Below, piece by piece: positions 1-64,000 of a stretch of 64,000 bases of DNA. Position 1 is the first letter of the stretch, and each line of letters begins with the position of its first letter. The position numbers and the translations under genes were made by a program. The DNA lies in contig NZ_JAJJMP010000001.1 in the NCBI RefSeq assembly GCF_020905415.1, positions 1,021,501 to 1,085,500 of the forward strand, given 5' to 3'. The notes under the pieces were generated by a model. That model saw only the letters and a program-made list of their open reading frames with translations, did not search any database and had not been told where the DNA came from. This stretch comes from Myroides oncorhynchi. GTDB taxonomy: Bacteria; Bacteroidota; Bacteroidia; Flavobacteriales; Flavobacteriaceae.

Positions 1-308
1 GAATAGAGTTTATATAAAAATTGCTTGTAGAAGTACCTACATAATTAAGTTCATCAGTGTATAGACTCAGTCCATGACTAACGCCATTTGTGTTTTTAGT
101 TATAAAATTTTTGTCTCGAACATTTGTATAAAGTTGTGATAATGCAGATTTTACACTAGATACATTTTTGAAAACGTCTTGTTGATTTACTTTGTTATCA
201 GGTAAATCAACATCTACTAATTGGTCACAAGATATTAGTATGAAGTTAATTAATAATAGTAATATGCTATATGTGAATAGTTTTTTATGTGATATTGAAT
301 TGTTCATA
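1..308 (-). CDS. SusD/RagB-like outer-membrane lipoprotein, N-terminal part (cut by left window edge)
   Basis: Reading the minus strand from an ATG at 308-306 gives an open frame that runs off the left edge, about 102 residues. It begins with a basic then hydrophobic signal and a lipobox-like ILISCDQ, followed by LVDVDLPDN and a helical region, the usual start of SusD/RagB surface lipoproteins. The start lies 11 bp past the stop of the SusC-like gene on the same strand, the normal susC-susD order. SusD proteins sit over the SusC barrel and capture glycans or other oligomers. The substrate cannot be told from this fragment. The family call rests on lipobox, sequence style and position. Confidence 0.8.
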
Positions 309-319
309 ATATGATTAGA

Positions 320-3300
320 TTAGAAGGTTAATTGCATTCCCATTGAATAGGTTTTTAAAGGGGGTAAGTATCCAAAAGTTGTAAACTCAGGATCCATTCC
401 TTTGTATGAGGTAATAGTCCATAGATTTTGTCCTTGGAAGTATATTCTCAAGGATTCAATTTTGACCTTCGGAATTTTTAAAACATAAGAAAGAGATATG
501 TTTTTCAATCTTATAAAGGATGCATCACTTATAGAATTAGAACTTTCTCTAAAAGGAGAGCTCAGTGCTTGATTCTCTGGTTTATTATAAAACGCTGATA
601 TATATTGAGCATTTAGGTTTTCTTTTGTCCAACGATCTACCATTTGTACAGGTAGATTATTTATTGCTCCACCCGGTGTAGCGTAATAATTGTTTAGGTT
701 GTAGTTTTCTTGTTTTTTAAAATAGAATAAGAAATCAAGGGTAAAACTCTTGTAAGAAACTGTATTTTGTATTCCTCCAAAGAAAGAAGGATTAAGGCTT
801 TTAACAATCTTTTTGTCTTCGACATTAATTTTACCATCATTATTAAAATCAGTAAATTCGTACATACCAGTTTCTGGGTTTATTCCTTTGAACTCGTAGA
901 GTTTTATAATATTAATTGGTTTGCCAACGATATACGAACTACTTTGAGTCCCTTGTTCAAGACCAGGATAAGACACAAGTTTGTTTTTGGGAATAGAAAA
1001 ATTAATGTTTGTAGACCAGTTCCAATGTTTATTGGATATGTTTTGTGTATTTACAGTAAACTCCCACCCTCTATTGTCTACAATTGCAGGGAAATTTGTT
1101 AATATCGAATTGAATCCAGTTGTTGTTGGAAGAGTTAACCCTACTAGTTGATCTGTAGCTCTATTATTGTAATAGGCAATAGAAGAATGGATACGATTGT
1201 TAAAAAGACTAAACTCTAAAGCAGATTCAAATTTGGTTGTTTTTTCCCATTTGTAATCGGGGTTGTAGAGTGCACTAGGAAACAAACCAATTTCCTTGTC
1301 GTATGAAGTGCTATTTACACTATAAGTATCAAGGTAAGCGTAATCTCCTATATTATCACTACCCGTAACTCCATAACTTAGACGTATTTTCCCAAAACTT
1401 AGCCAATGTACATCTTTAAAGAAGTTTTCTTCAGAAAACAACCAAGCTGTTCCTATTGCTCCAAAATTGCCGTATCGATTATTTTTAGCGAACCTACTAG
1501 AACCATCTCTTCGAGCAGTTATGTTTAAAATGTATTTATTGTCATAGGTGTAGTTAAGACGTGTAAATAGAGAAGCATATTTATAGTGAGCAGTAGCAGA
1601 ATTACCAATGTACTTTTCTTTTGCTGCACTTATATTTTTAATCATAGCATCTGTTGTAAAATTACGACCCGTTAATTGCAAAACAGTTGATTTAGAACCT
1701 TGAAAAGTCCCTCCAATTAGAAAATCAAGGGTGTGTTTGTTTAGCTTTGCTTTATATTGTAATTGTGGTTCAACTATAAATGAGGAGAAATCTTGATTAG
1801 CCTTGTGTGCTTCAGAATTCTCACTTGTTCTTCCAAGAGCTGGATTAAAAATTGTGTGTGGTATAAGCTTATATTCTTCCAAGTTGTTATTTGAAATACC
1901 TGCATTTACTTTAAAAAATACGTTGTTGTATATTTGGTAGGCTGCATTGCTATTAATAACAAGTGTTTTGATGTTGTTTTCATAAGTTTGATTTAACTGT
2001 GCTAAGGGATTAATAAAGGTTCCGTTTTGCCAGTTTAAATCGCCATTTTCATTAAATAAAGCTGGTGCATTAGGAGCTATAGATAAAGCTTGTTTTGTTA
2101 GGTCTAAAGTAGGTAAGTTATTTTCTTGAGTAGAGTATGAACTAGAAGCGTTTAATTTGAATTTATTGTCTTTACTAAAGTGATTAAGTGCAAGTAGTAT
2201 ATTGTTTCTTTTGTAACCTTTGTCAGTTGGAAACACAGTTGTATTTTCATTGTGAGAAAGATTAATATTGAACATTGTGTTATCAGTCCCTCCATTAATT
2301 CCAAGAGAAATATTTTGATCAATAGCAGTATCGCCGATAAGTTCTTTTTGCCAATTGGTATATCGGTTAGTATCCCAAGTTTCATTAAGGTCATACGCAT
2401 TAACAGGATATGAGGTAATACCACTATTTTCAAAGGCTTCTTTTCGCATCTGTAGATATTGCTCTGTGTTCATCATATCCATAAACTTGGCAACTTTGCT
2501 AAAGCCTATAGATGAAGATACTGTAAAACGCGTTTTGTCTGGTTTGCCTTTTTTAGTTGTAATAAGCACCACTCCATTAGCCCCACGTGATCCGTATATA
2601 GCCGTAGCATCTGCATCTTTTAATATTTCTATACTTTCTATATCACTAGGGTTTATTGCATTTAAAGCAGAAATACCACCTTGTAATATTTCAAGTCCCA
2701 AACTACCATTGTTAATACCTAATGAGTTTGATATAAAAGGCACACCGTCAATTATAAACATAGGACTGTTTCTTCCAGAGGCTGAATTTCCAAGAAAATT
2801 CCTTCCTCTTATTTCAACGTACATACCTCCACCTGCGACACCGCTATTTTGGGTAATGTCAACTCCTGCAACTCTACCCTGTATAGCTTGCAGAGGATTC
2901 ACCACTGGCTGAAACTCGATATCTTTAGCTGTTACGCGTGCTATACTTCCTGTTCGCTCTCTATCTTTTACAGAGTAGTAACCAGCATTAATAACCACTT
3001 CATCTAGATCAGTAGTGCTTGCTTTCATTACTAAGTCTATCTTATCCTGTGCCTGTACTAGGACTTCTTGTGTTCCATTTCCTACGAATGTAAACACTAG
3101 CGTGTCCCCCACACTCGCTTTAATGCTGTACTCTCCCTTATCATTGGTTAAGGTAGCTTTAGTAGAGCCTTTTATCTGCACGACAGCACCAGGCAGCACG
3201 CCAAATTCATCGCGTACTACTCCCGTTATTTGACGAGAAGGTTGTTCTGCTACAACCTTATGAGAAGTCAATGCACTTTTACTCAACACCACTTGATTAT

Positions 3301-3628
3301 TCATTACTACATACTTCACAGCAGATTTGTCGAATAGTTTTTTTAGAACCATATCGATACTCTCCTCTTTTACCTGAAGTATTTTCTTTTCTGTAAGATT
3401 GATCTCTTTTACGTTATAGATAAAGCGATAATCAGAAGACCCCTCGATGATATCGAGTACTTCATTTAAAGAAACATTGATGACATCCACAGATATCTTT
3501 GTCTGCGAATAGGTACCTATGGCAAACAAATTCAATGCACATCCGAAAAACAAAACAACTGATATTTTCATTTTTAGATCAAATTTGAGGAGTGGAAGTT
3601 TCCTCTCCTTAAGTAAATAATTTTTCAT
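320..3628 (-). CDS. SusC/RagA-family TonB-dependent outer-membrane receptor with N-terminal STN domain
   Basis: This 1102-residue protein should import a ligand across the outer membrane using TonB energy, with the SusD-like protein encoded next. A long signal peptide (about 1-42) is followed by an STN (secretin/TonB short N-terminal) region at about 45-115. A carboxypeptidase-like regulatory domain follows at about 133-205 (TGVVRDEFGVLPGAVV), then a TonB-box region with KDRERTGSIARV, a plug with GRVAGVDI and FIIDGVPF, and a barrel ending in a terminal Phe. An STN domain marks receptors that signal to a FecR anti-sigma factor, which matches the FecR/ECF pair immediately upstream. The substrate is unknown. 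Confidence 0.93.
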   Translation of the reverse strand: MKNYLLKERKLPLLKFDLKMKISVVLFFGCALNLFAIGTYSQTKISVDVINVSLNEVLDIIEGSSDYRFIYNVKEINLTEKKILQVKEESIDMVLKKLFDKSAVKYVVMNNQVVLSKSALTSHKVVAEQPSRQITGVVRDEFGVLPGAVVQIKGSTKATLTNDKGEYSIKASVGDTLVFTFVGNGTQEVLVQAQDKIDLVMKASTTDLDEVVINAGYYSVKDRERTGSIARVTAKDIEFQPVVNPLQAIQGRVAGVDITQNSGVAGGGMYVEIRGRNFLGNSASGRNSPMFIIDGVPFISNSLGINNGSLGLEILQGGISALNAINPSDIESIEILKDADATAIYGSRGANGVVLITTKKGKPDKTRFTVSSSIGFSKVAKFMDMMNTEQYLQMRKEAFENSGITSYPVNAYDLNETWDTNRYTNWQKELIGDTAIDQNISLGINGGTDNTMFNINLSHNENTTVFPTDKGYKRNNILLALNHFSKDNKFKLNASSSYSTQENNLPTLDLTKQALSIAPNAPALFNENGDLNWQNGTFINPLAQLNQTYENNIKTLVINSNAAYQIYNNVFFKVNAGISNNNLEEYKLIPHTIFNPALGRTSENSEAHKANQDFSSFIVEPQLQYKAKLNKHTLDFLIGGTFQGSKSTVLQLTGRNFTTDAMIKNISAAKEKYIGNSATAHYKYASLFTRLNYTYDNKYILNITARRDGSSRFAKNNRYGNFGAIGTAWLFSEENFFKDVHWLSFGKIRLSYGVTGSDNIGDYAYLDTYSVNSTSYDKEIGLFPSALYNPDYKWEKTTKFESALEFSLFNNRIHSSIAYYNNRATDQLVGLTLPTTTGFNSILTNFPAIVDNRGWEFTVNTQNISNKHWNWSTNINFSIPKNKLVSYPGLEQGTQSSSYIVGKPINIIKLYEFKGINPETGMYEFTDFNNDGKINVEDKKIVKSLNPSFFGGIQNTVSYKSFTLDFLFYFKKQENYNLNNYYATPGGAINNLPVQMVDRWTKENLNAQYISAFYNKPENQALSSPFRESSNSISDASFIRLKNISLSYVLKIPKVKIESLRIYFQGQNLWTITSYKGMDPEFTTFGYLPPLKTYSMGMQLTF

Positions 3629-3677
3629 AAATTTGGATTAGTTAAGGGTTGTTACTATTAAGTAATAATCATGTTAT

Positions 3678-3717
3678 AGACACTAGTCATGTTGCCGCAT
3701 AGCTAGTGTCTTTTTTT
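3678..3717 (+). terminator. terminator-shaped hairpin in the fecR-susC gap, oriented on the plus strand
   Basis: A perfect 9-bp stem (AGACACTAG / CTAGTGTCT) with a 16-nt loop is followed on the plus strand by seven T. Both flanking genes are on the minus strand, where the hairpin is preceded by an A-tract and has no following U-tract. It should therefore stop plus-strand (antisense) transcripts, or act as a structured element between fecR and the receptor gene. Confidence 0.55.
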
Positions 3718-3733
3718 GTTGGTTATATAAAGG

Positions 3734-4864
3734 TTATTTAATGATAATCTTATTGTCTTTGATAGTGTATTCTATAGCGAGTACTTCATTGAAGTAAACC
3801 AATACTTCTTCTATCGTATTGTTGTTAAACGAAGCGTTGAATACTGTTGTCTCTAAGTTTTTATTCTTATTGACTATCTCTACATTATAAGTGCGTTCTA
3901 GACTTCTAATAATTTGTCCAAAACTCTGTTTTCTAAAGACTAATTCGCCTTTCATCCACGATAGGTAAGCTCTAGTATCTACCTGTTCTACAGCGATCTG
4001 TTGGCTTGTTCTATCTAAACTTGCTTTTTGCCCTGGGACAAGATCAATATACTTGTCTAAAGATGCGATACTGGCGAACTGAACCATCCCTTCTGCTAAC
4101 ACGACAGAAGTCAATAAATCGTCTTTATAAGCTGAGTACAAAAACTTAGTTCCCACTACTTTTATTCTTGCTTCTTTTGACACTACATAAAATGGTTTGT
4201 TAGCATCTTTTTGTACATCAAAGTATACCTCTCCTTCTACAACTACCTCTCGTGATGCTAACTGATTAAATGAAGTAGGAAACTTTATTTTAGAACCCGC
4301 ATTCAGAAATGCTTTAGTACCATCTGCTAGTATTACAGAGAACTTCTTACCATAAGGAACATTTAGTTCATTATATTCTACCACATCGTTATCCGCATCC
4401 ACCTTCATCATATCATCTTCTATTTGCGCGATGCGATTGCCATGTTCATCATAGACAGTCTCATTATCTGTTGCGTCTATCTCAGTGCGATTCCCTTTAG
4501 ATGATATAAGCGTTATCGCTTGCTCATCAATAACTAGGACCTCATCTTGCTGTATTTGATTGTTAAATACGTAAATAGATCCTAAACCTAAGAATACTGT
4601 ACAAATAGCCGCTGCCCACAGTATTTTTTTCTTTGTTCTCTTTCTCTTATCTCTCTGTATAAAATGTTGTAAGCGAAGAATTGTACGTTTTTTATCATAC
4701 TCTTTCAACAAGTTATCTAGAACAAAATCGTTCTCGATCATGCGTTCAAGAACTTCTCGTTCTTCTTCATTCTTTAAAAAGAGTAAAAGCTCTTGCTCCT
4801 CTTCTTGACTAATTGTCTTTGAAATATATTTCAACAATAGTTCTTCACTTCTTTTCTGTACCAT
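3734..4864 (-). CDS. FecR-family anti-sigma factor
   Basis: A 376-residue inner-membrane regulator. The first ~85 residues are cytoplasmic and charged and should bind the ECF sigma factor. A single membrane segment lies at about 86-106 (ILWAAAICTVFLGLGSIYVF). The periplasmic part contains the FecR domain (about 160-255, with YGKKFSVILADGT and EVYFDVQKD) and a C-terminal DUF4974-type domain (about 305-376) that contacts the STN domain of the receptor. The gene lies between the receptor (same strand, 105 bp downstream) and the divergent sigma gene. In this family the ligand-loaded receptor signals through FecR to release the sigma factor. Whether it activates or inhibits here cannot be read from sequence. 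Confidence 0.92.
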   Translation of the reverse strand: MVQKRSEELLLKYISKTISQEEEQELLLFLKNEEEREVLERMIENDFVLDNLLKEYDKKRTILRLQHFIQRDKRKRTKKKILWAAAICTVFLGLGSIYVFNNQIQQDEVLVIDEQAITLISSKGNRTEIDATDNETVYDEHGNRIAQIEDDMMKVDADNDVVEYNELNVPYGKKFSVILADGTKAFLNAGSKIKFPTSFNQLASREVVVEGEVYFDVQKDANKPFYVVSKEARIKVVGTKFLYSAYKDDLLTSVVLAEGMVQFASIASLDKYIDLVPGQKASLDRTSQQIAVEQVDTRAYLSWMKGELVFRKQSFGQIIRSLERTYNVEIVNKNKNLETTVFNASFNNNTIEEVLVYFNEVLAIEYTIKDNKIIIK

Positions 4865-5415
4865 TTCATAACCTTTTATACCTTTAATACGATTGATATT
4901 TTCAATACCCTACGTTTTTTTAAGAAATATTTTTATTTTTTTTAATAAAATTTTTATAGGTATAAAAAAGCTACTCCTACTTCCTTCAGGAAAAGGAAGT
5001 GGAATAGCCAACTTAATAATGTCCTTACCCCAATGACAGACTCTCTTATTATATCAAACAGGTATACTATAGCGTGCTAACTAATCTTAAAAATAAAATC
5101 AAACCCCTTACTAGGTCATTTTTTTGCTATAAACTAAAAAGACCTCTCTCTTTAGTGTATTGTTTTGTTTTTTATAACAAGTATAGTCCCAATGTGTGCG
5201 TTTTGTTGTATAAAACATTCACAGTTTATAAGTAATAAAAAGAATTCTTATTTAAATGAGCTTATAAAGGTTAAATACACCTTTTACTAACATTTTTTAT
5301 ATACTTTTGGATTTCAACATTTAATCCCAAAGTTTATTATTCATTTGTCATCTTATAGTTAGTAACGTTGCATTTTTAAACAACCCTATCTTATTATTTA
5401 TTTTTTTAATTTAAT
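4865..5415. other. intergenic region between divergent fecR and ECF sigma genes (551 bp)
   Basis: AT-rich, with no convincing reading frame. It must hold the promoters of both divergent genes, but I could not pick out a clean -33/-7 pair for either. It contains the stem-loop at 4971-5007 and a small dyad GTTTT/AAAAC at 5200-5216. Confidence 0.6.
4971..5007. repeat. imperfect inverted repeat (stem-loop) upstream of fecR
   Basis: The arms CTACTCCTACTTCC and GGAAGTGGAATAG pair with one bulge and one mismatch around a 10-nt loop. No T-tract follows on either strand, so it is not a standard terminator. It may be an operator or leader structure for fecR or for the divergent sigma gene. Confidence 0.45.
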
Positions 5416-5997
5416 ATGAAACCCGTTGCCACAGATACCGAACTTGTAGAGAAGATCATTTTAAGCAATGAACAGGCTTTTACCACATTGATAGACCGAT
5501 ACCATCATCGTCTATGTGTCTATGCGCATAAATTAATAGGCAGTGAGGAAGCAGAAGACCTTGTTCAGAATGTCTTTATGAAGATATGGGTAAAAAGAAC
5601 GAAGTTAAATGCTGAGCAGAATATCAAAAACTTCTTATATAAAGCTGTCTTTAACGAATTTATAGATGCTTATCGCAAGAATAAGAAACTCGAACCTCTT
5701 GAACAGAAATATATAAAAGTCCTAAATGACTATGTAGAACACCATTCTAACGATGACTTGGAGTTCGCTATAAAAGTCATGCAACAAGAAATAGATAAAC
5801 TACCCGAAAAGAGTAAGGAGATATTCATTATGAGTAAACGCCAAGGACTGACTAATCAGGAAATAGCTGACTACCTTGACATTTCTATTAAGACAGTAGA
5901 GTCACATATCTCAAAAGCATATACAATCCTTAAAACAAGGATAGGCAAGAATATGGAGATTCTTCTATTTATGCTATTTGGAAGAGCTTCTAAGTAA
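5416..5997 (+). CDS. ECF-type RNA polymerase sigma-70 factor
   Basis: A 193-residue sigma factor with only regions 2 and 4. Region 2 lies at about 22-88 (IDRYHHRLCVYAHKLIG, AEDLVQNVFMKIW) and region 4 at about 120-178 (LPEKSKEIFIMSKRQGLTNQEIADYL split across the helix-turn-helix, then SIKTVESHISKAY). It is transcribed away from the FecR anti-sigma gene, and with the receptor it forms a cell-surface-signalling set. The natural target promoter should lie ahead of the SusC/SusD pair, in or near 3629-3733. A hairpin follows the stop codon. Confidence 0.93.
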   Translation: MKPVATDTELVEKIILSNEQAFTTLIDRYHHRLCVYAHKLIGSEEAEDLVQNVFMKIWVKRTKLNAEQNIKNFLYKAVFNEFIDAYRKNKKLEPLEQKYIKVLNDYVEHHSNDDLEFAIKVMQQEIDKLPEKSKEIFIMSKRQGLTNQEIADYLDISIKTVESHISKAYTILKTRIGKNMEILLFMLFGRASK

Positions 5998-6010
5998 GTA
6001 CCTAAAACTT

Positions 6011-6050
6011 CTAATAAAGGCTAGTTCTGGATAGAACTAGCCTTTATTAG
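6011..6050. terminator. long perfect stem-loop after the sigma gene
   Basis: An 18-bp perfect stem (CTAATAAAGGCTAGTTCT and its exact complement) closes a 4-nt GGAT loop, 13 bp after the sigma stop codon. The sequence that follows is not a clean T-run, so it may be a weak terminator or a transcript-stabilising end. Confidence 0.6.
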
Positions 6051-6445
6051 ACATTCTTCCCTTCCACATATACTACTTATCCTTTTTATAGATGTCACAC
6101 CTAGATGTCTTCAAACATTCTGTGGCGCATATATTGATGAAATAATCAGCTATATAAACCATATATACTTTCAATATAATTGTTCTACTTTTTTCTAATT
6201 TATCAAAATAACTCCCCTCTAAAAGGCCATAAATTATAATTCTAGTGCGCTTTTTTTATTAAAATAGCTACAAATCCCCTTCCTTCAATTAAAAAACCAT
6301 AAAAAATAAGTTTTTTTTTAAAAACCTAAATGAAATTAAACAACTAACAATCAATATATTATCAAAAATGCACTTACACAAGGTTTACTATAACAAACAC
6401 CTCAACCCTAGTAAAACAAGGCTTTATTCGTAGCTTATTGGACAA

Positions 6446-6543
6446 TTCTAGGACAATAAGTCGAGAATACTGGAGTAAAGGGCACTTTTTCCCAACAATT
6501 CTCCTTTTATACTTCTACTATTCTCCTCTAACTAACCATTAAA
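6446..6543 (+). repeat. dispersed intergenic repeat, family 1 (copy also at 39381-39479)
   Basis: Hand alignment to 39381-39479 in the same orientation shares CTAGGACA, then CCCAACAAT, CCTTTTAT, CTTCT, TCCTCTA and TAAAAC-like blocks in order, roughly two-thirds identity over about 100 bp with few gaps. No reading frame is conserved. It lies directly upstream of the family 2 repeat. Confidence 0.55.
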
Positions 6544-6700
6544 CCAAGAATCAACATTAGCTAGATACTACATTGCAATTCTATTTCATAGATATTTCAT
6601 TAGCTCTATAACCAAACTACAGTATGATTTTTTCACTGATTCAGAGCTATTTTGTATAACAACTTTTCGTTTATATGTCTATCGCGGAATCTGGATTTAA
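6538..6700 (+). repeat. dispersed intergenic repeat, family 2 (inverted copy at 55755-55910)
   Basis: The reverse complement of 55755-55910 aligns along the whole segment, including a 26-bp identical core at 6662-6687 (starts ACTTTTCGTTTATATG, ends CTATCGCGG) and further shared blocks ATACTACA, CATTAG, ACTATG-like, CACT-ATTCAGA and CTATTTTGT. The copies have diverged with small indels and carry no obvious coding frame, terminal repeats or transposase. It looks like a non-autonomous intergenic repeat or an RNA-encoding element. Confidence 0.75.
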
Positions 6701-6871
6701 AAAACAATTCTCCTTACTGACTACAAAACAAATACTATCTCAAAATCGCAAAACAGCACACAAAACAGTAATAATTTTCTCTCATTTGGTTTAAAATTAA
6801 ATTATCAATAATTATTATTTAAATATCACACATTTATCTATATTTACGAATACCAAAAACTAAAATAAATA

Positions 6872-7357
6872 ATGAATAAAACGTATCAATTAAAAGTAAA
6901 TGCAGATACTGTTTTTGAGAGTAATGATTTACTACAACAAGATATAAATGTATCTGCAGTAGAATCAGCTGTGTTCCACGTACTCAAGAATAACAGATCT
7001 TATGATGTTGAAATTTTAGACAACCAATTTACAGAGAAGAACTACACTGTAACGGTTAATGGAAATAACTATTCTGTTAATATCCAAACCGAACTCGATA
7101 AACTAATCAATCAACTTGGTTTCTCCTTGAACTCTACTAAGCAGGTTAATTCTGTAAAGGCTCCTATGCCTGGTCTTATCCTAGATATTTTGGTAACAGT
7201 AGGTCAAGAAGTAGCTGAGAATGACAATTTATTAATTCTAGAAGCCATGAAGATGGAGAACAACTTATCTTCACCACGAGCTGGAATTATTAAATCTATC
7301 AACATCGCTAAAGGCGCAACTGTTGATAAAGGATTAGTTTTAATTGAATTCGAATAA
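6872..7357 (+). CDS. biotin carboxyl carrier subunit of an acyl-CoA carboxylase
   Basis: A 161-residue protein whose C-terminal 70 residues form a biotinyl/lipoyl domain (VKAPMPGLILDILVTVGQEV) with the biotinylation motif EAMKMEN; Lys127 is the predicted biotinylated residue. The N-terminal half (VNGNNYSVN) resembles the carrier subunits of propionyl-CoA and decarboxylase-type enzymes rather than the Ala/Pro-rich AccB of fatty acid synthesis. It swings CO2-biotin between the biotin carboxylase (starting 2 bp downstream) and the carboxyltransferase subunit. It is first gene of a tight three-gene operon. Confidence 0.9.
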   Translation: MNKTYQLKVNADTVFESNDLLQQDINVSAVESAVFHVLKNNRSYDVEILDNQFTEKNYTVTVNGNNYSVNIQTELDKLINQLGFSLNSTKQVNSVKAPMPGLILDILVTVGQEVAENDNLLILEAMKMENNLSSPRAGIIKSINIAKGATVDKGLVLIEFE

Positions 7358-7359
7358 TC

Positions 7360-8799
7360 ATGAAAAAAATATTAGTTGCCAACCGTGGCGAAATAGCTGT
7401 TCGCATCATGACAACAGCCAAAAAGATGGGGATAAAGACAGTAGCTGTTTACTCTACTGCTGACCGTTTAGCTCTACATGTTAGAATGGCTGATGAAGCT
7501 GTTTGTATTGGAGAAGCACCATCTAATCAATCTTATTTATTAGGGGATAAAATCTTAGAAGTTGCAAAATCACTTCACGTAGATGGTATTCACCCCGGAT
7601 ATGGGTTTTTAAGTGAGAACTCAAACTTCGCAATTGCATGTCAGAAAGCTGGAATTACCTTTATTGGTCCTGATACTCATGCTATAGAAGTTATGGGAAA
7701 CAAATTAGCAGCTAAAGATACTGTTAAGGCGTATGACATCCCAATGGTTCCAGGTTTAGATGAAGCGATTACAGATGTAGCAAAAGCAAAAAACGTGGCT
7801 AAAGAAATAGGATTCCCTATTCTTATCAAGGCTGCTGCAGGTGGTGGTGGTAAGGGAATGCGTGTGGTAGAGAATGAAGTAGAATTCGAAAGTCAAATGC
7901 AACGTGCTATTTCAGAAGCGACTAACGCATTCGGAGATGGTTCTGTGTTTATAGAAAAATATATAGGTTCGCCTAGGCATATAGAGATTCAAGTATTAGC
8001 TGATAATCACGGACATGTAGTACACCTCTTTGAAAGAGAATGTAGTATTCAACGCCGTCACCAGAAAGTAATCGAAGAAGCTCCATCAGCAGTGTTAACT
8101 CCTGAAGTGCGTAAAGCGATGGGAGAAGCAGCTATCAAGGTAGCCAAATCATGTAACTACTCTGGAGCTGGTACAGTAGAGTTCTTAATCGATGAGAACT
8201 TAAACTTCTACTTCCTAGAAATGAATACACGTCTACAAGTAGAACATCCTGTGTCAGAATTAATCACAGGCTTAGACTTAGTGGAGTGGCAGATAAGAGT
8301 CGCACGAGGAGAGCAACTTACTTTCACACAAGAAGACCTTAAGATCAAAGGACATGCAATGGAAGTACGTGTATATGCAGAAGACCCTCTAAATGACTTT
8401 CTACCTAGTGTGGGTAACTTAGAACAATATAAATTACCTGTAGGACCTGGTATCCGTGTGGATAATGGTATAGAAGAAGGTATGGATGTGCCTATTTATT
8501 ATGACCCTATGCTTACCAAACTAATCACTTATGGTGATACACGTGAAGAAGCAATAGAGATTATGATTAAAGCTATCGACGAGTTTAAAGTGAAAGGAAT
8601 TAGTACAACATTGCCATTCGGTAAATTCGTAATGAAGCATGAAGCATTCAGAGAAGGACACTTTGATACGAACTTCGTTAAGAAATATTACAATGCTGAA
8701 TTAATTAAAGAAGAAACTAAAGATGAGGCAGAGATAGCAGCATTTATTGCTCTACAACAGTATCTGGAAGATCAAAAACAACTTCGCTTACCAAACTAA
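7360..8799 (+). CDS. accC: biotin carboxylase subunit of an acyl-CoA carboxylase
   Basis: A 479-residue ATP-dependent biotin carboxylase. It starts [15 protein letters not shown] (BC N-terminal domain), then has [10 protein letters not shown], the glycine-rich ATP loop [13 protein letters not shown] near 165, [20 protein letters not shown], and the [14 protein letters not shown] motif near 290. The length is normal for AccC or for the alpha subunit of a split propionyl-CoA carboxylase. Because it sits between a carrier subunit and an acyl-CoA carboxyltransferase, it probably serves propionyl-CoA carboxylation (odd-chain or branched-chain catabolism). A shared role with malonyl-CoA synthesis cannot be excluded. 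Confidence 0.9.
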
Positions 8800-8804
8800 G
8801 AACT

Positions 8805-10346
8805 ATGAATCCGAAAATAAATAAATTACAAGATATACAAGCTCAAGCTAAACTCGGCGGCGGGCTAAAAAGAATAGATACCCAACACAGCAAAGGAAAA
8901 CTTACTGCTCGTGAACGTGTAGAGTACTTACTAGACGAAGGTTCTTTTGAGGAAATTGGCATGTTAGTAACGCACCGTACTACTGACTTCGGTATGGATA
9001 AAGAAGTTTATCATGGAGATGGTGTAGTCACTGGATATGGTACCATCAATGGTAGACTAGTCTATGTCTTTGCACAAGACTTTACCGTATTTGGAGGTGC
9101 TTTGTCAGAGACTCATGCTGAGAAAATATGTAAAGTGATGGACATGGCTCTTAAAATGGGAGCGCCGATGATCGGACTAAATGATTCTGGGGGAGCACGT
9201 ATCCAAGAAGGAGTGCGTTCTTTAGGAGGATATGCAGATATCTTCTACCGCAACGTACAAGCATCAGGGGTAATACCTCAACTATCAGCTATTATGGGAC
9301 CATGTGCAGGTGGAGCAGTATACTCACCAGCAATGACAGACTTCACGATGATGGTAGAGGGGTCTAGTTATATGTTCGTAACAGGACCAAACGTAGTAAA
9401 AACTGTAACCAATGAAGAAGTAACTTCAGAAGAATTAGGAGGAGCAAGTACTCACTCTACTAAGTCTGGGGTAGCACATACTACATCTCCTAACGACGTA
9501 GCTTGTTTAGAAGATGTAAAAACATTGTTATCTTATATGCCTCAGAATAATACGGAAAAACCAATGAGTCTTCTATATACTGTAGGAGAAGAATATAGAT
9601 ACGAATTAGACAATCTAGTACCAGAAAGCGCAAACAAACCTTATGATATGAAAGATGTAATCGGACATATCATAGATAAGGACTCATTCTTCGAAATTCA
9701 CAAAGATTATGCAGAGAATATCGTCGTAGGATTTGCAAGACTTGGAGGAAAGAGTATTGGTATTGTAGCGAATAATCCTATGTTCTTAGCAGGGTGCTTA
9801 GATGTGAATAGCTCAATCAAAGCAGCTCGTTTCACCCGTTTCTGTGATGCGTTTAATATTCCATTGTTAGTGTTAGTAGATGTACCTGGGTTCTTACCTG
9901 GTACTGATCAAGAGTGGAATGGTATTATCGTACATGGAGCTAAGTTACTATACGCATTAAGTGAAGCCACAGTGCCTAAAGTAACCGTAATTACACGTAA
10001 AGCTTATGGTGGTGCTTATGACGTAATGAACTCTAAACACATCGGAGCAGATATGAACTTCGCTTGGCCAAATGCAGAGATTGCAGTAATGGGAGCAAAA
10101 GGAGCAAGTGAGATTATCTTTAAGAAAGAGATATCAGAAGCGGCAGACCCTACAGCTAAATTGGCAGAAAAAGAAGCAGAATATGCAGACAAATTTGCCA
10201 ATCCATACAGAGCTGCACAACGCGGCTTTATAGATGAAGTAATACTTCCTAACGAGACACGTAGAAAATTGCTAAAAGCATTCTCTATGTTGGAAAATAA
10301 GGAAGTTAATATGCCAAATAGAAAACACGGTAATATACCATTGTAA
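8805..10346 (+). CDS. pccB: acyl-CoA (propionyl-CoA) carboxylase beta subunit, carboxyltransferase
   Basis: A 513-residue carboxyltransferase with both N- and C-terminal crotonase-like halves in one chain. The opening [23 protein letters not shown] is the PccB/MmdA hallmark when read as [16 protein letters not shown] plus DEGSFEE. Further motifs are [20 protein letters not shown], the oxyanion-hole glycines [13 protein letters not shown], and [17 protein letters not shown] with AYGGAYDVM. It transfers CO2 from carboxybiotin to an acyl-CoA, most likely giving methylmalonyl-CoA. It is last gene of the operon, 5 bp after accC, and is followed by a strong terminator. Substrate choice is inferred from family and operon layout. 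Confidence 0.88.
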
Positions 10347-10358
10347 TAAAATAAACTT

Positions 10359-10397
10359 AGCCCTTTAGATATTCTCTAAGGGGCTTTTATTTTTTTT
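10359..10397 (+). terminator. Rho-independent terminator of the carboxylase operon
   Basis: An 11-bp stem with one G-T pair (AGCCCTTTAGA / TCTAAGGGGCT) and a 5-nt loop is followed by TTTATTTTTTT. Confidence 0.9.
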
Positions 10398-10441
10398 GTT
10401 AAATACTAACTATATTTGATAGACGTTAAAAGTCTATCGCT

Positions 10442-11050
10442 ATGCAAGAAGATAAGAATTTAAATAAGCAATCTGATCACAGCAGATTCATGCCTCCTGG
10501 TATGTCTAAAGAATCTCTTCAAGAAGTCGTTAATACTAAAGACGAGATGAGTACACTGAATATGGATAATACAGATATAAATATATCTACAGAATATCCT
10601 ATTATAAATAAGCTCGAGTTAGAAGTAACACATCAGGAAGAACTACCTACTCTTATAGGTTTGCCTACTGACTTACTTAACCCAGCTCCTACCGACCGAG
10701 ATCAAAGTAGTCAAATATCGACTCCCTACCAATCTTACGAAAACTATATCCCTGGATATAACACTCCTATTGCCAGACAAGAAACTAATAATTTAGGAAC
10801 TACAGGATTTATCCTTTCTTTAATAACGATTATTTTATTTTGGATTCCGATTGTAGGATGGATATTATGGTTGCTTGGAGCCATTCTCTCAATTATAGGT
10901 CTATTTAAAAAACCAAAGGGATTAGCGATAGCTGGTACAATCATTTCTGGGTTTATGCTAATCGTTATTATCTATATACTGTCTAATATTGACACATTTT
11001 TAGATTCTCTATTCACTCTATTCTTTCTTAAGTATTTTTTAGGTCAGTAA
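10442..11050 (+). CDS. membrane protein with disordered N-terminus (DUF4190-like)
   Basis: A 202-residue protein of unknown role. The first ~112 residues are polar and low in hydrophobic residues, probably disordered and cytoplasmic. The rest is two to three membrane segments: about 118-152 (GFILSLITIILFWIPIVGW), 160-183 (GLAIAGTIISGFMLIVIIYI) and a hydrophobic tail. The hairpin of segments joined by FKKPKG resembles the DUF4190 family of small membrane proteins; that assignment is by eye. It stands alone between the carboxylase terminator and the DUF2625 gene. Confidence 0.65.
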   Translation: MQEDKNLNKQSDHSRFMPPGMSKESLQEVVNTKDEMSTLNMDNTDINISTEYPIINKLELEVTHQEELPTLIGLPTDLLNPAPTDRDQSSQISTPYQSYENYIPGYNTPIARQETNNLGTTGFILSLITIILFWIPIVGWILWLLGAILSIIGLFKKPKGLAIAGTIISGFMLIVIIYILSNIDTFLDSLFTLFFLKYFLGQ

Positions 11051-11124
11051 CAATTACAATAAATATATTGTCTCTCTAAAAAGAGATATGCCATACCTAA
11101 AGCGGCGTCTTTAACTCTTTATTT

Positions 11125-11144
11125 TTTTGTATTTTAGTACAAAA
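11125..11144. promoter_or_regulatory. dyad upstream of the DUF2625 gene
   Basis: TTTTGTA and TACAAAA arms separated by 6 bp end 7 bp before the ATG of the DUF2625 gene. The position suits a repressor site or a hairpin covering the ribosome-binding region, but an AT-rich background makes chance occurrence possible. Confidence 0.3.
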
Positions 11145-11151
11145 TTAGACA

Positions 11152-11832
11152 ATGAGACTACTAGCAGAACTAATAAATACAGAAGACCCTGGCATAGAAC
11201 TTATCAGAGAATGGCTACATGATGCCGTTAGACCTGTAGATATCTTGCCTCTACATGATAAACTAGCTGCAGAAGAAGCACTATTACAACTACAAGTAAC
11301 TACTCGTTCACCTCTAGGAGCTATCACCTATGAGACAGGAGGTATACTAATAGACAAAGGATGGGTAAGAATATTAGGTGGAGGAACAGAAATGCTCCCT
11401 TCTAATTACCAATGGAATAAAAACAAAACTAGTGATAAAGCTAAGGAATACTATATCGTTGCTTATGACATCTTAGGTGGTTATTTTTGTATCAATAATG
11501 GCGCTCTCGGAAGTGATATCGGAAACATTTATTATTTTGCCCCAGACGTATTAGATTTTGAACCACTTGACATAGGTTACTCTGACTTAATTTATTTCTT
11601 TATCGCAGGTAATTTAGATCTATTCTATCAAGATTTCAGGTGGAGTACTTGGAAAGAAGATGTAGCACAATTACCTTTAAACGAGGCATATCAAATCTTT
11701 CCTCCACTATGGACAAAAGAAGGAAAGCACATTGACTCAACCTCATTAAAAGCTGTTATGGCAGAAGAAATTTACCAGGCAAACAACGAGTTTAAAAACG
11801 GTCTAGATAATATCGAAAACAAGTACATCTAA
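11152..11832 (+). CDS. DUF2625 family protein
   Basis: A 226-residue, acidic, probably cytoplasmic protein without signal or membrane segment. It matches DUF2625 as I recall the family: LLAELINTEDPGIELIREWL at the start, then LQVTTRSPLGAITYETGGILID, GWVRILGGG, DILGGYFCINNGALG, FAPDVLDFEPLDIGYSDL and FPPLWTKEG, giving nearly the full family length. Function is not established. Its stop overlaps the start of a SUKH-domain gene by one base (TAATG), so the two are probably co-translated. This fits the idea that it belongs with immunity-type proteins. Confidence 0.82.
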   Translation: MRLLAELINTEDPGIELIREWLHDAVRPVDILPLHDKLAAEEALLQLQVTTRSPLGAITYETGGILIDKGWVRILGGGTEMLPSNYQWNKNKTSDKAKEYYIVAYDILGGYFCINNGALGSDIGNIYYFAPDVLDFEPLDIGYSDLIYFFIAGNLDLFYQDFRWSTWKEDVAQLPLNEAYQIFPPLWTKEGKHIDSTSLKAVMAEEIYQANNEFKNGLDNIENKYI

Positions 11833-12326
11833 TGAGCAAATTTGACCACTACACCATTATTCCTAATATTCATACAACAGAAAAAACACTTGTAATACCG
11901 AGTATTGAAGATATCAACAAGTGTGAACAAGTATTAAACTTCTCTTTTGAGGAAGATTATAAAACCTATATACTTCAATACGGAAAAGGTATACTAGGAG
12001 GAACATATATCCGTATATACCTACCTCATCACATTCTAACAAATCAAGTAGAATGGTTGGCTCGAGTAAAGGACTATTACTTCTGGGAAGAAGGCAAGGA
12101 TATACTAACAAAAGAACAGGTATTCGAATCTATCTGCATTGGAGATACGCTAGATGGAGATGAAATTATCTTTTACCACGAGAATTACTACGTACTACCT
12201 CGTCAAGAAGAAAACATCTATTTATTAGGGGACAACTTGCATGATGCCGTTGAATGGTTGTGTAGCAAGGGAATATTAACAGAAATCTTTACAGAGCGAG
12301 AATTTGAACCTATCAATGAAAGCTAA
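11832..12326 (+). CDS. SMI1/KNR4 (SUKH) domain protein, immunity-like
   Basis: A 164-residue acidic protein with the SUKH fold pattern: a leading helix with an acidic motif (IPSIEDINKCEQVLNFSFEEDYKTYILQYGKG in consecutive parts), GGTYIRIYLP, then IGDTLDGDEIIFYHENYYVLPR and a C-terminal helix HDAVEWLCS. SUKH proteins often neutralise polymorphic or contact-dependent toxins, but many stand alone. No toxin gene is visible here; the only close partner is the overlapping DUF2625 gene. An orphan immunity role is inference. Confidence 0.75.
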   Translation: MSKFDHYTIIPNIHTTEKTLVIPSIEDINKCEQVLNFSFEEDYKTYILQYGKGILGGTYIRIYLPHHILTNQVEWLARVKDYYFWEEGKDILTKEQVFESICIGDTLDGDEIIFYHENYYVLPRQEENIYLLGDNLHDAVEWLCSKGILTEIFTEREFEPINES

Positions 12327-12478
12327 AATACTTTACACAAGATAAGTTAGCACAGTATTTGCCAAGTAGTACATTATATAATATTATTTAATTAACATCT
12401 GTTCTCTTTTTAATACGCCTTATTTATCGTAAATTAGAGTGACATTAGCTATCACACAAGAACGTTTAAATCCTATAT

Positions 12479-12961
12479 ATGCAAGATAAAATACAACTTT
12501 TAGAAAAATACTTTGAAACTGAGTTATATGAAGATTTCCACTCTTTACAGAGTGACCTAGTTATTTGGGTAGATTGGAGAGAATATGATGATGCTATTGT
12601 TGATTATATTGAAAAATGCTTACAGACAGGGCATTTAAATGCAACTATAGAGGATATGCCTAATGATGAACTACAATTAAAAGTACAGTATGACAATAAG
12701 GTTTATACACATCTAATTGTAGATAGAGATGATACTATTATCTGGCTTAATCAAATACTACAACCTGATTATGAAATTCGCTTTTGCAAAATATCAGATG
12801 GTTCAGATACACTAGCATTCTTGCCACTTACTAGAGAACACTGGCATCAATTAGAAACAATTTATACTTTAGAACAGATTGAGAAACACTTTGAACACAT
12901 AAACAATGAATCTGTTTTCTTCAATAAGGATTATGAATTTGACGAAGAAAGCTTCTTATAA
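12479..12961 (+). CDS. hypothetical acidic cytoplasmic protein
   Basis: A 160-residue protein I do not recognise. It is strongly acidic, rich in Asp, Glu and Trp (VIWVDWREYDDAIVDYIE), and lacks signal peptide and membrane segments. Alternating short strands and helices end in FNKDYEFDEESFL. It follows the DUF2625/SUKH pair after 152 bp on the same strand and has its own terminator. Size, acidity and position make another immunity-type protein plausible, but no motif proves it. Confidence 0.6.
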   Translation: MQDKIQLLEKYFETELYEDFHSLQSDLVIWVDWREYDDAIVDYIEKCLQTGHLNATIEDMPNDELQLKVQYDNKVYTHLIVDRDDTIIWLNQILQPDYEIRFCKISDGSDTLAFLPLTREHWHQLETIYTLEQIEKHFEHINNESVFFNKDYEFDEESFL

Positions 12962-12968
12962 GCCATAC

Positions 12969-12997
12969 AATAACACACTTCTAAGAGGTGTGTTATT
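12969..12997 (+). terminator. terminator-like hairpin after the 160-aa protein gene
   Basis: A perfect 10-bp stem AATAACACAC / GTGTGTTATT begins 8 bp after the stop codon; up to three more pairs are possible toward the loop. A short TGTTT follows. Confidence 0.7.
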
Positions 12998-13022
12998 TGT
13001 TTACAGCACTTTCTATTAGAAT

Positions 13023-13053
13023 TTGATTAGAAGATAACAGTATATTAACTTTG
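13023..13053 (+). promoter_or_regulatory. candidate promoter P1 of the metal-efflux operon
   Basis: TTG at 13023-13025, 20 bp, then TAACTTTG at 13046-13053 matches the Bacteroidota -33/-7 consensus. A second identical -7 box lies 55 bp downstream. Confidence 0.55.
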
Positions 13054-13073
13054 AATAAATACAAATTAGTAAC

Positions 13074-13108
13074 TTGCGTCGTAGTTACACAAAGAATTAA
13101 TAACTTTG
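13074..13108 (+). promoter_or_regulatory. candidate promoter P2 of the metal-efflux operon
   Basis: TTG at 13074-13076 and TAACTTTG at 13101-13108 are separated by 24 bp, slightly long for the consensus. The -7 box contains a TTG that also opens the longest reading frame of the next gene. If P2 is real, that TTG is promoter DNA and the true start lies downstream, at GTG 13139. Confidence 0.5.
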
Positions 13109-13138
13109 TACTATTCAATTCGTAAACAATCCATTAAA

Positions 13139-13519
13139 GTGAGAAGAAAGATTGCCATATTTTTTATGATGCTATTCTTAATTTCAACAACTGAAGTAGG
13201 TCAGGTGTTGAAGTTTCCGCTATTGGTTGAACACTATATTGAGCACACTTCAAATAATCCTGAATTATCATTATGGGGATTCTTACAGATTCACTATAGT
13301 GAAAGTCATAAGGAAGAAGGGGATCCTATGGATGAGAAACTACCTTTTGTCACCCACACACATTTTGTTACTATTATAGCAATAGTCAATCCCTCACCTA
13401 TCTTAAAGATTGAACGCATCAGAATAAATACTACTGATGATAAAATACACTCATTCGACGAAGATGAAGTCGAGAGTAGCTACCTATCTTCTATTTGGCA
13501 ACCGCCGAAGTACTGTTAA
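13139..13519 (+). CDS. small exported protein of the metal-efflux operon
   Basis: About 126 residues from GTG 13139; the frame is open upstream to a TTG at 13106, which lies inside a candidate -7 box. A basic start (RRKIAIFFMMLFLIS) gives a signal or membrane anchor. The mature part has VEHYIEHTSN, LWGFLQIHYSESHKEEGD and DEKLPFVTHTHF, with several His and acidic residues that could bind metal. Flavobacterial CzcA-type operons often start with a small protein of this kind containing an xKLPF motif (recalled, not searched). Its function is unknown; periplasmic metal binding or sensing is a guess. Confidence 0.65.
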   Translation: MRRKIAIFFMMLFLISTTEVGQVLKFPLLVEHYIEHTSNNPELSLWGFLQIHYSESHKEEGDPMDEKLPFVTHTHFVTIIAIVNPSPILKIERIRINTTDDKIHSFDEDEVESSYLSSIWQPPKYC

Positions 13520-13621
13520 TATATTTTATCGCTATTTAGGTATAACAACCCATACATCATTGCTATGGGGGCACTTACCTATAACTATCAAGCAATTTTA
13601 ACGTATTAACATAGAACTATC

Positions 13622-16600
13622 ATGTTAAATAAAATAATTGAGTTTTCTGTAAAGAACAAACTCATCATTGGGCTATTTATATTAGCTCTAATCGGTGTTG
13701 GTACATACCAAACAACGAAATTACCTATTGATGCTGTACCAGATATTACAGATAATCAGGTACAAGTTATCACAGTGGCACCATCTTATGGAGCTACAGA
13801 TATAGAACGCTTAGTCACCTTCCCTATCGAACAAGCAAACAGCAATATTCCAGGGATTAAGAATATGCGAAGTTTCTCGCGTTTCGGATTGTCATTAGTA
13901 ACTATAGTTTTTGAGGAAGATGTAGATGTATATTGGGCAAGACAACAAGTCGGAGAACGCCTTAATCAAATAAAATCTGAGATACCACAAGATATTGGTC
14001 AGCCTGAATTAGGCCCTATCTCAACAGGGTTAGGAGAAATATATCAGTATGTAGTCAGAACTGAACCTGGGTATGAAGACAAATATGATCTAACAGAACT
14101 GCGATCTATCCAAGACTGGGTGGTGCGTCGTCAATTACTTTCTGTAAAAGGAGTAGCTGAAGTAAGTAGTTTCGGTGGAAAGCTAAAACAATATGAAATA
14201 GCCGTAAACTCTAATAAACTAGACTCTTATGGTATAACTATAAACGATGTATTCGCAGCATTAGAAAACAACAACGAGAATACTGGAGGAGCTTATATAG
14301 AGAAAGGTCCTACAGTGTTATATATTCGCACAGAGGGATTAGTAGGTACAATCGAAGACATTGAAAACATCGCTATTACTTCTAAGAATACGGAAGTACC
14401 TCTATTAGTTAGAGACGTAGCCAAGGTACAGATCGGACATGCCACTCGTTATGGCGCACTGACTTATAATGATCAAGGAGAAGTATCTGGAGCAATCGTT
14501 ATGATGCTAAAAGGAGAGAACAGTAATGATGTTATCAAAGATGTCAAACTGAAAGTAGCCGAAATACAAAAAACTTTACCAGAAGGCGTTGTTATCGAAC
14601 CTTTCTTAGACCGTACTAAAATGGTTAATAACGCCATCGGTACAGTAGAAAAAAACTTAGCAGAAGGAGCACTTATAGTTGTATTTGTCTTAGTTTTATT
14701 CTTGGGAAATATGAGAGCAGGTCTATTAGTAGCCTCAGTTATTCCATTAGCCATGTTATTTGCCATCTGTATGATGAATCTGTTTGGCGTAAGTGGAAAC
14801 TTAATGAGCTTAGGAGCGCTTGACTTTGGTTTAATCATCGATGGAGCAGTCATTATTGTAGAGGCTGTTCTCCATCAGTTCTCACACAATGCGAGATATA
14901 AATCAATGAACAATCTGTCACAAGAAGACATGAATAAGACAGTGGTTCACTCTGCTTCTAAAATGATGAATAGTGCAGTATTTGGACAAATCATCATTCT
15001 AATTGTCTACATCCCTATCCTTACACTTGAAGGTATTGAAGGAAAGATGTTTAAACCAATGGCACAGACTGTTGCTTTTGCATTATTAGGAGCGTTCTTG
15101 TTATCGCTAACCTATATTCCTATGATGAGCTCATTGATTATGAGTAGAAAGGTCACTCATAAGCCAAATATATCAGAGCGTATTATGGCTAAAGTAGAAA
15201 AGGTATATCAGAATGCTTTAGTAAAAGTATTAGAAATCCCAAAGATTATCTATTCAGTTGTAGCAATTCTTTTTATTTCTGCGCTACTTATTCTATCCAA
15301 TATGGGAGGAGAGTTTATTCCTTCCTTAGAAGAAGGAGATTTTGCAGTAGATACAAAAGTCCTAACAGGTAGTACATTAACCACCACGATAGAGAGTACA
15401 CAAAAAACAGCACATATTTTAAAGTCACGCTTCCCTGAAGTAGAAAAAGTAGTAACTAAAATCGGTAGTGCTGAAGTACCCACAGATCCTATGCCAATGG
15501 ATGCTAGTGATATGATGGTCATCTTAAAAGATAAAAGTGAGTGGACCTCAGCCGAATCATTCCCTGAATTAGCAGAGAAGATGACTAAGGCACTTGAAGA
15601 AGTTCCTGGAGTAACAGTAGGATTCCAGTTTCCTGTACAAATGCGCTTTAATGAGCTAATGACAGGGGCTAGACAGGACGTAGTAGTCAAAGTATTCGGA
15701 GAAGACCTTGACCAATTAGCTGAAATAGCGGGTAAAATAGGAGCTATTGCCAATACCGTGAAAGGAGCTACCAACCTATATGTAGAGCCGGTGACTGGAA
15801 TGCCACAGCTAATGATTGAGTACAATCGTCCTGCTATAGCACGCTATAGACTGTCTATAGCAGAAATAAACCGAATCGTAAACTCTTCACTTGCAGGACA
15901 GAGTACAGGAATGGTTTATGAAGGAGAGAGACGTTTCGATATGGTCGTGCGTATGGATGAAACCAATCGAAAAAACCTTGCAGACATTCAGAACTTATTA
16001 ATCCCAACTCCATTAGGTAATCAAGTACCTCTAAATCAGTTGGCATCAGTAGAGATTAAAGAAGGACCTAATCAAATACAACGTGAAAATGCTCAACGTA
16101 GAATATTCGTGGGATTCAATGTCAAAGACCGAGATGTACAAAGTATAGTAGAAGAATTACAAGGTAAAGTAGATGCACAAATTACGTTACCTACTGGATA
16201 TCAAATCACTTATGGTGGCCAGTTCGAAAACTTGAATGAGGCTAAAGCCCGTCTTGCTGTTGCTGTTCCACTAGCCTTAGTACTTATCTTTTTACTGTTA
16301 TTCTTTGCTTTCAGAGATATTAGAGAGTGTTTAATGATTTTCACTGCTATTCCATTGTCTATTATTGGAGGGGTATTCTTATTAGCATTAAGAGGAATGC
16401 CTTTCAGTATTAGTGCTGGAGTAGGTTTTATTGCACTCTTTGGAGTTGCAGTATTAAATGGTATTGTACTTATTGCTGAGTTTAACCGACTGCATAAATC
16501 GGGAATTAAGAACATTGTATTCATCGTTGTTAGAGGAGCTAAATCAAGGTTGCGCCCTGTACTAATGACAGCCTGTGTTGCTTCATTTGGATTCTTACCA

Positions 16601-17971
16601 ATGGCATTGAGTAACGGGGCAGGAGCAGAAGTACAACGACCACTAGCAACAGTGGTTATCGGAGGGTTAATGCTTGCTACGTTCCTAACGTTATTTGTAT
16701 TACCGCTATTATACATCACATTTGAACAAAAACTAAACTTTAGTTTTATGAAAAAGAAAAAAGCAATAGCTGCTATAGTATTATTCTTAAGTTTAGGTCT
16801 TTCTGCACAAGCACAAACGCCTATCACTTTAGAAACTGCTCTGACAACAGCTATAGAAAACAACAATAGTATACGTGCTGAAAAATTGAGAACAGAATAT
16901 GCAAAAGCAATTATAAAAACTTCTACTGATATACAGCAAACAACTGTAACAGGAGAATTCGGGCAAATCAACGGCCCATACACTGACAATAAGTTTGCTA
17001 TATCACAAGACTTTGCTTTTCCGACTGTTTATAATAAACAAAAAAATGTGTACAAAGCAGAATATCAACAGAGTATTTTTAATCTCAGTTTAAAAACGTT
17101 TGAGCTGAATAAAGCAGTTACTCAGAGTTTTTATGATTATATGTATTGGCAAGAAAAAGAAGCATTGCTATTAAAAGCAGATAGTTTATATGCGAATTTC
17201 TATAGTAAAGCAACCCTAAGATTACAAAAAGGAGAGAGTAATATATTAGAAAAAACAACAGCTCAGAATCAGCAACTAAGTATACAAGCTCAATTAGGAG
17301 AGGTGCAAAAAACTAAAAAACTAATTTTAGTACAACTACAATATTTATTAAACACAACAGAGGATATTATACCCTCAATGAATAATAAGAAATTAGAACT
17401 ATCAAGCATAGAAAGCGATTTAGTCAATAACCCTGTTCTTCAATTAATAGAGAATCAAAAGACAATAGCGCAAGAACAGACAAAACTAGAGCGCGCTAAA
17501 CAATTGCCTAACTTACAGGCGACCTATAATAACAGTAGTTTTATGGGGATGGCGGCTAATGAGGTATATTATGACAGAAGTAATCGCTTCCACGCTTTTC
17601 AAGTTGGGATTTCACTGCCCATCTTTACAAGTGGACAACGCAATAGAGTTAAAAGTGCTAAGATAGCTGAACAAGTAGCTGAAGCAGATTACACTGCAAC
17701 GAAAGACAGGATGAACTCACGTTATCAACAGTTGTTAACATCACATCAAAACAATGAACAGATTCTAAACAGCTATGAAAGTTTCTCATTCAAAAACTCA
17801 GATACTATTACTAAGACAGCTCAACTACAATTCATCAATGGAGATATAAACTATCTTGAATATGTAATGCTAATTAATCAAGCAATCGAAACAGTCAACA
17901 GATACTTAGACACTCTGAAAATGTACAATGACAATATCATCCAAATCAACTATCTAACTTCTAACAACTAA
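13622..17971 (+). CDS. czcA: CzcA-type heavy-metal RND pump fused to a TolC-like outer-membrane factor
   Basis: A 1449-residue fusion. Residues 1-1042 are a complete heavy-metal-efflux RND permease: PIDAVPDITDNQVQV, then the proton-relay helix GALDFGLIIDGAVIIVE with Asp401, Asp407 and Glu414. This is the CzcA (Zn/Co/Cd) pattern rather than the CusA copper pattern. The C-terminal TM block includes FGVAVLNGIVLIAEFNRL. At Met1043 (ATG 16748) a signal-peptide-like stretch (MKKKKAIAAIVLFLSLGL, ending SAQAQ) begins a ~407-residue TolC-family domain. Long CzcA/TolC fusions are known in Flavobacteriia. The adaptor gene starts 4 bp after the stop. Metal specificity is inference. Confidence 0.92.
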   Translation: MLNKIIEFSVKNKLIIGLFILALIGVGTYQTTKLPIDAVPDITDNQVQVITVAPSYGATDIERLVTFPIEQANSNIPGIKNMRSFSRFGLSLVTIVFEEDVDVYWARQQVGERLNQIKSEIPQDIGQPELGPISTGLGEIYQYVVRTEPGYEDKYDLTELRSIQDWVVRRQLLSVKGVAEVSSFGGKLKQYEIAVNSNKLDSYGITINDVFAALENNNENTGGAYIEKGPTVLYIRTEGLVGTIEDIENIAITSKNTEVPLLVRDVAKVQIGHATRYGALTYNDQGEVSGAIVMMLKGENSNDVIKDVKLKVAEIQKTLPEGVVIEPFLDRTKMVNNAIGTVEKNLAEGALIVVFVLVLFLGNMRAGLLVASVIPLAMLFAICMMNLFGVSGNLMSLGALDFGLIIDGAVIIVEAVLHQFSHNARYKSMNNLSQEDMNKTVVHSASKMMNSAVFGQIIILIVYIPILTLEGIEGKMFKPMAQTVAFALLGAFLLSLTYIPMMSSLIMSRKVTHKPNISERIMAKVEKVYQNALVKVLEIPKIIYSVVAILFISALLILSNMGGEFIPSLEEGDFAVDTKVLTGSTLTTTIESTQKTAHILKSRFPEVEKVVTKIGSAEVPTDPMPMDASDMMVILKDKSEWTSAESFPELAEKMTKALEEVPGVTVGFQFPVQMRFNELMTGARQDVVVKVFGEDLDQLAEIAGKIGAIANTVKGATNLYVEPVTGMPQLMIEYNRPAIARYRLSIAEINRIVNSSLAGQSTGMVYEGERRFDMVVRMDETNRKNLADIQNLLIPTPLGNQVPLNQLASVEIKEGPNQIQRENAQRRIFVGFNVKDRDVQSIVEELQGKVDAQITLPTGYQITYGGQFENLNEAKARLAVAVPLALVLIFLLLFFAFRDIRECLMIFTAIPLSIIGGVFLLALRGMPFSISAGVGFIALFGVAVLNGIVLIAEFNRLHKSGIKNIVFIVVRGAKSRLRPVLMTACVASFGFLPMALSNGAGAEVQRPLATVVIGGLMLATFLTLFVLPLLYITFEQKLNFSFMKKKKAIAAIVLFLSLGLSAQAQTPITLETALTTAIENNNSIRAEKLRTEYAKAIIKTSTDIQQTTVTGEFGQINGPYTDNKFAISQDFAFPTVYNKQKNVYKAEYQQSIFNLSLKTFELNKAVTQSFYDYMYWQEKEALLLKADSLYANFYSKATLRLQKGESNILEKTTAQNQQLSIQAQLGEVQKTKKLILVQLQYLLNTTEDIIPSMNNKKLELSSIESDLVNNPVLQLIENQKTIAQEQTKLERAKQLPNLQATYNNSSFMGMAANEVYYDRSNRFHAFQVGISLPIFTSGQRNRVKSAKIAEQVAEADYTATKDRMNSRYQQLLTSHQNNEQILNSYESFSFKNSDTITKTAQLQFINGDINYLEYVMLINQAIETVNRYLDTLKMYNDNIIQINYLTSNN

Positions 17972-17975
17972 TATC

Positions 17976-19139
17976 ATGATTTCTAAATATATCAATATCA
18001 GAATATTTACCTTAACTCTTGCATTAGGAAGTGCAATTCTCTTTACACAATGCAAAAAAGAACAGACTGATGAAGAACAAACCATTACTGTTGAGGAAAA
18101 CATAACTACAGTCCATCTAACTGATGCACAGATGAAGAATACGACTATAGTAGCTGGCACACTAACAGAACGTAATATAGCCACTACTTTAAAGTTAAAT
18201 GGTAAAATAGATGTACCGCCACAGAACTTAATATCTGTGACTAATCCTCTAGGTGGATATCTTAAATATACAAAGTTACTACCTGGTATGCATGTTAAGA
18301 AAGGGGAACTAATCGCTACAATGGAAGATCCTCAATACATACAGTTACAACAAAACTACTTAATAGCTAAAGATAAATATGACTTTGCAAAACTTGACTA
18401 CAATCGTCAGAAAGACTTAAATGCCAGCCAAGCGAGTAGTGATAAAGTAATGCAGATAGCGCAAGCGGAGATGAATAATCAACGTATCACAATGAATGCT
18501 TTAGCGCAACAATTAAGCTTAATCAACATCAATCCAACATCTCTTACACATACTAATATTAGTCGAACAGTTAATATCTATAGCCCTATTAATGGTTTCG
18601 TAAGTAATGTTTTTGTCAATGTAGGTAAATATGTCACCCCTTCGGATGTGATGTTTGAGTTAATCAATCCTACTGACATACACTTAAACCTAAAAGTGTA
18701 TGAGAAAGACTTAGATAAATTAGAAGTGGGACAGCGAGTAGTGAGTTATACGAATGGAAGCCCTGATAAAAAATATGAAGGAGAGATTGTACTGATCAGT
18801 ATGGATGTTAATACTGATGGTATATCTGAAGTACACTGTCACTTTGAGGAATTTGACAAGAAACTAGTGCCTGGTATGTATATGAATGCCGATATTGACA
18901 CTCATGCTGCAATAACTCAAGCTCTTCCAGAAGAAAGTGTTGTTTACTTTGAAACGAAAAACTATGTCTTCGTTGAAACTGCCAAGCAGACTTACGAGAT
19001 GACTGAGGTAAAAGTAGGTGCCAAAGAAGATGGATACATACAGATTAACAATACGAACGAACTAGCAAATAGAAAGATTGTTACTAAGGGAGCTTACACG
19101 CTACTTATGAAACTGAAGAATACTGAAGAGGAGGAATAA
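17976..19139 (+). CDS. czcB: periplasmic adaptor (membrane fusion protein) of the metal-efflux pump
   Basis: A 387-residue HlyD/CzcB-type adaptor that links the RND pump to the outer-membrane channel. The N-terminus has a signal ending in a Cys (LFTQCKKEQ), probably lipid-anchored. Then come the barrel-sandwich halves (LGGYLKYTKLLPGMHVKKGELIATMEDPQ read in two parts, and YSPINGFVSNVFVNVGKYV) flanking a helical hairpin at about 125-190, a beta-barrel with LKVYEKDLDKLEVGQ, and a membrane-proximal domain. It starts 4 bp after the pump-channel fusion and ends the operon at a shared terminator. Confidence 0.9.
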   Translation: MISKYINIRIFTLTLALGSAILFTQCKKEQTDEEQTITVEENITTVHLTDAQMKNTTIVAGTLTERNIATTLKLNGKIDVPPQNLISVTNPLGGYLKYTKLLPGMHVKKGELIATMEDPQYIQLQQNYLIAKDKYDFAKLDYNRQKDLNASQASSDKVMQIAQAEMNNQRITMNALAQQLSLININPTSLTHTNISRTVNIYSPINGFVSNVFVNVGKYVTPSDVMFELINPTDIHLNLKVYEKDLDKLEVGQRVVSYTNGSPDKKYEGEIVLISMDVNTDGISEVHCHFEEFDKKLVPGMYMNADIDTHAAITQALPEESVVYFETKNYVFVETAKQTYEMTEVKVGAKEDGYIQINNTNELANRKIVTKGAYTLLMKLKNTEEEE

Positions 19140-19161
19140 TCTCTTCCTATCATTATAAAAA

Positions 19162-19198
19162 AATGCCTTCTGATTTAGAAGGCATTCTTTTTTATTTA
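19162..19198. terminator. bidirectional terminator between the efflux operon and a convergent lipoprotein gene
   Basis: A perfect 10-bp stem AATGCCTTCT / AGAAGGCATT with a 5-nt loop has an A-tract on the left and a T-tract on the right, serving transcripts from both sides. Confidence 0.9.
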
Positions 19199-19207
19199 AC
19201 TAATGGA

Positions 19208-19576
19208 TTATTTACCCATTAAAGCATCTTGATATTTTTTACTTAAATCAGTAAGTTTTTGAGTTTGCTCTGGAGTTAATTTAGTTTGGTCAATTTTAGC
19301 AAAATCTTGAGCCATGTTAGCTATCTCCATTCCGATTTTTTGCATTTCAGCTTGGTCTTTTTTAGTAGCAGCATCAACGAACTTCTCCATAGAAGCGATG
19401 TAGTTATCCAATACAGCAGCATCACCTGTTGCAGCTGGAGCTGGAGTCTCTGCAGGAGTTTCAGCTGGTTGTTCAGTTACAGGAGCTTCTCCTTCTTTTG
19501 CAGTTTCTTTTTTCTCACCACAAGCAACAGCTAACATAGCAGCCATTCCTAACACCATAAAAGTGATTTTTTTCAT
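19208..19576 (-). CDS. small lipoprotein of unknown function
   Basis: A 122-residue protein with a signal and lipobox (MLAVACGEKKE, Cys near 19), then a low-complexity Pro/Ala/Glu linker (PAETPAETPAPAA). The C-terminal helical domain at about 52-122 is rich in Lys, Gln and Asp (DNYIASMEKFVDAATKKDQ, LTPEQTQKLTDLSKKY). The domain looks like a small helical bundle. No enzyme motif is seen. It is convergent with the metal-efflux operon and shares its terminator; nothing in the sequence ties it to metals. Confidence 0.75.
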   Translation of the reverse strand: MKKITFMVLGMAAMLAVACGEKKETAKEGEAPVTEQPAETPAETPAPAATGDAAVLDNYIASMEKFVDAATKKDQAEMQKIGMEIANMAQDFAKIDQTKLTPEQTQKLTDLSKKYQDALMGK

Positions 19577-19899
19577 AATTGTTTTTTTTATAAATTAGAC
19601 ATGATTTAGTTACGCTATTATTTCTTTGCATTGATTAATCGTAATCTGAAATGCTCATAACTAAATACATTGTAAAATTAACACAAATTAACCTTACATA
19701 AAACGTTTGCTTCACTAATTTATGATAATTATTTTTGATACAATAGATTGTTCTTATCACAAGTAATCCAAAAGTCTTGTAAACATTGGAAAACACACTA
19801 TTTTTCACATAACAACCACAACTCGTTTTTTATTATTCAAATACCCAAATTCCACAAAAACAATAAAAAAATATTGCACTTAAGTAAAATCTCATAGGA

Positions 19900-19925
19900 T
19901 TATATCTACTATTTGATAGATATAA
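19900..19925. promoter_or_regulatory. 9-bp dyad upstream of the aminotransferase/beta-lactamase pair
   Basis: TTATATCTA and TAGATATAA are perfect complements separated by 8 bp. The size and symmetry suit a dimeric regulator or a small hairpin. Confidence 0.45.
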
Positions 19926-19946
19926 ACTAATTTTAAGCACTTAGAA

Positions 19947-19978
19947 AGTCCCAGTATAACTATTGGGGCTATTTTTTA
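19947..19978 (+). terminator. terminator-like hairpin in the leader of the aminotransferase gene
   Basis: AGTCCCAGT pairs with ATTGGGGCT (9 bp with two G-T pairs, 6-nt loop) and is followed by ATTTTTTATT. No plus-strand gene ends just upstream, so it may end a short leader or small RNA, or attenuate the downstream pair. It lies 27 bp before the ATG. Confidence 0.55.
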
Positions 19979-20004
19979 TTCAAACACACAGTAATTTATT
20001 CACT

Positions 20005-21168
20005 ATGAACAGACGTGATCTATTAAAAATTTCAGGTACGTTGTTCGCAGGAAGTATCCTAACACAAGGATTTGCAGCAACAACAGCATTAGATTCAATA
20101 ACAGACTTAGAATTATCAGGTTCTACTGATAATCCTCTATTATTACATTATAATGAAAATAGCTTAGGACTATCTCCTAAAGCAAAGAATGCTATTATTG
20201 ACTCATTATCTAATGTTAATCGATATCCTGATAGCTATATTGAAGAGCTACAAAATACGGTAGCAAGTGAATTTAAAATGACTCCTAAACAAATTACACT
20301 TGGCATAGGATCTTCTGATGTGATTAGAGCCACAATTAATACCCTAGGGTATCAAGCTACTCAAAAGAAACAAAACATCCAATTAATAACTCCTGATCCA
20401 TCATTCTTCTTAGCGGCTAGTCATGCAGAAGGAATGAATATATCTGTCATTAAAGTTCCTTTAGATGACGTATATTGTATGGATATCACAAAAATGAAAG
20501 AGATAGCAGATCGCTTTGATGGAGTATCTATATGTTACTTATGTAATCCTAATAATCCTACAGGTACACTTACCTCATCGACCACTATAGCTGATTGGGT
20601 AAAAGGGGCAGATCCCCAAAAGAATTTCTTTATGGTAGATGAGGCGTATGCTGAGTACATCACTGACCCCAATTTTATTAGTGGCACATCATTTATACGA
20701 GAAGGCAGAGATAATGTTATCGTACTACGCACATTCTCTAAGATATTTGCTATGGCAGGGATGCGTTTAGGATATGGTCTTTCTACAGAAAAGTTTGCAA
20801 AAGAGCTTTTACCTTTTATGGCAATACTCAATATTAGTACACCTACAGCTGTTGCAGGTACAGAATCAATAAAAGATAAATCCTTTATCCAACAAAGCAG
20901 AGGTATGAATTCTAATTCTTTAGCAATGACCACTCAAGTATTTGATGCCTTAGAAATTAAGTATTTACCTAGTCAAGGAAATTTCTTATTTCACCAAATC
21001 AAATGTGATCAAAAAACGTATATGGATGGAATGAAAAGTGAAGGCATCATTATAGGGCGCCCTTTTCCTCCCTTTATGGACTGGAGTAGAGTAACACTAG
21101 GTACTCCAGAAGAGATGAACCATTTCTTAGCTGTAATCAAAAAATTTAAAAAGAACGGATGGGTATAA
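20005..21168 (+). CDS. Tat-exported class I/II PLP aminotransferase (HisC-like)
   Basis: A 387-residue protein from ATG 20005; this start gives a twin-arginine signal (MNRRDLLKISGTLFAGSIL). The enzyme fold is that of histidinol-phosphate-type aminotransferases: LHYNENSLGLSPKA, LGIGSSDVIRATI, CNPNNPTGT, MVDEAYAEY and the PLP lysine in RTFSKIFAMAGMRLGYG (Lys246), with a C-terminal GRPFPPFMDWSRVTLGT. Tat export lets a cofactor-loaded enzyme fold before transport. The metallo-beta-lactamase gene follows after 23 bp. The substrate is unknown; biosynthetic HisC would be cytoplasmic, so an envelope or catabolic amine role is more likely. Confidence 0.85.
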   Translation: MNRRDLLKISGTLFAGSILTQGFAATTALDSITDLELSGSTDNPLLLHYNENSLGLSPKAKNAIIDSLSNVNRYPDSYIEELQNTVASEFKMTPKQITLGIGSSDVIRATINTLGYQATQKKQNIQLITPDPSFFLAASHAEGMNISVIKVPLDDVYCMDITKMKEIADRFDGVSICYLCNPNNPTGTLTSSTTIADWVKGADPQKNFFMVDEAYAEYITDPNFISGTSFIREGRDNVIVLRTFSKIFAMAGMRLGYGLSTEKFAKELLPFMAILNISTPTAVAGTESIKDKSFIQQSRGMNSNSLAMTTQVFDALEIKYLPSQGNFLFHQIKCDQKTYMDGMKSEGIIIGRPFPPFMDWSRVTLGTPEEMNHFLAVIKKFKKNGWV

Positions 21169-21191
21169 TCTCATTAAGAAATAAATAAACC

Positions 21192-21932
21192 ATGTACAAA
21201 ATAATTAGTGCCATAGCGATGTTAATCTGTACTACGTTAGTACACGCTCAATCTGACAAGCTAAAAATAAAACAACTCAATGATAATATGTATGTATACA
21301 CTACTTATCAGGATTTTAAAGGAGTAACCTATTCGTGTAATTCGATGTACATTCTGACAGACGAAGGAGTTATTCTGATAGATACACCTTGGGATAAAGA
21401 TCAGTACGAACCTCTAATCGAGTACATCAGAACTAATCATAACCAAGAGATTAAATGGGTAGTGACTACACACTTTCACGAAGATCGTTCAGGGGGATTA
21501 GGTTACTTTAATAGCACAGGTGCACAGACGTATACCTACTCATTAACAAACAAAATATTAAAAGAACGCAATGAACCTCAAGCTCAACATTCTTTTAATA
21601 AGGAAAAACAGTTTACCTTTGGCAATGAGAAGTTGACTGTATACTTCTTAGGAGAAGGACATTCACTGGATAACACAGTAGTCTGGTTCCCTAAAGAAGA
21701 AGTACTGTTCGGAGGGTGTCTGATTAAGAGTGCAGAAGCTACTACTATCGGTAATATAGCTGACGCCAATGTAAAAGCTTGGCCTAAGACTATCGAAGCA
21801 GTAAAGAGAAAGTTTAAGAATGCTAAAGTCATTATACCTGGACACGACGAATGGGATATGACAGGGCATATCGAGAATACTGAGCGTATATTATCAGAAT
21901 ACAATCAACTACATTCAACTAAAAACGATTAA
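21192..21932 (+). CDS. bla: subclass B1 metallo-beta-lactamase (MUS/TUS-like)
   Basis: A 246-residue periplasmic zinc beta-lactamase with a signal peptide (about 1-20, ending VHAQ). All B1 ligands are present: His94, His96 and Asp98 in TTHFHEDRSGG, His157 in GEGHSLDNTVVW, Cys176 in FGGCLIKS and His218 in IPGHDEW. Lys179 is the substrate-carboxylate residue. IDTPWDKDQ is the usual B1 strand. Enzymes of this kind (MUS-1, TUS-1) are intrinsic to Myroides and hydrolyse most beta-lactams including carbapenems; the sub-name is not assignable by eye. It follows the Tat aminotransferase after 23 bp, so they are probably co-transcribed. No mobile element is nearby. Confidence 0.92.
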   Translation: MYKIISAIAMLICTTLVHAQSDKLKIKQLNDNMYVYTTYQDFKGVTYSCNSMYILTDEGVILIDTPWDKDQYEPLIEYIRTNHNQEIKWVVTTHFHEDRSGGLGYFNSTGAQTYTYSLTNKILKERNEPQAQHSFNKEKQFTFGNEKLTVYFLGEGHSLDNTVVWFPKEEVLFGGCLIKSAEATTIGNIADANVKAWPKTIEAVKRKFKNAKVIIPGHDEWDMTGHIENTERILSEYNQLHSTKND

Positions 21933-22012
21933 TTAATATAGTAAACCAATAAACTTTAGGATATTAACACTAAAATGCCAATGGCAGAGTTTCTAATCTT
22001 AAAGTCTTTTAT

Positions 22013-22020
22013 TACTTTTG
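22013..22020 (+). promoter_or_regulatory. -7 box of glyS, implying a near-leaderless mRNA
   Basis: TACTTTTG ends only 4 bp before the glyS ATG. In Bacteroidota transcription starts a few bases after this box, so the transcript would begin at or near the start codon. No good -33 TTG is visible at the usual spacing. Confidence 0.4.
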
Positions 22021-22024
22021 CACT

Positions 22025-23569
22025 ATGGCAAAACAAGAGGATATTTTTAAGAACGTTATTTCGCACGCTAAAGAGTATGGTTATATTTTTCCATCTAGCG
22101 AAATATACGATGGTTTAAGCGCAGTATATGACTACGCTCAAAACGGTGTGGAGTTAAAGAGAAACATTCGCGAGTACTGGTGGAAATCTATGGTACAAAT
22201 GCACGAAAATATTGTAGGAATTGATGCCTCAATTTTTATGCATCCTACTACTTGGAAAGCCTCTGGTCACGTAGACGCGTTTAATGACCCATTAATTGAT
22301 AATAAAGACAGTAAGAAGAGATATAGAGCGGACGTTCTAATCGAAGATTACTGTGAAAAATTATACCAAAAGGCTCAAAAAGAAATCGAAAAAGCAAAGA
22401 AACGCTTTGGAGAATCTTTTGACGAAGAACAATTTGTAGCTACTAACCCACGTGTAGTAGAATATCTTGCGAAGAAAAAAGAGATCTTAGAGCGCATGGC
22501 TAAAGGTCTTGATACAGGAGATTTAGCAGATGTGAAGGCACTTATCGAAGAGCTAGAGATTGCTGACCCTGATACAGGATCTAAAAACTGGACTGAAGTA
22601 CGTCAGTTTAACCTGATGTTTGGTACCAAACTAGGAGCTTCTGCTGACTCAGCTATGGACTTATACTTACGTCCTGAGACAGCACAAGGTATCTTCGTAA
22701 ACTTCCTTAACGTACAGAAGACAGGTCGTATGAAGATTCCATTCGGTATCGCTCAGACTGGTAAAGCATTCCGTAACGAGATTGTTGCTCGTCAGTTTAT
22801 CTTCCGTATGCGTGAGTTCGAACAGATGGAGATGCAATTCTTTGTGAAACCAGGTGAAGAGATGAAGTACTATGAGTACTGGAAATCTACTCGTCATAAG
22901 TGGCACTTATCATTAGGAATGGGAGCTGAGAACTACCGCTTCCACGACCACGAGAAGTTAGCACACTATGCTAATGCTGCTACTGATATCGAGTTTAACT
23001 TCCCATTTGGATTTAAAGAATTAGAAGGTATCCACTCACGTACAGACTTTGACCTTAAAGCACACGAGAAGTTCTCTGGTAAAAAGCTTCAGTTCTTTGA
23101 TAACGAGACAAATACTTCTTATGTACCTTACGTAGTAGAAACTTCAGTAGGACTTGACCGTATGTTCTTGTCTATATTCTCTAAATCTTTAGTAGAAGAG
23201 ACTTTAGAAGACGGTACTACACGTACAGTATTAAGATTACCATCAGTACTAGCTCCTACTAAGGCTGCTGTACTTCCTTTAGTAAAGAAAGATGGTCTTC
23301 CTGAGCTAGCTCAAGAGATAATCGAAGAACTTAAATGGGACTTTAATGTAGCATATGATGAGAAAGACGCAGTAGGTCGTCGTTACCGTCGTGCTGATGC
23401 ATTAGGTACACCATTCTGTATCACTGTAGATCACCAGTCATTAGAAGATAAGACTGTGACTATTCGTCATCGCGACACTATGAAACAAGACCGTGTAGCA
23501 ATTACTGACCTTAAGAGTATCATAGAAAATGAAGTATCTATGAGAAACTGGTTAAAGAAAATGTTGTAA
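22025..23569 (+). CDS. glyS: glycyl-tRNA synthetase (single-chain, eukaryote-like class II)
   Basis: A 514-residue alpha2-type enzyme that charges tRNA-Gly. Motif 2 region: FRNEIVARQFIFRMREFEQ; RPETAQGIFVNF precedes it; motif 3 and the anticodon-binding domain follow (LPSVLAPTKAAVLPLVK, RRYRRADALGTPFCITVD). An insertion in the catalytic domain (about 110-190) is charged and helical, as in other Bacteroidota. The ATG at 22025 sits immediately after a -7 promoter box. It is a single-gene unit with its own terminator. Confidence 0.96.
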   Translation: MAKQEDIFKNVISHAKEYGYIFPSSEIYDGLSAVYDYAQNGVELKRNIREYWWKSMVQMHENIVGIDASIFMHPTTWKASGHVDAFNDPLIDNKDSKKRYRADVLIEDYCEKLYQKAQKEIEKAKKRFGESFDEEQFVATNPRVVEYLAKKKEILERMAKGLDTGDLADVKALIEELEIADPDTGSKNWTEVRQFNLMFGTKLGASADSAMDLYLRPETAQGIFVNFLNVQKTGRMKIPFGIAQTGKAFRNEIVARQFIFRMREFEQMEMQFFVKPGEEMKYYEYWKSTRHKWHLSLGMGAENYRFHDHEKLAHYANAATDIEFNFPFGFKELEGIHSRTDFDLKAHEKFSGKKLQFFDNETNTSYVPYVVETSVGLDRMFLSIFSKSLVEETLEDGTTRTVLRLPSVLAPTKAAVLPLVKKDGLPELAQEIIEELKWDFNVAYDEKDAVGRRYRRADALGTPFCITVDHQSLEDKTVTIRHRDTMKQDRVAITDLKSIIENEVSMRNWLKKML

Positions 23570-23592
23570 TCAATAGATTACTTTAAGATACA

Positions 23593-23624
23593 AAAGCTGT
23601 TCCAAGGGGAGCAGCTTTTTTTTG
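23593..23624 (+). terminator. Rho-independent terminator of glyS
   Basis: An 11-bp stem with one G-T pair (AAAGCTGTTCC / GGAGCAGCTTT) and an AAGG loop is followed by a T-tract. Confidence 0.92.
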
Positions 23625-23715
23625 TGCTTTATATTATCCATTTCTATAAACACCCCTCTTCTAAATTATACCTCCTTCCAACTGCTAGGATAATGATCCC
23701 TATATGGTAGGCTAG

Positions 23716-23783
23716 TGATAGGCTTATTAATAGCACTTTTCAGCCGACCACATGCCTATCAACAGCCGACCATAAGCCGACCA
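23716..23783. repeat. AGCCGACCA triple repeat with an 8-bp inverted repeat
   Basis: AGCCGACCA occurs three times, at 23742-23750, 23764-23772 and 23775-23783. The first copy lies inside an inverted repeat TGATAGGC (23716-23723) / GCCTATCA (23754-23761). This is unusual in such AT-rich surroundings and may be a multi-site operator or a structured RNA. Confidence 0.55.
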
Positions 23784-23907
23784 CCCAAAATTAGTTCGTA
23801 AAAAACGCAACTGTCAACTCATCTTATTTATTAGGTTTACAAAATTATCACTACCTTTAGTAATCTAGTAATCAGGTAATTTATAGTTTATTTACAAGAA
23901 AAAACCG

Positions 23908-23955
23908 TTCTTAATGTAGGTTAATCAATTAGAATAATACCTCACCTTAACTTTG
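23908..23955 (+). promoter_or_regulatory. candidate regulated promoter of the lactate-oxidase-like gene (shared 17-bp motif)
   Basis: TTCTTAATGTAGGTTAA (23908-23924), 23 bp, then the -7 box TAACTTTG (23948-23955). The same motif with the same 23-bp spacing to a TAnnTTTG box precedes yceI at 25294-25341. The motif lies where the -33 element should be and no TTG is present there, suggesting activator or alternative sigma recognition. Confidence 0.65.
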
Positions 23956-23984
23956 TCCTATCAAAAATTACAAATATCAAGAAT

Positions 23985-25220
23985 ATGAAAAAGACAATAG
24001 TAACATTGATTGCAATAACACTTATAACTAGTGCATTTGCTCACACAACAGAAACAGAAACAATCCTACAAGACAAAGAAAAAAAAGAGCAAGGTTATCG
24101 AGCTAGTACAGCTAATAAAAAATTAAAGATTGTCAACTTACACGAATTAGAAGGTCAGGTGAAGGTTGAGATGGATAAAGGGGCATTCGGATATATCGTA
24201 GGAGGTTCTGAAGACCAAAATAATCTAAAGATTAATACTGAGAACTTCGATAAGAAGTACATCATGCCACGCGTGCTAAAAGGAATTAAACATGAGGACA
24301 TAGACCTATCAACAAGTTTATTTGGAATTCCATTAAAGACACCTATTATACAAGCTCCTATGGCTGCTCAAGGGCTATCTCATGTAGATGGTGAAGTAGC
24401 TACAGCTAAAGGAATGATAGCAGCGGGATCTCTATTCTCACTGAGTACTTATGGCAACAAGACGATAGAAGAAGTAGCTGAGGGAATCGACGGAGCACCT
24501 TTCTTCTTTCAGTTATACATGAGTAAAAATGATGATTTTAATAAGTTTACACTTGAAAGAGCAAAAAAACACGGAGCTAAAGCTATCATCTTAACAGTAG
24601 ATTCACCTGTAGGAGGATATAGAGAAGAAGACATCAAAACAGGATTCACATTTCCACTAGTGATGGGTAACTTAGAGTTATTTGCAGCCCAACAAACAGA
24701 TGGAAATAAAACTGGAAAAGGAGCTGGTATAACAGAAATATATGCACAAGCTAAGCAAGACTTTAAACCATCTGATATCAAGTATGTAAAAGATATGACA
24801 GGATTACCTGTTATCATTAAGGGAATACAGTCACCTGAAGATGCTGAGATAGCAATTCAAGCAGGAGCAGATGCAATATGGGTATCTAATCATGGCGGTA
24901 GACAACTAGATGCAGGTCCATCTTCATTTGATGTACTTCCATTGGTAGCAAAAACAGTCAACAAACGCGTGCCTATTATCTTTGACAGTGGTGTTAGACG
25001 AGGATCTCATATCTTTAAAGCATTAGCTAGTGGAGCTGATATCGTAGCGATAGGTCGTCCTTTACTATATGCACTACACCTAGGAGGTAGTCAAGGGGTG
25101 ACGTCTGTGATCGATCAGTTAAATAAGGAATTGACCATCAATATGTTCTTAGGAGGAGCTAAAAACATAAAAGAAATTCAAAATACGAAACTATACACAG
25201 ATAAAGATTTTCAATTATAA
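23985..25220 (+). CDS. exported FMN-dependent alpha-hydroxy-acid oxidase (lactate oxidase/dehydrogenase family)
   Basis: A 411-residue TIM-barrel flavoprotein that should oxidise L-lactate or a related alpha-hydroxy acid. Family motifs are APMAAQGLSHVDGE, FFFQLYMSK, LTVDSPVGGYREED, PVIIKGIQSPEDA with Lys279, the active-site signature SNHGGRQLD (301-309) and FDSGVRRGSHIFKALASGAD. Unlike the usual cytoplasmic members it starts with a Sec-type signal (about 1-20, ending SAFAHTTE) and a ~30-residue linker. Export implies FMN must be loaded outside the cytoplasm. Whether oxygen or a quinone accepts the electrons is unknown. It shares a promoter motif with the following yceI gene. Confidence 0.85.
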   Translation: MKKTIVTLIAITLITSAFAHTTETETILQDKEKKEQGYRASTANKKLKIVNLHELEGQVKVEMDKGAFGYIVGGSEDQNNLKINTENFDKKYIMPRVLKGIKHEDIDLSTSLFGIPLKTPIIQAPMAAQGLSHVDGEVATAKGMIAAGSLFSLSTYGNKTIEEVAEGIDGAPFFFQLYMSKNDDFNKFTLERAKKHGAKAIILTVDSPVGGYREEDIKTGFTFPLVMGNLELFAAQQTDGNKTGKGAGITEIYAQAKQDFKPSDIKYVKDMTGLPVIIKGIQSPEDAEIAIQAGADAIWVSNHGGRQLDAGPSSFDVLPLVAKTVNKRVPIIFDSGVRRGSHIFKALASGADIVAIGRPLLYALHLGGSQGVTSVIDQLNKELTINMFLGGAKNIKEIQNTKLYTDKDFQL

Positions 25221-25293
25221 AAAAACAGTTATCCTACTATTAAACAGAGGATTATGATTAATGAAAAACCACAATTACACAAGATAAAAATAC

Positions 25294-25341
25294 TTCTTAA
25301 TGTAGGTTAAGTGCTTAAAGCTAAATGTGGAACTAAATTTG
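25294..25341 (+). promoter_or_regulatory. candidate regulated promoter of yceI (shared 17-bp motif)
   Basis: TTCTTAATGTAGGTTAA (25294-25310), 23 bp, then TAAATTTG (25334-25341), the same layout as ahead of the lactate-oxidase-like gene. Upstream, both also share ACAAGA with an A-rich spacer. The motif ends 63 bp before the yceI ATG, against 60 bp in the other gene. Confidence 0.65.
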
Positions 25342-25373
25342 TAATAAATAACAAAACAATTAAAATTATTATC

Positions 25374-25949
25374 ATGAAAAAAATAGCATTATTATTCGTA
25401 GCAACATTATTCTCTGTTGCATCATTCGCCCAAACAAAATGGAATGTAGATAACTACCACTCATTTTTAAACTTCTCTGTGAAGCACTTAGGAATTTCTT
25501 TTGTAGATGGTCGTTTTGATAAATACGAGGGAACATTCGAAGGAACACCTGAAGACTTAACGAAAGGAACATTTAAATTCTCAGTAGATATGAACAGTGT
25601 GAACTCATCTATCGAGATGCGTGATAACCACTTAAAAACAAATGATTTCTTTAATACAGAGAAATTCCCTGCAATGACTTTTGAAAGTACTTCAATTAAA
25701 AAAACAGGTAAAGACCAATATAAATTAGAAGGTAACTTAACAATAAGAGATATCACTAAGAAAGTAACTTTTGATCTTACTTACGGTGGTTTATTAAAAG
25801 ATGATGGCCAAGGTAATACTAAACTTGGATTCCAAGCAAGTACTACTATCAACCGTTTTGACTTTGGAGTAGCATACGATCCATCAGGACAAGCTATCGC
25901 TAAAGACGTTAAGATTAATGTAAACCTAGAGTTTAACAAGGCTAAATAA
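25374..25949 (+). CDS. YceI family periplasmic lipid-binding protein
   Basis: A 191-residue protein starting at ATG 25374 (MKKIALLFVATLFSVASFAQ signal in two runs); the frame is open further upstream but that part holds the promoter. The mature domain is a YceI lipocalin-like barrel: WNVDNYHSFLNFSVKHLGIS, VDGRFDKYEGTFEG, DLTKGTFKFSVDMNSV, KTNDFFNTEKFPAMTFEST, GNLTIRDITKKVTFDLTY and FDFGVAYDPSG. YceI proteins bind polyisoprenoids or other amphiphiles and respond to stress in several bacteria. It probably shares regulation with the upstream flavoenzyme. Confidence 0.93.
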   Translation: MKKIALLFVATLFSVASFAQTKWNVDNYHSFLNFSVKHLGISFVDGRFDKYEGTFEGTPEDLTKGTFKFSVDMNSVNSSIEMRDNHLKTNDFFNTEKFPAMTFESTSIKKTGKDQYKLEGNLTIRDITKKVTFDLTYGGLLKDDGQGNTKLGFQASTTINRFDFGVAYDPSGQAIAKDVKINVNLEFNKAK

Positions 25950-26017
25950 TCCTTTCATAATTACTAAGAGTCTGTCTATTATTTACCCAAGAAGTATAAA
26001 TAGACTCTTGATTTCCC

Positions 26018-26050
26018 AAATAGGCTTCACAGATAATGTGAGGCCTATTT
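26018..26050 (+). terminator. terminator-like hairpin after yceI
   Basis: A 13-bp stem with one G-T pair (AAATAGGCTTCAC / GTGAGGCCTATTT) and a 7-nt loop. A weaker stem AAGAGTCT / AGACTCTT lies just before it. Confidence 0.75.
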
Positions 26051-26194
26051 TATCATATACCAAATGGATATAACATCAAAAACAGCACTCTGAATAGGAA
26101 CAAAAAACTACTAAAATAAAATCAGATTATCCGAACGATAAAGGTTATAATGTTTAAATTTGATAGTATTAACATTATTACAAATAAAAATACT

Positions 26195-27085
26195 ATGAAG
26201 AAGATTTTATTAAGTGCCTTTATCGGAGCTTTAATACTTACCTCGTGTGGAGAAAAAAACAAGGTCGAAGGTACAGATGGAGCAGCTGAAGGAACTACTT
26301 CTAAAGAGTTGGTTACCAAACCTAAACCACCTAAATCAGAAGGTCCCGTAAGAGTATTATTTGTAGGAAATAGCCATACGGAGTACTTCGCAAGTTTTCC
26401 TAAAATGTTAGAAGCTCTAGCAAAAGAAAATAATAAAGAGGTAGAAGTCAAATCCCTTTTAGAAATGGGAGTAAGCATTGATAAAATAATCTCAGCTAAT
26501 AAAAAAGAGGCAGACAAATTATTTGGACGTACTGATAAAGATGGTAACTACTTTGACTATATAATCTTACAAGAAGCAACCCCTGTAGCAATCCAAGAGT
26601 TAGAAAAATATAAAACAAATACAAAGAACGTATATGATCAGGTGATCAAAAACAGTCCTGGCGTAGCAACTTATATCTATGGATTAACAGTGCCATTCGA
26701 GTACAATGGAGCCGACTATAAAGATTATCAACCACTATTAGTAGAGAATGGTGTAACAGTAGCAAAAGCATTGCCTAACACGGGATACTTAGACTTTTCT
26801 TCTGTATTAGGTGCTGCATATGAAGGGAAAGAAGATTATGTTGCGGTCAAAGATGGCAAAGATGTACTACGTCACACAGATTCCTCACGCCATATGCTTA
26901 ATGATGCCGTATTCGTTAACTCTATCGTATTATACCAAACTCTTTTTGGAGAAACTCCTAAGATACCTCTTCAATTACCTTTAAGTACAAGTACAGGAGA
27001 TAGTGATAATATTAAAATAATGGATGTAAAAGATGGTGTTAGTAATCCAGATGCACTATTAAAACTAGCTACCCGTTTTAAATAA
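26195..27085 (+). CDS. SGNH-hydrolase-like lipoprotein
   Basis: A 296-residue lipoprotein from ATG 26195 (MKKILLSAFIGALILTSCGE; lipobox LTSC). After a charged linker (EGPVR) comes VLFVGNSHTEYF, the block I nucleophile region of SGNH hydrolases with GNS. YIILQEATP is a block III-like segment and HTDSSRHMLNDAVFVNS near the C-terminus could supply the catalytic Asp/His. It resembles the DUF4886-type branch. The substrate is unknown; carbohydrate deacetylation or ester cleavage is typical. It stands alone and is convergent with the next gene. Confidence 0.68.
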   Translation: MKKILLSAFIGALILTSCGEKNKVEGTDGAAEGTTSKELVTKPKPPKSEGPVRVLFVGNSHTEYFASFPKMLEALAKENNKEVEVKSLLEMGVSIDKIISANKKEADKLFGRTDKDGNYFDYIILQEATPVAIQELEKYKTNTKNVYDQVIKNSPGVATYIYGLTVPFEYNGADYKDYQPLLVENGVTVAKALPNTGYLDFSSVLGAAYEGKEDYVAVKDGKDVLRHTDSSRHMLNDAVFVNSIVLYQTLFGETPKIPLQLPLSTSTGDSDNIKIMDVKDGVSNPDALLKLATRFK

Positions 27086-27092
27086 TATGATA

Positions 27093-27130
27093 ATATAGAA
27101 GCTTATCTCAATGAGATAAGCTTTCTATAT
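27093..27130. terminator. bidirectional terminator between convergent genes
   Basis: AAGCTTATCTC / GAGATAAGCTT forms a perfect 11-bp stem with an AAT loop, extended by ATATAG / CTATAT after a one-base bulge. It overlaps the stop codon of the minus-strand gene. Confidence 0.85.
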
Positions 27131-27754
27131 TTCGTTACTTTCTACTATCAAACGACGACAACAGTTATTTTTAGATTCACTACGCATACGATTTGCCACT
27201 TTAAACACATCAATTGGTTTATAGCCTTTAAACAAGTGTATAGCATTAAAAAATCGCAATAATTTAGCCGCAATACGTTCGCCAAAACGATCGGTTCCAG
27301 GTCTAATCAATAACCCCGGTCTAAGGATAATAGTGTTTTCGAAATGAAGATTAAGTATCGATCGCTCCAAAGTCCCTTTTAGTTTACTATAGAAAAAAGT
27401 ACTTCTATCCGAAGCTCCTTTAGCTGATAGTAAGACAAAATTATCTACTCTATTAGCTTTAGCATACTGAGCAAACTGCATTACATAGTCATAGTCAATA
27501 TGCCATTGATTCTTTTTGCTACCAGCTTGTTTTATTGTTGTACCAAGACAACTAAATGCTACATCACCTACAATCAAATGTTTCCATTGATCAATCTTAT
27601 CAAAATCAACAATGTGCGAAATTAACTTAGGGTGATTTATCTCCCATCCTTTTCGAATAAAAATAACTACTTCGTGAAAATCATCGTCACAAAGTAATTG
27701 ACGTACAAGTACTTTTCCAGTTGCTCCAGTACCTCCAATGACTAATGCTTTCAT
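27125..27754 (-). CDS. NAD(P)-binding atypical short-chain dehydrogenase (TIP30/epimerase-like)
   Basis: A 209-residue Rossmann-fold protein. The N-terminal MKALVIGGTGATGKVLVRQL carries the dinucleotide-binding glycines. VAFSCLGTTIKQAGSKK and VDFDKIDQW are typical of HTATIP2/TIP30-like and NAD(P)H-binding SDR relatives, and LRPGLLIRPG lies near the C-terminus. There is no classic YxxxK with neighbouring Ser; FVLLSAKGAS and FFYSKLKG (Tyr-Ser-Lys) may serve that role. Cytoplasmic, single gene; the substrate is unknown. Confidence 0.8.
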   Translation of the reverse strand: MKALVIGGTGATGKVLVRQLLCDDDFHEVVIFIRKGWEINHPKLISHIVDFDKIDQWKHLIVGDVAFSCLGTTIKQAGSKKNQWHIDYDYVMQFAQYAKANRVDNFVLLSAKGASDRSTFFYSKLKGTLERSILNLHFENTIILRPGLLIRPGTDRFGERIAAKLLRFFNAIHLFKGYKPIDVFKVANRMRSESKNNCCRRLIVESNEI

Positions 27755-27835
27755 AATAAATTTCTTTGGTTCACTATAATAAACTTACCACTCTATATTA
27801 AGACAACAACTATTAAAAAAGTTACATTTAAAAAT

Positions 27836-27864
27836 AATAAAAAAGTCTCCATAATGGAGACTTT
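27836..27864 (-). terminator. Rho-independent terminator of aspA
   Basis: The stem AAAGTCTCC / GGAGACTTT with loop ATAAT is followed on the minus strand by a T-tract. Confidence 0.9.
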
Positions 27865-27888
27865 CTATTTTATAATACACTTTAATTT

Positions 27889-29289
27889 TTAAATTGAATG
27901 CGGAGCAAGCATATGTTTAGGATCTAAAATCTCGTCTAACTTATCTTTAGTCAACAGATTGTGTTCTAAAACCAACTCATAAACACCTCTTCCAGATTCT
28001 AATGCTTCTTTAGCAATTTTAGTACTTGCTTTATACCCTATATATGGGTTTAAGGCTGTAACGATACCAATACTTCCAAGTACTAAGTCTTTATTGTGCT
28101 CTACATTAGCTTTAATACCAACTACACACTTCTCTACTAATGTCTGCATAGCATTCTCCATCCAAATCATAGACTCCATTAGTGTGTGAGCTAGTACAGG
28201 TTCCATTACATTTAATTGCAACTGAGCCGCTTCAGATGCCATTGTAATAGTCATATCATTACCAATCACTTTAAAACACACCTGATTAACTACTTCAGGA
28301 ATAACAGGATTTACTTTTCCTGGCATAATAGAAGAACCTGGTTGCATAGGAGGTAGTTGTATTTCATTAAGTCCTGTACGCGGTCCTGAAGATAGTAATC
28401 TTAAGTCATTACATATCTTAGACAGTTTAATAGCAACTTTCTTTAGCACTCCTGAGTATGCCACAAATCCACTAGTATCTGATGTTGCTTCTACAAGATT
28501 TTCTGCAGACGTAACAGGTTGTTTCATTAATAACCCCAAATTCTTAGCGCATAAATCAGCATATCCAGGTACAGCATTTAAACCAGTACCTATAGCTGTA
28601 GCCCCCATATTAATCTCTAAGAATGCTTGGCTAGCTTGATTTAATGTAGCTATTTCTCTTTTTAAAGTAAAAGCAAATGCTCCAAACTCTTGACCTAAAG
28701 TCATAGGTACAGCATCTTGAAGTTGTGTACGTCCCATTTTAATAATGTCTTCGAACTCCTTAGCTTTTGCTTCAAAGCCTTTTACTAACAACTCTAACTT
28801 TTCTACTACCTTCTTATTCATCTCAAATACTGCTACCTTAAATGATGTTGGGTATGCGTCATTAGTAGATTGAGACAAATTAACGTGATCATTAGGAGAG
28901 CAATGTGCATAATCACCTTTCTCGAATCCTAGAATCTCTAAGGCTCTATTAGCGATAACCTCATTTGCGTTCATATTCACAGAAGTACCTGCACCTCCCT
29001 GTATCATATCTACAGGAAACTCAGCATGTAATTTACCATCTATAATCTCCTGACATACATCAGCAATTACCTTATATATTTTTTCGTCTAAAACGTTTAA
29101 TTCAAAATTAGTCTTTGCTGCTGCCCATTTTACAATAGCTAATCCTTTTACAAACTCTGGATAATCAGACAACTTACTTGTCGATATATTGAAGTTATTA
29201 ATAGCTCTTTGTGTTTGAACACCATAATAAGCTTGTTGTGGTATTTGTAATTCACCTAATAAATCACTTTCGACTCTGGTTGTTTTCAT
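27889..29289 (-). CDS. aspA: aspartate ammonia-lyase
   Basis: A 466-residue member of the fumarase/aspartase superfamily that converts aspartate to fumarate and ammonia. It starts TRVESDLLGELQIPQQAYYG (read in parts), has NMNANEVIANRALE, the HCSPNDHVNLSQSTND block, MGRTQLQDAVPMTLGQEF, and the mobile-loop signature SSIMPGKVNPVIPEVVNQV. Aspartase is favoured over fumarase by overall similarity and length, though the two are hard to separate by eye. It is a single gene with its own terminator and could feed the fumarate/succinate pair served by sdhCAB nearby. Confidence 0.9.
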   Translation of the reverse strand: MKTTRVESDLLGELQIPQQAYYGVQTQRAINNFNISTSKLSDYPEFVKGLAIVKWAAAKTNFELNVLDEKIYKVIADVCQEIIDGKLHAEFPVDMIQGGAGTSVNMNANEVIANRALEILGFEKGDYAHCSPNDHVNLSQSTNDAYPTSFKVAVFEMNKKVVEKLELLVKGFEAKAKEFEDIIKMGRTQLQDAVPMTLGQEFGAFAFTLKREIATLNQASQAFLEINMGATAIGTGLNAVPGYADLCAKNLGLLMKQPVTSAENLVEATSDTSGFVAYSGVLKKVAIKLSKICNDLRLLSSGPRTGLNEIQLPPMQPGSSIMPGKVNPVIPEVVNQVCFKVIGNDMTITMASEAAQLQLNVMEPVLAHTLMESMIWMENAMQTLVEKCVVGIKANVEHNKDLVLGSIGIVTALNPYIGYKASTKIAKEALESGRGVYELVLEHNLLTKDKLDEILDPKHMLAPHSI

Positions 29290-29358
29290 AATAATACAGT
29301 TTTTATATTTTTACTAATTTACAAAGTAATTTTAACTTAACACTTCTAAAATCAAGGA

Positions 29359-29745
29359 TTATTCAAGAAACACACCTGATACATAATACCAATTCTCTCC
29401 TAATTTTTCGAACAAAGAATCTTCATAATGAACACAACTATTCCCATTCACATCATTATAGTACGCTTTAAATATCACCTGATAATCCTCAGTCTTAACC
29501 ACTTCAAGTTGTATCCAGGTATTCTCTTTAGCCCAATTAGAAATAGCTTTTTTACTATGTAAATGTCTATTTCTAGGATGTGTAGTATCTACAATGTAAG
29601 TCGCATTACACAATGCATAAGCTGTATAGCGCGAACGCATTAATTCTTCAGCCGTATCAGGTTTTACCTGAAGTTTAATAAATGGTTCACAACAATCTTT
29701 AAACTCTTTCTTACTACAGCAGTAACAAAATTGTTTTGGATTCAT
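29359..29745 (-). CDS. YchJ-family SEC-C metal-binding protein
   Basis: A 128-residue protein of the YchJ/UPF0225 family. An N-terminal Cys-rich SEC-C type motif (FCYCCSKKEFKDCCEP) probably binds zinc. It is followed by TAEELMRSRYTAYALCNATYIVDTTHP and a C-terminal NTF2-like domain (WIQLEVVKTED to WYYVSGVF). Function is not established. The start codon overlaps the stop of the upstream 67-residue gene by one base (TAATG), so the two are translationally coupled. Confidence 0.88.
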   Translation of the reverse strand: MNPKQFCYCCSKKEFKDCCEPFIKLQVKPDTAEELMRSRYTAYALCNATYIVDTTHPRNRHLHSKKAISNWAKENTWIQLEVVKTEDYQVIFKAYYNDVNGNSCVHYEDSLFEKLGENWYYVSGVFLE

Positions 29746-29948
29746 TATTTTATTTTTTGCTTTAATTCTTCTACAATTTTTGCAAATTTACTCCAGTGAA
29801 CAACTTCCTTATCCGTCTGAGCAAAATCAAGTCCTTCATTAATGCTTTCTTCAATCTTATCAATTGCATTTAAGGCTTCGCTTTTTTTGTTTTGTGCAAC
29901 CAATACCATTAATTGCATAATCATTTGTTGTACTTCTTCTATTTTCAT
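29745..29948 (-). CDS. small helical hypothetical protein
   Basis: A 67-residue protein if it starts at MKIEEVQQM (ATG 29948-29946); a start 8 codons upstream is possible but adds a polar, unlikely N-terminus. It is almost entirely helical and amphipathic (MIMQLMVLVAQNKKSEALNA, IDKIEESINEGL), with no signal or known motif. It is coupled by a TAATG overlap to the YchJ-like gene. Function is unknown. Confidence 0.65.
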   Translation of the reverse strand: MKIEEVQQMIMQLMVLVAQNKKSEALNAIDKIEESINEGLDFAQTDKEVVHWSKFAKIVEELKQKIK

Positions 29949-30070
29949 TTCAATACATTCATTTCCATACAAAGATATTTGTTATTAATCAGTAGAACAC
30001 TTTCCTAATAACTAATTTTACATCTTAACTTTTACAATATCCCTTTATTCATTCAAAAAATCAAAGCCAG

Positions 30071-30754
30071 ATGATAAAAGATATTTTAAACCTGCTATTT
30101 CCAAATAGTTGTCTTGGGTGTAATACTTTATTACTTCGAAATGAGAATACAATATGTTTACTTTGTAGAGATTCTCTCCCTTTTACACAAGAGCACAACA
30201 TACCAGAAAATGCTTCAATGAATAAGTTCTATGGAAAAATCCTTGTAGAGCATGTTGCTTGTTTAATGTTTTATTCTAAAGGAGGTATTGTACAACAGCT
30301 TATTCATAATATGAAATATAAAAATCATCCTAAAATAAGTTATTTCTTAGGACAAATATATGCTGCGCAGTTAGCTCAGACAGACCGTCTTAAGGATGTT
30401 ACAACTATCATTCCTGTACCATTGCATAGAAGCAAATTACGTTCTAGAGGTTACAACCAAGTAGATGGCTTTGCAAAGGCAATAAGCGAGCGTTTTAACA
30501 TAGGTATTAATAAGAAACTATTGATAAAAACACTTCAAACTTCTTCTCAAACAACGAAATCAAGATTTCAACGAAAATACCATAAGAAAGAGATATTTGA
30601 TATCAATATTTCCCAACTTGAATATGATACAAACCATTTTCTACTACTTGATGACATCTTAACCACAGGAAATACTTTAGAAGCATGTTGTAAAAAGCTA
30701 CTCCAAATACCAAATACAAAAATCACTATTTTATGTTTAGCTCGAAGCATTTAA
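30071..30754 (+). CDS. comF: ComF family phosphoribosyltransferase-like protein
   Basis: A 227-residue protein with an N-terminal zinc-finger pattern (CLGCNTLLLRNENTICLLC), the double-zinc family segment YKNHPKISYFLGQIYA, VPLHRSKLRSRGYNQVDGFA, and the PRPP-binding motif LLLDDILTTGNTLEAC. ComF proteins aid DNA uptake in naturally competent bacteria, although in many Bacteroidota the process served is unknown. It is divergent from the small-protein/YchJ pair. Confidence 0.9.
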   Translation: MIKDILNLLFPNSCLGCNTLLLRNENTICLLCRDSLPFTQEHNIPENASMNKFYGKILVEHVACLMFYSKGGIVQQLIHNMKYKNHPKISYFLGQIYAAQLAQTDRLKDVTTIIPVPLHRSKLRSRGYNQVDGFAKAISERFNIGINKKLLIKTLQTSSQTTKSRFQRKYHKKEIFDINISQLEYDTNHFLLLDDILTTGNTLEACCKKLLQIPNTKITILCLARSI

Positions 30755-30822
30755 GAAGTTTTAATAATTGATATTTTCTAACTAAAAAATATAGTTGTTA
30801 ATTTGTCCTTTAAATTAAAATT

Positions 30823-32427
30823 ATGTCTAAGTTTCGTATTTACTTCATTGTTTGCTTTACGATATTTTGTTTTATAACATTTTCAAACTGTGCAAAAAGA
30901 GGCTTTATCTCTGGTGGAGATAAGGACACTATACCTCCAGTGGTATTAGGTAGCTCCCCTAAGAACTTATCTACACACTTTGATAAAAAGCAAATTACTA
31001 TAAATTTTGACGAATATGTTAAGATTAAAAACGTAAATCAGAACTTAATAATCTCTCCTCCTATGGAGAAAATGCCTGAAGTATTGCCTATGGGGAATGC
31101 TAGAAAGACAGTTACGATTAATCTTATTGACTCTCTTAAACCTAATACCACATACAGTTTTAACTTTGGTGATGCCATCACAGATAATAATGAAGGAAAT
31201 GTTCTTAAGCAATTTAAATACATCTTCTCTACTGGAGATTATATTGATTCATTAAAAGTAGGTGGAACTATTAAATCTGCTAATCAACTTAAAGCTGATA
31301 ATTTCGTTAATGTAATGCTGTATCAAGCAGAGAACTTTAATGATTCTACTATCTATAAACAGAAGCCTCTCTATGTTACAAATACATTAGATAGTCTGAC
31401 GACGTTCTCAATTGAGAATGTAAAAGCGGGTAAATATTATCTAGTAGCATTAAAAGATAAAAATAACAACTTTATGTTTAATGCAGTAGAAGACAAAATA
31501 GCCTTTATTAAAGAGCCTATTGAACTTCCTACTGACCAAACATTTGATCTGACATTATTTAAATCGGATGAAAACTTTATAGCGTCAAGACCTGCTCAGA
31601 TTACACAAAACAAATGGTACTTACCTTATACAGGTAATCCTAAAGGAGCCAAAATAGAAGTAAAAAAAGATGGGATATTACTTCCTAGTACTTATACATA
31701 TCTTCCTGAAAAGGATAGTTTACAAGTTTGGTTCCCTAAGATAGAAGCAGATTCATTACACTTTACAGCAACAAAAGGAGATTTTACAAAAACCTTTACT
31801 GTAAAGCCACGTCCAAAAATGAAAGAAATAGATTCTTTATCAGTTAATGGTAAATCTGGAACATTAGATTTCATTTCTGATCTATTAATAGAAACGACTA
31901 CACCTGTAAAAGAAATCAACAAAAACCTTATCACGATATTCAACAAAGATTCAGTAGCAGTCCCTTTTGAATTAGATAATAAGATGGAAGATCAAAAGCT
32001 TTATTTAAAATTCAAGAAAGAAGAACTTAATGAATACAAAGTGACACTATGGCCTGGTGCTATACAAGACTTTTTTGGAAAAGCAAATGACACAATCATT
32101 CTAAAAAATAAAACTTCTGCCTATACAGACTATGGTAATCTAACAATCACTCTAAATGGGATAAAACGATTTCCTGTTATAATAGAATTACTAGACGAGA
32201 AAGAAAAGGTCGTAGTAAGTCAATACAGTGATAAATCGAATATCTTCGAATTTACTGTTTTACCTCCTAGACAATATTACATACGTGTGATCTATGATGA
32301 CAATAAAAATGGTAAATGGGATACTGGTTACTATTGGGATAAAAAACAGCCAGAAGAAACAATCTACTTTCCAGAAAAAATAGATGTCCGTGCTAATTGG
32401 GATATTAAAGAACAAATAAATCTATAG
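30823..32427 (+). CDS. lipoprotein with N-terminal bacterial Ig-like (Big_5) domain
   Basis: A 534-residue envelope protein with a signal ending at a lipobox (FITFSNCAKRG). The first ~110 mature residues form a Big_5/SbsA-type Ig-like domain (IPPVVLGSSPKNLSTHFDKK, INFDEYVKI, KPNTTYSFNFGDAITDNNEGN). Beta-rich domains follow, including prealbumin-like segments (VKAGKYYLVALKDKNNNFMFN) and a C-terminal VIYDDNKNGKWDTGYYWDKK. Bacteroidota carry one such protein widely; no enzyme function is known. It probably sits on the outer membrane. Confidence 0.85.
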   Translation: MSKFRIYFIVCFTIFCFITFSNCAKRGFISGGDKDTIPPVVLGSSPKNLSTHFDKKQITINFDEYVKIKNVNQNLIISPPMEKMPEVLPMGNARKTVTINLIDSLKPNTTYSFNFGDAITDNNEGNVLKQFKYIFSTGDYIDSLKVGGTIKSANQLKADNFVNVMLYQAENFNDSTIYKQKPLYVTNTLDSLTTFSIENVKAGKYYLVALKDKNNNFMFNAVEDKIAFIKEPIELPTDQTFDLTLFKSDENFIASRPAQITQNKWYLPYTGNPKGAKIEVKKDGILLPSTYTYLPEKDSLQVWFPKIEADSLHFTATKGDFTKTFTVKPRPKMKEIDSLSVNGKSGTLDFISDLLIETTTPVKEINKNLITIFNKDSVAVPFELDNKMEDQKLYLKFKKEELNEYKVTLWPGAIQDFFGKANDTIILKNKTSAYTDYGNLTITLNGIKRFPVIIELLDEKEKVVVSQYSDKSNIFEFTVLPPRQYYIRVIYDDNKNGKWDTGYYWDKKQPEETIYFPEKIDVRANWDIKEQINL

Positions 32428-32429
32428 AT

Positions 32430-32459
32430 AAAAGCCTCAAACTTACATTTGAGGCTTTT
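32430..32459. terminator. bidirectional terminator between convergent genes
   Basis: A perfect 12-bp stem AAAAGCCTCAAA / TTTGAGGCTTTT with a 6-nt loop lies between the two stop codons. Confidence 0.9.
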
Positions 32460-32464
32460 CTTAT

Positions 32465-33238
32465 TTATTCTATTTTTAGTATAAAAGCATCGGCATCCCT
32501 AAGCACCCCAAAACTCTTTCTAATCTTATCTTGCTTTTGTTTATCCAGTGATACATAAGCTATTTGTTCTCCTTCCATTGGATCAACAAGGTATTTACCA
32601 AGCATATCAATCGCTTGTGAATGCCCTGAATATACATTTTCATTTTCATCAGTACCGCATCTGTTGACTGCCACGAGATAACTCATATTCTCAATAGCGC
32701 GTGCTTTCAATAAAGAATCCCAAGCATAAATACGCTGATCCGGCCAACTAGCAACATATATCAATAAGTCATAAGCCTCAGCATAATTGCGACTAAAAAC
32801 TGGGAATCTTAAATCATAACATACTAATGGACAAATATTCCATCCTCTATAATTAACTATCAGTCGCTTATCTCCAGCTTTATATACCTTTTCTTCTCCT
32901 GCTAATGAAAACAAATGCCTTTTATCGTAGGTACTAATATCTCCTTTATCAGAAATAAAAAACAAACGGTTATAATAAGCTCCCCCCTCTTTAATCACAA
33001 TACTCCCTATTAAAGCAAATGCTTGCTTTTCACAGACTTTCTGTAACTCTGCTATAAATCTATCTTCCATCGTTATATAAACTCGATCAGGACTCATAGT
33101 AAAGCCTGAGACAAACATCTCTGGCAGGATTACTAAATCCGTTCCATCGTCTATACTACCTAATTGTTTTAAGAAATATACTTTATTTTGTTCAATATTC
33201 TCCCATGCCATCGGAGACTGTAACATTGCTACTTTCAT
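32465..33238 (-). CDS. nitrilase-superfamily amidase (omega-amidase YafV-like)
   Basis: A 257-residue carbon-nitrogen hydrolase. The catalytic triad is visible: Glu in VILPEMFVSGFTM, Lys in YDKRHLFSLAGEE and Cys in PLVCYDLRFPVFSRN. WPDQRIYAWDSLLKARAIEN and VAVNRCGTDENENVYSGHS follow as in YafV/omega-amidases, which hydrolyse alpha-ketoglutaramate and similar amides. Cytoplasmic, no signal. The exact substrate is inferred from family likeness only. Confidence 0.85.
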   Translation of the reverse strand: MKVAMLQSPMAWENIEQNKVYFLKQLGSIDDGTDLVILPEMFVSGFTMSPDRVYITMEDRFIAELQKVCEKQAFALIGSIVIKEGGAYYNRLFFISDKGDISTYDKRHLFSLAGEEKVYKAGDKRLIVNYRGWNICPLVCYDLRFPVFSRNYAEAYDLLIYVASWPDQRIYAWDSLLKARAIENMSYLVAVNRCGTDENENVYSGHSQAIDMLGKYLVDPMEGEQIAYVSLDKQKQDKIRKSFGVLRDADAFILKIE

Positions 33239-33288
33239 AAGAATACTAGATTATACTTCAAAAGTAAGCATTATTACCTGTATTATAT

Positions 33289-34125
33289 CTAGTCTATCGG
33301 TTTTCCACAACATGGACATTTCTCTAAAGAATCTTTTTCTTTTACTTCTTGAGTAGAAAGGGCTCTCTTTTCCTTACGTTCGTCCAATACTTCTGTAAAT
33401 CCTGAAGATATAATACCCGTAGGCAAGGCAAAGAAACCAATTCCTATTACAGCCAAAATACCTCCTATAACTTTACCAAGTACCGTAATAGGGTATATAT
33501 CTCCATACCCTACAGTACAGATAGTGATAACAGACCACCACATAGAATCAGGTATACTAGAAAAAGCTTCTGGTTGATATGAATTCTCTGCATAATAAAT
33601 AGCAGTAGAAGCTATTAGCAAAAGGAATACTAACATGAAAGCTGCTATAGCTAATTCGCTTGCCTTGCGTTTAAATACATTAACGACAAGAGCTAATGCA
33701 GAAACATATCTAGTAATCTTAAACACTCTCAATAACCTAAATACTCGCATCAATCTCAAAATACGTAAATCCACATGTACGAATACCAAATAAAACGGCA
33801 ATATTGCACATAAATCAATAAGTTGCATCGAGGTAAAAGCATACTTTATCCTTCCCATCAAAGGTTTATTAAAACGCTCATCACATGTAATAGACCACAT
33901 GCGCAATAGATATTCTATAGAAAAGAAAACGACAGAAAACAGATTAAAATTGATAAAGAATCTTGCATACTCTTCCTTAATCTCAGGGATAGATTCAAAT
34001 ATTAAAGAAACAGCATTAAATAAAATTAAAATGATAATGACTCCTTGTACAATCTTACTTCCTAAAGTAATGGAATCATTATTTAACAAGTCATATACTT
34101 TATATTTTATAGTTTTCTTATTCAT
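33289..34125 (-). CDS. voltage-gated potassium channel (six-TM Kv type)
   Basis: A 278-residue inner-membrane channel subunit. Six membrane segments can be drawn from about 28 to 235. The voltage-sensor S4 helix has regularly spaced basic residues (DLRILRLMRVFRLLRVFKIT). The pore loop contains the selectivity filter TICTVGYGDIYP. The cytoplasmic C-terminus is short and ends in a small CPCCGKP zinc-ribbon-like motif that is unusual for such channels. It should form a tetramer passing K+. The gene is a single unit between the nitrilase gene and the sdh operon. Confidence 0.9.
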   Translation of the reverse strand: MNKKTIKYKVYDLLNNDSITLGSKIVQGVIIILILFNAVSLIFESIPEIKEEYARFFINFNLFSVVFFSIEYLLRMWSITCDERFNKPLMGRIKYAFTSMQLIDLCAILPFYLVFVHVDLRILRLMRVFRLLRVFKITRYVSALALVVNVFKRKASELAIAAFMLVFLLLIASTAIYYAENSYQPEAFSSIPDSMWWSVITICTVGYGDIYPITVLGKVIGGILAVIGIGFFALPTGIISSGFTEVLDERKEKRALSTQEVKEKDSLEKCPCCGKPID

Positions 34126-34205
34126 GAGAGTATTAATTATATAACTGAAAACAAGGATGTAAAATTAAAGAATCAAACGCTCTCCTTATTCAAATAAAAA
34201 CATAA

Positions 34206-34237
34206 AAAAAGCAGATATATTTCTATATCTGCTTTTT
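34206..34237. terminator. terminator of the sdhCAB operon
   Basis: A 14-bp perfect stem AAAAAGCAGATATA / TATATCTGCTTTTT; on the minus strand it continues into a T-tract. Confidence 0.9.
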
Positions 34238-34258
34238 CATTTATTTCAAGAAAAACTA

Positions 34259-35002
34259 TTATTTAAAACTTGCTTTTAAATATTCTCTATTCATACGAGC
34301 GATGTTCTCTAAAGAAATTCCCTTAGGACATTCTACCTCACATGCTCCTGTATTAGTACAGTTACCAAAACCTAAAGCATCCATTTCATTAACCATATTT
34401 AATACACGGTCAGCAGCCTCAACTTTACCTTGTGGTAACAAAGCAAATTGAGAAACCTTAGCTGATACGAATAACATAGCAGACGAGTTTTTACATGTAG
34501 CTACACAAGCACCACATCCAATACAAGTAGCTGCGTCAAAAGCACGGTCAGCATCATGTTTAGGAATTGGAATAGCATTAGCATCCTGTGTATTACCTGA
34601 AGTATTTACAGAGATGAAACCACCTGCATGTTGAATTTTATCAAAAGCAGTACGGTCAACTACTAAGTCTTTAATTACAGGGAAAGCTTTAGCTCTAAAA
34701 GGCTCAATATAGATAGTATCACCATCTTTAAACTTTCTCATGTGCAACTGACAAGTAGTAATACCTCTATCTGGTCCGTGAGCTTCTCCATTAATGAATA
34801 AAGAACACATACCACAGATACCCTCACGACAGTCATGATCGAAAGCTACAGGATCATCACCTTTCTCGATTAGCTCGTTGTTTAATACATCAAGCATTTC
34901 TAAGAAAGACATATCAGGAGAAACATTGCCGATTTTATAATCAACCATTTTCCCTTGTTCTTTAGCGTTTGATTGACGCCATATTTTAAGTGTAAGATTC
35001 AT
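34259..35002 (-). CDS. sdhB: succinate dehydrogenase/fumarate reductase iron-sulfur subunit
   Basis: A 247-residue subunit carrying electrons between the flavoprotein and the cytochrome b. All three clusters are visible: 2Fe-2S in [19 protein letters not shown] with CQL further on, 4Fe-4S in [13 protein letters not shown] and 3Fe-4S in [15 protein letters not shown]. It is last gene of the sdhC-sdhA-sdhB operon, 51 bp after sdhA. The type-B arrangement matches Bacteroidota menaquinone enzymes. Direction in vivo (succinate oxidation or fumarate reduction) cannot be told. Confidence 0.96.
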
Positions 35003-35053
35003 TTGTATCGAATTTTTACAAAAAGGTTAGGTCCGAAGACCTAAGCCTCAATA

Positions 35054-37054
35054 TTATTTATAACTACGAGTTACCAATTTAATGTTTTCATAAACTAAGT
35101 CTTCTTTGTGAAGCACTGCATCGCTAGGGTTACCTTTGTATTCCCAAGCAGCCACGTAAGCGAAGTTTTCATCATCACGTCTTGCTTCTCCATCCTCAGT
35201 TTGGTGTTCTTCACGGAAGTGTCCTCCACAAGATTCTTCACGGTGTAAAGCATCTTTAGCGAATAATTCACCTAGTTCCAAGTAATCAGCTACTCTTAAC
35301 GCTTTCTCTAACTCTTGGTTAAAGCTTTCGTTAGTACCAGATACTTTCACATCTTTATAGAACTCTTCTCTTAACTGAGCGATTTCAGCCATCGCTTCAG
35401 TTAATCCTTTAGCGTTACGAGCCATACCTACTTTATCCCACATGATTTTACCAAGCTTCTTGTGGAAGAAGTCAACAGAGTGAGTTCCGTTATTGTTAAG
35501 TAAGTGTCCGATAATATCACGAACATTTTTCTCAGCAGCTTCGAACTCAGGTAAATCAGTTGGGATAGTACCTGTACGGATATCATCCGCTAAGTAGTTA
35601 CCAATAGTATAAGGTAATACGAAATATCCATCAGCTAAACCTTGCATTAATGCAGAAGCTCCTAGACGGTTAGCACCGTGATCAGAGAAGTTAGCTTCAC
35701 CTAAGATATAACATCCTTCGATAGTAGACATTAAGTTATAATCCACCCATAATCCACCCATAGTATAGTGAACAGCTGGGTAAATCATCATAGGAGTTGT
35801 ATATGGATCCTCATCAACGATTTTCTCATACATTTGGAATAAATTACCATACTTATTCTCTACAACATCTCTACCTAATTTATAAACTAGCTTAGCATCG
35901 TTCTCATCTAAATGGTGAATACGAGCTTGTTCTTTACCGTAACGGTCTATAGCAGAAGCAAAGTCTAAGTATACAGCTTCACCTGTAGCATTAACACCGT
36001 ATCCAGCATCACATCTTTCTTTAGCAGCACGAGACGCAACGTCACGAGGTACTAAGTTACCGAATGATGGATATCTTCTTTCTAAGTAGTAATCTCTATT
36101 TTCTTCAGCGATTTGAGTTGGTTTTAATCTACCTTCTCTAATTGCTATTGCATCCTCCATTTTTGCAGGAACCCAAATACGTCCATCATTACGCAATGAT
36201 TCAGACATCAAAGTAAGTTTTGATTGGTGATCACCAGTAACAGGAATACAAGTTGGGTGAATTTGTGTATAACAAGGGTTAGCAAAGAATGCTCCACGTT
36301 TATGTGCTTTCCAAGCAGCAGTAACGTTAGAACCCATTGCATTTGTTGATAAGAAGAATACGTTACCGTATCCACCTGTACAAATAACTACAGCGTGAGC
36401 AGAATGACGCTCTATCTCACCATTGATTAAGTTACGAGCAATAATACCTCTTGCTTTCCCATCCACTTTAACGATGTCTAACATCTCATGACGGTTATAC
36501 ATTTGGATTTTACCACGACCGATTTGACGGTTCATAGCAGAATATGCCCCTAATAATAACTGTTGTCCAGTTTGTCCTTTAGCGTAGAAAGTACGAGATA
36601 CTTGTACCCCTCCAAAAGAACGGTTATCTAAAAGACCTCCATACTCACGTGCAAAAGGTACACCTTGAGCAACACATTGGTCAATAATATTTTCTGATAC
36701 TTCAGCTAAACGGTAAACGTTAGCCTCACGTGCACGGTAATCCCCTCCTTTTACAGTATCATAGAATAATCTGTAAACAGAGTCACCATCACCTTGGTAG
36801 TTCTTAGATGCGTTAATCCCCCCTTGAGCAGCGATAGAGTGCGCACGACGAGGTGAATCTTGGTAACAAAAAGCTTTTACGTTATATCCTAACTCAGCTA
36901 ATGTAGCAGCAGCAGAACCACCAGCTAATCCAGTACCAACAACGATAACATCAATGTTACGTTTATTAGCTGGGTTAACTAATTTAATATGATTTTTATA
37001 ATCAGACCATTTTTTATCAAGTGGTCCATTAGGTATTTTAGAATCTAATTTCAT
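35054..37054 (-). CDS. sdhA: succinate dehydrogenase/fumarate reductase flavoprotein subunit
   Basis: A 666-residue flavoprotein with covalently bound FAD. The N-terminal [19 protein letters not shown] is the dinucleotide fold, [14 protein letters not shown] holds the FAD-linking His, and [14 protein letters not shown] contains substrate-site residues. The C-terminal helical domain includes [20 protein letters not shown]. Length and the [18 protein letters not shown] segment fit the type-B (Bacillus/Wolinella-like) group. It lies between sdhC (17 bp gap) and sdhB. Confidence 0.97.
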
Positions 37055-37071
37055 GATAAATTTCTTTAGGA

Positions 37072-37896
37072 CTATTTAATAAAATGAATATAAACAGGAA
37101 TAATAGCAAATAACGCTGGTATAACATAAGCGATTAAAAAGCTAAGCCCTTTGATACATCCTTTATACTTAGGATTATTAACCCCTAAAGATTGGAATGC
37201 ACTACCAAATCCATGAGATAAGTGGAACCCTAATACTACCATAGCTAATACATAAGCTATCGTTGCAATTAATCCAGTGCTTTTATTTTTAAAGAACTCA
37301 ACAGTAATTTTGTGTAAGTCTTTGTATCCATCAGCAATTTTTAAATCAGTACCTGGTTGGAAAAACTGTGTCCCTTTTATTTCTAACTGCCCCATTTCAA
37401 CAGCTGTTACTGGAATAGCTTGTTGTTGTACTGTTTTATAAATCATCACAGGTTCTTGACCTTCCACTTTAACTTCTACCGTTTGTAATGGCATTTCAGC
37501 AAAATGCATCTTAGCCCAGAAGTTAGCCATGTGAGTCACGATGAATACTAATAACAATGTACCTAAGATAGCCATGTTTCTAGATGAAAACGAGCTATTA
37601 GCAGCCGCATTGTTTTTTGCATATCCGATTGGACGTGCTTTCTTGTTTTGGATTGTTAATACGATACCATCAATCGCGTGAAAAAGGATTGAGATATACG
37701 TAACATAAGATAATACTTTTACTGCTGGATTAGTAGTCATAAATAACGCATACTCGTTGAATGCAGAGGCGTCACCAAAAATCAATTGAAGGTTTCCCGC
37801 CAAGTGACCTACTAAAAACAAGCATAAAAATAACCCTGTAAGAGCCATCCAATATTTTTTCGCTAAGGATGACTTTAAAAGTGCAGATTTTGCCAT
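37072..37896 (-). CDS. sdhC: succinate dehydrogenase cytochrome b subunit (type B, single anchor)
   Basis: A 274-residue membrane anchor with five predicted helices. [42 protein letters not shown] and [16 protein letters not shown] supply the His ligands for two haems b. A ~45-residue loop at about 135-185 faces the periplasm or cytoplasm. It is the only anchor subunit, as expected for type-B enzymes. First gene of sdhCAB, with a clear promoter upstream. Confidence 0.95.
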
Positions 37897-37932
37897 AATG
37901 TAATTTTAATTGTTTTTCTTGAAAAAATCTCT

Positions 37933-37963
37933 CAAAAATACACCATCTTAACGTTATTCACAA
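37933..37963 (-). promoter_or_regulatory. promoter of sdhCAB
   Basis: On the minus strand TTG (37963-37961), 20 bp, then TATTTTTG (37940-37933) matches the Bacteroidota consensus. It predicts a leader of about 30 nt. Confidence 0.65.
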
Positions 37964-38078
37964 AGCAAACTCTTCTATTTATACTCAGTACAAACAAAGA
38001 ATTACACAATCAAAAAGACTCAAAACAACCCTATCAAAAAAATAATTAAGACATTAAAGTGTTTTATACACGTTTATG

Positions 38079-38927
38079 TTAAAAAGACTTTAAAATATTC
38101 GCATCTATAACAATAATAAAGTTAGCTAAACCTAAATTATCATTTTCGAAATTACCTGTATTATCACTTTCTACCATTGTAATAGTGCTAATTTTAAGGG
38201 TAGGATTATATTTATTAACATACCAAACTATACCTTCAAAATTATTACTGTGATATGAACCATTAAAATGAAGGAATAGTTGAGGAGCTTTAAAGTTATT
38301 AACTATAAAGTGTCCCATAGTAGCATCTTTTATTGCTTGCGCTTTAGGCAAATTATCATCCTTGTGATCTTCAAACATGTCTAACATCTTTTTATAGCCA
38401 GGTAAATTCCCATCATAAGGAAATGGCAGTGGAGCGATCCAATCCTTTTCTTCTACACTTAGCGAATCAAGTGCCTCGGTTCCTTTTTTAAATAATAAAC
38501 TAGCATAACGTCTAGGAACATTCGTTGCTATAAATTCGCGTTTATTCGTTTTGGCGTATTCTACTAAAGGCTTGTAATCCGTTTTGTAATTATTCCAAAG
38601 TCTAACTTCTTTACCAAACGCCTCCTCATCAATCACACCCTGTACATAATCTTTTAATCCCTTTTGATTATCTGCCTCAAACATCTCAGCCCCAAGCATT
38701 AACTCTCTTTTTTCTCCTAACGATTGAGTTACTTGCAATTGTAACCAATGTCCTAATGAATTATTGTGAAACTCACCAAAGAGAACCACATCATTCTTAG
38801 TCAGTTCTTTTATCATTTTTTCATAAGTTACTTTCTTTCCTTTACTTGTATAGATTTGATAAGGAACACCGGACTGACTATAAGACATTGTACAAAAAAG
38901 GACAAATACAGCTATAATATTTTTCAT
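38079..38927 (-). CDS. ChaN-family (Tiki-superfamily) exported protein
   Basis: A 282-residue protein with a short signal peptide (MKNIIAVFVLFCTMSYSQ). The ChaN domain motif VVLFGEFHNNSLGHWLQLQ includes the conserved Glu/His, followed by LMLGAEMFEADNQ, IATNVPRRYASL and FLHFNGSYHSNNFEGI. ChaN proteins bind haem and may take part in iron uptake; the wider superfamily includes metalloproteases, and the conserved GEFH and GSYH residues would support either. The start lacks a strict lipobox, so a periplasmic form is likely. Single gene after the sdh promoter. Confidence 0.87.
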   Translation of the reverse strand: MKNIIAVFVLFCTMSYSQSGVPYQIYTSKGKKVTYEKMIKELTKNDVVLFGEFHNNSLGHWLQLQVTQSLGEKRELMLGAEMFEADNQKGLKDYVQGVIDEEAFGKEVRLWNNYKTDYKPLVEYAKTNKREFIATNVPRRYASLLFKKGTEALDSLSVEEKDWIAPLPFPYDGNLPGYKKMLDMFEDHKDDNLPKAQAIKDATMGHFIVNNFKAPQLFLHFNGSYHSNNFEGIVWYVNKYNPTLKISTITMVESDNTGNFENDNLGLANFIIVIDANILKSF

Positions 38928-39380
38928 CGTATATAAATTTGAATGACAAAGATATACTTTTAGTTTATTTAGATTTAGTTTAGATAAACTATTCTATATA
39001 GTAAACCACCAATAATAGAGATCTAACCCAATAGTCAAATACATTTACCATTTTTTAATCCAAGAAAACAGTCAAAAACAAGATCCCTATCTCACTTAAC
39101 AAAAATGATCCACTTAAGTATTAAAAAAGATTAATACAGTATTCTTCTACTTACTAGGCCAAATAAATTTCAAAGGTTTTTTTCATAAATCACTATAATT
39201 TACTTTTATTACTCTATTTGGTATTCCAACAAGGTGCTTTTATTCCAAATATCCTTCATTTTACTATTTTACCTAAAGTCAAAAGCATTTTTTTATTTTT
39301 TTTTTAAACACACAATGTACTATAAAACAAACCATTATAAAAACAAAACAATAACACTTCAAATCTTAGACTTCCTTTAA

Positions 39381-39479
39381 TCCTAGGACATTTATAGGAC
39401 TATAGCGGGGAAAAGATGCGATTTGCCCAACAATACACCTTTTATTCTTCTTTTAATGTTCCTCTACTAGCCCTAAAAC
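39381..39479 (+). repeat. dispersed intergenic repeat, family 1 (copy also at 6446-6543)
   Basis: Aligned by eye with 6446-6543 in the same orientation; the best block runs from CCCAACAAT through CCTTTTAT and CTTCT to TCCTCTA and TAAAAC. The left part has a GC-richer stretch (GACTATAGCGGGG) not found in the other copy. After 39479 the similarity stops. Confidence 0.55.
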
Positions 39480-39600
39480 TCATATCCCGCTTTAAATAGT
39501 TAATAATAGAATCATACAAAGAAATATTTCAACTACAAAAAACAGTTAAGTAGATTAATATAGAAATCACATGCCCATACCACTTTTGAATGTTAAAAGC

Positions 39601-39631
39601 TTGCAACCATTGAACGTATATTTTAAATTTG
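39601..39631 (+). promoter_or_regulatory. promoter of the alpha/beta hydrolase gene
   Basis: TTG (39601-39603), 20 bp, then TAAATTTG (39624-39631). The predicted transcript would start less than 10 nt before the ATG at 39644, so the leader is very short. Confidence 0.6.
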
Positions 39632-39643
39632 TAGGAAATTCAA

Positions 39644-40429
39644 ATGATGGGAGTTACAAAGATTCTTTATAGGAATACCAATTTATCATACTACGACAAA
39701 GGAAAAGGAAATACATTAGTATTCTTACATGGCTTTTTAGAAGACAGCAAAATGTGGGAATACTATCTCAATCATTTTTCTCAAAAAAACAGAGTAATAG
39801 CTATTGACTTATTAGGGCATGGGGATTCTGGCTGTATTGGATATGTACACAGTATGGAAGATATGGCTGATTCCGTATTCGCTATAATCACTTCTTTAAA
39901 CTTAAAGAAAGTAACTCTTATTGGTCATTCAATGGGCGGGTATGTATCATTAGCCTTTGGTGAATTATATCCAGATTATGTCAAGAAAATAGTTCTAATA
40001 TCATCTTCCACTAGAGCTGACAGCGTAGAGAGAAAGATAAACAGAGATAGAGCTATAGATGTTATTAAAAAAAATAGTGACTTATTTGTAGCAATGGCTA
40101 TAAATAATACGTTCCTTGAAGATGCCAAAATCACTCATGCAAAAGAAGTAGAACAACACTTAGAGACAGCTTTAAAAACTTCAAAACAAGGAATACTTGC
40201 AGCTGTAGAGGGTATGAAATCCCGAAACGATAGAGAAATCCTATTACACTTCGCTCCATATCCTATAAAAATGATATTAGGAACCTTAGATCCAGTAATT
40301 TCGCTTGATGATATCAACAAAGAAATTGATAACACTGAAACAGAACTCATACTGATTAATAGCGGACATCTACCACAGATAGAGGCTAAAGAAGAATTAC
40401 TAGAAGCTTTAAAAATATGTTTAAAATAA
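39644..40429 (+). CDS. alpha/beta hydrolase
   Basis: A 261-residue cytoplasmic hydrolase of the small alpha/beta-fold group. LVFLHGFLEDSKMWEYY is the oxyanion region, VTLIGHSMGGYVSLAFGE the nucleophile elbow (GHSMGG, Ser), ILGTLDPVISLDD carries the acid and INSGHLPQIEAKEELLEAL the His. The start may be at 39644 or one codon later, since the protein begins with two Met. The substrate is unknown; this group includes esterases and ring-cleavage hydrolases. Confidence 0.88.
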   Translation: MMGVTKILYRNTNLSYYDKGKGNTLVFLHGFLEDSKMWEYYLNHFSQKNRVIAIDLLGHGDSGCIGYVHSMEDMADSVFAIITSLNLKKVTLIGHSMGGYVSLAFGELYPDYVKKIVLISSSTRADSVERKINRDRAIDVIKKNSDLFVAMAINNTFLEDAKITHAKEVEQHLETALKTSKQGILAAVEGMKSRNDREILLHFAPYPIKMILGTLDPVISLDDINKEIDNTETELILINSGHLPQIEAKEELLEALKICLK

Positions 40430-40460
40430 TCAAGAGGAAAGTAATACTTTCCTCTTGATT
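40428..40460. terminator. bidirectional terminator overlapping two convergent stop codons
   Basis: A perfect 15-bp stem (AATCAAGAGGAAAGT and its complement) with an AAT loop spans the whole 30-bp gap and enters both stop codons. Confidence 0.88.
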
Positions 40461-43225
40461 TATAATTCTTTCTCTATAAAATCAACTTCTGGATTTAATA
40501 TTTCCAGAAGTAAAGTAACTAATTCCTCCTTAAATAAGGATAAAGTATCTTGTGTTATCTCATGGTTAACTTCATTCTTACCTTCCTTAACCCCAAAAAA
40601 CAAGAAACCTTCTTTCCTATTCTTAAAAGAATAAATCCCAGCTTCAACAGATTGAGCAGGATTATCTTTGGTATACATTAAAGCATAACACAAAAGCTGA
40701 ATAATTTTATCGTTCTTTAAATCTAGCGTAAAGCCTTCCCACGTGCTTAGTTTTACGTTATTAGCCTCTACTTTTCCACTCTTATAATCAATAACTCTAA
40801 TTACTCCATTTCGTTCTTCTATTCTGTCTACAAAACCAAATAAATTAACTGAATATGGCAACCTAGTATCTTCTAAAGTATACGTAAGCTCAGTCTCTAG
40901 CTCCAATAGAAGAATGTGATCTCCTGCATTTAACTTTTCTAACTCACCCTCAAGAAAATGATATACATTTCGCTTTGCTACTTCGAAAGCTAATAGATTC
41001 TTTCCAATTTTCTCCTTATCACTATTATATACCTCCTCAAATTGCTTCTGCACTTCTACATCAGCTTTAGATTGTATAGTTTTAATAATATCCACAGTAA
41101 GTATTGCACCTTTAAATGGTTTATATAAGTTTTCTAATGAATTATGTATAATAGTTCCAAGCGTATTCAGAGCAACGCTCTCTTCTACTTCTTCCACTTC
41201 TCTAATACGCAAAACTCGTTGTAGATAAAACTGTATGGGATTTCTTAAATAATTAGACAAAGCAGACGGAGAAAACCCCTTACTTATAGAAATATTCTTC
41301 AACTCCTGTTGTAATAAATCGGACTTTGAGACTTGTATAAGTTCATTCGCTTTTTCAGGTAAATCCGCAGAATATGTAATATACTCAACATTATGTGCAT
41401 CTAACTTCTCAACATCTAACTGAGTAAGGAATCGACTTCTTTCTCCTGCATCCATCCCTTCTGATTGGGAGTTATACAACAAATAAATATTCTTAGCTCT
41501 TAACAATAAATGATAGAAGTGATAACTATATATCGCATCCTTTTCTTTATAAGTAGGCAAACCAATCTCTCGTTTAACATCATAAGGAATAAAAGAGTTG
41601 ACAGACTTACCTGCAGGAAACTTTCCTTCATTTACAGAAGTTACGATAACAGTGTCAAAATCCAGAACTCTACTTTCTAAAACTCCCATTATCTGTAACC
41701 CTTCCAAAGGCTCCCCTTCAAAAGAAACTTCAGACATATCCATTATTTGCTTAAACAAGGAATATAAAGTATCATAACTACTTATAAAATCATATCGCTG
41801 ACAATAAGATATAAGTCTATTTAACATTTGATAAGATGAATATAGAAAGGTCTTAGTAATACGCTCACTATGTACTTCATCATTTAGATTCTCTTTAACT
41901 AGCAAGATCACCTTAATAAGGTTCTTCAAGACATCCACTGAATTAAGTTCCTTCCAACTATCAAATACTAAAGCACGAACAGGATAATTAGAATTCTCTA
42001 TCCAATCCGAGAAACGATGCAAGCCAAAGAAACTCAGATTGCGGTCATTAATCTCCTTGATAACTAACTCCGAGTGAAGAATATCAGATAAAACAGGGTT
42101 AGTCAAAACATCCAGAACTTCTTTATAATATACTGTATATTGTTTTCCAGAGCGTCGTATAGCACCTAAGTGCATCTTAAAGATCTTATTTAATAAAATC
42201 TGAACAGGGTTACTCTTCCCGCTATACCCCATAGTTATGTTTAAACTAGGAACAGACGATGGTAAACTATGTAAAACTGGTAACAGCAAATTTTCTTCAC
42301 CTAAGACAACAGCAACTTTATCAAAGTGAAATGTCTCATTACCTAAAGCTTCTATTATTTGCCCAGTTATCTTAGCTTGCCCTACACTCTTAGGTGTCTG
42401 GATTACTTGTATATTTTTAGTCTTTCCAAACTCATCAACTATCCAATCAAATGAATTGTAATGATAATGATTCCAATTCTTCTTTATTCTACGCAAAAAC
42501 AAACCTGCATCGTGATAAGGATCTTCAATAAAGTGCTTATCAATATCCCAGAATACCTTTCCTCTTTTCTCTAGTAGAAAATGTTGTATAATAACTTCTT
42601 CCGCTGCATTCAAGGCATTAAAACCAGCAAAATAATATATCTTATCACTTTCTTTTAGATATTCTTTGTGCAACTTCACTGCTTCTCTATAGATCATTCC
42701 TTGATATCCTATAGATTCACTTAAGAGTACTTCATAAAACTTATGGTAATAAATAGGAATTTGCTCCCAAAAAGCAAGATAATTAGTAATAATATCCGTT
42801 CTTTTCTCTAGATCAAGAGACCAGTGTTTTAGATCTTCAATATTCTTCAGATACGAGAAAACATAGTTTGGATCCAACAAATATCTATCGACTTCATTAA
42901 AGTCACCAAGTAACATATTTGCCCAACTAGAAAAACGATCAAAGTCTTGTGCACTACTTTGTTCAATTTCTTGATAGACCACATAGAATTTAAACAGTAG
43001 CTCAATAGAGTCAATCCCTCTAATATTAGAAACCTGTTGAATGAAATCTTCAATATTAATTATCTCCGGAGCAAAAACACTTGTTCTATAATATTTTTTC
43101 AGATTTTCTAATAAAAATACTTTCGCCCTTTTATTAGGTAGAACAATAACTAAATTCTCCATTGTATCAGGAAAATCAGCACTAATTTGTGCACTCAATC
43201 TATCTAAAAATGTATTCGATTCCAT
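40460..43225 (-). CDS. AddB-like PD-(D/E)XK nuclease/helicase-like protein
   Basis: A 921-residue protein resembling the AddB subunit of AddAB, the Bacteroidota counterpart of RecBCD in double-strand-break end processing. The N-terminal helicase-like part has only a degenerate nucleotide motif (VIVLPNKRAKVFLLENL). The C-terminal ~270 residues form a RecB-type nuclease with FSPSALSNYLRNPIQFYLQ at its start and the catalytic GFVDRIEERNGVIRVIDYKSGKVE split core (D, DYK). The partner AddA-like gene lies 2.8 kb upstream on the same strand, separated by ompA and kbl. Confidence 0.85.
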   Translation of the reverse strand: MESNTFLDRLSAQISADFPDTMENLVIVLPNKRAKVFLLENLKKYYRTSVFAPEIINIEDFIQQVSNIRGIDSIELLFKFYVVYQEIEQSSAQDFDRFSSWANMLLGDFNEVDRYLLDPNYVFSYLKNIEDLKHWSLDLEKRTDIITNYLAFWEQIPIYYHKFYEVLLSESIGYQGMIYREAVKLHKEYLKESDKIYYFAGFNALNAAEEVIIQHFLLEKRGKVFWDIDKHFIEDPYHDAGLFLRRIKKNWNHYHYNSFDWIVDEFGKTKNIQVIQTPKSVGQAKITGQIIEALGNETFHFDKVAVVLGEENLLLPVLHSLPSSVPSLNITMGYSGKSNPVQILLNKIFKMHLGAIRRSGKQYTVYYKEVLDVLTNPVLSDILHSELVIKEINDRNLSFFGLHRFSDWIENSNYPVRALVFDSWKELNSVDVLKNLIKVILLVKENLNDEVHSERITKTFLYSSYQMLNRLISYCQRYDFISSYDTLYSLFKQIMDMSEVSFEGEPLEGLQIMGVLESRVLDFDTVIVTSVNEGKFPAGKSVNSFIPYDVKREIGLPTYKEKDAIYSYHFYHLLLRAKNIYLLYNSQSEGMDAGERSRFLTQLDVEKLDAHNVEYITYSADLPEKANELIQVSKSDLLQQELKNISISKGFSPSALSNYLRNPIQFYLQRVLRIREVEEVEESVALNTLGTIIHNSLENLYKPFKGAILTVDIIKTIQSKADVEVQKQFEEVYNSDKEKIGKNLLAFEVAKRNVYHFLEGELEKLNAGDHILLLELETELTYTLEDTRLPYSVNLFGFVDRIEERNGVIRVIDYKSGKVEANNVKLSTWEGFTLDLKNDKIIQLLCYALMYTKDNPAQSVEAGIYSFKNRKEGFLFFGVKEGKNEVNHEITQDTLSLFKEELVTLLLEILNPEVDFIEKEL

Positions 43226-43235
43226 ATAAATAAAG

Positions 43236-43271
43236 GTACAAAAAAAACGCTCCGATTACTCGAAGCGTTTT
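43236..43271 (-). terminator. Rho-independent terminator of the OmpA-family gene
   Basis: AAAACGCT..CGA pairs with TCGAAGCGTTTT (one mismatch, 4-nt loop); on the minus strand it runs into a T-tract. Confidence 0.88.
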
Positions 43272-43295
43272 CTATAGTATTAAGTTTTAACTCAA

Positions 43296-44696
43296 TTATT
43301 TAGCTAATTGAATCTCAACACGTCTGTTTAACTCACGTCCTTTAACTGTTTTGTTAGAAGCGATTGGATCAGCTGATCCGTACCCTTTAGAAGTTAATCT
43401 AGAAGAGTCGATTCCTTTTTCAATTAAATAAACTTTTACAGCATTCGCTCTGTTGTCAGATAATGGTAAGTTAATTTTGTTAGAACCTGTGCTGTCAGTA
43501 TATCCAGCGATGTGGAATTGTGCAGTTGGGTATTCTTTCATAATTTTAACCATGTTATCTAAAACAGCATAAGAACCGTCTTGGAAAGTATATTTTCCAG
43601 TGTGGAATAATAAAGTTTTTCCGTAATCATTAAGCTGTTTTACTTGTTCAGCTTTGATTTCTTTAACTTCAGGACATCCATTGTTAGTAGCTGGACCAGG
43701 TACATCTGGACATTTGTCTAAATGATCAGGCACTCCGTCTCCATCTCTATCTGGCCATGGACAACCTTTATTTTCTTTAGGACCAGGAACTTCAGGACAT
43801 TCGTCTTTGTTATCTGGCACTCCGTCTCCGTCAGTATCAGGACAACCATTGAACTCAGCTAAACCAGGTACATCAATACACTCGTCTTTATCATCTGGAA
43901 TACCGTCTCCGTCTGTATCAGGACATCCATTAAATTCTGGTAAACCAGGTATATCTGGACAGTTATCTTTATCATCTGGAATACCGTCTCCATCTGTATC
44001 AGGACATCCATTAAATTCAGCTAAACCAGGTACTTCTGGACATTCGTCATACTTATCTAATACTCCATCTCCATCAGTATCTTTTCCACCAAATTGGAAA
44101 CGAATACCTGCGAAATGTTGAATATGTGAAGCAACTCCTAAATCTGGTGTTCTAGAATCAGAGAATGAATGCTTATAAGTAGATTGCACAGTTAAAGCTA
44201 CGTTTTTAGTAAACCAGAAGTTTAATCCTGCTCCACCGTTAACAGTACCTTGACTTGCATCACCCATAAAAGTATAACCTCCACCAACTAAGATGAATGG
44301 ATCAACTACTTTAGATTTTAATAATTCTTTAAAGCTATATTTAACTTCTGCGTCGATTCCGTAGTAAGTCAAATCACCTGGATTGTATTTTTCATACCCT
44401 TCAGCTTCTGATTTGATAAATTTGTCAATTTTATTAACTGACCCTACTAAACCAAGAGAAAATCCATCACCTAAGTATCTCGCTACATTTAAGTAAGATA
44501 CTGAAGGTAAGATATTCCAATCACTTGTGTTAAAATAACCTCCCATTCTGTTAGAGAAGTTACTAGTTGTACTAACTTTTGTATTAACAGCGTTAGCTCC
44601 AACTGTTACTGCCCAAGGATGGTCAGCATCTTGCGCGTGAGCTGATAGCCCTGCACAAAGTACTGCTGCTGCAAATAATTTGTTGAAATGTTTCAT
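43296..44696 (-). CDS. OmpA-family outer-membrane protein with thrombospondin type 3 repeats
   Basis: A 466-residue protein starting at ATG 44696-44694 ([20 protein letters not shown] signal). The N-terminal ~190 residues form an eight-stranded barrel, then five Asp-rich TSP3-type repeats ([16 protein letters not shown] and relatives, about 205-345) that should bind calcium. The C-terminal OmpA peptidoglycan-binding domain ([20 protein letters not shown] in parts, [10 protein letters not shown]) ends it. It probably ties the outer membrane to the cell wall and is likely abundant, having a strong promoter and terminator of its own. Confidence 0.94.
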
Positions 44697-44729
44697 AACT
44701 TTTATTTTTACTTTACCGTAATAATCTAG

Positions 44730-44760
44730 CAAAAGTACAATTCTCAAACTATATTTACAA
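44730..44760 (-). promoter_or_regulatory. promoter of the OmpA-family gene
   Basis: On the minus strand TTG (44760-44758), 20 bp, then TACTTTTG (44737-44730). It predicts a leader of about 27 nt. Confidence 0.7.
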
Positions 44761-44806
44761 AAAATTTCGTTAAGAATAGCTCTTTTTATTGAAAATAACT
44801 TTTATA

Positions 44807-46000
44807 TTAGATAACCTTTAACTCTTTTCCAACCTCAGTAAATGCAGCTATAGTTTTATCTAAATGCTCTTGTGTATGAGCTGCTGATAACTGAACTCGT
44901 ATTCTCGCTTTATCCTGAGGAACAACTGGATAGAAGAAACCTGTAACATAAACTCCTTTTTCTAGAAGTCTATCCGCCATAACTTGAGATAGCTTAGCAT
45001 CATATAACATTACTGGAACGATAGCAGAATCACCATCTATAATGTCAAATCCAGCTTTTTTCATACCTGCTTTAAAATAATTAGTATTCCACTCTAACTT
45101 ATCTCTTAAAGATGTATCATTCTGTAATAATTCAAATACTTTAATAGACGCCCCTACAATCATCGGTGCTAATGAATTAGAAAACAAATAAGGTCTAGAA
45201 CGCTGTCTTAACAGTTCAATAATCTCTTTTTTACCTGTTGTATATCCCCCCATAGCTCCACCTAAAGCTTTTCCTAATGTACCTGTGATGATATCCACAC
45301 GTCCCATTACGTTTTTAGCTTCTAAAGTACCTTTACCAGTTGCACCTATAAATCCAGCAGCGTGACACTCATCTACCATGACCAACGCATCATACTTATC
45401 TGCTAAATCACAAATTTTATCTAATGGCGCTACTAAACCGTCCATAGAGAATACCCCATCTGTAACGATAATCTTAAAGCGATGCCCTGCTTCATTAGCT
45501 TTAATCAACTGATCTTCTAAATCTGCCATATTGTTATTCTCATAACGGTAACGAGCAGCTTTACATAATCTCACACCATCAATAATTGAAGCGTGATTTA
45601 AACTATCTGAAATAATAGCATCCTCTCCTCCTAATAAAGGTTCGAACACTCCTCCATTTGCATCAAATGCTGCTGCATAAAGAATAGTATCTTCTGTCCC
45701 ATAGAACTCAGCAATAGTAGCCTCTAGTTGCTTGTGAATATCTTGAGTCCCACAAATAAAACGAACAGAAGACATACCAAAACCATGAGTATCTAAGGCT
45801 TCTTTTGCTGCCTTGATTACTTCTGGATGAGAAGATAGCCCCAAGTAATTATTTGCACAAAAGTTTAAAACTTTATCTCCTGTTGACACAGTAATTTCTG
45901 CTCCCTGCGGAGAAGTAATAATTCTCTCTTTTTTAAAAAGTCCATTATCTTCTATTGACTTTAATTCATTTTGAAGATGCTCTTTAATCTTTCCGTACAT
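44807..46000 (-). CDS. kbl: glycine C-acetyltransferase (2-amino-3-ketobutyrate CoA ligase)
   Basis: A 397-residue PLP enzyme of the alpha-oxoamine synthase family. It cleaves 2-amino-3-oxobutyrate with CoA to glycine and acetyl-CoA in threonine breakdown. [60 protein letters not shown] and the PLP-lysine segment [17 protein letters not shown] match Kbl. No threonine dehydrogenase gene is in the window. It lies between the OmpA-family gene and the AddA-like gene, all on the minus strand. Confidence 0.94.
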
Positions 46001-46038
46001 ATTATATCTTTTTTACTTTAAACAATTTATATACTATT

Positions 46039-49000
46039 CTACAAATGTATCATATTTAAGTTCTCTCCTGTATAAAGCAAGACCATTTTAACGACTTCAT
46101 AACCCATTTCTTCTAGTGATTTACCATAAGACTTAACCTGTTCTTTATATTTCTCTTCTTCTTTACCAGTCTTATAATCCAATATATAAGCTTGCTTACC
46201 TCGAATAACAACCCTATCTGGTATCGTATTCCGTTGATATGGACCAATAATTACTCGTTCATTAAAAACTTTATTATCTATTCTAAAGAAAATTTCTAAA
46301 TCAGGATGCTCTATTATCTTAGAAATCACATCTCTAAAATCTTCTTTAACATCCTCTTGTATCAAGCCCTTTTCTAATCCTTCCTTTACTACAGCATCTA
46401 AATCCCGATAATCAGTAATAAAAGACATTAATTCATGAACCAAGTTACCATATTCTATAGCTTTTTGGTTATTAGAGTCCCACATTAAAGCTTCTCTCTG
46501 TGCTATTTTAATTGCCTCAAAATCTAAACCTGAGCGTACTGGTAGAATCATCTTATTTAATTCTCCTTCACGAATTTCTTCTTTTCGTGACACGCGCTCT
46601 TTAACACCAAAATCATATGATAAATCTATATCATTATACACACCCTCAGTCACCAAAAAGTCTAAGAAAAACTTAGATAGATTGTCTTGAAAATCACCTT
46701 TAGCATTAATGTTCTTATAACTAATAACATATAATTGCTCTTCCGCTCTTGTTAGTGCAACATATAACACATTGACATTGTCTAGTAAAGTCTCCTGCTT
46801 CTTACTTTCATAAAGTTTTTGTGCAAACTCTCCATACTCTGTCACTTCTTTTTTGGAATCAACTAAGGCTTTTGGAAACATAATTTGATCATTATCAGTC
46901 TCTATATTCACCCATAACTTGTCACGACTAGCCGCTGTAAAGCTCTCTTCAGCAAAAGGGAATATCACCACAGGGAACTCCAATCCTTTAGATTTGTGAA
47001 TAGTCATAATCTGCACAGCATTACGTCCTTCTGGAGTAGGTATACTGAATTTTTGATAATTTGCACTCCAATAATCTAAGAAATCACTAATTCCAAATTG
47101 GTTTTTCAATGATTTCTCTAGTATTAAATCCAAAAAATATAACACATAAGAACTAGCCCCTTTTTCTGGAATAAATGCAACTACAATAGCCTCTACAGCA
47201 TCGTATAGGGACTTAGAACGACATGCCTCAAAAGAGATCGGAACACCATTATCTACTAACCACCCTTCAAGCTCAATCTCAGAACGAAAAGACAATCCTT
47301 CTTTTATAAAATCATGCTTTGCTTTCGACTCCTTATTCTTAGAAGCTATATAGTACAAAAACATCATTTTTGCCTCTAAATCCTTTTCTGTTTTAAGGAA
47401 CTTAAGAACATTAATAATCAAGCGAACCTCACTAGCATTATTAATTAAAAGCGAATCAGAAGATAAGATATCAATTCCATTTTCTGTTAAAAAGTTAGCC
47501 AACAAAACACCGTGATCTCGTCTACGTGTTAAGATAACTATATCCTTTAAGTCAAAACCTTGCTCTAAGGCTTGATTGATAGCGCTAAGAGTTGCTTCAA
47601 CGAATTGTAGATTCTTATCCTTCTCTTCATCACTCTTGTCTTTTTGTAGAAAAGTAATATTAACATACCCCCCTTCTTTACTATTCACCTCTTGATAACT
47701 ATTATTCTCATAAAGATCTTTATAATCCTCATTAATAAAGTTTCTAGATATATCTTTAAACAATCTGTTATTAAAGTTAATTACCTCAGCATAACTCCTA
47801 TAGTTCCTACCTAAATTAACTGTTTGTTTATCAGGATTTGAAAAGGGATTTTCATCCTTACTCAATGCAATAAATTGTTCCGCTTTACCTCCTCGCCATC
47901 TATAAATCGATTGTTTAGGATCCCCTACAATCATCAAACTACCTTTAACTCCTACATTATCCTCACCTGCTAAGGCATTATCAATAAGTGGAATTAAGTT
48001 TTGCCATTGCATTTCAGAGGTATCCTGAAATTCATCTATAAAGAAATGATGATAACGTTCACCTAGACGTTCATAAATAAATGGAGCTGGCTGATTCTGT
48101 ATTTCATTATGGATAATAGCATTAAACTGCGTAATGGATAATATGTTCTGTTCTTCTTGTATTTTATCCATCTCTTGCCCTATCGTAGTGAGTAAGGAAA
48201 GAGGCATTAAATTCTTTAAAAAAGCCTTATAAAACGCTCTACGTGAATACAAATCATACACCTTAGATAATATTCCTAAAAGATCAGAAATACAGGCTTC
48301 TATTAATTCAGTATCTTTTGCTCCCTTTTTTATTTTAATATCATCGAATTCATGATATCGCTTTGTCGTACCAACAGTGTCCTTAATAACATTTTCAATA
48401 TGTTTGATAAAATACTGACCCGAAAAAGAGCTTTTATCTATTCCTTTCGACTCTATAAAATCTAGAATGCTTTGTCCTATCACTTTACTTTCTTCTGTGA
48501 TTGATCTAATCTCCTGACGTAGAAAATCTCTAACCTTCACAAAATCATTCAAGGTATGCTCAGAAAATAAAGCTATCTCTTCCCTGTTATTTTCATTTAA
48601 CAAAAGAGAACCTACATCTTTAAGCTCTCTTGTGATATCCCAACTCTTGTCATTATCAGCTTTATCTATTGAGAAATCTATCAACAATTCTGTCAACTCC
48701 TTATCTACTCCCGCCTTAGCAATTACAGCGTCTACAGCTTCTTGTAACAACTCATCTGAATCTAAAGAAACCTCAAAAGTCATCGGCAACTCCAAATCGA
48801 ATGCAAAAGAACGTATGACTTTATGAGTGAATTTATCAATGGTTGAAATATCAAAAGAAGCATAGTTGTGTATTATACTTCTAATAATCCTACCCGATTT
48901 AGCTTGAATAAATTCTTTTGACAATTGTGTATCGTCTTTAACTTGTTCAAAAATACCAAGATATTTTTTATCTAATATTTCTTTTGAAAATGCATTTAAA

Positions 49001-49185
49001 CAAGAGACTACACGACTCTTCATTTCTGCAACTGCTTTATTTGTAAAAGTAATAGCTAGAATCTTTTTATAAGCATCATCTTGCTTATCCAAAAGCAAGA
49101 TCTTAAGATATTCTTTTACTAAAGTATGTGTCTTCCCAGAGCCAGCAGAAGCGTTATAAATTGAAAATGAAGCTTTATCAGACAT
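46039..49185 (-). CDS. AddA-like UvrD-family helicase-nuclease
   Basis: About 1048 residues from ATG 49185-49183, chosen because FSIYNASAGSGKTHTLVKEY (Walker A) should lie near the N-terminus; the frame is open 16 codons further up. Other helicase motifs: ILAITFTNKAVAEMKSR, YHHFFIDEFQDTSEMQWQNL, MIVGDPKQSIYRWRGG, IMTIHKSKGLEFPVVIFPF and NVLYVALTRAEEQLYV. A C-terminal RecB-type nuclease domain carries IRGKQAYILDYKTGKEEE. It should pair with the AddB-like protein for break resection and recombination. It is divergent from sod. Confidence 0.9.
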   Translation of the reverse strand: MSDKASFSIYNASAGSGKTHTLVKEYLKILLLDKQDDAYKKILAITFTNKAVAEMKSRVVSCLNAFSKEILDKKYLGIFEQVKDDTQLSKEFIQAKSGRIIRSIIHNYASFDISTIDKFTHKVIRSFAFDLELPMTFEVSLDSDELLQEAVDAVIAKAGVDKELTELLIDFSIDKADNDKSWDITRELKDVGSLLLNENNREEIALFSEHTLNDFVKVRDFLRQEIRSITEESKVIGQSILDFIESKGIDKSSFSGQYFIKHIENVIKDTVGTTKRYHEFDDIKIKKGAKDTELIEACISDLLGILSKVYDLYSRRAFYKAFLKNLMPLSLLTTIGQEMDKIQEEQNILSITQFNAIIHNEIQNQPAPFIYERLGERYHHFFIDEFQDTSEMQWQNLIPLIDNALAGEDNVGVKGSLMIVGDPKQSIYRWRGGKAEQFIALSKDENPFSNPDKQTVNLGRNYRSYAEVINFNNRLFKDISRNFINEDYKDLYENNSYQEVNSKEGGYVNITFLQKDKSDEEKDKNLQFVEATLSAINQALEQGFDLKDIVILTRRRDHGVLLANFLTENGIDILSSDSLLINNASEVRLIINVLKFLKTEKDLEAKMMFLYYIASKNKESKAKHDFIKEGLSFRSEIELEGWLVDNGVPISFEACRSKSLYDAVEAIVVAFIPEKGASSYVLYFLDLILEKSLKNQFGISDFLDYWSANYQKFSIPTPEGRNAVQIMTIHKSKGLEFPVVIFPFAEESFTAASRDKLWVNIETDNDQIMFPKALVDSKKEVTEYGEFAQKLYESKKQETLLDNVNVLYVALTRAEEQLYVISYKNINAKGDFQDNLSKFFLDFLVTEGVYNDIDLSYDFGVKERVSRKEEIREGELNKMILPVRSGLDFEAIKIAQREALMWDSNNQKAIEYGNLVHELMSFITDYRDLDAVVKEGLEKGLIQEDVKEDFRDVISKIIEHPDLEIFFRIDNKVFNERVIIGPYQRNTIPDRVVIRGKQAYILDYKTGKEEEKYKEQVKSYGKSLEEMGYEVVKMVLLYTGENLNMIHL

Positions 49186-49295
49186 TAAATAAGTTTTATC
49201 ATTAACGTTTATTAAACATTCCAAACCTTCCATATTAGGTCGATTTTGTTTAATTTTGAAATAAAATTAATACTAATCTTTAAATAATACGAATT

Positions 49296-49901
49296 ATGGC
49301 TTTCGAATTACCAAAATTACCTTATGCATATGATGCATTAGAACCACATATTGATGCTCGTACGATGGAAATCCACCATACTAAACATCATAATGCGTAC
49401 ACTACTAACTTAAATGCAGCTATCGAAGGTACTGATTTAGAAGGAAAATCTATAGGAGATATTCTTGCTAATCTAGATATGACTAAAGGCGCTGTACGTA
49501 ACAATGGTGGTGGATTCTATAACCACAACTTATTTTGGACAGTAATGTCTCCTAATGGAGGAGGTGAACCTGCAGGTGAATTAGCTGACGCTATCGCTAA
49601 AGATTTCGGATCTTTCGAAAACTTTAAAGATGCTTTCGCTAAAGCTGGAGCTACACAGTTTGGGTCTGGATGGGCTTGGTTATGTGTGAATAATGGAAAA
49701 TTAGAAGTATGTGGAACTCCTAACCAAGACAACCCGCTAATGCCAGGTGTTGCTTGTGGTGGTACTCCTATTTTAGGTATGGACGTATGGGAACATGCCT
49801 ACTACTTAAACTACCAAAACCGTCGTCCTGATTACATCAATGCTTTCTTTAGCGTAATTAACTGGACTGAAGTTTCAAGAAGATACGCAGAAGCAAAATA
49901 A
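49296..49901 (+). CDS. sod: iron/manganese superoxide dismutase
   Basis: A 201-residue cytoplasmic enzyme, no signal. Metal ligands are seen in [17 protein letters not shown] (His), [20 protein letters not shown] (His), and [20 protein letters not shown] (Asp and His). It converts superoxide to peroxide and oxygen. Sequence hints (Gly-rich GGG before the second His) lean to the Mn or cambialistic type but cannot decide the metal. A TAATTTTG box at 49251-49258 could be its -7 element. It has its own terminator. Confidence 0.95.
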
Positions 49902-49931
49902 TAATATTTTGCACCTATATTACAAACTATT

Positions 49932-49959
49932 AAAAGCTCCTTATAGGAGCTTTTTTTTT
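49932..49959 (+). terminator. terminator of sod
   Basis: AAAAGCTCCT / AGGAGCTTTT (10 bp, 3-nt loop) followed by a long T-tract. Confidence 0.92.
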
Positions 49960-49971
49960 GATTAAATACTA

Positions 49972-50002
49972 ACAAAAAAAGCTCAGAATAAATTCTGAGC
50001 TT
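49972..50002 (-). terminator. terminator of pyk
   Basis: AAGCTCAGAAT / ATTCTGAGCTT stem, read on the minus strand into seven T. The sod and pyk terminators are separate hairpins back to back. Confidence 0.9.
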
Positions 50003-50023
50003 CTATATTTTAGTCTAAAGCAA

Positions 50024-51454
50024 TTACTCTACTTCAGATATTCTTAATGTATTTACCATACCTTTTTCGATAATTGGCATTGCAGCTAAGTTGATAACCA
50101 TATCCCCTGTAGTAGCAAGTCCTTTTTCTTTAACCATAGCATTAATGTCCTCAATCGTCTCATCAGTACTAACATATTTATCATAATAGAAAGCTTGAAC
50201 TCCCCATAACAAGTTTAATTGAGTAATGATACGGCGATTAGAAGAGAATACTAAAATATTACTATTAGGTCTCCAAGCCGAAATTTGGAACGCAGTATAA
50301 CCACTATTTGTTAATGTACAGATAGCTTTTGCTTCGATATCATTTGCCATTAAAGCAGCATGGTAACAAATATTCTTAGTAATATAGCGATTCGTTTTGA
50401 TTGTAGGTGGACTTTGAGGTACCTTAATCATTGGAGAAGTCTCAACACTTTGAATAATCTGTGTCATTTTTTCGATTACTTGTACTGGATAAGCCCCTAC
50501 AGACGTTTCCCCTGATAGCATCACTGCATCAGCACCATCCATCACAGAGTTTGCTACATCATTTACCTCAGCTCTCGTAGGTGTAAGACTAGAAATCATC
50601 GTCTCCATCATTTGCGTTGCAATGATAACAGGAATTCTAGCATTCTTAGCTACATGTACTAATTCTTTCTGAATTAACGGAACCTCTTGTGCAGGAATCT
50701 CAACTCCTAAATCACCACGAGCAACCATAAGACCATCACAGTAAGCGACTATTTTCTTAATATTCTTAACTGCTTCTGGTTTTTCAATTTTAGCTACTAT
50801 AGGAATTTTATGATCTGAATGCTTATTAATCAAATCTTGTAAGTCCATTAAGTCTTCTGGTGTACGTACAAATGACAATGCCATCCAATCTACCTGTAAT
50901 TCACAAGCGAAAATAGCATCTTTAATATCTTTCTCAGTTAATGCTGGCAAAGATACTTTAGTCATTGGCAAGTTAACTCCTTTTTTAGATTTAAGAGGAC
51001 CTCCTTGTACTACAACAGTCTTAACCTCATCCACACCATTCGTTTCTAATACATCGAAGATAAGTTTTCCATCATCTAATAAGATTCTCTCACCAGCATT
51101 GACGTCAGAAGGGAATTTCTTATAGTTCATATAGACGCGTTCAGCATCTCCTTTAAACTCTTCAGTTGTAGAAAAAGTAATAACATCTCCAGGATTTACA
51201 ATAACATCCTCTGCCATTACACCTACTCTTAATTTAGGTCCTTGTAAATCTCCTAAAATAGAAACAGTGTATCCAAACTCTTTATTTAAATCGCGAATTA
51301 TATTTACTTTTTCCTGAACATCTTTATAATCAGCGTGTGAAAAGTTGATTCTAAAAACATTTACACCAGCTTTGATCATATCATGTAATACCTCTCTTGT
51401 ACTAGATGCTGGTCCTAACGTTGCTACGATTTTCGTCTTTTTTTGTGCTAACAT
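50024..51454 (-). CDS. pyk: pyruvate kinase
   Basis: A 476-residue glycolytic enzyme making pyruvate and ATP from phosphoenolpyruvate and ADP. Motifs: KTKIVATLGPASSTREVL, FRINFSHADYKDV, GDLQGPKLRVG, the active-site stretch IPIVAKIEKPEAVKNI, VARGDLGVEIPAQEVPLIQK and MDGADAVMLSGETSVGAYPV. Length is normal for the family. It follows the IPExxxVDY gene by 4 bp and ends a minus-strand run that starts at acpP. Confidence 0.97.
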   Translation of the reverse strand: MLAQKKTKIVATLGPASSTREVLHDMIKAGVNVFRINFSHADYKDVQEKVNIIRDLNKEFGYTVSILGDLQGPKLRVGVMAEDVIVNPGDVITFSTTEEFKGDAERVYMNYKKFPSDVNAGERILLDDGKLIFDVLETNGVDEVKTVVVQGGPLKSKKGVNLPMTKVSLPALTEKDIKDAIFACELQVDWMALSFVRTPEDLMDLQDLINKHSDHKIPIVAKIEKPEAVKNIKKIVAYCDGLMVARGDLGVEIPAQEVPLIQKELVHVAKNARIPVIIATQMMETMISSLTPTRAEVNDVANSVMDGADAVMLSGETSVGAYPVQVIEKMTQIIQSVETSPMIKVPQSPPTIKTNRYITKNICYHAALMANDIEAKAICTLTNSGYTAFQISAWRPNSNILVFSSNRRIITQLNLLWGVQAFYYDKYVSTDETIEDINAMVKEKGLATTGDMVINLAAMPIIEKGMVNTLRISEVE

Positions 51455-51458
51455 ATTT

Positions 51459-51947
51459 TTAAAAAATTAAGTTCGTTTTATTTTTTAATATCTCTTGCTT
51501 AATCTCATAAGCTGCAGAGATAAATTTAACTGTATTTAGCCTTTCAATGATTGTACCAATTTCAAATTGACTATCCGTCTCTTCAATTTTAATCAAATAA
51601 TCGACTGCTTTTAACTCAGGTAACAAATACCCTTGTTTTGTTACTGGATGGTTAGCTGAGACAAACAGAGGAGAATCTAAACCTGATTCAGGTATTAAAA
51701 AAGCTTTATTCGCAACTACTTTCCAATAAACATGACGATTAAAATCATCATATTCATAGAATGAAAAAAAAGCATGCCCTACATCTGTGAAGATGTCCAC
51801 ATCAGCTTTACTTCTTTCTAAATTAATCTCAAGTATTGAATTAATAAAATACACTACTTTATAATCCTCTTTTCGAGAAGTGTGTATTGCGATTAAGCGA
51901 TAGTCCTCACTGTCAAAGTCTTCTAGCTTATATTTTATAATACCCAT
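51459..51947 (-). CDS. IPExxxVDY family protein
   Basis: A 162-residue cytoplasmic protein of the Bacteroidota-specific family named for its motif, here LPELKAVDYLIKIE near residues 119-132. The protein starts IIKYKLEDFDSEDYRLIAIH and has a FFSFYEYDDFN segment. Function is unknown. Position between rnc and pyk is common in flavobacteria as I recall. It is separated from pyk by only 4 bp, so the two are likely co-transcribed. Confidence 0.85.
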   Translation of the reverse strand: MGIIKYKLEDFDSEDYRLIAIHTSRKEDYKVVYFINSILEINLERSKADVDIFTDVGHAFFSFYEYDDFNRHVYWKVVANKAFLIPESGLDSPLFVSANHPVTKQGYLLPELKAVDYLIKIEETDSQFEIGTIIERLNTVKFISAAYEIKQEILKNKTNLIF

Positions 51948-52044
51948 ATACGAAATTAGTTATACAAATATACAACTTTTATTCAGCTACTTATATCAAA
52001 TAGCAGTATAATAGATTATTAAAAAGTTAAGGAATTAACAATAA

Positions 52045-52791
52045 TTATTGTTTTATTTGTTCTTGAAATGCAAAATATGCTCTCTGAGAAGCCTTCTCTT
52101 CTGCTTTCTTTTTAGAAGTAGCTCTAGCCCTTGCTACAAGTTTGTCGTCTATAAACAAACGCACACCAAAGTATTTTAATTCTTCAGCTGTATTCTCTTC
52201 GAATGTATCATACTTAAACGTATGTTTTCTCTTTTGACACCATTCTATAAGCAAGCTTTTATAACTAGTAATTTTAGTCTCTAGTTGTTGAATATCCGCT
52301 ACTATACTAAGCAGTTTATCGTGAATAAACTTCTCACATGCTGGATAACCACGATCTAAATAAATGGCTCCAATAATAGCTTCTAATAAATTGCCATGAA
52401 TATTCTCTCCAAATTGTTGATTTCCCATTTTACTCTCTACATAAGACACTAGATCTAATTCCTTACCTATTTGGTTTAGATTCTCTCTACTTACTATCTT
52501 AGAGCGCATTTTGGTTAAATAACCTTCATCACCACTGGGAACTTCTATGTATAAATAGGATGCTATAACTGATCCTAACATCGCATCTCCTAAGAACTCA
52601 AGTCGTTCGTAGTTTATTGGATTTCCTCCTTCGTCACATCTATTCATAGAACGATGAGTGAATGCCACTTTATAATACGATAATTCAACAGGTTTTACGC
52701 CAACTATTTGAGTCACCTTTTGACAAAAATTCCCGTCTTCAATACTGAAGGAACGGGAATTATTGAATATTCTATTTAGTAACTTTTTCAT
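52045..52791 (-). CDS. rnc: ribonuclease III
   Basis: A 248-residue double-stranded-RNA endonuclease for rRNA and mRNA processing. The signature YERLEFLGDAMLGSVIASYL contains the catalytic acidic residues, with a second acidic site in FGENIHGNLLEAIIGAIYLD. A C-terminal dsRNA-binding domain runs from about 175 to 245 (ITSYKSLLIEWCQKRKH, ARATSKKKAEEKASQRAY). It follows fabF by 15 bp. Confidence 0.95.
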   Translation of the reverse strand: MKKLLNRIFNNSRSFSIEDGNFCQKVTQIVGVKPVELSYYKVAFTHRSMNRCDEGGNPINYERLEFLGDAMLGSVIASYLYIEVPSGDEGYLTKMRSKIVSRENLNQIGKELDLVSYVESKMGNQQFGENIHGNLLEAIIGAIYLDRGYPACEKFIHDKLLSIVADIQQLETKITSYKSLLIEWCQKRKHTFKYDTFEENTAEELKYFGVRLFIDDKLVARARATSKKKAEEKASQRAYFAFQEQIKQ

Positions 52792-52806
52792 CTTTATAGG
52801 ATGATT

Positions 52807-54060
52807 TTACTTCTCTATTTTTTTTACCAATACACATGCATTGTGACCACCAAAACCAAAGGTATTACTCATACCTACTTTAACATCTCTTTTTTGAGCT
52901 TTGTTAAAAGTAAAGTTAAGCTTAGAATCGATTTGTTCGTCATCAGTGAAATGGTTAATAGTAGGAGGTACAATACCGTGCTCTATAGACAATATCACAG
53001 AGATAGTCTCTATAACTCCTGCCGCACCTAATAAGTGTCCTGTCATCGACTTAGTCGAATTAAGATTCATATCATAAGCATGCTCTCCGAATACATTTAG
53101 AATTGCCTTAGACTCTGCGATATCTCCTAATGGAGTAGAAGTACCATGCATATTAAGCACATCTACATCTTTTGGTTCTAATCCAGCATCTTTTAGACAG
53201 TTCTTCATTACATTAGTTGCTCCTAATCCTTCAGGATGTGGCGCAGTTAAGTGATGTGCATCTGCAGACATACCCCCTCCACCGATTTCACAGTAGATTC
53301 TAGCCCCACGAGCTACAGCATGTTCATACTCCTCTAAGATAATGGCTCCAGCTCCTTCACCTAATACAAATCCTTCTCTGTCTTTGTCCATAGGACGTGA
53401 TGCAGTTTGTGGATCATCATTACGAGTAGATAAAGCATGCATAGCATTAAATCCACCTATACCAGCGATAGTCACAGCTGCTTCAGATCCTCCTGTTACG
53501 AAGATATCAGCCATACCTAAACGAATATAGTTAAATGCATCTATAATAGCATTAGTAGAAGACGCACATGCAGACACAGTAGTAAAGTTAGGCCCTCTCA
53601 GATTATACTTCATCGAGATATGACCACCTGCTAAATCCGCAATCATCTTAGGAATAAAGAACGGATTGAACTTAGGTACTCCATTTCCTTGTACAAAATT
53701 AGTAACTTCGTTTTGGAATGTTTCTAAACCTCCGATACCTGAACCCCAGATTACTCCAGCTCTATCTAAATCTATTGCTTCTAAATTTAATCCTGAATCT
53801 TTGATCGCTTCATCAGCGCTGACCATTGCATACTGAGCATAACGGTCCATCTTACGTGCTTCTTTTCTCTCAATAAAATCCTCTACGTTAAAATTCTTAA
53901 CTTCACACGCAAACTGAGTTTTGAAATTGGCAGCGTCAAAATATGTAATGGGTGCAGCTCCGCTTACCCCATTTATTAGGTTGTTCCAATACTCTTGAAT
54001 ATTATTTCCAATTGGCGTAAGGGCACCTAAACCGGTTACAACAACTCGCTTTAATTTCAT
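52807..54060 (-). CDS. fabF: beta-ketoacyl-ACP synthase II
   Basis: A 417-residue condensing enzyme of fatty acid elongation. The catalytic triad is present: Cys in TVSACASSTNAIIDAF, His in NMHGTSTPLGDIAESK and His in TKSMTGHLLGAAGVIE. The start RVVVTGLGALTPIGNNI and C-terminal MSNTFGFGGHNACVL are typical. It sits between acpP (200 bp upstream) and rnc, a common arrangement. Confidence 0.97.
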   Translation of the reverse strand: MKLKRVVVTGLGALTPIGNNIQEYWNNLINGVSGAAPITYFDAANFKTQFACEVKNFNVEDFIERKEARKMDRYAQYAMVSADEAIKDSGLNLEAIDLDRAGVIWGSGIGGLETFQNEVTNFVQGNGVPKFNPFFIPKMIADLAGGHISMKYNLRGPNFTTVSACASSTNAIIDAFNYIRLGMADIFVTGGSEAAVTIAGIGGFNAMHALSTRNDDPQTASRPMDKDREGFVLGEGAGAIILEEYEHAVARGARIYCEIGGGGMSADAHHLTAPHPEGLGATNVMKNCLKDAGLEPKDVDVLNMHGTSTPLGDIAESKAILNVFGEHAYDMNLNSTKSMTGHLLGAAGVIETISVILSIEHGIVPPTINHFTDDEQIDSKLNFTFNKAQKRDVKVGMSNTFGFGGHNACVLVKKIEK

Positions 54061-54222
54061 AAAATAACTTATATGGTTTGTACTATAAAAAAAAATCCCA
54101 AATATTCACTTTTGTAAAAAAGGAAACATTGGGGTGTTTGTTTGATTGTATATGTTAGATTGTTGCCAATCTGTCCTTTTTTGTTTCTTCTAAAAATCAG
54201 TCATTTCAAGAAAATAATAACA

Positions 54223-54251
54223 CCCACGTGTACTTAAAAAAGACACGTGGG
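54223..54251. terminator. hairpin between acpP and fabF
   Basis: CCCACGTGT / ACACGTGGG, a 9-bp perfect stem with an 11-nt loop; each arm contains the palindrome CACGTG. On the minus strand it is followed by a T-rich stretch, so it may end or reduce acpP transcripts before fabF. Confidence 0.65.
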
Positions 54252-54260
54252 ATATAGTTA

Positions 54261-54497
54261 TTACTTTTTAGCTTCTTCTATGTAAGAGATAGCTTGTCCA
54301 ACTGTAGCAATGTTTTCAGCTTGGTCATCTGGAATTTGAATATCAAATTCTTTTTCGAATTCCATGATAAGCTCAACAGTGTCTAGTGAATCAGCTCCTA
54401 AATCATTAGTGAAGCTTGCTTCTGCTACAACTTCGTTCTCGTCAACACCTAATTTGTCAACGATAATCGCTTTTACTCTTGATGCAATGTCTGACAT
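54261..54497 (-). CDS. acpP: acyl carrier protein
   Basis: A 78-residue acidic protein starting at ATG 54497-54495 ([18 protein letters not shown]). Ser37 in [15 protein letters not shown] receives the 4'-phosphopantetheine arm. An 11-codon upstream extension (Lys/Leu-rich) is open but not expected. It carries growing acyl chains for FabF and other enzymes. Confidence 0.97.
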
Positions 54498-54608
54498 AAT
54501 CTTTAATTTTAAATTTAATTTCGTAGGCAAAAATAAACAACTTTATTTTAAAACCTGATTTTTCATGTTAATTGTCGGTGCGAAATTATAAAAATTATTA
54601 ATACTTAT

Positions 54609-54663
54609 CGCTATTTTTCTCCTTATTGTCAGTTATTATTCTTTTTTTTGTACTGAAATAGCG
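54609..54663. promoter_or_regulatory. inverted repeat flanking the purN promoter region
   Basis: CGCTATTT (54609-54616) and AAATAGCG (54656-54663) are perfect complements 39 bp apart. They bracket the region where the purN promoter should lie, 30 bp before the ATG, and may be a looped operator. Evidence is only symmetry and position. Confidence 0.35.
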
Positions 54664-54693
54664 CACTCACAACTTCACAAAACAACTAAACAA

Positions 54694-55254
54694 ATGAAAA
54701 AAATAGCCTTATTCGCCTCGGGATCAGGATCAAACGTAGAAAACATCATCAACTACTTTGAAACCAAATCTATTTTAAATCAATACCTTATTTTGGTTAA
54801 TAACCAAAACGCTAAGGTAATAGAAAAAGCCGAAAAAAGAAATATCCCTGTTGTCCTTTTTGACAGAAATATGCTAAAGGAAGGACTTATCTCTCAAAAA
54901 TTAGAACAATTTCAACCTGATTTAATTGTATTAGCTGGTTTCCTATGGAAATTCCCTGATGACCTTGTTAAAAAATATCCGAATAAAGTAATTAATATAC
55001 ATCCTGCTCTTTTACCTAAATATGGAGGAAAAGGAATGTATGGTCACTTTGTACACGAAGCTGTTGTCGCTAATAAAGAAACTGAATCTGGTATCACCAT
55101 ACACTATGTCAATGAGAATTATGACGAAGGAGCTACTATATTTCAAGCTACAACACCTTTAGATCCATCATTCTCTCCAGAACAAGTTGGAGCTGCAGTA
55201 CTAAAACTAGAGCACTTACACTTTCCTCAAGTTATCGAAAAACTACTATTTTAA
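54694..55254 (+). CDS. purN: phosphoribosylglycinamide formyltransferase
   Basis: A 186-residue purine-synthesis enzyme that moves a formyl group from 10-formyl-tetrahydrofolate to GAR. It starts KKIALFASGSGSNVENII, with LVNNQNAKVIEKAEK and the active site INIHPALLPKYGGKGMYG (Asn, His) and ITIHYVNENYDEGATIFQ (Asp). The distal purF-like gene belongs to the same pathway. It is followed after 5 bp by rnhA. Confidence 0.95.
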   Translation: MKKIALFASGSGSNVENIINYFETKSILNQYLILVNNQNAKVIEKAEKRNIPVVLFDRNMLKEGLISQKLEQFQPDLIVLAGFLWKFPDDLVKKYPNKVINIHPALLPKYGGKGMYGHFVHEAVVANKETESGITIHYVNENYDEGATIFQATTPLDPSFSPEQVGAAVLKLEHLHFPQVIEKLLF

Positions 55255-55259
55255 TATAA

Positions 55260-55733
55260 ATGAATTTACCACAAGTAATACTATATACTGATGGCTCGTC
55301 TAGAGGTAATCCTGGTCCTGGTGGGTATGGATTAATATTAGAGTGGGCTGGACATAAAGTCTATAAAGAAGTATCTCAAGGATATCGAAAAACTACTAAT
55401 AATCGCATGGAACTATTAGCTGTCATAGTCGGACTAGAAATGCTAAAAAACGAAGGCACTTCAGTATTAGTGGTGTCTGACTCTAAATATGTAGTCGATG
55501 CTGTGGATAAACGATGGGTGTTCGGATGGGAAAAAAAAGCTTATAAAGACAAGAAAAACCCTGATTTATGGCAACGTTTTTTAAAAGTATACCGCAAACA
55601 TAACGTTCAATTTAAATGGGTTAAAGGTCATAATAACCACCCAATGAACGAGCGATGCGATGTCCTGGCGGTTAAAGCTGCCACAGGAACAAACCTTCTC
55701 ATCGATGAATACTACGAATCAATAGAGGGTTAA
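55260..55733 (+). CDS. rnhA: ribonuclease HI
   Basis: A 157-residue enzyme that cuts RNA in RNA-DNA hybrids. All four catalytic acids are present: Asp in LYTDGSSRGNPGPGGYG, Glu in NNRMELLAVIVGLEML, Asp in VVSDSKYVVDAV and Asp in HPMNERCDVLAVKAA. It is the second gene of a purN-rnhA unit. A family 2 intergenic repeat begins 21 bp after its stop. Confidence 0.96.
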   Translation: MNLPQVILYTDGSSRGNPGPGGYGLILEWAGHKVYKEVSQGYRKTTNNRMELLAVIVGLEMLKNEGTSVLVVSDSKYVVDAVDKRWVFGWEKKAYKDKKNPDLWQRFLKVYRKHNVQFKWVKGHNNHPMNERCDVLAVKAATGTNLLIDEYYESIEG

Positions 55734-56047
55734 TAACCAAAGAGCATCGCATAATTAAACCCAGATCCGCGATAGACATATAAACGAAAAGTAATTACAC
55801 AAAATAGGTCTGAATTAGTGAGTAAAGCATAGTATGGTTTAAGAACTAATGAAAGAGATATGAAGGAGAATTACTTTGTAGTATTTGGCTAATGCGAATC
55901 TAGGTTAAACATGTGATGTCTGGTTATTAGCGTTAGTATATGGCGAAAAATCAATTCTACTGTACAGAATCAATTAACAATTACATCTTCTAAGAGTAAA
56001 ACCTTCCTAAAAATGGTTCTTACCCAAAAAACATTAATTCTCACATA
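55734..56047. other. gene-free region holding an inverted copy of the family 2 repeat (314 bp)
   Basis: The left half is the repeat at 55755-55910. The rest shows no coding frame; no clear terminator for either convergent gene (rnhA, retropepsin-like) is visible. Confidence 0.6.
55755..55910 (-). repeat. dispersed intergenic repeat, family 2 (inverted copy of 6538-6700)
   Basis: Its reverse complement aligns with 6538-6700 along its length; the identical 26-bp core lies at 55767-55792. The copies differ by scattered substitutions and small indels but keep order and spacing of all main blocks. It starts 21 bp after the rnhA stop codon, so it could lie in the 3' end of that transcript. Confidence 0.75.
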
Positions 56048-56902
56048 TTAATCCAAACGAAAAAAAACTTCATTATAATGTTTACTTGGTTTAATCCACG
56101 CCATAGTTCTGTCAGCATTAATAATCCAGTTAAAACGCTTCATCATATCAGCACCAAACAAACTAAAAGATTGATTCTTTAACTCTCCAACAAAATATCC
56201 AACAGCTACATTATTTAACTCAAAACCGCCAACACTCACCCTACTAACCTCAGCAGTTTTAGTAATCACACTCTTGCCCGCCGAATTCTTCAGTTCCCTC
56301 TCGCTAATAGTAACTAACTTCTCACTTAACACATTCTTCTCTGAGAATATATCATCGTATAACATCGCCCCTGCATATCCAGACTGCAGATAAAAAGGAT
56401 GTGTATAACTCTCTCCTGTTATCTCACTAACTACATCTATAAACATAGCCCCATTTCGATGTTTTACAGGTATAGCAACATAGCCTTCTATACTAGGCAT
56501 CACTTCATGTCTCACTAATTCAGCACTATCATAGTTAATCTCTAACACCTTGTCCTTAAATAACAACATCCCTATCTTACCATCTGACTCCTGCCCGCTA
56601 TACTGATTATTTATAAACGAGACATTCTCCCAATTCGTCCCTGCTATCTGCACCTTATTAGACGCACTATACCCTTCCTTATCAAACTTTAACCCTACCA
56701 CTTTAGCAGTTGCCTCAGGGGATATAGCTCCATCATCCATTGCTACTTGGAACATCAGATTAAGGCTGTCTCTCTCATTAACCACAGTCTTAATCAGCAT
56801 ATTATTATAAGTTGTTAATCTAAAAGGAATATGTACCTGAGCATCTGCTACAGCCCCTATAACAAGCATCGTTAAAAGCATCAAGTTTCTCTTCATAATC
56901 AA
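56048..56902 (-). CDS. exported retropepsin-like protein
   Basis: About 284 residues with a signal peptide (KRNLMLLTMLVIGAVADAQ); the start could also be two codons further in. The pattern is of Bacteroidota retropepsin-like aspartyl proteases: a first lobe with LNLMFQVAMDDGAISPEAT where D-T-G is expected, and the family C-terminus SLFGADMMKRFNWIINADRTMAWIKP. The first-lobe motif reads MDDGA, keeping Asp and Gly but with Asp in place of Thr/Ser, and the second-lobe YLQSGYAGA has Ser instead of Asp. It may thus be inactive or a binding protein. Confidence 0.62.
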   Translation of the reverse strand: MIMKRNLMLLTMLVIGAVADAQVHIPFRLTTYNNMLIKTVVNERDSLNLMFQVAMDDGAISPEATAKVVGLKFDKEGYSASNKVQIAGTNWENVSFINNQYSGQESDGKIGMLLFKDKVLEINYDSAELVRHEVMPSIEGYVAIPVKHRNGAMFIDVVSEITGESYTHPFYLQSGYAGAMLYDDIFSEKNVLSEKLVTISERELKNSAGKSVITKTAEVSRVSVGGFELNNVAVGYFVGELKNQSFSLFGADMMKRFNWIINADRTMAWIKPSKHYNEVFFRLD

Positions 56903-57318
56903 ATCAATTTAAAGGTTAGTTGGTTATGGTAAATCTATAAAAATAATTCATGCTATAAAGTATCGAATGATTAAATTGACCATATATAATCTTTTCAAAA
57001 TAAGCACTAATTTTACTCTAATCATGAAAACAAATTGAATTAAAAAGCGATTTATACTCACCACATCTAACTCCTTCATCACCGCTTCAACATTACTACA
57101 AGATTACCCTATTAACAAAGCCTTTTGTTGAAGTATTATTGACGTAATTTTAAATCACTCTTGAAGCAAACACCTCATAAAAATAAGAGTATGATAATAA
57201 CCATAATTAACTTCATTATTTAGCATTACCTCAACTATAATAGTTTCATATAAACGCTAAAATACATGATACTTCATAAGATTGAGATACATGATAATCT
57301 CTAAGGTTGATATAAATA

Positions 57319-57342
57319 AGATCTCCTAAACATTCGAGATCT
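57319..57342. repeat. 7-bp inverted repeat AGATCTC / GAGATCT
   Basis: Perfect arms 10 bp apart, each containing a palindromic AGATCT. It lies about 220 bp before the kinase start and has no T-tract. Confidence 0.35.
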
Positions 57343-57455
57343 ATTTTATAAATCCATGCTAACCTTGTTAAAAAAACAACACAAAAGATAAAGATTTAGA
57401 CCCTAAAGTGACATTATATTCACTTAGTATGTGATGATTACGAATAAACCCTTAT

Positions 57456-57517
57456 ATTTGGTAGTAAACTCATTGCTAGTAAAATAGTTAATTGTGCTTA
57501 TTTAATTTGGTAGTAAA
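57456..57517 (+). repeat. direct repeat ATTTGGTAGTAAA (two copies) at the kinase promoter
   Basis: Identical 13-bp copies at 57456-57468 and 57505-57517, 49 bp start to start. The first overlaps a TATATTTG box, the second overlaps the -33 TTG of the likely kinase promoter. Confidence 0.5.
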
Positions 57518-57538
57518 AAGAGTATTGCCATATATTTG
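57507..57538 (+). promoter_or_regulatory. promoter of the PfkB-family kinase gene
   Basis: TTG (57507-57509), 21 bp, then TATATTTG (57531-57538), with the ATG at 57562. Confidence 0.65.
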
Positions 57539-57561
57539 TAGCTTATTTCTTTGCAAAAAAT

Positions 57562-58491
57562 ATGAATAAATTACTGATAGTGGGGACGGTGGCCTTTGAT
57601 GCGATAGAAACTCCATTCGGAAAGACAGACAAGATCTTAGGTGGTGCGGCAACGTACATCGGATTGTCTGCCTCACACTTCAAAATTAAATCAGCTATAG
57701 TGTCTGTGGTAGGAGATGATTTTCCACAAGAACACTTGGATCTTTTAAATAGTAAAAACATAGATACCTCAGGAATCGAAGTTGTACAAGGAGGAAAAAC
57801 CTTCTTCTGGAGCGGTAGATACCACAATGATCTAAATTCTAGAGATACATTAGACACACAGCTTAATGTATTAGCAGACTTTAACCCTGTAGTTCCTACA
57901 GACTTTAAAGACGCAGATGTAGTGATGTTAGGTAACTTACATCCAAATATTCAAATAGGTGTCTTAGATCAATTAACTACTCAACCAAAACTTGTCGTAT
58001 TAGATACTATGAACTTTTGGATGAACTGTGCTCTTGAGGAACTGAAAGAAGTATTAAAAAGAGTAGATGCGATCACTATCAACGATGAGGAAGCACGTCA
58101 ACTATCTGGTGAATATTCACTAGTAAAGGCGGCTGAAGTTATTCATACGATGGGACCAAAATATGTAGTGATTAAGAAAGGTGAGCATGGTGCTTTACTT
58201 TTCGCTGATAAAGATGTATTCTTTGCTCCTGCATTACCATTAAAAGAAGTATTCGACCCTACTGGGGCTGGAGATACATTTGCAGGTGGTTTTACAGGAT
58301 ATTTAACACAGAGTAGCAATGTTTCGTTTAGAAACATGAAAAACGCTATTATATATGGATCCAATCTTGCCTCATTCTGTGTAGAAGAATTCGGAACATG
58401 TAGGATGGAAAATTTAAATGATAGTGATGTGGTGAAAAGACTACAACAATTTAAGATGTTAACTCAATTCGATATCGAATTAAAACAATAA
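57562..58491 (+). CDS. PfkB-family carbohydrate/nucleoside kinase
   Basis: A 309-residue ribokinase-fold kinase. N-terminal KLLIVGTVAFDAIETPFGKT, the glycine pair in ILGGAATYIGLSASHFK, AITINDEEARQLSGE, YVVIKKGEHGALLF and the catalytic signature FDPTGAGDTFAGGFTGYL (Asp base, anion hole) are all present. The substrate (sugar or nucleoside) cannot be chosen. It lies 60 bp upstream of the purF-like gene on the same strand with a terminator between them. Confidence 0.9.
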   Translation: MNKLLIVGTVAFDAIETPFGKTDKILGGAATYIGLSASHFKIKSAIVSVVGDDFPQEHLDLLNSKNIDTSGIEVVQGGKTFFWSGRYHNDLNSRDTLDTQLNVLADFNPVVPTDFKDADVVMLGNLHPNIQIGVLDQLTTQPKLVVLDTMNFWMNCALEELKEVLKRVDAITINDEEARQLSGEYSLVKAAEVIHTMGPKYVVIKKGEHGALLFADKDVFFAPALPLKEVFDPTGAGDTFAGGFTGYLTQSSNVSFRNMKNAIIYGSNLASFCVEEFGTCRMENLNDSDVVKRLQQFKMLTQFDIELKQ

Positions 58492-58502
58492 TGTAAAATT
58501 AT

Positions 58503-58527
58503 AAGCCTCGTCATGGGGCTTTTTTTA
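58503..58527 (+). terminator. terminator between the kinase and purF-like genes
   Basis: AAGCCTC / GGGGCTT (7 bp with one G-T pair, loop GTCAT) followed by seven T including the stem end. It lies where an upstream extension of the purF frame would be, supporting the ATG at 58552. Confidence 0.85.
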
Positions 58528-58551
58528 TTCAACAACAACACACAACTAAAC

Positions 58552-60450
58552 ATGAGCGACGCTTTAAAACACGAATGTGGTATAGCAGTTTTAAGATTAA
58601 AAAAACCGCTATCTTTCTACAAAGAAAAGTATGGTAGTGCCTTCTACCCTATACAGAAGATGTACTTACTACTAGAAAAACAGCACAACAGAGGACAAGA
58701 TGGAGCTGGACTAGCAAGTATCAAACTAGATATGGATGCTGGTGAGCGTTATATCAGTCGCGTTCGCTCTAATAAAGCACAACCTATACAAGATATATTC
58801 CAACAAATCAATGAACGTATCAATGAGGAGATGGAAGCTCATCCTGAATATCACAATAACGTAGATTTACAAAAGAAACACATTCCTTATATAGGAGAGG
58901 TGTTCTTAGGACACGTAAGATATGGTACTTTCGGTAAAAACAATATCGAAAGCGTTCACCCTTTCTTGCGTCAAAATAACTGGATGCACAGAAACTTAAT
59001 CGTAGCTGGTAACTTTAACCTTACTAATGTTAGAGATTTGTTTCAAGATCTAGTAGAGTTAGGACAACATCCTAAAGAGATGTCTGATACAATCACAGTA
59101 ATGGAAAAGATAGGTCACTTCTTAGATGATGAAGTAAATGACTTATACTATAAAATAAAACAAGAAGGATATACTAAAAAGAATGCGTCTCCACTTATCG
59201 GAGAGCGTCTAGATGTAGCACGTATTCTACGTCGTGCTTCTAAAAACTGGGATGGTGGATTCGCTATGGCTGGTATGATAGGACATGGTGATACATTCGT
59301 ATTACGTGATCCTGCTGGTATACGTCCTGCATTCTACTTTGAGAATGACGAGATAGTAGTAGTAGCTAGTGAGCGCCCAGTAATACAGACTGCATTTAAT
59401 GTTCCTTTTGATGAGATTAAAGAAATCGTTCCTGGACAAGCGCTTATCATTCGCAAAGATGCTTCAGTACACTTTGAACAGATTTTAGACCCACTTCCAT
59501 TAAAGGCTTGTTCTTTCGAGAGGGTTTATTTCTCTAGAGGAAATGATGCTGAAATCTATCAAGAGCGTAAAGATCTAGGTAAACTAATCTTTCCCGAAGT
59601 ACTTAAATCAATTAATGACGATACAGATAACTCTGTGTTCTCATATATCCCAAACACTTCTGAGACATCATTCTATGGTATGGTAGAGGGAGCACAAGAC
59701 TTCCTTAACCAAAGAAAAATCAGTGATATCCTAAAGAATAAAGAAAACTTAACTGAGGCTAAACTACAAGAGATTTTATCTGTGAAATTAAGAACAGAGA
59801 AGATAGCTGTAAAAGACGCTAAGTTGAGAACTTTTATCACTGATGACAGTAGTCGTGATGACTTAGTCGCTCACGTATATGATGTGACTTATGGAGTGAT
59901 AAAACCAACGGATAATCTAGTTATTATAGATGATAGTATCGTACGTGGTACTACACTTAAAAAGAGTATTATCCGTATGTTAGATAGACTTAATCCTAAG
60001 AGTATCGTAGTTGTTTCTGCTGCTCCTCAGGTGAGATATCCAGACTGTTATGGTATCGATATGGCTAAACTAGAAGGTCTTATCGCTTTCCAGGCAGCTA
60101 TAGAACTACTGAAAGAACGCAACCTATATCATATCGTAGAAGAGGTATATACGAAATCTAAAGCACAAGAAAATTTACACGATAGCGAAGTAATAAACTT
60201 CGTTACAGAAATATATGCTCCATTTACAGATAAAGAGATCTCTGACAAGATAGCTCAGATGGTAAAAGATGTGAATATCAAATCTGAAGTTAAGATTGTA
60301 TTTCAGTCTGTAGAGAACCTACATACTGCATGTCCTCATAACTTAGGGGACTGGTACTTCACTGGTGAATATCCTACTGTTGGTGGTAACCGAGTAGTAA
60401 ACAGAGCGTTTATCAACTTCTATGAAGGACGTGATGAGAAACCGTATTAG
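58552..60450 (+). CDS. purF: amidophosphoribosyltransferase, long PurF-like form
   Basis: A 632-residue enzyme starting at ATG 58552 (MSDALKHECGIAVLRL); the frame is open 13 codons upstream but that part is the terminator. Cys9 is the predicted glutamine-amidotransferase nucleophile if exposed by N-terminal processing; NRGQDGAGLASIK and FLGHVRYGTFGKNNIESVHPF belong to that domain. The C-terminal half has the PRPP motif NLVIIDDSIVRGTTLKKSI. It makes phosphoribosylamine in purine synthesis. It is over 100 residues longer than ordinary PurF, with insertions around 215-260 and 395-440; Bacteroidota often have two PurF paralogs, so this may be the second. Confidence 0.85.
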   Translation: MSDALKHECGIAVLRLKKPLSFYKEKYGSAFYPIQKMYLLLEKQHNRGQDGAGLASIKLDMDAGERYISRVRSNKAQPIQDIFQQINERINEEMEAHPEYHNNVDLQKKHIPYIGEVFLGHVRYGTFGKNNIESVHPFLRQNNWMHRNLIVAGNFNLTNVRDLFQDLVELGQHPKEMSDTITVMEKIGHFLDDEVNDLYYKIKQEGYTKKNASPLIGERLDVARILRRASKNWDGGFAMAGMIGHGDTFVLRDPAGIRPAFYFENDEIVVVASERPVIQTAFNVPFDEIKEIVPGQALIIRKDASVHFEQILDPLPLKACSFERVYFSRGNDAEIYQERKDLGKLIFPEVLKSINDDTDNSVFSYIPNTSETSFYGMVEGAQDFLNQRKISDILKNKENLTEAKLQEILSVKLRTEKIAVKDAKLRTFITDDSSRDDLVAHVYDVTYGVIKPTDNLVIIDDSIVRGTTLKKSIIRMLDRLNPKSIVVVSAAPQVRYPDCYGIDMAKLEGLIAFQAAIELLKERNLYHIVEEVYTKSKAQENLHDSEVINFVTEIYAPFTDKEISDKIAQMVKDVNIKSEVKIVFQSVENLHTACPHNLGDWYFTGEYPTVGGNRVVNRAFINFYEGRDEKPY

Positions 60451-60500
60451 TAGATAGTGATGAATAATTTATAATCACTTATCTACAGATATAATGAAAT

Positions 60501-60531
60501 AAGGGCTGTATCAAAACATGATACAGCCCTT
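60501..60531. terminator. bidirectional terminator after purF
   Basis: A perfect 13-bp stem AAGGGCTGTATCA / TGATACAGCCCTT with a 5-nt loop between convergent genes. Confidence 0.85.
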
Positions 60532-60555
60532 TATATTTTACGAATACTTATAATG

Positions 60556-61956
60556 TTACTTTAACCAAAAGAAATAAGCAATAATAGACAGTAATATCGC
60601 ACAGATAATATTCAATACAAAACCTGCCTTCATCATATCTTTCTGACGGATATCTCCTGTACCGAATACGATGGCATTAGGTGGTGTCGCTACAGGTAAC
60701 ATAAATGCACATGATGCTCCTAACCCAATAATCATCGACAGTCCTAACGGAGGCAATCCTAACTCTTCTGAAATAGAGATAAAAATAGGCACTAATAACG
60801 CCGCACTAGCTGTATTAGATGTAAACTCAGTCAAGAATACAATGAAGAATGAGACTACTAATCCAATAGTAAAATAGTGACTATTCTTAATAAAAGAAAC
60901 CAATACATCTGCCATCACTTTACTTGCACCTGAGTCTTTAAGCACCATACTAAGTGTCAACCCTCCTCCAAAAAGAAGTAGCACGCCCCAGTCTACATTA
61001 TGCTGCAATTCTTTCCACCTTGACACTTGACTCACACAGATCAATATAAAAGCCAATAGAGAGATGAACGTATCAAAACTAGAGAACTTACCTTCGAAAC
61101 CAACCCAATTAGCTACAATCGGGTTTAAGTCATTACTGAAGATCCAACAGATCGCAGTAAACAGGAATATACCTAAGGTTAACCATCTATCAAAATTCAT
61201 TGGAATGTTTTCAGAGGTATGTTTAAAGGTAAAGTCTAGCTTCGGTTTAAATACAAAGTAAATAACAGCAATCATAATCGGCAATAACAACAATACGATA
61301 GGGATACCCATCTTCATCCACTCCGAAAAGGATATATTAAGTTGTGAAGCTACGATAGCATTCGGCGGACTACCTACTACAGTTCCCATACCTCCTATAC
61401 TTGCACTATATGCTATCCCTAATAAAACGAATACATATGTATTACGATGTTTTTCTCTATCTAACTGTCCCAAGACTCCTACTACTAATGGCAGCATCAT
61501 CGCTACTGTAGCAGTGTTGCTAATCCACATGGATAATAAAGCAGTTACTAAGAACAGATAAAATACAGCATAGAGTAACCTCCCTTTTGCTAAATACATA
61601 ATCTTATTAGCGATAATGGTATCTAACTTCTGCACATGTAACGCTCCTGCTAATACAAATCCTCCCAAGAATAAGAAAATAGTAGGGTCAGCAAATGATG
61701 ACAAAGCTGCTTTAGTGTCAGAAAGTCCTAATCCTATAGCAAGTACTGGCACAAACACAGCTGTCGTAGTTACATGTATAGCCTCTGTCAACCATAATAC
61801 TGCTACAAATACTAAAAGGGCTAATCCTTTGTTAACCTGTGGTTCGTATGGTAAGTAGTTGATAAGAAGTAATAACGTAATAACATTAAAAAGAATAATA
61901 AGGTAGTTCCTTACAGACTTTAGCGGTCTTACATCAGGTTCGTAATCTAAACGCAT
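60556..61956 (-). CDS. DASS/SLC13-family sodium-coupled anion transporter
   Basis: A 466-residue inner-membrane protein with about 11-12 membrane segments. Two Ser-Asn-Thr motifs of the sodium clamps are present (MWISNTATVAMMLPL near 145 and TEFTSNTASAALLVPIF near 385), and each half has a re-entrant-type loop (GTVVGSPPNAIVAS and VATPPNAIVFGTGD). Members import dicarboxylates, citrate or sulfate. The PPNA loops favour a di/tricarboxylate carrier, but the substrate is not certain. Single gene. Confidence 0.9.
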   Translation of the reverse strand: MRLDYEPDVRPLKSVRNYLIILFNVITLLLLINYLPYEPQVNKGLALLVFVAVLWLTEAIHVTTTAVFVPVLAIGLGLSDTKAALSSFADPTIFLFLGGFVLAGALHVQKLDTIIANKIMYLAKGRLLYAVFYLFLVTALLSMWISNTATVAMMLPLVVGVLGQLDREKHRNTYVFVLLGIAYSASIGGMGTVVGSPPNAIVASQLNISFSEWMKMGIPIVLLLLPIMIAVIYFVFKPKLDFTFKHTSENIPMNFDRWLTLGIFLFTAICWIFSNDLNPIVANWVGFEGKFSSFDTFISLLAFILICVSQVSRWKELQHNVDWGVLLLFGGGLTLSMVLKDSGASKVMADVLVSFIKNSHYFTIGLVVSFFIVFLTEFTSNTASAALLVPIFISISEELGLPPLGLSMIIGLGASCAFMLPVATPPNAIVFGTGDIRQKDMMKAGFVLNIICAILLSIIAYFFWLK

Positions 61957-62076
61957 ATCATAAGTAGTTTACTAATTTTAACTAAAGTTAACAATAAATT
62001 ACACTTCACATAATTTTTAAACAAAAAAACAGTGCTTAAACAGATAAATATATCCAAAAAGTATATTATGCATAAC

Positions 62077-62106
62077 AAAAAAGCCAGTCTTCCGACTGGC
62101 TTTTTT
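62077..62106. terminator. terminator of the desaturase/HD-hydrolase unit
   Basis: AAAAAAGCCAGTC / GACTGGCTTTTTT (13 bp, 4-nt loop) with T-tract on either strand; it follows the HD gene on the minus strand. Confidence 0.92.
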
Positions 62107-62125
62107 ATATCTAACTAAGACTTTA

Positions 62126-62776
62126 TTAGGCATTACCCTCACACTCATCGTAGAACTGGCTTAAGAAAGATTCCATAAACTTATGGCGTCCTTCTGCTAA
62201 TTGTCTTCCTGTTTCTGTATTCATTAAATCTTTTAATCGAAGTAGTTTCTCATAAAAGTGATTAATCGTTGTTCCTACATTGTTCTTATACTCTTCTTTA
62301 GACATCCCTATCTTAGGTTCTATCTTAGGATCATACATCAATGTATTCTTATACCCCCCGTAGTTAAATGTTCTAGCGATACCTATAGCACCAATAGCAT
62401 CTAATCTATCAGCGTCTTGTACTATATCTAACTCCTTAGAGCGAAACACCTGATTAAAGTTACCTCCTTTAAAAGAAATATTCTCAATCCCTTTTACAAC
62501 ATGTTCAATAGTCTGTTGATCGTAAGACAACTCTTCTAGTAATGCCCTTGCTTTAGTAGGCCCTACTGTCTCGTCTCCACCGTGGAATTTACTATCTGCT
62601 ATATCGTGTAGTAGTGCGATAAGTTTGACAACGACTAAGTTGACTTCACCTTCACCCTCTACTATATTCAATGCGTTTTTATAAACTCGTTCAATGTGGA
62701 ACCAGTCGTGACCGCTCTCAGCTTGCTGTAATTCTTTCTTTACATAAAGGATGACTTGATCTATACGCTTGTCCAT
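62126..62776 (-). CDS. HD-domain phosphohydrolase
   Basis: A 216-residue cytoplasmic metal-dependent hydrolase. The HD residues are seen in HDWFHIERVYKNALNI, LIALLHDIADSKFHGG and VQDADRLDAIGAIGIARTF. This is the YedJ/YpgQ-like group, some of which hydrolyse nucleoside triphosphates or pyrophosphates; the substrate here is unknown. It follows the desaturase gene by 23 bp and ends at a strong terminator. Confidence 0.9.
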   Translation of the reverse strand: MDKRIDQVILYVKKELQQAESGHDWFHIERVYKNALNIVEGEGEVNLVVVKLIALLHDIADSKFHGGDETVGPTKARALLEELSYDQQTIEHVVKGIENISFKGGNFNQVFRSKELDIVQDADRLDAIGAIGIARTFNYGGYKNTLMYDPKIEPKIGMSKEEYKNNVGTTINHFYEKLLRLKDLMNTETGRQLAEGRHKFMESFLSQFYDECEGNA

Positions 62777-62799
62777 AACTATTGTATTGTACTTGGTTA

Positions 62800-63798
62800 T
62801 TATTTAATAAGGGCTGGTTTTACCCATTTAAAAACGTGCTCTTCTTTACCGATAGTCATACGGTCAGCTACTCTAGCCATACGTGCAGGTAATTTCATTA
62901 AATAATCTCTTGCTTTCTCAGCTTCATCAGTAAGGTTATTTAATTGATCCACTTGCCAACGGTCGATAAGCTTCTGCATAATCTCGATATAATCGTGTGC
63001 AGTATACACGCCAATACGCTGTGCTGAATCAGAAAACAACTCAAACGCATCACCCATTTTACCTCCAGATTCGCGAATTAGATTGGCTGGCATAGTGATT
63101 TTTCTTTTCATCATATCAACGAAAGCCAACATCATTTCGCTAGGATCAACTTTAAAAATACGATCCACAAACTCACTATAAGCATGATGATGTCTCATCT
63201 CATCTCCTGCGATTAATCTACAGATCTTAGATAACTTATGGTCACCATACTGCTTCGCTAACTTCGCTACACGGTTATGTGATACATACGTTGCTAACTC
63301 CTGAAAGCTTGTAAACACAAAGTTTTTATAAGGATCTCTATCTGTACCTGGATCAAAACCATCGTTAATTAAGTGATGTGTAGTAATCTCTATCTCTTTC
63401 ATATCTACTCTTCCTGATAGGTATAAGTATTTATTAAGAAGGTCTCCATGACGATTCTCTTCACCAGTCCAGTGACGTAGCCATTTAGCCCATCCATTAC
63501 CACCTTCTCCATCTTTTTGGTTTACACCTTCTACATCCATTAACCATGATTCGTAAGTAGGAAGCGCCTCTTCAGTGATCGTATCACCTACTAAGACAAC
63601 CCAAAAATCGTATGGTAATTCTTTGGCATATTCTCTAAGCTCTTTTACCTCTTCGATGAAGTTTACTCCTTCTGAGTCTGGTAATAAGTCTGATGGTTGC
63701 CATATCTTCTCTACAGGTATCAAATAGCTATCTACGAAACTATCGATATTCTTCTCTAGGAATTGCATTACTTCTAGGCGAACATTCTTTATAGACAT
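62800..63798 (-). CDS. acyl-ACP desaturase (ferritin-like di-iron)
   Basis: A 332-residue soluble desaturase of the plant stearoyl-ACP type. The two di-iron motifs are WTGEENRHGDLLNKYLY (EExxH) and AGDEMRHHHAYSEFVDRIF (DExRH), with a further Glu in TSFQELATYVSHNR. It introduces a double bond into acyl-ACP chains using oxygen and reduced ferredoxin. This is an aerobic route to unsaturated fatty acids and needs the acyl carrier protein made elsewhere in the window. It heads the two-gene unit with the HD hydrolase. Confidence 0.93.
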   Translation of the reverse strand: MSIKNVRLEVMQFLEKNIDSFVDSYLIPVEKIWQPSDLLPDSEGVNFIEEVKELREYAKELPYDFWVVLVGDTITEEALPTYESWLMDVEGVNQKDGEGGNGWAKWLRHWTGEENRHGDLLNKYLYLSGRVDMKEIEITTHHLINDGFDPGTDRDPYKNFVFTSFQELATYVSHNRVAKLAKQYGDHKLSKICRLIAGDEMRHHHAYSEFVDRIFKVDPSEMMLAFVDMMKRKITMPANLIRESGGKMGDAFELFSDSAQRIGVYTAHDYIEIMQKLIDRWQVDQLNNLTDEAEKARDYLMKLPARMARVADRMTIGKEEHVFKWVKPALIK

Positions 63799-63880
63799 AT
63801 TGTTGTATTTATGCCTTCTACATTATTCTCTCAATGGTTTAGTTTGATTTATTAATGCTAAAGGCTAGTTTATATTTAGA

Positions 63881-63914
63881 ATTTTATTCTATTCTCGATT
63901 TTATTCTATTCTCG
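63881..63914. repeat. 17-bp tandem repeat, two exact copies
   Basis: ATTTTATTCTATTCTCG occurs at 63881-63897 and again immediately at 63898-63914; a degenerate third unit (ATTTTATTTGACTCTC) follows. The second copy contains the stop codon of the partial minus-strand frame. Confidence 0.8.
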
Positions 63915-64000
63915 ATTTTATTTGACTCTCACACATCTGCATAATTTCTTCAAATGTATGGTCTTTAACTGCAAATGATTTATGCGCATACAAACTTATA
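63901..64000 (-). CDS. C-terminal end of an unidentified protein (cut by right window edge)
   Basis: On the minus strand a frame enters from the right edge and encodes ISLYAHKSFAVKDHTFEE then IMQMCESQIKSRIE before a stop at 63903-63901. Balanced composition and position upstream of the desaturase on the same strand suggest a real gene end, but 32 residues are too few to name it. Confidence 0.4.
   Translation of the reverse strand, partial: ISLYAHKSFAVKDHTFEEIMQMCESQIKSRIE

Follow-up and report, generated by a model that had tools for sequence, protein, structure and literature searches.

Two neighbouring genes of Myroides oncorhynchi are each preceded by the same 17 letters, placed at the same distance from a promoter element. 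The question raised by this arrangement is whether the shared letters mark a small regulon, and which kind of protein would read them. The window (the whole stretch of DNA analysed, 64,000 nucleotides long) contains the following features; the -7 boxes are typed after the promoter description in PMC9723704.

23908..23924, + strand: predicted regulator box 1, TTCTTAATGTAGGTTAA, an imperfect copy of the genus palindrome CTTAATCTAGATTAAG
23948..23955, + strand: sigma-A type -7 box TAACTTTG, 23 bp after box 1
23985..25220, + strand: exported FMN-dependent, L-lactate-oxidase-like protein, 411 aa (export from a by-eye reading of the N-terminus)
25294..25310, + strand: predicted regulator box 2, the same 17 letters TTCTTAATGTAGGTTAA, then GTG
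25334..25341, + strand: sigma-A type -7 box TAAATTTG, 23 bp after box 2
25374..25949, + strand: exported YceI-family protein, 191 aa (export likewise read by eye from the N-terminus)

The two boxes and the genes behind them

The 17-mer is identical at 23908-23924 and 25294-25310, and these are its only exact copies in the window and in the whole 4.16 Mb genome. At both sites the gap between the box and TAnnTTTG is 23 bp (23925-23947 and 25311-25333), and the ATG follows the box after 60 bp (ATG 23985) and 63 bp (ATG 25374). The original prediction of a 17-bp motif 23 bp upstream of both -7 boxes, 60-63 bp before each ATG and without a TTG -33 element, proved exact when the coordinates were re-read; TTG is absent from the -33 place of both promoters. 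According to PMC9723704 the sigma-A box TAnnTTTG of flavobacteria spans -12 to -5, a placement under which box 1 is predicted to lie at -52 to -36. Both window copies are imperfect palindromes, TTAAT...GTTAA, with GTTAA as the second half, which counts against the explanation preferred below. The intergenic stretch 23742-23783, before box 1, contains GCCGACCA three times; related letters occur near L025, and this is perhaps a dispersed genomic repeat.

The identities first proposed for the two genes (lactate-oxidase-like and yceI) are upheld by matches to FMN_dh (1.9e-112) and YceI (1.1e-47). L-lactate oxidases are the best solved relatives of the oxidase-like protein, which reaches 404.7 bits with TIGR02708, under the cut-off of 645.5. 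It is 92-93% identical to the corresponding proteins of M. odoratimimus and Myroides sp. N17-2, and the gene was found in 2 of 199 same-genus genomes (E 1e-60). A pattern scan of named genomes returned 11 oxidase loci, of which two belong to Myroides and seven, mostly Pseudochrobactrum, encode proteins at 71-76% identity and represent another phylum; one record of the 11, titled Bacillus subtilis, is suspected to be mislabelled. Directly after another, Pfam-confirmed yceI stands the related oxidase gene in Pseudochrobactrum (L188) and Salmonella (L194) records, which bears out the proposed linkage of an exported oxidase-like gene with YceI; in a Streptococcus record (L195) it does not directly follow a yceI. 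Judged from these sequences, the lactate-oxidase-like gene was probably gained by horizontal transfer in Myroides. It would have arrived beside yceI and then joined the regulon through a box of its own. In L111 (genome G018) a boxed yceI lies soon after a gene that starts like the 514-aa gene at 22025 of the window, with no oxidase gene between them.

Over most of the 400 bp upstream of FMN_dh this genome and M. odoratimimus (L187) disagree; TTCTTAATcTAtaTTAA and TAACTTTGTCCTAT are preserved. Altered versions of box 1 occur in three further Myroides-type loci (L186, L187 and L289), and box 2 is retained in L187, L186, L111 and G146. The same pair of sites, with gap 23 at both, is present in G146 (L289), and in Myroides sp. 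N17-2 (L186) both sites have TCTAG and the yceI site is at gap 22. The FMN_dh box of L187 and L289 reads TTCTTAATCTATATTAA, whose second half is nearer to the dehalobox treated in the last section than that of the window copy.

Spread, letters and targets of the element

Taken alone, with up to 3 mismatches, the 17-mer gave 54 matches in the genome versus 73 in the reversed control and is not enriched; what stands out is its combination with a -7 box placed 23 bp further on. The genome scan proposed at the outset, for the motif plus N23 plus TAnnTTTG, was run as TTCTTAAnnTAnnTTAA-N23-TAnnTTTG and returned four mismatch-free matches versus 0.0015 expected from base composition. As to whether the motif is frequent at random intergenic places, the exact copies number two and the loose box is not above its control. 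A duplicated stretch was rejected as the source of the two copies, since their flanks are unlike.

The four mismatch-free sites precede FMN_dh, yceI, a second (cytosolic) yceI at 1922461 and pirin (site 1690210, minus strand). With up to 2 mismatches the composite gave nine matches versus five in the reversed control, so the weaker own-genome targets are less sure and need other support. Sites with two mismatches stand before another pirin gene (657789) and before genes for an NADPH-dependent FMN reductase (2468222) and a protein of Omp85 type (1555054); pirin and FMN reductase also belong to the box-led cluster of relatives. Two further 2-mismatch matches were taken as chance, one at 1184598 without TAnnTTTG and one at 1648295 with no start of at least 60 codons in the 360 bp scanned. 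A 1-mismatch box at 464442 (L003) was set aside for want of a -7 box; it sits within a longer inverted repeat, GCCGACTTAATCTAGAT...CTAGGTTAAGTCGGC.

For the genus, the pattern CTTAATnTAGRTTAA-N{8,38}-TAnnTTTG was used; it allows gaps of 8-38, so constancy of spacing was not built in by the choice of sites. It is present in 101 of 199 same-genus genomes, this one included, with 2 matches in all in the reversed control. Gap 23 accounts for 142 of the 150 matches listed and gap 22 for five, while gaps 27, 11 and 10 occur once each. An order-wide draw found the strict box in 18 of 26 same-genus genomes and in 1 of 270 others; the latter match (gap 20) was taken as chance, given 2 reversed-control matches. 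As far as drawn, the strict form of the box is confined to this genus.

The forms met most often are TTCTTAATCTAG(G/A)TTAA, with G as the usual next letter. When the variable position is A, the resulting 16-mer CTTAATCTAGATTAAG is fully palindromic, TTAAT-N4-ATTAA, and the mirrored reading TTCTTAACCTACATTAAG is also in use. If TAnnTTTG spans -12 to -5, as PMC9723704 gives it, the palindrome is centred at about -42.5 (predicted start sites). Of the 62 extracted sites, 54 have G at -35, 47 of them with a further G at -33, and 52 have G at -13. These sites were picked by pattern match, and their invariance is therefore partly built in.

Behind the 62 distinct sites lie 30 pirin genes, 20 cytosolic and 4 exported yceI, 3 genes of the glyoxalase family, 2 for alpha/beta hydrolases, 1 FMN_dh and 2 others, sorted by sequence words with Pfam on examples. 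The window's own yceI is among the four exported ones and, truncated in its locus, appears there as 'none'; the name MhqD-like for the hydrolase is loose (25.8 bits versus a cut-off of 325). Pirin-led clusters in several loci continue with a GNAT protein, an OsmC protein and an FMN reductase (by eye, with Pfam on examples). The letter after TTAA is G in all 53 classified pirin and yceI sites, and T or C in the FMN_dh, glyoxalase-family and hydrolase sites, so two classes of site are distinguished. The sites of the second class may, by their letters, serve a different regulator. In L101 and L102 (G006 and G015, contig C4) second-class sites of the form TTCTTAATCTAGRTTAA(T/C)CGAT precede the alpha/beta hydrolase gene, and a glyoxalase-family gene lies in the same cluster with such sites in L101 and L094; these sites possibly belong to another CRP/FNR paralogue or to a split regulon.

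A candidate CRP/FNR regulator and its rivals

In 12 of 20 fetched loci, chosen from the box-scan matches, a co-oriented CRP/FNR-type gene lies upstream of the box, its end less than 150 bp away; one of the 12 (L104) has the variant TTCTTAATCCAGATTAA. In L108, transposase-like genes (by eye) lie between the regulator gene and the box. The predicted fold of the encoded protein has the CRP/FNR architecture, with a cNMP-type beta barrel, a long dimer helix and a C-terminal winged HTH. A profile of 51 sequences (A4), taken from the best 120 of 3639 relatives, matched 3dn7 at E 3.1e-49, FNR chains at about 6e-6 and CRP chains at about 2e-5; among the 45 PDB sequences of this search no entry is named CprK. 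The orthologue in the present genome (1703137-1703697) is 53% identical to the G005 protein, starts with GTG and scores 25.5 bits with Pfam cNMP_binding, under the cut-off of 27.5. The GTG start (L115, L151, L133-L135) is apparently shared by several relatives; an ATG-only ORF scan cut the gene to about 112 residues in L115, L108, L110 and L112. The own orthologue is not linked to any target, which counts against the preferred explanation. It follows an aminotransferase gene of a kind found no more than about 3.5 kb from the regulator in L095, L096, L099, L110, L112 and L113. A CRP-like gene about 4 kb from one of the own pirin genes (L126) was considered as regulator and rejected; its product is 30% identical to the pirin-linked proteins and not an orthologue.

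Over the 199 genomes, gene and box occur together in 99, the gene alone in 37, the box alone in 2 and neither in 61, the gene being judged present at E 1e-50 and the box at any gap of 8-38 (P = 1.5e-22, a value that ignores shared ancestry). Among genomes of at least 3.0 Mb the box occurs in 87 of 108 with the gene versus 0 of 25 without it (hand count; P = 1e-14, likewise ignoring shared ancestry). That 37 of 136 gene-bearing genomes lack the strict box, five of them showing a looser one, counts against the preferred explanation. Of the two box-only genomes, G145 has a partial gene about 160 bp upstream of its box (C138:2338-2691), and in G167 the box is at a contig edge, with no regulator match. 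G155 is an exception that counts against the preferred explanation: TTCTTAATCTAGGTCAA stands at gap 23 before pirin, yet no protein reaches E 1e-50. The CRP/FNR paralogue whose gene stops 236 bp ahead of this box shares 36% identity with the own orthologue.

Relatives of yceI occur in 28 of the 61 genomes with neither gene nor box. Upstream of the 20 script-readable yceI genes in genomes lacking a close copy of the regulator gene no box was found, the best matches having 5-7 mismatches, about as in shuffled DNA. Ten of the 30 control loci had been dropped, no start being found by the script (the remote relatives L249-L255, the second copy L256, and L238 and L242). The region upstream of the L238 yceI, read by eye, has no box, and a looser pattern applied to both strands of all 30 loci matched once, at the G155 pirin. 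A diverged TTCTTGTCC(T/C)AGTTCAA or similar is carried by three genomes without the regulator (L244, L239 and L297, from G033, G141 and G024); in L239 and L244 it precedes yceI, about 22 bp before a nAAnTTTG-like box, and is perhaps a diverged box for another regulator.

The boxes represent a genuine promoter element that is conserved and has a strong candidate for its regulator. Under the explanation considered likely, this palindromic element is bound by one CRP/FNR-family activator acting at about -42, 23 bp before sigma-A type -7 boxes. The model is based on letters and spacing, on recurrence before the same gene families, on closeness to and co-occurrence with the regulator gene, and on the lack of a box at the 20 yceI genes of the control. 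In class II activation by CRP/FNR proteins the site is centred near -41.5 and adjoins the -35 region; the palindrome centre, predicted at about -42.5, would be the class II place of such an activator. From there the candidate regulator would recruit RNA polymerase at promoters without a TTG -33 element. Because the targets include pirin, OsmC, a flavin reductase, a glyoxalase-family enzyme and YceI, the signal would be redox, quinone or other electrophile stress. Binding by this protein and activation are likewise inferred. The original view of a small regulon with a specific activator gains support from the conserved spaced box, the shared target families and the CRP/FNR co-occurrence. It did not foresee that the element is palindromic, that a CRP/FNR protein is the likely regulator, that pirin genes are the most frequent targets or that the arrangement is conserved in the genus.

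It is comparatively unlikely that a different CRP/FNR paralogue, or several of overlapping specificity, binds the box instead, so that the pirin-side gene would not be the sole or main regulator, above all for FMN_dh. The own genome has 20 CRP/FNR-family matches, the regulator gene is unlinked to targets in Myroides, there are two letter classes of site, and the Glu discussed below predicts no A:T step by the CprK rule. Paralogues also stand before similar boxes in G155 and, in a survey of 12 loci, in G033, G024, G141 and G145, where other CRP/FNR genes are followed by TTCTTAACCATGATTAAG, TTCTTAAACTGCTTTAAG, TTCTTAATCGCGGTTAAG and TTCTTAAGATACCTTAAG respectively. These four boxes (L290, L292, L293 and L294) lie at gap 22 from a nAnnTTTG box and have the form TTCTTAA-N6-TTAAG, about 380 bp downstream of the CRP/FNR gene in L293 and within about 25 bp in the other three; the corresponding helices read PEFLSK, PEFLSM, PEFLSK and PEFLSY. 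No gap-22 box was seen directly after the CRP/FNR gene in L291, L295, L296, L297, L299, L300 and L301, the frame of this gene not being displayed by the scripts in L296, L297, L299 and L300. The paralogue of L298, with helix PETLSR and thus an FNR-like Arg, is followed by an FNR-like site, TTGATCTATGTCAA, before an SDR-like gene (by eye). These five cases hint at a recognition code, with TTAA where Arg is lacking and TTGA where it is present. Paralogues beside similar boxes strengthen a CRP/FNR binder and make the choice of paralogue less certain. Against the reading with another paralogue stand the co-occurrence with the pirin-linked gene, which holds in genomes of at least 3.0 Mb as well and is a figure for this gene alone, its upstream position less than 150 bp from the box, seen in 12 of 20 loci, and the central letters of the four gap-22 boxes, which differ from TCTAG(A/G).

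A CRP/FNR protein that acts as a repressor, blocking the promoters until a signal releases them, is distinctly unlikely. Regulator and targets alone leave the sign of control unfixed, and several electrophile regulons in other bacteria are run by repressors; class II activation agrees better with the predicted centre at about -42.5 and with the lack of a TTG -33 element. The alternative sigma factor of the original prediction is not supported, an ECF-type promoter with the element as its upstream part being very improbable. The fixed spacing and the lack of a TTG -33 element would suit it, and a word search of the 20 loci found an ECF-type sigma gene divergent beside the regulator in two (L097 4404-5003, with Pfam, and L103 13792-14394) and no sigma gene in the other 18; the downstream element, however, is the sigma-A box TAnnTTTG of PMC9723704, and the upstream one is a two-fold palindrome of about 16 bp at the predicted class II place, also used mirrored. 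Chance or a dispersed repeat is a practically negligible explanation, for which the lone 17-mer at 3 mismatches, not above control in the genome, would speak, and against which stand the four composites found versus 0.0015 expected, the fixed spacing across the genus with a near-empty reversed control, and the unlike flanks of the two copies.

Beyond the activator at the palindrome, a wider reading is offered tentatively. Flavobacteriia may possess a whole family of activators of CRP/FNR type whose genes stand directly ahead of a target, every member with its own dehalobox-like box at gap 22-23. The pirin/YceI member would run a genus-wide redox/electrophile regulon and read TTAAT through Lys in place of the FNR Arg, not through the CprK Val, and in Myroides an exported lactate-oxidase-like enzyme of foreign origin would have been recruited by way of a box with letters identical to those before the neighbouring yceI. 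A search of open-access literature, main texts partly judged by title, found no paper on this regulon, and to our knowledge few flavobacterial regulons are described down to a named regulator, its site and its targets. In this case a single site, candidate regulator and target set lend themselves to a joint test, and the work of pirin and YceI, two poorly understood proteins, would be linked to a shared signal. The locus also offers an example of predicted CRP/FNR action at a Bacteroidota promoter without TTG -33, and of the entry of a probably acquired gene into a host regulon; the paralogues form a set for learning the recognition code.

Comparison with known systems

The FNR site is TTGAT-N4-ATCAA, and FNR carries an N-terminal cysteine cluster for [4Fe-4S]. 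In the present element A:T replaces G:C in each half-site, and the candidate regulator has Lys where FNR has Arg after Ser. Residues 1-40 of the own orthologue (P0001) contain no cysteine.

According to PMC3638464 and PMC2610375, the dehalobox of CprK (Desulfitobacterium) is TTAAT-N4-ATTAA, which the genus consensus TTAATCTAGATTAA matches letter for letter; the latter source adds that the FNR and dehalobox consensus differ at one position and ties the T step in TTAAT to Val192, at the position of FNR Glu209. The candidate regulator aligns Glu, not Val, at this specificity position and by the Val192 test is not a CprK. It must therefore read TTAAT in another way, and the mismatch of Glu with Val192 is the main point against the regulator assignment. 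The CprK system is marked by o-chlorophenol as ligand and by dehalogenase targets; the targets seen here are pirin and YceI genes.

CRP/FNR proteins bind palindromes made of two 5-base half-sites. With class II CRP/FNR systems the element has in common a two-fold palindrome, a predicted CRP/FNR fold of the candidate regulator and a site, predicted at about -42.5, beside the -7/-10 element. It differs in that the promoter is of the Bacteroidota sigma-A type, TAnnTTTG without a TTG -33. Quinone and electrophile regulons of Firmicutes are controlled by MhqR/QsrR; their target kinds are similar (glyoxalase-family enzyme, hydrolase, flavin reductase), and their regulators belong to a different family.
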